From an uncultured Amaricoccus sp. (GTDB lineage: Bacteria > Pseudomonadota > Alphaproteobacteria > Rhodobacterales > Rhodobacteraceae): DNA of 12,055 nt. Below are positions 1 to 12,055 of the stretch, piece by piece; within the stretch, counting starts at the first letter, position 1, and each line of letters opens with the position of its first letter. The position numbers were made by a program, and so were the translations under genes. The notes under the pieces are model-generated. The model was not told the origin of the DNA, did not search any database, and saw only the letters and a list, made by a program, of their open reading frames with translations. The stretch spans positions 1-12,055 of the forward strand of contig NZ_CALLYO010000340.1 in assembly GCF_937858865.1 (NCBI RefSeq). Direction: 5' to 3'.

Positions 1-104
1 ATCGCCCAGACGCCCTCGATGAAGCGCGTCCCCTCCTCGGTCATCTGCACGCTCAGCCAGCGCATCATCGCCTGTGCCGCGGTGAGCCGGATCGTCTCCC
101 CCAT
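1..104 (-). CDS. iolD: Start of IolD, trihydroxycyclohexane-1,2-dione hydrolase (partial, runs off left edge)
   Basis: Only the first 34 codons are present; the gene continues beyond position 1. The N-terminus begins MGETIRLTAAQAMMRWL and continues through EEGTRFIEGVWA, which matches how IolD proteins begin. IolD is a thiamine-diphosphate enzyme that hydrolytically opens the ring of the diketone made from inosose, a middle step of cytoplasmic myo-inositol breakdown. None of the catalytic core is visible here, so the call rests on the N-terminal pattern plus context. The gene lies 20 bases downstream of the iolC stop on the same strand, as in many proteobacterial iol operons. A purine-rich GGGGGGAAAG lies directly before the ATG and serves as the ribosome-binding site. 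Confidence 0.85.
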   Translation of the reverse strand, partial: MGETIRLTAAQAMMRWLSVQMTEEGTRFIEGVWA

Positions 105-124
105 CTTTCCCCCCGTGTCCTTGA

Positions 125-2050
125 TCACGCCACCGCCTCCCGCGCGGCCGCCCGCGCCTGGTCCCAGATCTCGCAGAGCCGGCCGTAGCGCCGCGCCATC
201 TCTGCCACCGCATCGGCATCGGTCGTCTCGCCCTTCATCCAGCCGCGCGCCACCGCGCCGAAGATCGTCCGCCCGACGGCGAAGCCCTTCACCAGACCGA
301 ACCCGGCCGCGGTCTCGAAGCTCGCGGCGAGCTCGGCCTCGGGCGCGTCGAGCCCGAGGACGACGATGCCGCGGGTGTGGGCGTCGTTCTCCTCGATCGC
401 CGCGATCGCGTTCGCCCAGCCGGCGCGCGCGGTCATCGGCTCGAGCTTCCACCAGTCGGGGAAGACGCCGGCGGCGTAGAACTGGCGGATCAGCGTCGCG
501 GTGGTCGTGTCGTCCACGGGACCGACCTTCGAGGGGATGATCTCGAGCAGGAACTCGAGCCGGTTGCGGCGCGAGGCCTCCCAGAGGCGCCTGACCGTCG
601 CCTCCTGCTGGCTGCGCAGCTCCGGCGTGTCGGACGGGTGGCAGAAGCAGAGCACCTTCACCACGTCCTCGCGCGCCCATTCGTGCAGCCCGCCGCAGTC
701 GGATCCGAGCTCGGGCTCCAGCGCCAGCGGGCGCGAGCCCGGCCATTCGCAGGGCCGGCCGATCCAGAGGCCGGAGCCCGAGGCCGCATGCAGCGCCGCG
801 CGGCCGAGGCGGCTGTCGCAGAGGATGCCGTAGCCGGGACGGCCGTCCGCCACCTCCAGAGCCGCCTTGAGGCAGAGCTCCTTGAAGGCGCCGATCCTCT
901 CCGGCGTCGCGCCCGCCATCTCCTCGAGCTGCAGCCGGTGGTCGAAGGCGAAGACCCGCATCTCCGACCAGTCGCCGCCGTGCTCGCGCTGGCGGTTGGT
1001 CGCCCAGTGCACCTGCTCGAGCGCGGGATCGTTGCGCAGGTCCGGCCGCACGACGCCGCGGGCGAGGAAGAACTCGAGCTCGGCGAGCGACGGATAGGCG
1101 GGCGTGCAGCCGTGGCGGGAGACCGCGAAGGCGCCGCAGGCGTTGGCGTATTCGAGGCTCGTCGGCCAGTCCCGGCCGGTCAGCCAGCCCCGCAGCAGCC
1201 CGGAGAAGAAACCGTCGCCGGCGCCGAGCACGTTGAAGACCTCGATCGGGAAGCCGGGGCCGGTCTGGCCGTCGTCGAGGCTGCCCGGGATCGCGCCCTC
1301 GAAGGCGACCGCCCCCCTGGCGCCGCGCTTGCAAACCAGCGTGGCATTCGAGACGGCCCGCACCGCGCGCAGCGCCGCGAGCGTGTCGGTCGAGCCGCCG
1401 GCGATGTGGAACTCCTCCTCGGTGCCGACGATCAGGTCGAAGAGATGCAGCGTCGACTGCAGCTTCGCCGTCACCGCCGCGCTCTCGACGAAGCGGCTCT
1501 CGCCCTCGCCATGGCCGGCGACGCCCCAGAGGTTCGGCCGGTAGTCGATGTCGAGCGCCGTCTTCGCGCCGTGCTTCCTCCCCAGCTCCAGCGCCTTCTT
1601 GACCGCCGCCTCGGTGCGCGGGTGGCTGAGGTGGGTGCCGGTCGCCAGCACCGCGCGCGCCTCGGCGATGAAGCCCTCGTCGATGTCGGCCTCGGTCAGC
1701 CCCATGTCGGCGCAGTTCTCGCGGTAGAAGATCAGCGGGAAGCGTTCGTCGTCGCGGATGCCGAGGATGACCAGCGCCGTCAGCCGCTCCGGGTCCACCT
1801 TGACCCCGCGGGTGTCCACCCCCTCGCGCGCCAGCTGCTCGAGGATGAAGCGGCCCATGTGCTCGTCGCCGACGCCGGTGATGACCGCCGAGCGCAGCCC
1901 CAGCCGCGCCGTGCCGCAGGCGATGTTCGTCGGCGAGCCGCCGATGTACTTCGAGAAGCTCCCCATGTCCTCGAGCCGGCCTCCCACCTGGTCGCCGTAG
2001 AGGTCGACCGACGAACGGCCGATCGTGATCAGGTCAAGCGTCTTCGTCAT
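125..2050 (-). CDS. iolC: IolC, 5-dehydro-2-deoxygluconokinase with C-terminal DUF2090 (aldolase-like) domain
   Basis: The protein has 641 residues in two domains. Residues 1 to about 325 form a PfkB-type sugar kinase: GGSPTN near 37-42 in the substrate-binding half, and NVLGAGDGFFSG at 273-284, where D279 is the expected catalytic base. Residues about 332-635 match DUF2090, which alphaproteobacteria and others carry fused to IolC. The usual database name for this form is bifunctional 5-dehydro-2-deoxygluconokinase/5-dehydro-2-deoxyphosphogluconate aldolase; the aldolase role is family knowledge and cannot be proven from sequence. The kinase phosphorylates 2-deoxy-5-keto-gluconate, and the aldolase step would yield malonate semialdehyde and dihydroxyacetone phosphate. 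The frame stays open upstream to 2605, but the start at MTKTLDLITIG fits the kinase N-terminus, and upstream residues are only a shadow of the neighbouring gene. A GGGGAA-type ribosome site precedes this ATG. Confidence 0.95.
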   Translation of the reverse strand: MTKTLDLITIGRSSVDLYGDQVGGRLEDMGSFSKYIGGSPTNIACGTARLGLRSAVITGVGDEHMGRFILEQLAREGVDTRGVKVDPERLTALVILGIRDDERFPLIFYRENCADMGLTEADIDEGFIAEARAVLATGTHLSHPRTEAAVKKALELGRKHGAKTALDIDYRPNLWGVAGHGEGESRFVESAAVTAKLQSTLHLFDLIVGTEEEFHIAGGSTDTLAALRAVRAVSNATLVCKRGARGAVAFEGAIPGSLDDGQTGPGFPIEVFNVLGAGDGFFSGLLRGWLTGRDWPTSLEYANACGAFAVSRHGCTPAYPSLAELEFFLARGVVRPDLRNDPALEQVHWATNRQREHGGDWSEMRVFAFDHRLQLEEMAGATPERIGAFKELCLKAALEVADGRPGYGILCDSRLGRAALHAASGSGLWIGRPCEWPGSRPLALEPELGSDCGGLHEWAREDVVKVLCFCHPSDTPELRSQQEATVRRLWEASRRNRLEFLLEIIPSKVGPVDDTTTATLIRQFYAAGVFPDWWKLEPMTARAGWANAIAAIEENDAHTRGIVVLGLDAPEAELAASFETAAGFGLVKGFAVGRTIFGAVARGWMKGETTDADAVAEMARRYGRLCEIWDQARAAAREAVA

Positions 2051-2088
2051 CTCAGAGTTCCCCGCTCTCCGCACCTGCCGACCGGGCC

Positions 2089-2892
2089 TCAGGCCCCGGC
2101 CCGCGCCGTCAGCTCCTCGGTCACATGCGCCATGCTCGCGCGGAGCGCGGCCTCCGGATCGGCAAGCTCGTGGACCTCCGGGGCGAATGGCTCGAAGCTG
2201 TACGGGCCATCGAAGCCGAGCGCGACGAGCCTGCGGATCTGCGGCACGTTCTCCAGCCGGTCGGCGGCGTCGACCAGCACCCGGTGCGGGTCGAGCATCG
2301 CCTCGACGGCGACGGCGGGATCGACAACGCCCGAGATGTGGACGAGGCCGGTCCGCTCCGGGAAGAACTCCGTCTCGCCGGCGAGACGGTGGTGGAAGGT
2401 GTCGTGCACGAGCCGGTAGACGTCGCCGCCGCCGGCCTCGTCGATGGCCTGCACCGCCTGCGCCTTGGTCCGCAGCGACGAGATCGGGAAGCCGAGCGGC
2501 TCGACGAGGCCGATGAGCCCGCGCTCGCGCAGGATCGGCGCCATCGCCTTCAGCGCTGCCACCAGATCGGCGTGGGCCACCCGGTTCCCATCGTTGAGCG
2601 GGCACATCACCAGCGCCTTCGCGCCGGCGGCCTGGGCGTAGTCGGCGAGCGCGCGGGCGCGGGCCGGCAGGTTGCCCGACCAGACGTTGAACGGATAGAG
2701 CGCGTTGACCGAGACGATCTCGACGCCGGCCTTTTCGGCCGCCGCCTTCACGTCCTCGGGCGCCACCGTGTCGACGACGTCGGGCAGGTCGTTGCGGATC
2801 TCGACCTCGGTCATGCCGAGCCTGCGGGCGAGCGCGAGGAAGTCCTCGACCGGGAGCTTCGGGGTGGCGATGTGGTTCAGGGCGAAGCGCAT
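2089..2892 (-). CDS. IolI-like sugar isomerase/epimerase (xylose-isomerase-like TIM barrel)
   Basis: This 267-residue protein is a single TIM barrel of the AP-endonuclease-2/xylose-isomerase superfamily, close in length to Bacillus IolI (about 278). Four metal-binding positions can be read at the ends of successive strands: E131 in LVEPLG, D164 in LVHDTFHH, H185 in LVHISGV and E234 in SFEPFAP. This is the Glu-Asp-His-Glu set of IolI, which interconverts 2-keto-myo-inositol and 1-keto-D-chiro-inositol. An inosose isomerase role is therefore likely, but other epimerases of the family share the set, so no gene symbol is given. It lies between iolG and iolC with short gaps (11 and 38 bases). The ribosome site TGAGGT overlaps the iolG stop codon, which suggests translational coupling. 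The frame is open further upstream, but that is a shadow of iolG. Confidence 0.85.
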   Translation of the reverse strand: MRFALNHIATPKLPVEDFLALARRLGMTEVEIRNDLPDVVDTVAPEDVKAAAEKAGVEIVSVNALYPFNVWSGNLPARARALADYAQAAGAKALVMCPLNDGNRVAHADLVAALKAMAPILRERGLIGLVEPLGFPISSLRTKAQAVQAIDEAGGGDVYRLVHDTFHHRLAGETEFFPERTGLVHISGVVDPAVAVEAMLDPHRVLVDAADRLENVPQIRRLVALGFDGPYSFEPFAPEVHELADPEAALRASMAHVTEELTARAGA

Positions 2893-2903
2893 GGGGGCTG
2901 ACC

Positions 2904-3914
2904 TCAGTCGTAGAGCGCCGGGCGCGCCGGCAGCGAAATCGGAACGATGGTTCCCGGCGCTTCCTGCGCCGCGACGCATGCGTCCGACGAGATCGCCGCG
3001 ACGTAGCCGTCCCAGGAGGTCGGCCCGGTGGCGGTCCCCCTGGCGGCGGCGTCGAGGAAGTCCTGGAGCTCGACGTCGTAGCTGGCGATGAAGCGGTCCT
3101 TCCAGTCGGTCAGGATGGCGTTCTGCAGCTTCGCCTCCTTGCGCATGACGATCGACATCGGCTCGGGGAGGGAGGCGAGGCCCTCCTCGCCCACGACCTG
3201 GCACTGGATGTCGTAGCCGTAGCGGCAGTTCACGAACACCTCGACGTCGATGCGGATGCCCTTCGCCGTCTCGAGGAGGACGATCTGCGGGTCCCTGAGC
3301 TTCGCGTGCGAATGCGCGCTCGTGCGCGGGAACACCACCTGCGCCGAGACGTAGTCGTCGTCGAGCAGCCAGCGGAAGACGTCGATCTCGTGGATCAGCG
3401 TGTCGTGGATCGCCATCGGCGTGACGTACTGCTCCGGCACCGTCGGGTTCCGGTGCGCGGCGTGGACCATGAGGGGCCGGCCGATCTCGCTGTCGACGAC
3501 CTGCTTCAGCATCCGGTAGCCGGCGTCGTAGCGGCGCATGAAGCCGACCTGGACGAGGCGGCGGCCGAGCGCGATCTCGGCGTCGACGATGCGCTTCGCG
3601 CCGTCGGCGGTGGTGGCGAGCGGCTTCTCGCAGAAGCAGGGCTTGCCGGCGGCGAGGGCGGCGAGGACATACTGCTCGTGGCTCGCGCCCCACGAGGTGA
3701 CGAGGACGGCGTCGACCTTGTCCGAGGCGATCAGCGCCTCGCCGGTGGCGAAGATCTCCGCGTCCGGCGCGACGGCGGCCTGCACCGCCCTGGCGCCCTC
3801 GAGGTTGACGTCGGAGAGGGCGGCGATCTTCGCCCCCGCCAGCACCTGGTTGATCCGGCGGGCGTGGTCGCGCCCGATCGCGCCGGTGCCGATGACTCCG
3901 ATTCGAACGGTCAT
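2904..3914 (-). CDS. iolG: IolG, myo-inositol 2-dehydrogenase (Gfo/Idh/MocA family)
   Basis: This 336-residue NAD-dependent oxidoreductase would oxidise myo-inositol to 2-keto-myo-inositol (scyllo-inosose), the first step of the pathway. The N-terminal Rossmann fold starts [18 protein letters not shown], with the GxGxxG nucleotide loop at residues 9-14. The family EKP motif is at 96-98, placing the catalytic lysine at K97. D171 and H175 in HDTLIHEID correspond to the Asp-His pair (D172/H176) of Bacillus inositol dehydrogenase. The length is normal and no key residue is missing. The gene starts 10 bases after the stop of the chimeric gene and 11 bases before the IolI-like gene, so it is in the middle of one operon. 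Other dehydrogenases of the family share these motifs; substrate assignment leans on the iol context. Confidence 0.93.
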
Positions 3915-3924
3915 GTGTCTGATC

Positions 3925-4965
3925 TCACTTCCAGAACTTGTCGACGTAGCGCTGCATCTCGGCGCGCATGAAGCGGCCCGACGCGTCGGCCTTCTCCTCC
4001 CAGGCGAAGACGCAGGCGGTCATTATCCCGTCGAAGCCGATCTCGGCGAGCGTGCCGAAGAAGTCGTCCCACGGCACCTCGCCCTGGCCGATGTCGAGGT
4101 GCTGGTGGACGCGCGTCTGGGTGCCGGGCGGGTTGAGGATGTAGCGCAGGCCGGACGAGGCCTTGTGGTTGAAGGTGTCGCCGACGTGGACATGGGCGAG
4201 CACGTCGGCGCTCTCGCGCAGCATCACTGTCTCCGTCTTGCCGGCCTGCGACAGGCCGATGGCGCCGCCGTCGGCGTCCGTGGCGCTGGTCGTGATGATG
4301 CCGTCGATCGTGTCGTCCTGAAGGACCGTCGCCTTGATGGTCTCGGCGATGGCGACCCGGTCGCCGAAGGCGCTGCCCGGAAGCGGCAGCTTGCTGGCCG
4401 CGGCGCCCTTTGAGGCGGCGCCGTCGACGACGCCCTGGCAGCGCGCCTCGTGGTTGGCCGCCCCGGGAACGGCGGTGACGCAGACGATGTTCTTCGCGCC
4501 GTGCTCGCCGAAATACTCGCCGGCGGCGACGCCGGCGACGTATTCGTCCGACCCGACGTAGTTGATCGCGCCGAGCTCCCGGGCCTTGTCGATGGTGCCG
4601 GCGTTGATCAGGATCACCTCGATCCCGGCATCGACCGCGGCCTTGATCGCCTCGTCCTGCGCCTCGGGCACCCAGTTCGGGACCGCGATCCCGTCGACGC
4701 CCTGGCTTATCGCGGTGCGGACCAGCTGGGCGGCGTCCGGGCCGAGGTTGTCGTAGGTCTGCAGCTGCAGATAGCTCACCGATCCGCCCTGCTGCCCGAC
4801 GATCAGGGCGGCGTCGTCGAGGCCCTTCTTGATACGGTTCCAGAACTCGTCGTCCGTCTTGCCACCGACGACCGCGATGTTCGCGGCAAGCGCCGCCGGA
4901 GCACAGGCCGCCAGAACGGCCGCCAGGGTCAGCGAGGCTCGCGTGACGCGCTTGGTTTGATTCAT
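3925..4965 (-). CDS. Chimeric gene: secreted sugar-binding protein N-terminus joined in frame to the IolH C-terminus
   Basis: The 346-residue product joins parts of two unrelated proteins. Residues 1-27 are a clear signal peptide (MNQTKRVTR, a hydrophobic run, then AALA before ANIAVVGG). Residues 28 to about 240 are a periplasmic sugar-binding protein of an ABC importer (type I, inositol/ribose group): [53 protein letters not shown]. From about residue 248 ([14 protein letters not shown]) to the end, the sequence is IolH-like, a cytoplasmic TIM-barrel sugar isomerase/epimerase: [37 protein letters not shown]. The binding protein lacks its last ~60-80 residues and IolH lacks roughly its first two thirds, so neither part should fold normally. 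The join is near 4219-4260. GGAGGAA lies just before the ATG at 4965. The probable cause is a deletion that also removed transporter genes; an assembly error cannot be excluded. Confidence 0.85.
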
Positions 4966-4981
4966 GTCTTTCCTCCACCCG

Positions 4982-5000
4982 ATCTCGCTGCCGGCGAGAT
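4982..5000. promoter_or_regulatory. Perfect 7-bp inverted repeat in the leader of the inositol operon (candidate operator)
   Basis: ATCTCGC and GCGAGAT are perfect inverted arms separated by five bases (TGCCG), centred at 4991 and ending 17 bases upstream of the first operon start codon. The position suits either a repressor operator or a short leader hairpin. The adjacent divergent LacI-type gene makes an operator the more attractive reading, but the site does not match a known consensus that I can recall. Confidence 0.35.
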
Positions 5001-5021
5001 TCCTGTTTCGCGAGTTGTTCT

Positions 5022-5042
5022 GTATCATCAGTCATGCGATAC
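5022..5042. promoter_or_regulatory. GTATC-N11-GATAC dyad in the lacI-type/inositol operon gap (candidate operator)
   Basis: The gap 4966-5120 separates the inositol operon from its divergent LacI-type gene and must carry both promoters. Within it, five-base arms GTATC and GATAC form a 21-bp dyad with an unmatched centre. To its right, 5061-5095 is the most AT-rich stretch of the gap (CATAATATCTCAATATAT), the likely promoter core. On the minus strand GTTTCA and TATGCT with 17-bp spacing form a weak promoter-like pair. Operator identity is inference. Confidence 0.3.
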
Positions 5043-5120
5043 CAGAACGGCGGAGTGACGCATAAGAGCATAATATCTCAATATATCCTTGAAACGATGA
5101 CACAGTGCGGAGATGTTCCG

Positions 5121-6155
5121 ATGAACCGACCGACGATCGCGGATCTGGCGAAGGCGGCCAATGTCAGCGTGTCGACCGTCAATCGCATTCTCGCCGGTTC
5201 GGCGTCCGTCCGAACCGCCACCATTCAGCGCGTCCAGAATGCAGCAGACGAGATCGGCTATTACGGGCTCGGGACCATCGAGGCGCGAAAGCAGGAATCG
5301 ATGCCGAGCTACCGGCTCGGATTCCTGCTCCAGCAGTCGACCCGCGAGCTCTACCAACTCATCGGCCAGAAGATTCGTGAAGCGGCGGCCGGCTGGCGCG
5401 ATGCGCGGATCGACGCGGCAGTCGAGTTCGTCGACCACCTCGAACCGGAGAACATCGCGGCACGGCTGAAGACGCTCGGCCGCGCCTGCGACGCCGCGGC
5501 GGTCGTGGCCGGGGACCATCCCCTGATCGGACAGGCGATCCAGGCGCTCAGGCACCAAGGCAGACCGGTCGTCGCCTACATCACCGACCAATCCGCCTCC
5601 GAGCGCGCGGGCTATGTCGGTGCCGACAACTGGAAGCTCGGCCGGACCGCCGCCTGGTTCATTGCACAGACCACCTGCCACCCCGGACGGGTGCAGGTCC
5701 TCATCGGCAATCACAGATACCAGTGCCAGGACATCTCGGAGGCGAGCTTCCGATCGTACATGCGCGAGCACGCCGGCCACCTCGGCATCGAGGACAGCCT
5801 GCCGACGCACGAGGAGCCGAAGGAGGCGCATCGCCTCATCTCGAAGCTCCTGGCCGAGAGAGATGACCTCGCCGGTGTCTATGTCGCCGGCGGGGGCATC
5901 TCCGGCGTCCTGCAGGCCGTACGCGAGGCGCCCGAGGAACGCCGCCGCCGCCTCCGCGTCGTCTGCCGGGACATCGGCCCCGAAACCCGCCGCGGCCTCG
6001 CCGAAGGCCTCATCACCGCGGCTCTCTGCCATCCCCTCGAGCGGACGTCGGACCAGCTCATCCAGACGATGATCGACGCGATCAGGCAGACCAACGACGG
6101 CGTCATCCTCCAGCGCACGCTCCCCTTCGAGATCATCACGCCCGAGAACCTGTGA
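5121..6155 (+). CDS. LacI-family transcriptional regulator, probably controls the inositol operon
   Basis: The protein has 344 residues, the normal LacI-family length. Residues 4-24 form the DNA-binding helix-turn-helix (TIADLAKAANVSVSTVNRIL), followed by a hinge-helix region around 45-60. Residues about 62-340 are a periplasmic-binding-protein-like sensor domain of the sugar-responsive type, with YVGADNWKLGRTA and GVYVAGGGISGV as typical segments. The sensor suggests induction by a sugar or cyclitol, and the divergent position next to the inositol operon makes an inositol-related ligand the best guess. The start at 5121 has GGAG eight bases upstream; an in-frame ATG at 5097 is possible but adds eight residues before the conserved N-terminus. 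The name IolR is not used because that symbol covers unrelated families elsewhere. The gene ends tail-to-tail with the dehydrogenase at 6210. Confidence 0.9.
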   Translation: MNRPTIADLAKAANVSVSTVNRILAGSASVRTATIQRVQNAADEIGYYGLGTIEARKQESMPSYRLGFLLQQSTRELYQLIGQKIREAAAGWRDARIDAAVEFVDHLEPENIAARLKTLGRACDAAAVVAGDHPLIGQAIQALRHQGRPVVAYITDQSASERAGYVGADNWKLGRTAAWFIAQTTCHPGRVQVLIGNHRYQCQDISEASFRSYMREHAGHLGIEDSLPTHEEPKEAHRLISKLLAERDDLAGVYVAGGGISGVLQAVREAPEERRRRLRVVCRDIGPETRRGLAEGLITAALCHPLERTSDQLIQTMIDAIRQTNDGVILQRTLPFEIITPENL

Positions 6156-6189
6156 ACGGCAGATACGCCGCCGAACATCGTGAGCGGCA

Positions 6190-6208
6190 CGCGCGGGCTC
6201 GTCGCGCG
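6190..6208. terminator. GC-rich hairpin between convergent genes (weak terminator candidate)
   Basis: CGCGCG arms at 6190-6195 and 6203-6208 enclose a seven-base loop in the 54-base gap between two convergent genes. The symmetric stem could act in both directions, but there is no T-run on either strand, so this is only a possible terminator. Confidence 0.25.
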
Positions 6209-6209
6209 G

Positions 6210-8657
6210 CTAGCCCCTCAGCGCCGCCGCGCGCGGATCATACATCGGTGCGAGGGACGCCTCCGCTGCGCAGACCCGCCCGGCGACATCGATGGCGTAG
6301 GTTGACGCGAGCAGCTCGTCCGCGCCCTCGCCGGGCGTGCAAGGCACGTAGCCGAGGCCGACCGCTCCCCCGAGGGTGTGTCCGTAGTTGCCGGAGGTGA
6401 TATGCCCGACGATGCGGCCGTCGCGGAGGATCGGCTCGCCGTGGAAGAGCAGCGGCCCGGGGTCGGCGAGGCGGAACTGCACGAGGCGGCGGGAGAGGCC
6501 GGCCTCGCGCCTGGCGAGCACGGCATCGCGGCCGATGAAGTCGCCCTTGCCGGTCTTCACCGCGAAGCCGAGGCCGGCTTCGAGCACGTGATCCTCGTCG
6601 GTGATGTCGTGGCCGAAGTGACGGAAGGCCTTCTCGATGCGGCAGCTGTCCATCGCGTGCAGGCCGCAGAGCCGGAGGCCGAGCTCCTCGCCCGCCTCCA
6701 CCAGCGTCTCGAAGACATGCGCGGCCTGGTCGGTGGAGACGTAGAGCTCCCAGCCGAGCTCGCCGACGTAGCTGACCCGGTGGGCGCGGGCGATCCCGAG
6801 GCCGATCTCGATCTCCCGGGCCGTGCCGAAGGGGAAGGCGGCGTTGGAGAGGTCGTCGGGCGAGACGCGAGCGAGGAGGTCGCGGGAGCGCGGGCCCATC
6901 AGCGGCAGCACCGCCTCGCCGGCGGAGACGTCGGTGACGACGGCAGCAGCGTCGCCGAGGTGGCGGCGGAGCCGGCTCAGGTCGCGGTGCAGGGTCGCGG
7001 CCGGGACGACGAGGAGAAAGGCGGTCTCGGCGAGGCGGGTGACGGTCAGGTCGCTCTCGATCCCGCCCCGGTCGTTCAGCATCTGGCAGTAGACGATCCG
7101 GCCGATGTCGACGTCGACGTCATTGGCGCAGAGCCGTTGCAGGAACGCGAGCGCGTCGCGCCCCTCGACCCGGATCTTGCCGAAGGACGACATGTCGAGG
7201 AGCCCCACCCCCGCGCGCAGCGCCATGTGCTCGGCCCGCTGGTTCGCGAACCAGTTCGGCCGGCCCCAGGTGTAGCGGTATTCCGGCGCCTGCCCCGGCT
7301 CGGCGAACCAGTTGGCGCGCTCCCAGCCGGCGGTCTCGCCGAAGACGGCACCGCGGGCCTTCAGGTGCTCGTGCAGAGCCGAGCGCCGGATGCCGCGGGC
7401 GCTGGCCATCTGGCGGTAGGGAAAGTGGTCGGCGTAGAGCAGGCCGAGGGTCTCGGTGACCCGCTCGCGCAGGTAGCGGCGGTTCCTCTGGAACGGCTGC
7501 GCCCGACGGATGTCGACTTCCCAGAGGTCGAAGGGCGGGGCGCCGTCCTCCATCCAGCGGGCGAGCGCCATGCCGGCGCCGCCGGACGAGACGATGCCGA
7601 TCGAGTTGTAGCCGGCGGCGACCCAATAGCCGCGCAGCTCCGGCGCCTCGCCGAGGTAGTAGCGATCGTCCGGCGTGAAGCTCTCGGGGCCGTTGAAGAA
7701 GGTGTGGATGCCGACCTCGGCCAGCATCGGCATGCGGTGGATCGCCTTCTCGAGGATCGGCTCGAAGTGGTCGACGTCCTCGGGCAGCTGGTCGAAGCAG
7801 AAGTCCTCGCGGATGCCGTCCATACCCCAGGGCTTGGCCACCGGTTCGAAGGCGCCGAGCAGGATCTTGCCCGCGTCCTCCTTGTAGTAGGCGCACTCCT
7901 CCGGCACCCGCAGCACCGGCAGCCGCTCCAGCCCCGGGATTGCCTCGGTGACGATGTAGAAATGCTCGCAGGCGTGAAGCGGCAGGGTGACGCCATTCCG
8001 GGCGGCGATCTCGCGGCCCCACATGCCGCCGCAGTTGACGACATGCTCGGCGGCGATATGGCCGGTCTCCTCGCCGCGCTGCCAGTCGACGCCCGTCACG
8101 CGACCGTTGGTGGCGGTGACCGCGGTCACCTTCACACCCTCCGCGATGCGGGCACCACGCATGCGGGCACCTTTCGCGAGGGCGAGGGCAACGTTCGCCG
8201 GGTCGGCCTGTCCGTCCTTCGGCAGGTGGACGCCGGCGACGACGCCGTCGATGTTGAGGTGCGGGTACATCGCCTTGACCTCGGAGGGCGAGAGCGCGTT
8301 CACCTCGACGTCGAAGGCGCGCGCCATGGCGGCGAGGCGGAGGATCTCCTCGCGCCGCTCGGACGTCAGCGCCACCGTCATCGAGCCGCACTGGCGGAAG
8401 CCGGTGGCGAGGCCGGTCTCCGCCTCGAGCCGGGCGTAGAGATCGGCGGAGTATTTGGCGAGGCGGGTGCGGTTCTGGCTCGCCTGGAGCTGTCCGACGA
8501 GACCGGCGGCATGCCAGGTGGTGCCGGAGGTGAGCTGCTTGCGCTCGAGCAGGACCACATCGGTCCAGCCCAGCTCGGCGAGGTGGTAGGCGACGGAACA
8601 CCCGGAGATCCCGCCGCCGATGATGGCGACGCGGGCGGACGCGGGCAGATCGGCCAT
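6210..8657 (-). CDS. FAD/folate-dependent dehydrogenase of the dimethylglycine/sarcosine dehydrogenase family
   Basis: This 815-residue protein has the full architecture of the family. An N-terminal FAD-binding DAO domain occupies residues 8 to about 370, with the dinucleotide loop GGGISG at 14-19. An FAO central segment follows, then a GcvT-like folate-binding domain (about 425-700) and its C-terminal barrel (about 715-805). TSGTTWHAAGLVG contains H49, at the position where rat dimethylglycine and sarcosine dehydrogenases bind FAD covalently. NDRGGIESDLTVTRL at 528-542 is a typical GcvT segment. These enzymes oxidatively demethylate N-methylglycines and pass formaldehyde to tetrahydrofolate. 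The exact substrate (dimethylglycine, sarcosine or a related N-methyl compound) cannot be told from sequence. The chosen start at 8657, MADLPASARVAIIGGG, places the Rossmann strand at its usual distance and has GAGG nine bases upstream. It is divergent from an XRE-cupin regulator, its likely controller. Confidence 0.88.
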   Translation of the reverse strand: MADLPASARVAIIGGGISGCSVAYHLAELGWTDVVLLERKQLTSGTTWHAAGLVGQLQASQNRTRLAKYSADLYARLEAETGLATGFRQCGSMTVALTSERREEILRLAAMARAFDVEVNALSPSEVKAMYPHLNIDGVVAGVHLPKDGQADPANVALALAKGARMRGARIAEGVKVTAVTATNGRVTGVDWQRGEETGHIAAEHVVNCGGMWGREIAARNGVTLPLHACEHFYIVTEAIPGLERLPVLRVPEECAYYKEDAGKILLGAFEPVAKPWGMDGIREDFCFDQLPEDVDHFEPILEKAIHRMPMLAEVGIHTFFNGPESFTPDDRYYLGEAPELRGYWVAAGYNSIGIVSSGGAGMALARWMEDGAPPFDLWEVDIRRAQPFQRNRRYLRERVTETLGLLYADHFPYRQMASARGIRRSALHEHLKARGAVFGETAGWERANWFAEPGQAPEYRYTWGRPNWFANQRAEHMALRAGVGLLDMSSFGKIRVEGRDALAFLQRLCANDVDVDIGRIVYCQMLNDRGGIESDLTVTRLAETAFLLVVPAATLHRDLSRLRRHLGDAAAVVTDVSAGEAVLPLMGPRSRDLLARVSPDDLSNAAFPFGTAREIEIGLGIARAHRVSYVGELGWELYVSTDQAAHVFETLVEAGEELGLRLCGLHAMDSCRIEKAFRHFGHDITDEDHVLEAGLGFAVKTGKGDFIGRDAVLARREAGLSRRLVQFRLADPGPLLFHGEPILRDGRIVGHITSGNYGHTLGGAVGLGYVPCTPGEGADELLASTYAIDVAGRVCAAEASLAPMYDPRAAALRG

Positions 8658-8702
8658 GGCGGAGAACCTCAGGGGCGAGTCGGGACAGCGTGAGTGAACA
8701 TC

Positions 8703-8738
8703 TTTTCGTGAAAATATCAACTAAAATTTCATTAGAAA
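8703..8738. promoter_or_regulatory. AT-rich promoter/operator region with two TTTC...GAAA dyads
   Basis: In an otherwise GC-rich genome, 8700-8745 is strikingly AT-rich. It contains TTTTC-GT-GAAAA at 8703-8714 and TTTC-ATTA-GAAA at 8727-8738, two short dyads sharing TTTC/GAAA halves and centred 24 bases apart, roughly two helical turns. It lies between the divergent dehydrogenase and XRE-cupin genes, so cooperative binding by that regulator is a reasonable inference. No known consensus was matched. Confidence 0.4.
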
Positions 8739-8825
8739 GGATTCATCGGCCGTCACCTTCACCCTCGCCGTTGACGCGAACGCGATTTGCGGATGGAATC
8801 CGGGGGTCACCAGAAGGAGTCCGTC

Positions 8826-9380
8826 GTGGCGGAGCGGATCGGCGCCGACTTGAGGGCCCTGCGCAAGGCGCGAGACATCACGCTCGTGGAGCTCTCCGCC
8901 GCGGTCGGACGCTCCGTCGGCTGGCTCAGCCAGGTGGAGCGCGGACTGGCCGAGCCGTCGGTTCGCGACCTCGGCCTGCTCGCCCGGCACCTCGGCGTCA
9001 GCGTCAGCCTGTTTTTCCGCTCGGCGTCGAAGCGGCCCGAGGAGCAGGGCGTCGTCCTGCGGTCCGAGGACCGCATCCCGATCGGCTCCCGCGCGACCGG
9101 GCTCATGGAGGAGTTGCTCTCGCCGTCGCTCGGTGGCGCGTTCGAGATGATCCGCTCGACCTTCGCCCCGCATGCCGACAGCGGCGGCACCCGATCCGCT
9201 CGCGGGCGCGAGGACGGTGGCGTGGTCATTTCCGGCCGCCTCCTCCTGACGATCGACGGAGTCGAGTTCGCCCTCGGCCCGGGTGACAGCTTCCAGTTCG
9301 CCGGTGGCGACTACGCGTGGCGAAATGATCAGGACCAGCCGGCAGTGGTCCACTGGATCATCGCGCCGCCGGTCTACTAG
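8826..9380 (+). CDS. XRE-family regulator with C-terminal cupin sensor domain
   Basis: The 184-residue protein has an XRE/Cro-type helix-turn-helix at about residues 6-62 (IGADLRALRKARDITLVELS, then VGRSVGWLSQVERG and DLGLLARHLGVSVSLFF). A small cupin barrel follows at about 110-180, with GVVISGRLLLTIDGVEFAL and LGPGDSFQFAGGDYAW as the typical cupin strands. This is the PuuR/SutR-like architecture, in which the cupin is thought to sense a small metabolite. It is divergent from the dimethylglycine-dehydrogenase-like gene, and control of that gene is the natural inference. The GTG start at 8826 was chosen because AAGGAG lies six bases upstream. In-frame alternatives at 8793 (ATG) and 8787 (TTG) have no such site and would add 11-13 residues. 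It is followed by a 237-base gap with hairpins. Confidence 0.88.
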   Translation: MAERIGADLRALRKARDITLVELSAAVGRSVGWLSQVERGLAEPSVRDLGLLARHLGVSVSLFFRSASKRPEEQGVVLRSEDRIPIGSRATGLMEELLSPSLGGAFEMIRSTFAPHADSGGTRSARGREDGGVVISGRLLLTIDGVEFALGPGDSFQFAGGDYAWRNDQDQPAVVHWIIAPPVY

Positions 9381-9617
9381 GCGCCAGCCAGCCCTCCTGG
9401 GCCTGCGGATCGGCGCGATCCGGGCCTGCGGGCGAGTAACGAAGCATTAACCCGACGAATCCTTTCAGGATCAATGGGATACTTATAGTTTCGCGCGCGA
9501 AATCCTGATCGCCCGGCAGCTCGACGCGCCTGCCGGCGGCGCCCCGCCCCGCTCGTTCTTGCGTCTTCACCCGATTGCCCTTGGGCTCCCGTCAGGCCGG
9601 AAGGGTCCCGCGGACGG
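9381..9617. other. Non-coding gap with several inverted repeats, function unknown
   Basis: No convincing gene lies between the XRE-cupin stop and the hemerythrin stop. Besides the hairpin at 9406-9422, it holds three more structures. TCAGGAT/ATCCTGA arms lie at 9465-9471 and 9502-9508. TTTCGCGCGCGAAA, a perfect 14-bp palindrome, lies at 9489-9502. CCGGCAG/CTGCCGG arms lie at 9513-9519 and 9530-9536. The middle part, 9440-9490, is locally AT-rich and contains TACTTATAG, which resembles a -10 element on the plus strand. Read on the minus strand, the 9513-9536 stem lies about 80 bases past the hemerythrin stop and could help end that operon. A small RNA is possible but unsupported. Confidence 0.4.
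9399..9431. repeat. Hairpin CGGATC/GATCCG flanked by a 10-bp direct repeat, after the XRE-cupin gene
   Basis: Perfect six-base arms CGGATC (9406-9411) and GATCCG (9417-9422) surround GGCGC, starting 25 bases after the stop at 9380. The same segment contains a direct repeat GGGCCTGCGG at 9399-9408 and 9422-9431. The stem may end transcription of the regulator gene, but no T-run follows, so a terminator role is only possible. Confidence 0.3.
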
Positions 9618-10091
9618 TCAGGCGACCCCCTCGAAGCGAGGGAACAGCACGTCGTTCTCCAGCCGGATGTGCTCCTCGAGGTCCGCCACGAAGCTGCCGA
9701 GCCCCTCGTAGAGCGCCGTCCACGTACGGCAGGCACCCTTGGGCAGGGTCAGCGCGGCCGTGAGCCGCCGGATCTCGGCGATCCCGGCGGTGTGGTCGTC
9801 GTGGTCGGCGCGCATCGCGGCGATCGGTTCTCTGACAGCCGCGCTGCCGCGGCGGATTGCCGGAAAGAGGATCAGCTCCTCCTTCTTCATGTGCACCTCG
9901 AGCTCGCCGATAAGCTTCTCCAGGAGGGTGGCCAACCCTGCAGGCGCACTGGGGTCGCCGGCGTGCACCGTCTCGACCCGCGCGGAAAGCGCGGCCAGAT
10001 CGGGGAGCTGCTCGCGGTGGCGCCGGTGATAGCGCGCCTCGATGTGCCGGGTCAGGGCAGCGGAGTCGTCGATCGGAGCGGAGTCAGTCAT
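9618..10091 (-). CDS. Short RIC/YtfE-like di-iron hemerythrin-domain protein
   Basis: This 157-residue protein matches the C-terminal hemerythrin domain of YtfE/RIC (repair of iron centres), which restores iron-sulfur clusters after nitric oxide or oxidative damage. The expected ligands can be read: H25 in RYHRRH, H43 in ETVH, H67 and E71 in EVHMKKEE, H97 in RADHDD, and H141 and E145 in EEHIRLEND. This corresponds to E. coli YtfE H84, H105, H129/E133, H160 and H204/E208. The usual N-terminal ScdA/DUF542 domain (about 60 residues) is missing. The sequence starts cleanly, with GGAAGGA upstream of the ATG, so this is a short family form rather than a truncated gene. It is the last gene of the operon with the DUF6522-hemerythrin fusion and the DUF2249 gene, beside an NsrR-like regulator, which supports a nitrosative-stress role. 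Confidence 0.87.
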   Translation of the reverse strand: MTDSAPIDDSAALTRHIEARYHRRHREQLPDLAALSARVETVHAGDPSAPAGLATLLEKLIGELEVHMKKEELILFPAIRRGSAAVREPIAAMRADHDDHTAGIAEIRRLTAALTLPKGACRTWTALYEGLGSFVADLEEHIRLENDVLFPRFEGVA

Positions 10092-10160
10092 CCGGATATC
10101 CTTCCTTCGGTGCAGGGGGCAGACGGCGCGCGCGTTCCGGTGACCTGCAGGGCGCGCAGT

Positions 10161-10955
10161 TCACGCATCCGCGCCGGCTCCGGGTTCGGGCGGCCGGAGC
10201 ACGTCGTTCTCCAGCCGCACGTGCTCGGCCAGGCTGTCGATGAATTCGGCAAGACCGGCATAGAGGGTCACCCAGCTGGTGCAGGCGCCGTCCGGCAGTT
10301 CAAAATCCCGGCTGATTTCCCGGATCCGTGCGCACTCCGCGGTCAATCGGGCATGATCACTCCGCAACGCCTCGATCCGAGACCCAAGGCCGGAGGTCGC
10401 ACCACTGCGGATCATTGGAAAGACGACGCACTCGGCCGATCGCATATGTGCCTCCAGCGCACCTCCGATCCGGCCGAGGGCCCGACGGAGGCCCGCAGGG
10501 ACGCCCTCGTCATCCTCGTGAAGGTCCTCGACCATCTCGGCCAGCTTCCCGAGCTCGCGGAGCCGTCGACGATGGCGGGCGTGGAACCGGCTTTCGATAC
10601 GTTGCGTCAGATCTGTGAAGCCATCGCCCGAGGCATCGCCTGCCCCGCAGCCCGATCGTGATTCACCTGATATTCCCGGCTCGACCTGCACCGGCGTTCC
10701 GGGGCGCGGAGCGACCCTTGCTCGCGTGCGCAACAGCACACCCCCTGCATCATTCACCGTCAGGCGGACGCGGATTGCCCCGTGGCGAAACGTAATCCGA
10801 TGGCGTCCCTCGTCCTCACCCCGTCCTTCTTCACACAGGCTGGCAATTCGACCCTCGCGCATCAGGCGCTGGACGTCGTCCGCCGGTACTCCGAGCAGCG
10901 GTCCGAGGGCAACGGCGTCGATCTGAAATCCGTTCTCGGTCCGCTCCAGTCGCAT
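10161..10955 (-). CDS. Fusion of an N-terminal DUF6522-like domain to a divergent YtfE-like hemerythrin domain
   Basis: The 264-residue protein has two parts joined by a low-complexity linker at about 82-113. Residues 1-81 resemble DUF6522 (ENGFQIDAVALGPLLGV, LMREGRIASLCEEG, HRITFRHGAIRVRL), a small uncharacterised domain that I recall from nitrogen-oxide gene neighbourhoods. Residues about 114-252 are a YtfE-like hemerythrin, paralogous to the next gene downstream. Most ligand positions remain: H128, H146, H170, H201, and H245/E249 in AEHVRLEND. However, the glutamate four residues after H170 is replaced by A174 (HMRSAEC), with E175 one position later, so the di-iron site may be altered. The start at 10955 has GGAGG about eight bases upstream; the frame is open further upstream only as a shadow of the DUF2249 gene. 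Function is unknown, with a link to NO or iron handling inferred from its neighbours. Confidence 0.8.
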   Translation of the reverse strand: MRLERTENGFQIDAVALGPLLGVPADDVQRLMREGRIASLCEEGRGEDEGRHRITFRHGAIRVRLTVNDAGGVLLRTRARVAPRPGTPVQVEPGISGESRSGCGAGDASGDGFTDLTQRIESRFHARHRRRLRELGKLAEMVEDLHEDDEGVPAGLRRALGRIGGALEAHMRSAECVVFPMIRSGATSGLGSRIEALRSDHARLTAECARIREISRDFELPDGACTSWVTLYAGLAEFIDSLAEHVRLENDVLRPPEPGAGADA

Positions 10956-10986
10956 GGTCCTGTCCTCCCTGGTCCCCTTCGGCCGA

Positions 10987-11235
10987 TCAGGCGGTCGAGC
11001 GGGTGATCGCCACCTGCCAGACTTCGGGTCCGTCGCGCAGGAACTCGACGGCAAACCGGTCGGGCCAGCTCTCCTGGATCCGCCGCAGGAGCGGAAGCGG
11101 GGCGTGATCGTTGAGCAATACGAAGGTCCCGCCCGGCTCCAGCGCCTCGAGGGCTGCAAAGACGGTTGCGTGGCGCTGTGGTGGAATCATCGGACGAAGA
11201 TCGACGATGACGGGCACGGTGGTGTCAGCAGGCAT
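10987..11235 (-). CDS. Small DUF2249-domain protein
   Basis: The 82-residue protein is essentially one DUF2249 domain: VDLRPMIPPQRHATVFAALE, then LEPGGTFVLLNDHAPLPLL and GPEVWQVAITRS at the end. DUF2249 has a TusA-like fold and often sits beside or inside hemerythrin-domain proteins in denitrification and nitrosative-stress clusters; its biochemical role is not established. It is the first gene of the minus-strand operon, 31 bases before the DUF6522-hemerythrin gene. The start at 11235 (MPADTTVPVIVDLRP) has GAGGAA upstream at normal spacing. An upstream in-frame ATG at 11292 would add 19 residues that do not belong to the domain and would start within the putative operator. Confidence 0.85.
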   Translation of the reverse strand: MPADTTVPVIVDLRPMIPPQRHATVFAALEALEPGGTFVLLNDHAPLPLLRRIQESWPDRFAVEFLRDGPEVWQVAITRSTA

Positions 11236-11282
11236 GAGTCTTTCCTCGGACGAGCTGCGCCCCATGCTTTGCGTATAAAGAA

Positions 11283-11295
11283 ATATTGTCAATAT
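11283..11295. promoter_or_regulatory. Perfect 13-bp dyad ATATTGTCAATAT in the divergent promoter (candidate NsrR-type operator)
   Basis: ATATTG and CAATAT are perfect arms around a single T. Two more outer bases (GA/TC) match after one mismatch, giving about 19 bases of dyad. It lies in the only AT-rich part (11270-11300) of the gap between the DUF2249 operon and the NsrR-like gene. On the minus strand it contains TTGACA, a perfect -35 sequence; on the plus strand TTGTCA is 17 bases from TATGCA. A protein bound here could therefore block both promoters. The neighbouring Rrf2 regulator is the obvious candidate, by inference. Confidence 0.5.
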
Positions 11296-11425
11296 CTCTT
11301 TTGACTGCTATGCAGATGGCTCGTCCGGGAGGTGGCTCGCCACCTTGATGCCTTGCCGGGACGCGGGCAGACGGACCCGCAGAGACGGCCGGTGTGCGGC
11401 GCGAGAGGCGGATCAGAGAACGAAC

Positions 11426-11944
11426 ATGCGGCTGACGATGATGTCGGACTACGCGTTGCGGGTGCTGCTCTACGCGGCCGCGCATCCCGAGCGGCTGGTG
11501 ACGATCGACGAGACGCAGGAGGCCTATGGGATCTCCCGCGGCCACATGATGAAGATCGTCGGCGTGCTCGCCCGCGCCGGCCTCCTGCGCTCGCAGCGCG
11601 GCCGGACGGGGGGCTTCACCCTGGGCCTGTCGCCCGAGAAGATCCGCCTTGGCGACGTCGTACGCCTGACCGAGCCGGACTTCGACATGGTGGAATGCTT
11701 CGCGCCCGGCAATACCTGTGCCATCACACGCTTCTGCCGGCTCCCGGGTATCGTCACCGAGGCGCTGTCCGCCTTCATGACGGTGATGGACCGACACACG
11801 CTAGCCGACCTGATCATCCGGCCGCAGGACTTCGGCGCAATAGCGAGGAATGAGGGGCATCGTTCTGACGACAGGAGCAGAGGCGCGGCAGCGTCGCATG
11901 GATCAACCGCTGCCGGCCGGTCTCAAGGCGGAGCTCTACCATGA
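11426..11944 (+). CDS. NsrR-like Rrf2-family regulator (nitric-oxide-sensing type)
   Basis: The 172-residue protein begins MRLTMMSDYALRVLLYAAAH, the classic NsrR/Rrf2 start, with a winged helix through about residue 85 (YGISRGHMMKIV, then GRTGGFTLG, IRLGDVVRLTEP). Three cysteines, C91, C98 and C104 (C-X6-C-X5-C in ECFAPGNTC...TRFC), are placed like the iron-sulfur cluster ligands of NsrR. D8 matches the aspartate that acts as fourth ligand in Streptomyces NsrR. NsrR represses NO-defence genes until NO destroys its cluster, which fits the divergent hemerythrin operon. The core ends at TLADLI near 130. The remaining ~40 residues are polar and low in complexity, and the last codons overlap the end of the convergent permease gene. 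The ATG at 11426 has only a weak GAGAA site; a longer frame begins at 11345 but adds no conserved sequence. The symbol nsrR is likely but not certain. Confidence 0.85.
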   Translation: MRLTMMSDYALRVLLYAAAHPERLVTIDETQEAYGISRGHMMKIVGVLARAGLLRSQRGRTGGFTLGLSPEKIRLGDVVRLTEPDFDMVECFAPGNTCAITRFCRLPGIVTEALSAFMTVMDRHTLADLIIRPQDFGAIARNEGHRSDDRSRGAAASHGSTAAGRSQGGALP

Positions 11945-12055
11945 GTTACGCACCGTCGTGAGGATCGGCGACAGGAAAAAAGGCACGCCGACGAGCGCCG
12001 TGATGATGCCGATGGGGAAGACGACACCCGGCACGATCGACTTCGAGACGATCGA
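11936..12055 (-). CDS. C-terminal end of a FecCD-type iron/siderophore/heme ABC transporter permease (partial)
   Basis: Only the last 39 codons and the stop (TAG at 11936-11938) are present; the gene enters from the right edge. The reading includes VPGVVFPIGIITALVGVPF and ends FFLSPILTTVRNSW. The P-x-G-I-x-T-A-L-x-G-x-P-F-F pattern is the characteristic last segment of FecCD/BtuC-family permeases, which import iron-siderophores, heme or cobalamin across the inner membrane. The substrate cannot be told from this piece. The gene converges on the NsrR-like gene and overlaps its 3' end by nine bases, so no terminator lies between them. It is too short a remnant to judge integrity. Confidence 0.8.
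   Translation of the reverse strand, partial: SIVSKSIVPGVVFPIGIITALVGVPFFLSPILTTVRNSW

Follow-up and report, generated by a model that had tools for sequence, protein, structure and literature searches.

The 12,055 bp window, which is the entire contig C340 of the draft genome of an uncultured Amaricoccus sp. (G000; 3.62 Mb, 651 contigs, 92.58% complete), was found to carry a single open reading frame made up of the first three quarters of a sugar-binding protein (SBP) followed by the last third of IolH, an unrelated protein of inositol breakdown. The genes on the two sides of this frame belong to two different operon types, here designated A and B, and a second contig of the same genome, C606, is mixed in the opposite sense. 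The evidence leans modestly towards two redundant operons having been rejoined crosswise, such that an in-frame relic was left and iolG-iolI-iolC came to lie behind the type-A promoter. The features of the window that bear on this reading are as follows.

3-104, minus strand: start of the next gene, which runs off the contig as an open-ended frame; putative iolD, judged by eye.
125-2050, minus strand: iolC-type kinase with DUF2090 (NF047869, 696 bits, above the cut-off of 600; the start is an estimate based on the domain match).
2089-2892, minus strand: isomerase of the type-B right half, presumably iolI, a name given from position (80% identical to the Amaricoccus genome G005; no NCBIfam match at 1e-15).
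2904-3914, minus strand: iolG, type B, intact (NF052679, 527 bits, just under the cut-off of 540; 84% identical to G005).
3925-4965, minus strand: chimeric ORF of 346 aa, SBP-A N-part and IolH C-part (ORF list and Pfam, two incomplete domains).
3928-4224, minus strand: IolH tail, residues 248-346 (DNA match to C606 iolH, 3' tree).
4219-4225, minus strand: junction, GATGCTG (comparison with C606 iolH and with the SBP genes of relatives).
4225-4965, minus strand: SBP-A part, residues 1-247, with a signal-like N-terminus judged by eye (Pfam, homologue alignment).
4966-5120, between regulator and chimera: putative divergent promoter region, read by eye (GGAGG ahead of the ATG at 4965).
5034-6155, plus strand: divergent LacI-type regulator, type A (LacI, PF00356; start probably at 5121, an estimate).

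The regulator shares, for example, 71, 66, 55 and 72% identity with its counterparts in the loci L032, L033, L034 and L054. Elsewhere in the window, the minus strand at 6210-8720 encodes a large protein that combines an FAD-dependent oxidoreductase with a GcvT-type folate domain (Pfam DAO, FAO_M, GCV_T and GCV_T_C), which by reading would be of the dimethylglycine/sarcosine dehydrogenase type.

The chimeric frame is open from the ATG at 4965 to the stop at 3925-3927. Its residues 30-247 match Peripla_BP_4 (PF13407; E 5.9e-25, 88.7 bits against a curated cut-off of 35.1), but only over profile positions 1-211 of 258, while residues 241-335 match AP_endonuc_2 (PF01261; E 1.2e-14, 55 bits against 31.1) over positions 165-248 of 249, so that this TIM-barrel domain is likewise incomplete. 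In an alignment the chimera keeps step with nine SBP homologues up to about residue 249 (VML, shared by seven of the nine) and then diverges. The nearest SBP-A homologue among the matches listed is P0002, a protein of 325 aa with 93% identity across 72% of the query. Against the rhizopine SBP model NF052284 the chimera scored 103.2 bits and the intact P0002 158.4 bits, both under the cut-off of 420. A stop codon within an SBP stretch, in the frame of the match, was seen in a Rhodobacteraceae MAG (L064:10001-10666).

The second part of the chimera belongs to IolH, a xylose isomerase-like TIM barrel (a JGI name carried by relatives, e.g. P0126). The last 97-105 residues are 83-91% identical to named relatives and 95% to the C606 protein, but the ORF retains just the final part of the barrel, downstream of a signal-like N-terminus. 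Window positions 3931-4225 match the 3'-end of C606 iolH at 285 of 295 bases, and nine of 99 codons differ, seven of them synonymously, one as Thr/Ala and the last being the final codon. The two tails are sisters in the 3' tree (support 99/89). The join was placed at 4224/4225, immediately past which the window and C606 diverge. The window reads GATGCTG from 4225 to 4219, as does C606 iolH, and ATGCTG stands at the matching place in one of the nine relatives' SBP genes compared (L044). A microhomology of 6-7 bases at the join is therefore a possibility rather than a finding, because the SBP side lost from this genome is out of view. The original prediction of an in-frame chimera of two unrelated proteins, switching near 4219-4260 with the frame kept, is thus confirmed by the single open frame of 346 aa, the two partial domains of different Pfam families, the homologue alignment and the match to C606 iolH; the join falls within the predicted range.

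The operon context was mapped by tblastn over 79 named loci, the best kept of 150 matches, of which L075 is, judged by its length, the contig of G005 itself. Type A has the order divergent LacI, SBP-A, one or two permeases, ATPase and iolH, sometimes a distant iolG, then Gfo2, iso1 and often iso2, and the binding protein-permease-ATPase-iolH order expected in relatives is thus the usual one of this type. Type B has the order LacI, SBP-B, transporter genes, iolH, iolG, iolI and iolC, and iolH is common to both. The labels iolI, Gfo2, iso1 and iso2 were assigned in this analysis; the NCBIfam scores liken iso2 to IolE (154.7 bits, under the cut-off of 290), and iso1 matches no model at 1e-15. An iolH gene of over 75% identity was present in 75 of the 79 loci and missing from four, and 12 loci resisted typing on at least one side. 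In all 63 loci typable on both sides the left and right halves agree (42 A-A, 21 B-B, none mixed), with thresholds for calling the halves that were set after the locus table had been viewed and with many close kin (Rhizobium, Paracoccus) included, so that these are not 63 independent observations.

The iolH gene itself behaves differently from its neighbours. Its product is 84-92% identical to the C606 protein in the 75 loci regardless of operon type, and trees built from 38 hand-chosen loci of the 75 together with two same-genus loci (5' tree, 600 columns and 41 rows; 3' tree, 291 columns and 42 rows) do not separate the types. It may be, judging from the sequences compared, that iolH moves between operons by recombination, unlike the surrounding genes, which sort by type. 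An attempt to type iolH as A or B and so place the breakpoints failed since neither tree sorts by type, and the breakpoints are for this reason locatable only to intervals: between 4225 and 3914 in the window, and between the end of the ATPase gene and the start of iolG on C606.

Against this background the window has a type-A left half (regulator and SBP) and a type-B right half (iolG, iolI and iolC). A type-A operon is represented there only by the regulator and the N-terminal part of the SBP, and no single stretch holds the type-B operon, its right half being on the window and its left half on C606. The latter contig is the mirror of the window: its LacI, SBP, permease and ATPase are of type B (84, 90, 93 and 93% identical to G005) and stand as an intact set directly upstream of a full-length iolH (L006:10811-11713, plus strand), whereas the genes after iolH are of type A. 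The type-A iolG on C606 (L006:11714-12060) is broken and keeps about the first 20 and the last 90 codons; about 660 bases net are missing, out of frame (661 in comparison with L095, 658 with A. solimangrovi, G002). The spacer between ATPase and iolH is 114 bases on C606 and looks unlike the 38-base one of G005, though such spacers evolve fast.

The type-A pieces differ in their closest relatives. The window SBP is 60-76% identical to most of the rhizobial loci listed first, 76% being the best, and 62 and 55% identical to two SBPs of A. solimangrovi, while Gfo2 and iso1 of C606 are nearest, among the loci compared, to a Reyranella MAG (L095:10051-11499; 92 and 93%), a closeness that by reading points to horizontal transfer or to a misbinned contig. 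The type-A pieces of the window and of C606 may, from these identities, come from two different A operons. In composition both contigs lie inside the range of 22 other contigs of G000, as does the contig of G005, and the measure thus gives no discrimination within the genus. In A. solimangrovi the contigs C81 and C102 share a 112-base stretch of 99% identity behind two different type-A SBP genes, at the contig ends (L125:13423-13534 and L126:4312-4423), which suggests a duplicated block where the assembly broke.

A simple deletion within one ordinary operon, as first proposed, finds no support here, because the two sides of the join belong to operon types never mixed in the typable loci. The proposed removal of the permease and ATPase genes is borne out so far as their type-A copies were not found in G000, a 92.6% complete genome, where the best matches were 32 and 42%, respectively; the L032 permease is 52-91% identical to its counterparts in 16 other loci and the L032 ATPase 73-86% to those in 15. 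The SBP-A C-terminus was not found elsewhere in G000 either, other matches to P0002 reaching at most 33%. As the genome is incomplete, these absences are no proof of loss.

The suggestion of a strain without ABC inositol uptake of its own found no support, in view of the intact LacI-SBP-permease-ATPase set on C606. Across the two contigs one transporter and one iolH (C606) and one iolG (window) are intact, and therefore inositol uptake has probably not been lost. That this transporter would carry inositol is deduced from operon context; its SBP reaches the cut-off of no NCBIfam model, the best being galactose/glucose MglB (147.8 bits against 420). By gene set, not by sequence, the type-A genes can be likened to the IbpA-IatA-IatP system, in which an inositol-binding protein of Alphaproteobacteria is combined with a permease and an ATPase. 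This ABC transporter of Caulobacter and Sinorhizobium is described as co-regulated with the iol genes, and in-frame removal of most of ibpA in Caulobacter as abolishing growth on inositol (PMC2597717). As there described, IbpA-IatA-IatP is intact and needed for growth on inositol, whereas the SBP-A of G000 is cut short and fused, and the searches of this genome found neither its permease nor its ATPase. The same account of ibpA concerns loss of the binding protein without a second transporter, whereas G000 has a second transporter.

Crosswise rejoining of two operons, the reading to which we incline, would start from an Amaricoccus-type alphaproteobacterium in which operons A and B, both of inositol type, were redundant. 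After breakage of the two, their halves would have been exchanged, by direct end-to-end joining or via the shared iolH with a later deletion. In one product, the window, the type-A regulator and promoter and the opening 247 codons of SBP-A would lead into the final third of an iolH and the type-B iolG-iolI-iolC; in the other, C606, the type-B regulator, SBP, permease and ATPase would be followed by an intact iolH and then by the right end of type A. The losses would comprise the permease and ATPase genes of type A, the 5' part of one iolH and the greater part of one iolG, with another copy of each function kept. This reading is favoured because both contigs of G000 are mixed and complementary where all the typable relatives are unmixed, and because the type-A permease and ATPase and the SBP-A C-terminus were not found, the type-A iolG on C606 is broken and the two iolH tails are sisters. 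Ku is encoded in six of the 11 genomes of the genus, G000 included, and therefore end joining would have been available. On this reading the joins would be present in the cell. A single reciprocal event is only one option for the window and C606, since the A pieces may come from two A operons.

Chimeras arising from in-frame deletion or rearrangement, like relics of pseudogenes, occur in bacterial genomes. The present ORF resembles them in that two unrelated genes are fused and the fusion was not seen to be conserved; it differs in that its two parts derive from a pair of redundant operons, the complementary halves of which lie on a second contig.

An artefact of assembly or library preparation, already raised by the original prediction, is the main rival and a real possibility, if short of an even chance. 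Paralogous operons sharing iolH would then have been misjoined, with the genes for the type-A permease and ATPase left on fragments that were not assembled or not binned. The evidence comes from a single draft genome of 651 contigs and 92.58% completeness, and the presence of three odd joins on just two short contigs arouses suspicion; a reciprocal exchange of halves at a gene common to both operons has the typical look of a misassembly, and the join is in none of the other relatives among the matches listed. The A. solimangrovi contigs also end right behind both type-A SBP genes, and another ends inside iolH, and therefore the region seems prone to misassembly in the genus. The absence of changes at conserved positions of the retained SBP, described below, is equally compatible with an artefact and with a recent event. 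However, there is no long repeat at the join: the sequences of the window and C606 part immediately beyond it, and their iolH tails, at 97%, represent separate copies. For a misjoin in a de Bruijn graph some 20 shared bases or more are required, and assembler k-mers are longer than the possible shared stretch of 6-7 bases. A chimeric library molecule or a scaffolding step could nevertheless have produced the join. A pilot survey of broken genes, comparing 396,600 bases of G000 (10,349 of them N) with 1,213,833 bases of G005, gave only 30 ortholog pairs: 16 full, four cut by contig ends and ten partial, of which three are on the window or C606 and several perhaps derive from ORF starts set too far upstream; the result is too weak to draw on.

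Two more specific accounts of the rearrangement are each held as improbable, though not negligible. The first, which forms part of the probability given to crosswise rejoining and comes near to the original proposal, is homologous recombination inside iolH to give a hybrid operon with an A left and a B right half, followed by one in-frame deletion of the SBP-A 3'-end, permease, ATPase and iolH 5'-end. The high identity of iolH across the types, unsorted in the trees, suits this route, as does the type-A gene order, which is what the deletion would span. An undeleted hybrid, however, was seen in none of the 63 typable loci, and, judging from the 114-base against the 38-base spacer, the break on C606 may precede iolH. 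The second, likewise tentative, is a reciprocal non-homologous exchange between redundant cyclitol operons (an inversion or replicon fusion, assisted by Ku), then complementary loss leaving one transporter, one iolH and one iolG across the two hybrids; the chimera would be kept as a leader and the B genes placed under the type-A LacI regulator, a regulatory rewiring.

The existence of a conserved SBP-IolH fusion family found no support in the protein matches listed or in plasmid records. A protein spanning the join was represented only by the window's own among the best 120 of 2569 matches in a search with the full-length protein, and again among the best 120 of 2235 matches with residues 205-300 as query. 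None of the 320 plasmid records matching by protein, and none of the 152 matching by DNA, had one place covering 80% of the query. A search of solved structures with the chimera matched the SBP part only, and among the titles found by a literature search none was on this locus. Several candidates were set aside. The Microbacterium locus L058, which matched query residues 29-339, proved to be two separate adjoining genes; P0121, P0128, P0184 and P0196, with IolH and Gfo/Idh domains and without an SBP, look by reading like frameshift-joined iolH-iolG frames; and the listing of P0001 on two contigs was not counted as an independent sighting, as the C606 IolH (P0122) is likewise listed on two and both may reflect one assembly entered twice. 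P0128 reads through an iolH-iolG gap that resembles the one in the window.

As for the product, positions at least 95% conserved in 119 SBP homologues were examined. In the retained part (residues 28-247) none of the 88 such positions is changed, which says little because 72 of the 120 rows, the window counted, have none changed, while 28 are missing with the lost C-terminus. The AlphaFold2 model, built on a shallow alignment of 36 rows, has a mean pLDDT of 70.0 and a pTM of 0.59, with means over ten-residue blocks of 63-97 for residues 21-250 and under 50 in seven of the ten blocks thereafter. Given the lost conserved positions and the poorly modelled tail, together with the absence of two thirds of the IolH barrel, the chimera is predicted most likely to be non-functional both as a binder and as an isomerase. 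A functional secreted fusion with a new role is very improbable: the reading frame has been preserved together with its start codon and ribosome-binding site, and no conserved position of the retained SBP part is changed, but the join is known from a single genome among the matches listed, the 28 SBP positions and most of the barrel are absent, and the tail is poorly modelled.

The remaining role of the ORF would likely be that of a translated leader coupling the type-B catabolic genes to the type-A promoter. A good ribosome-binding site precedes its start, and its stop lies 10 bases ahead of the iolG start. Ribosomes starting at the SBP start codon would run in frame to this stop, and since the frame is kept they could pass from the type-A promoter start to iolG without an early stop, although a kept frame is expected by chance one time in three anyway.

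Real or artefact, the joins give no ground for listing the chimera as a novel secreted fusion protein. Should they be artefacts, the case warns that paralogous operons sharing one conserved gene can yield convincing in-frame chimeras in draft genomes. If they are real, the two contigs would represent a snapshot of two redundant operons collapsing to one working set, with the catabolic genes placed under another regulator.
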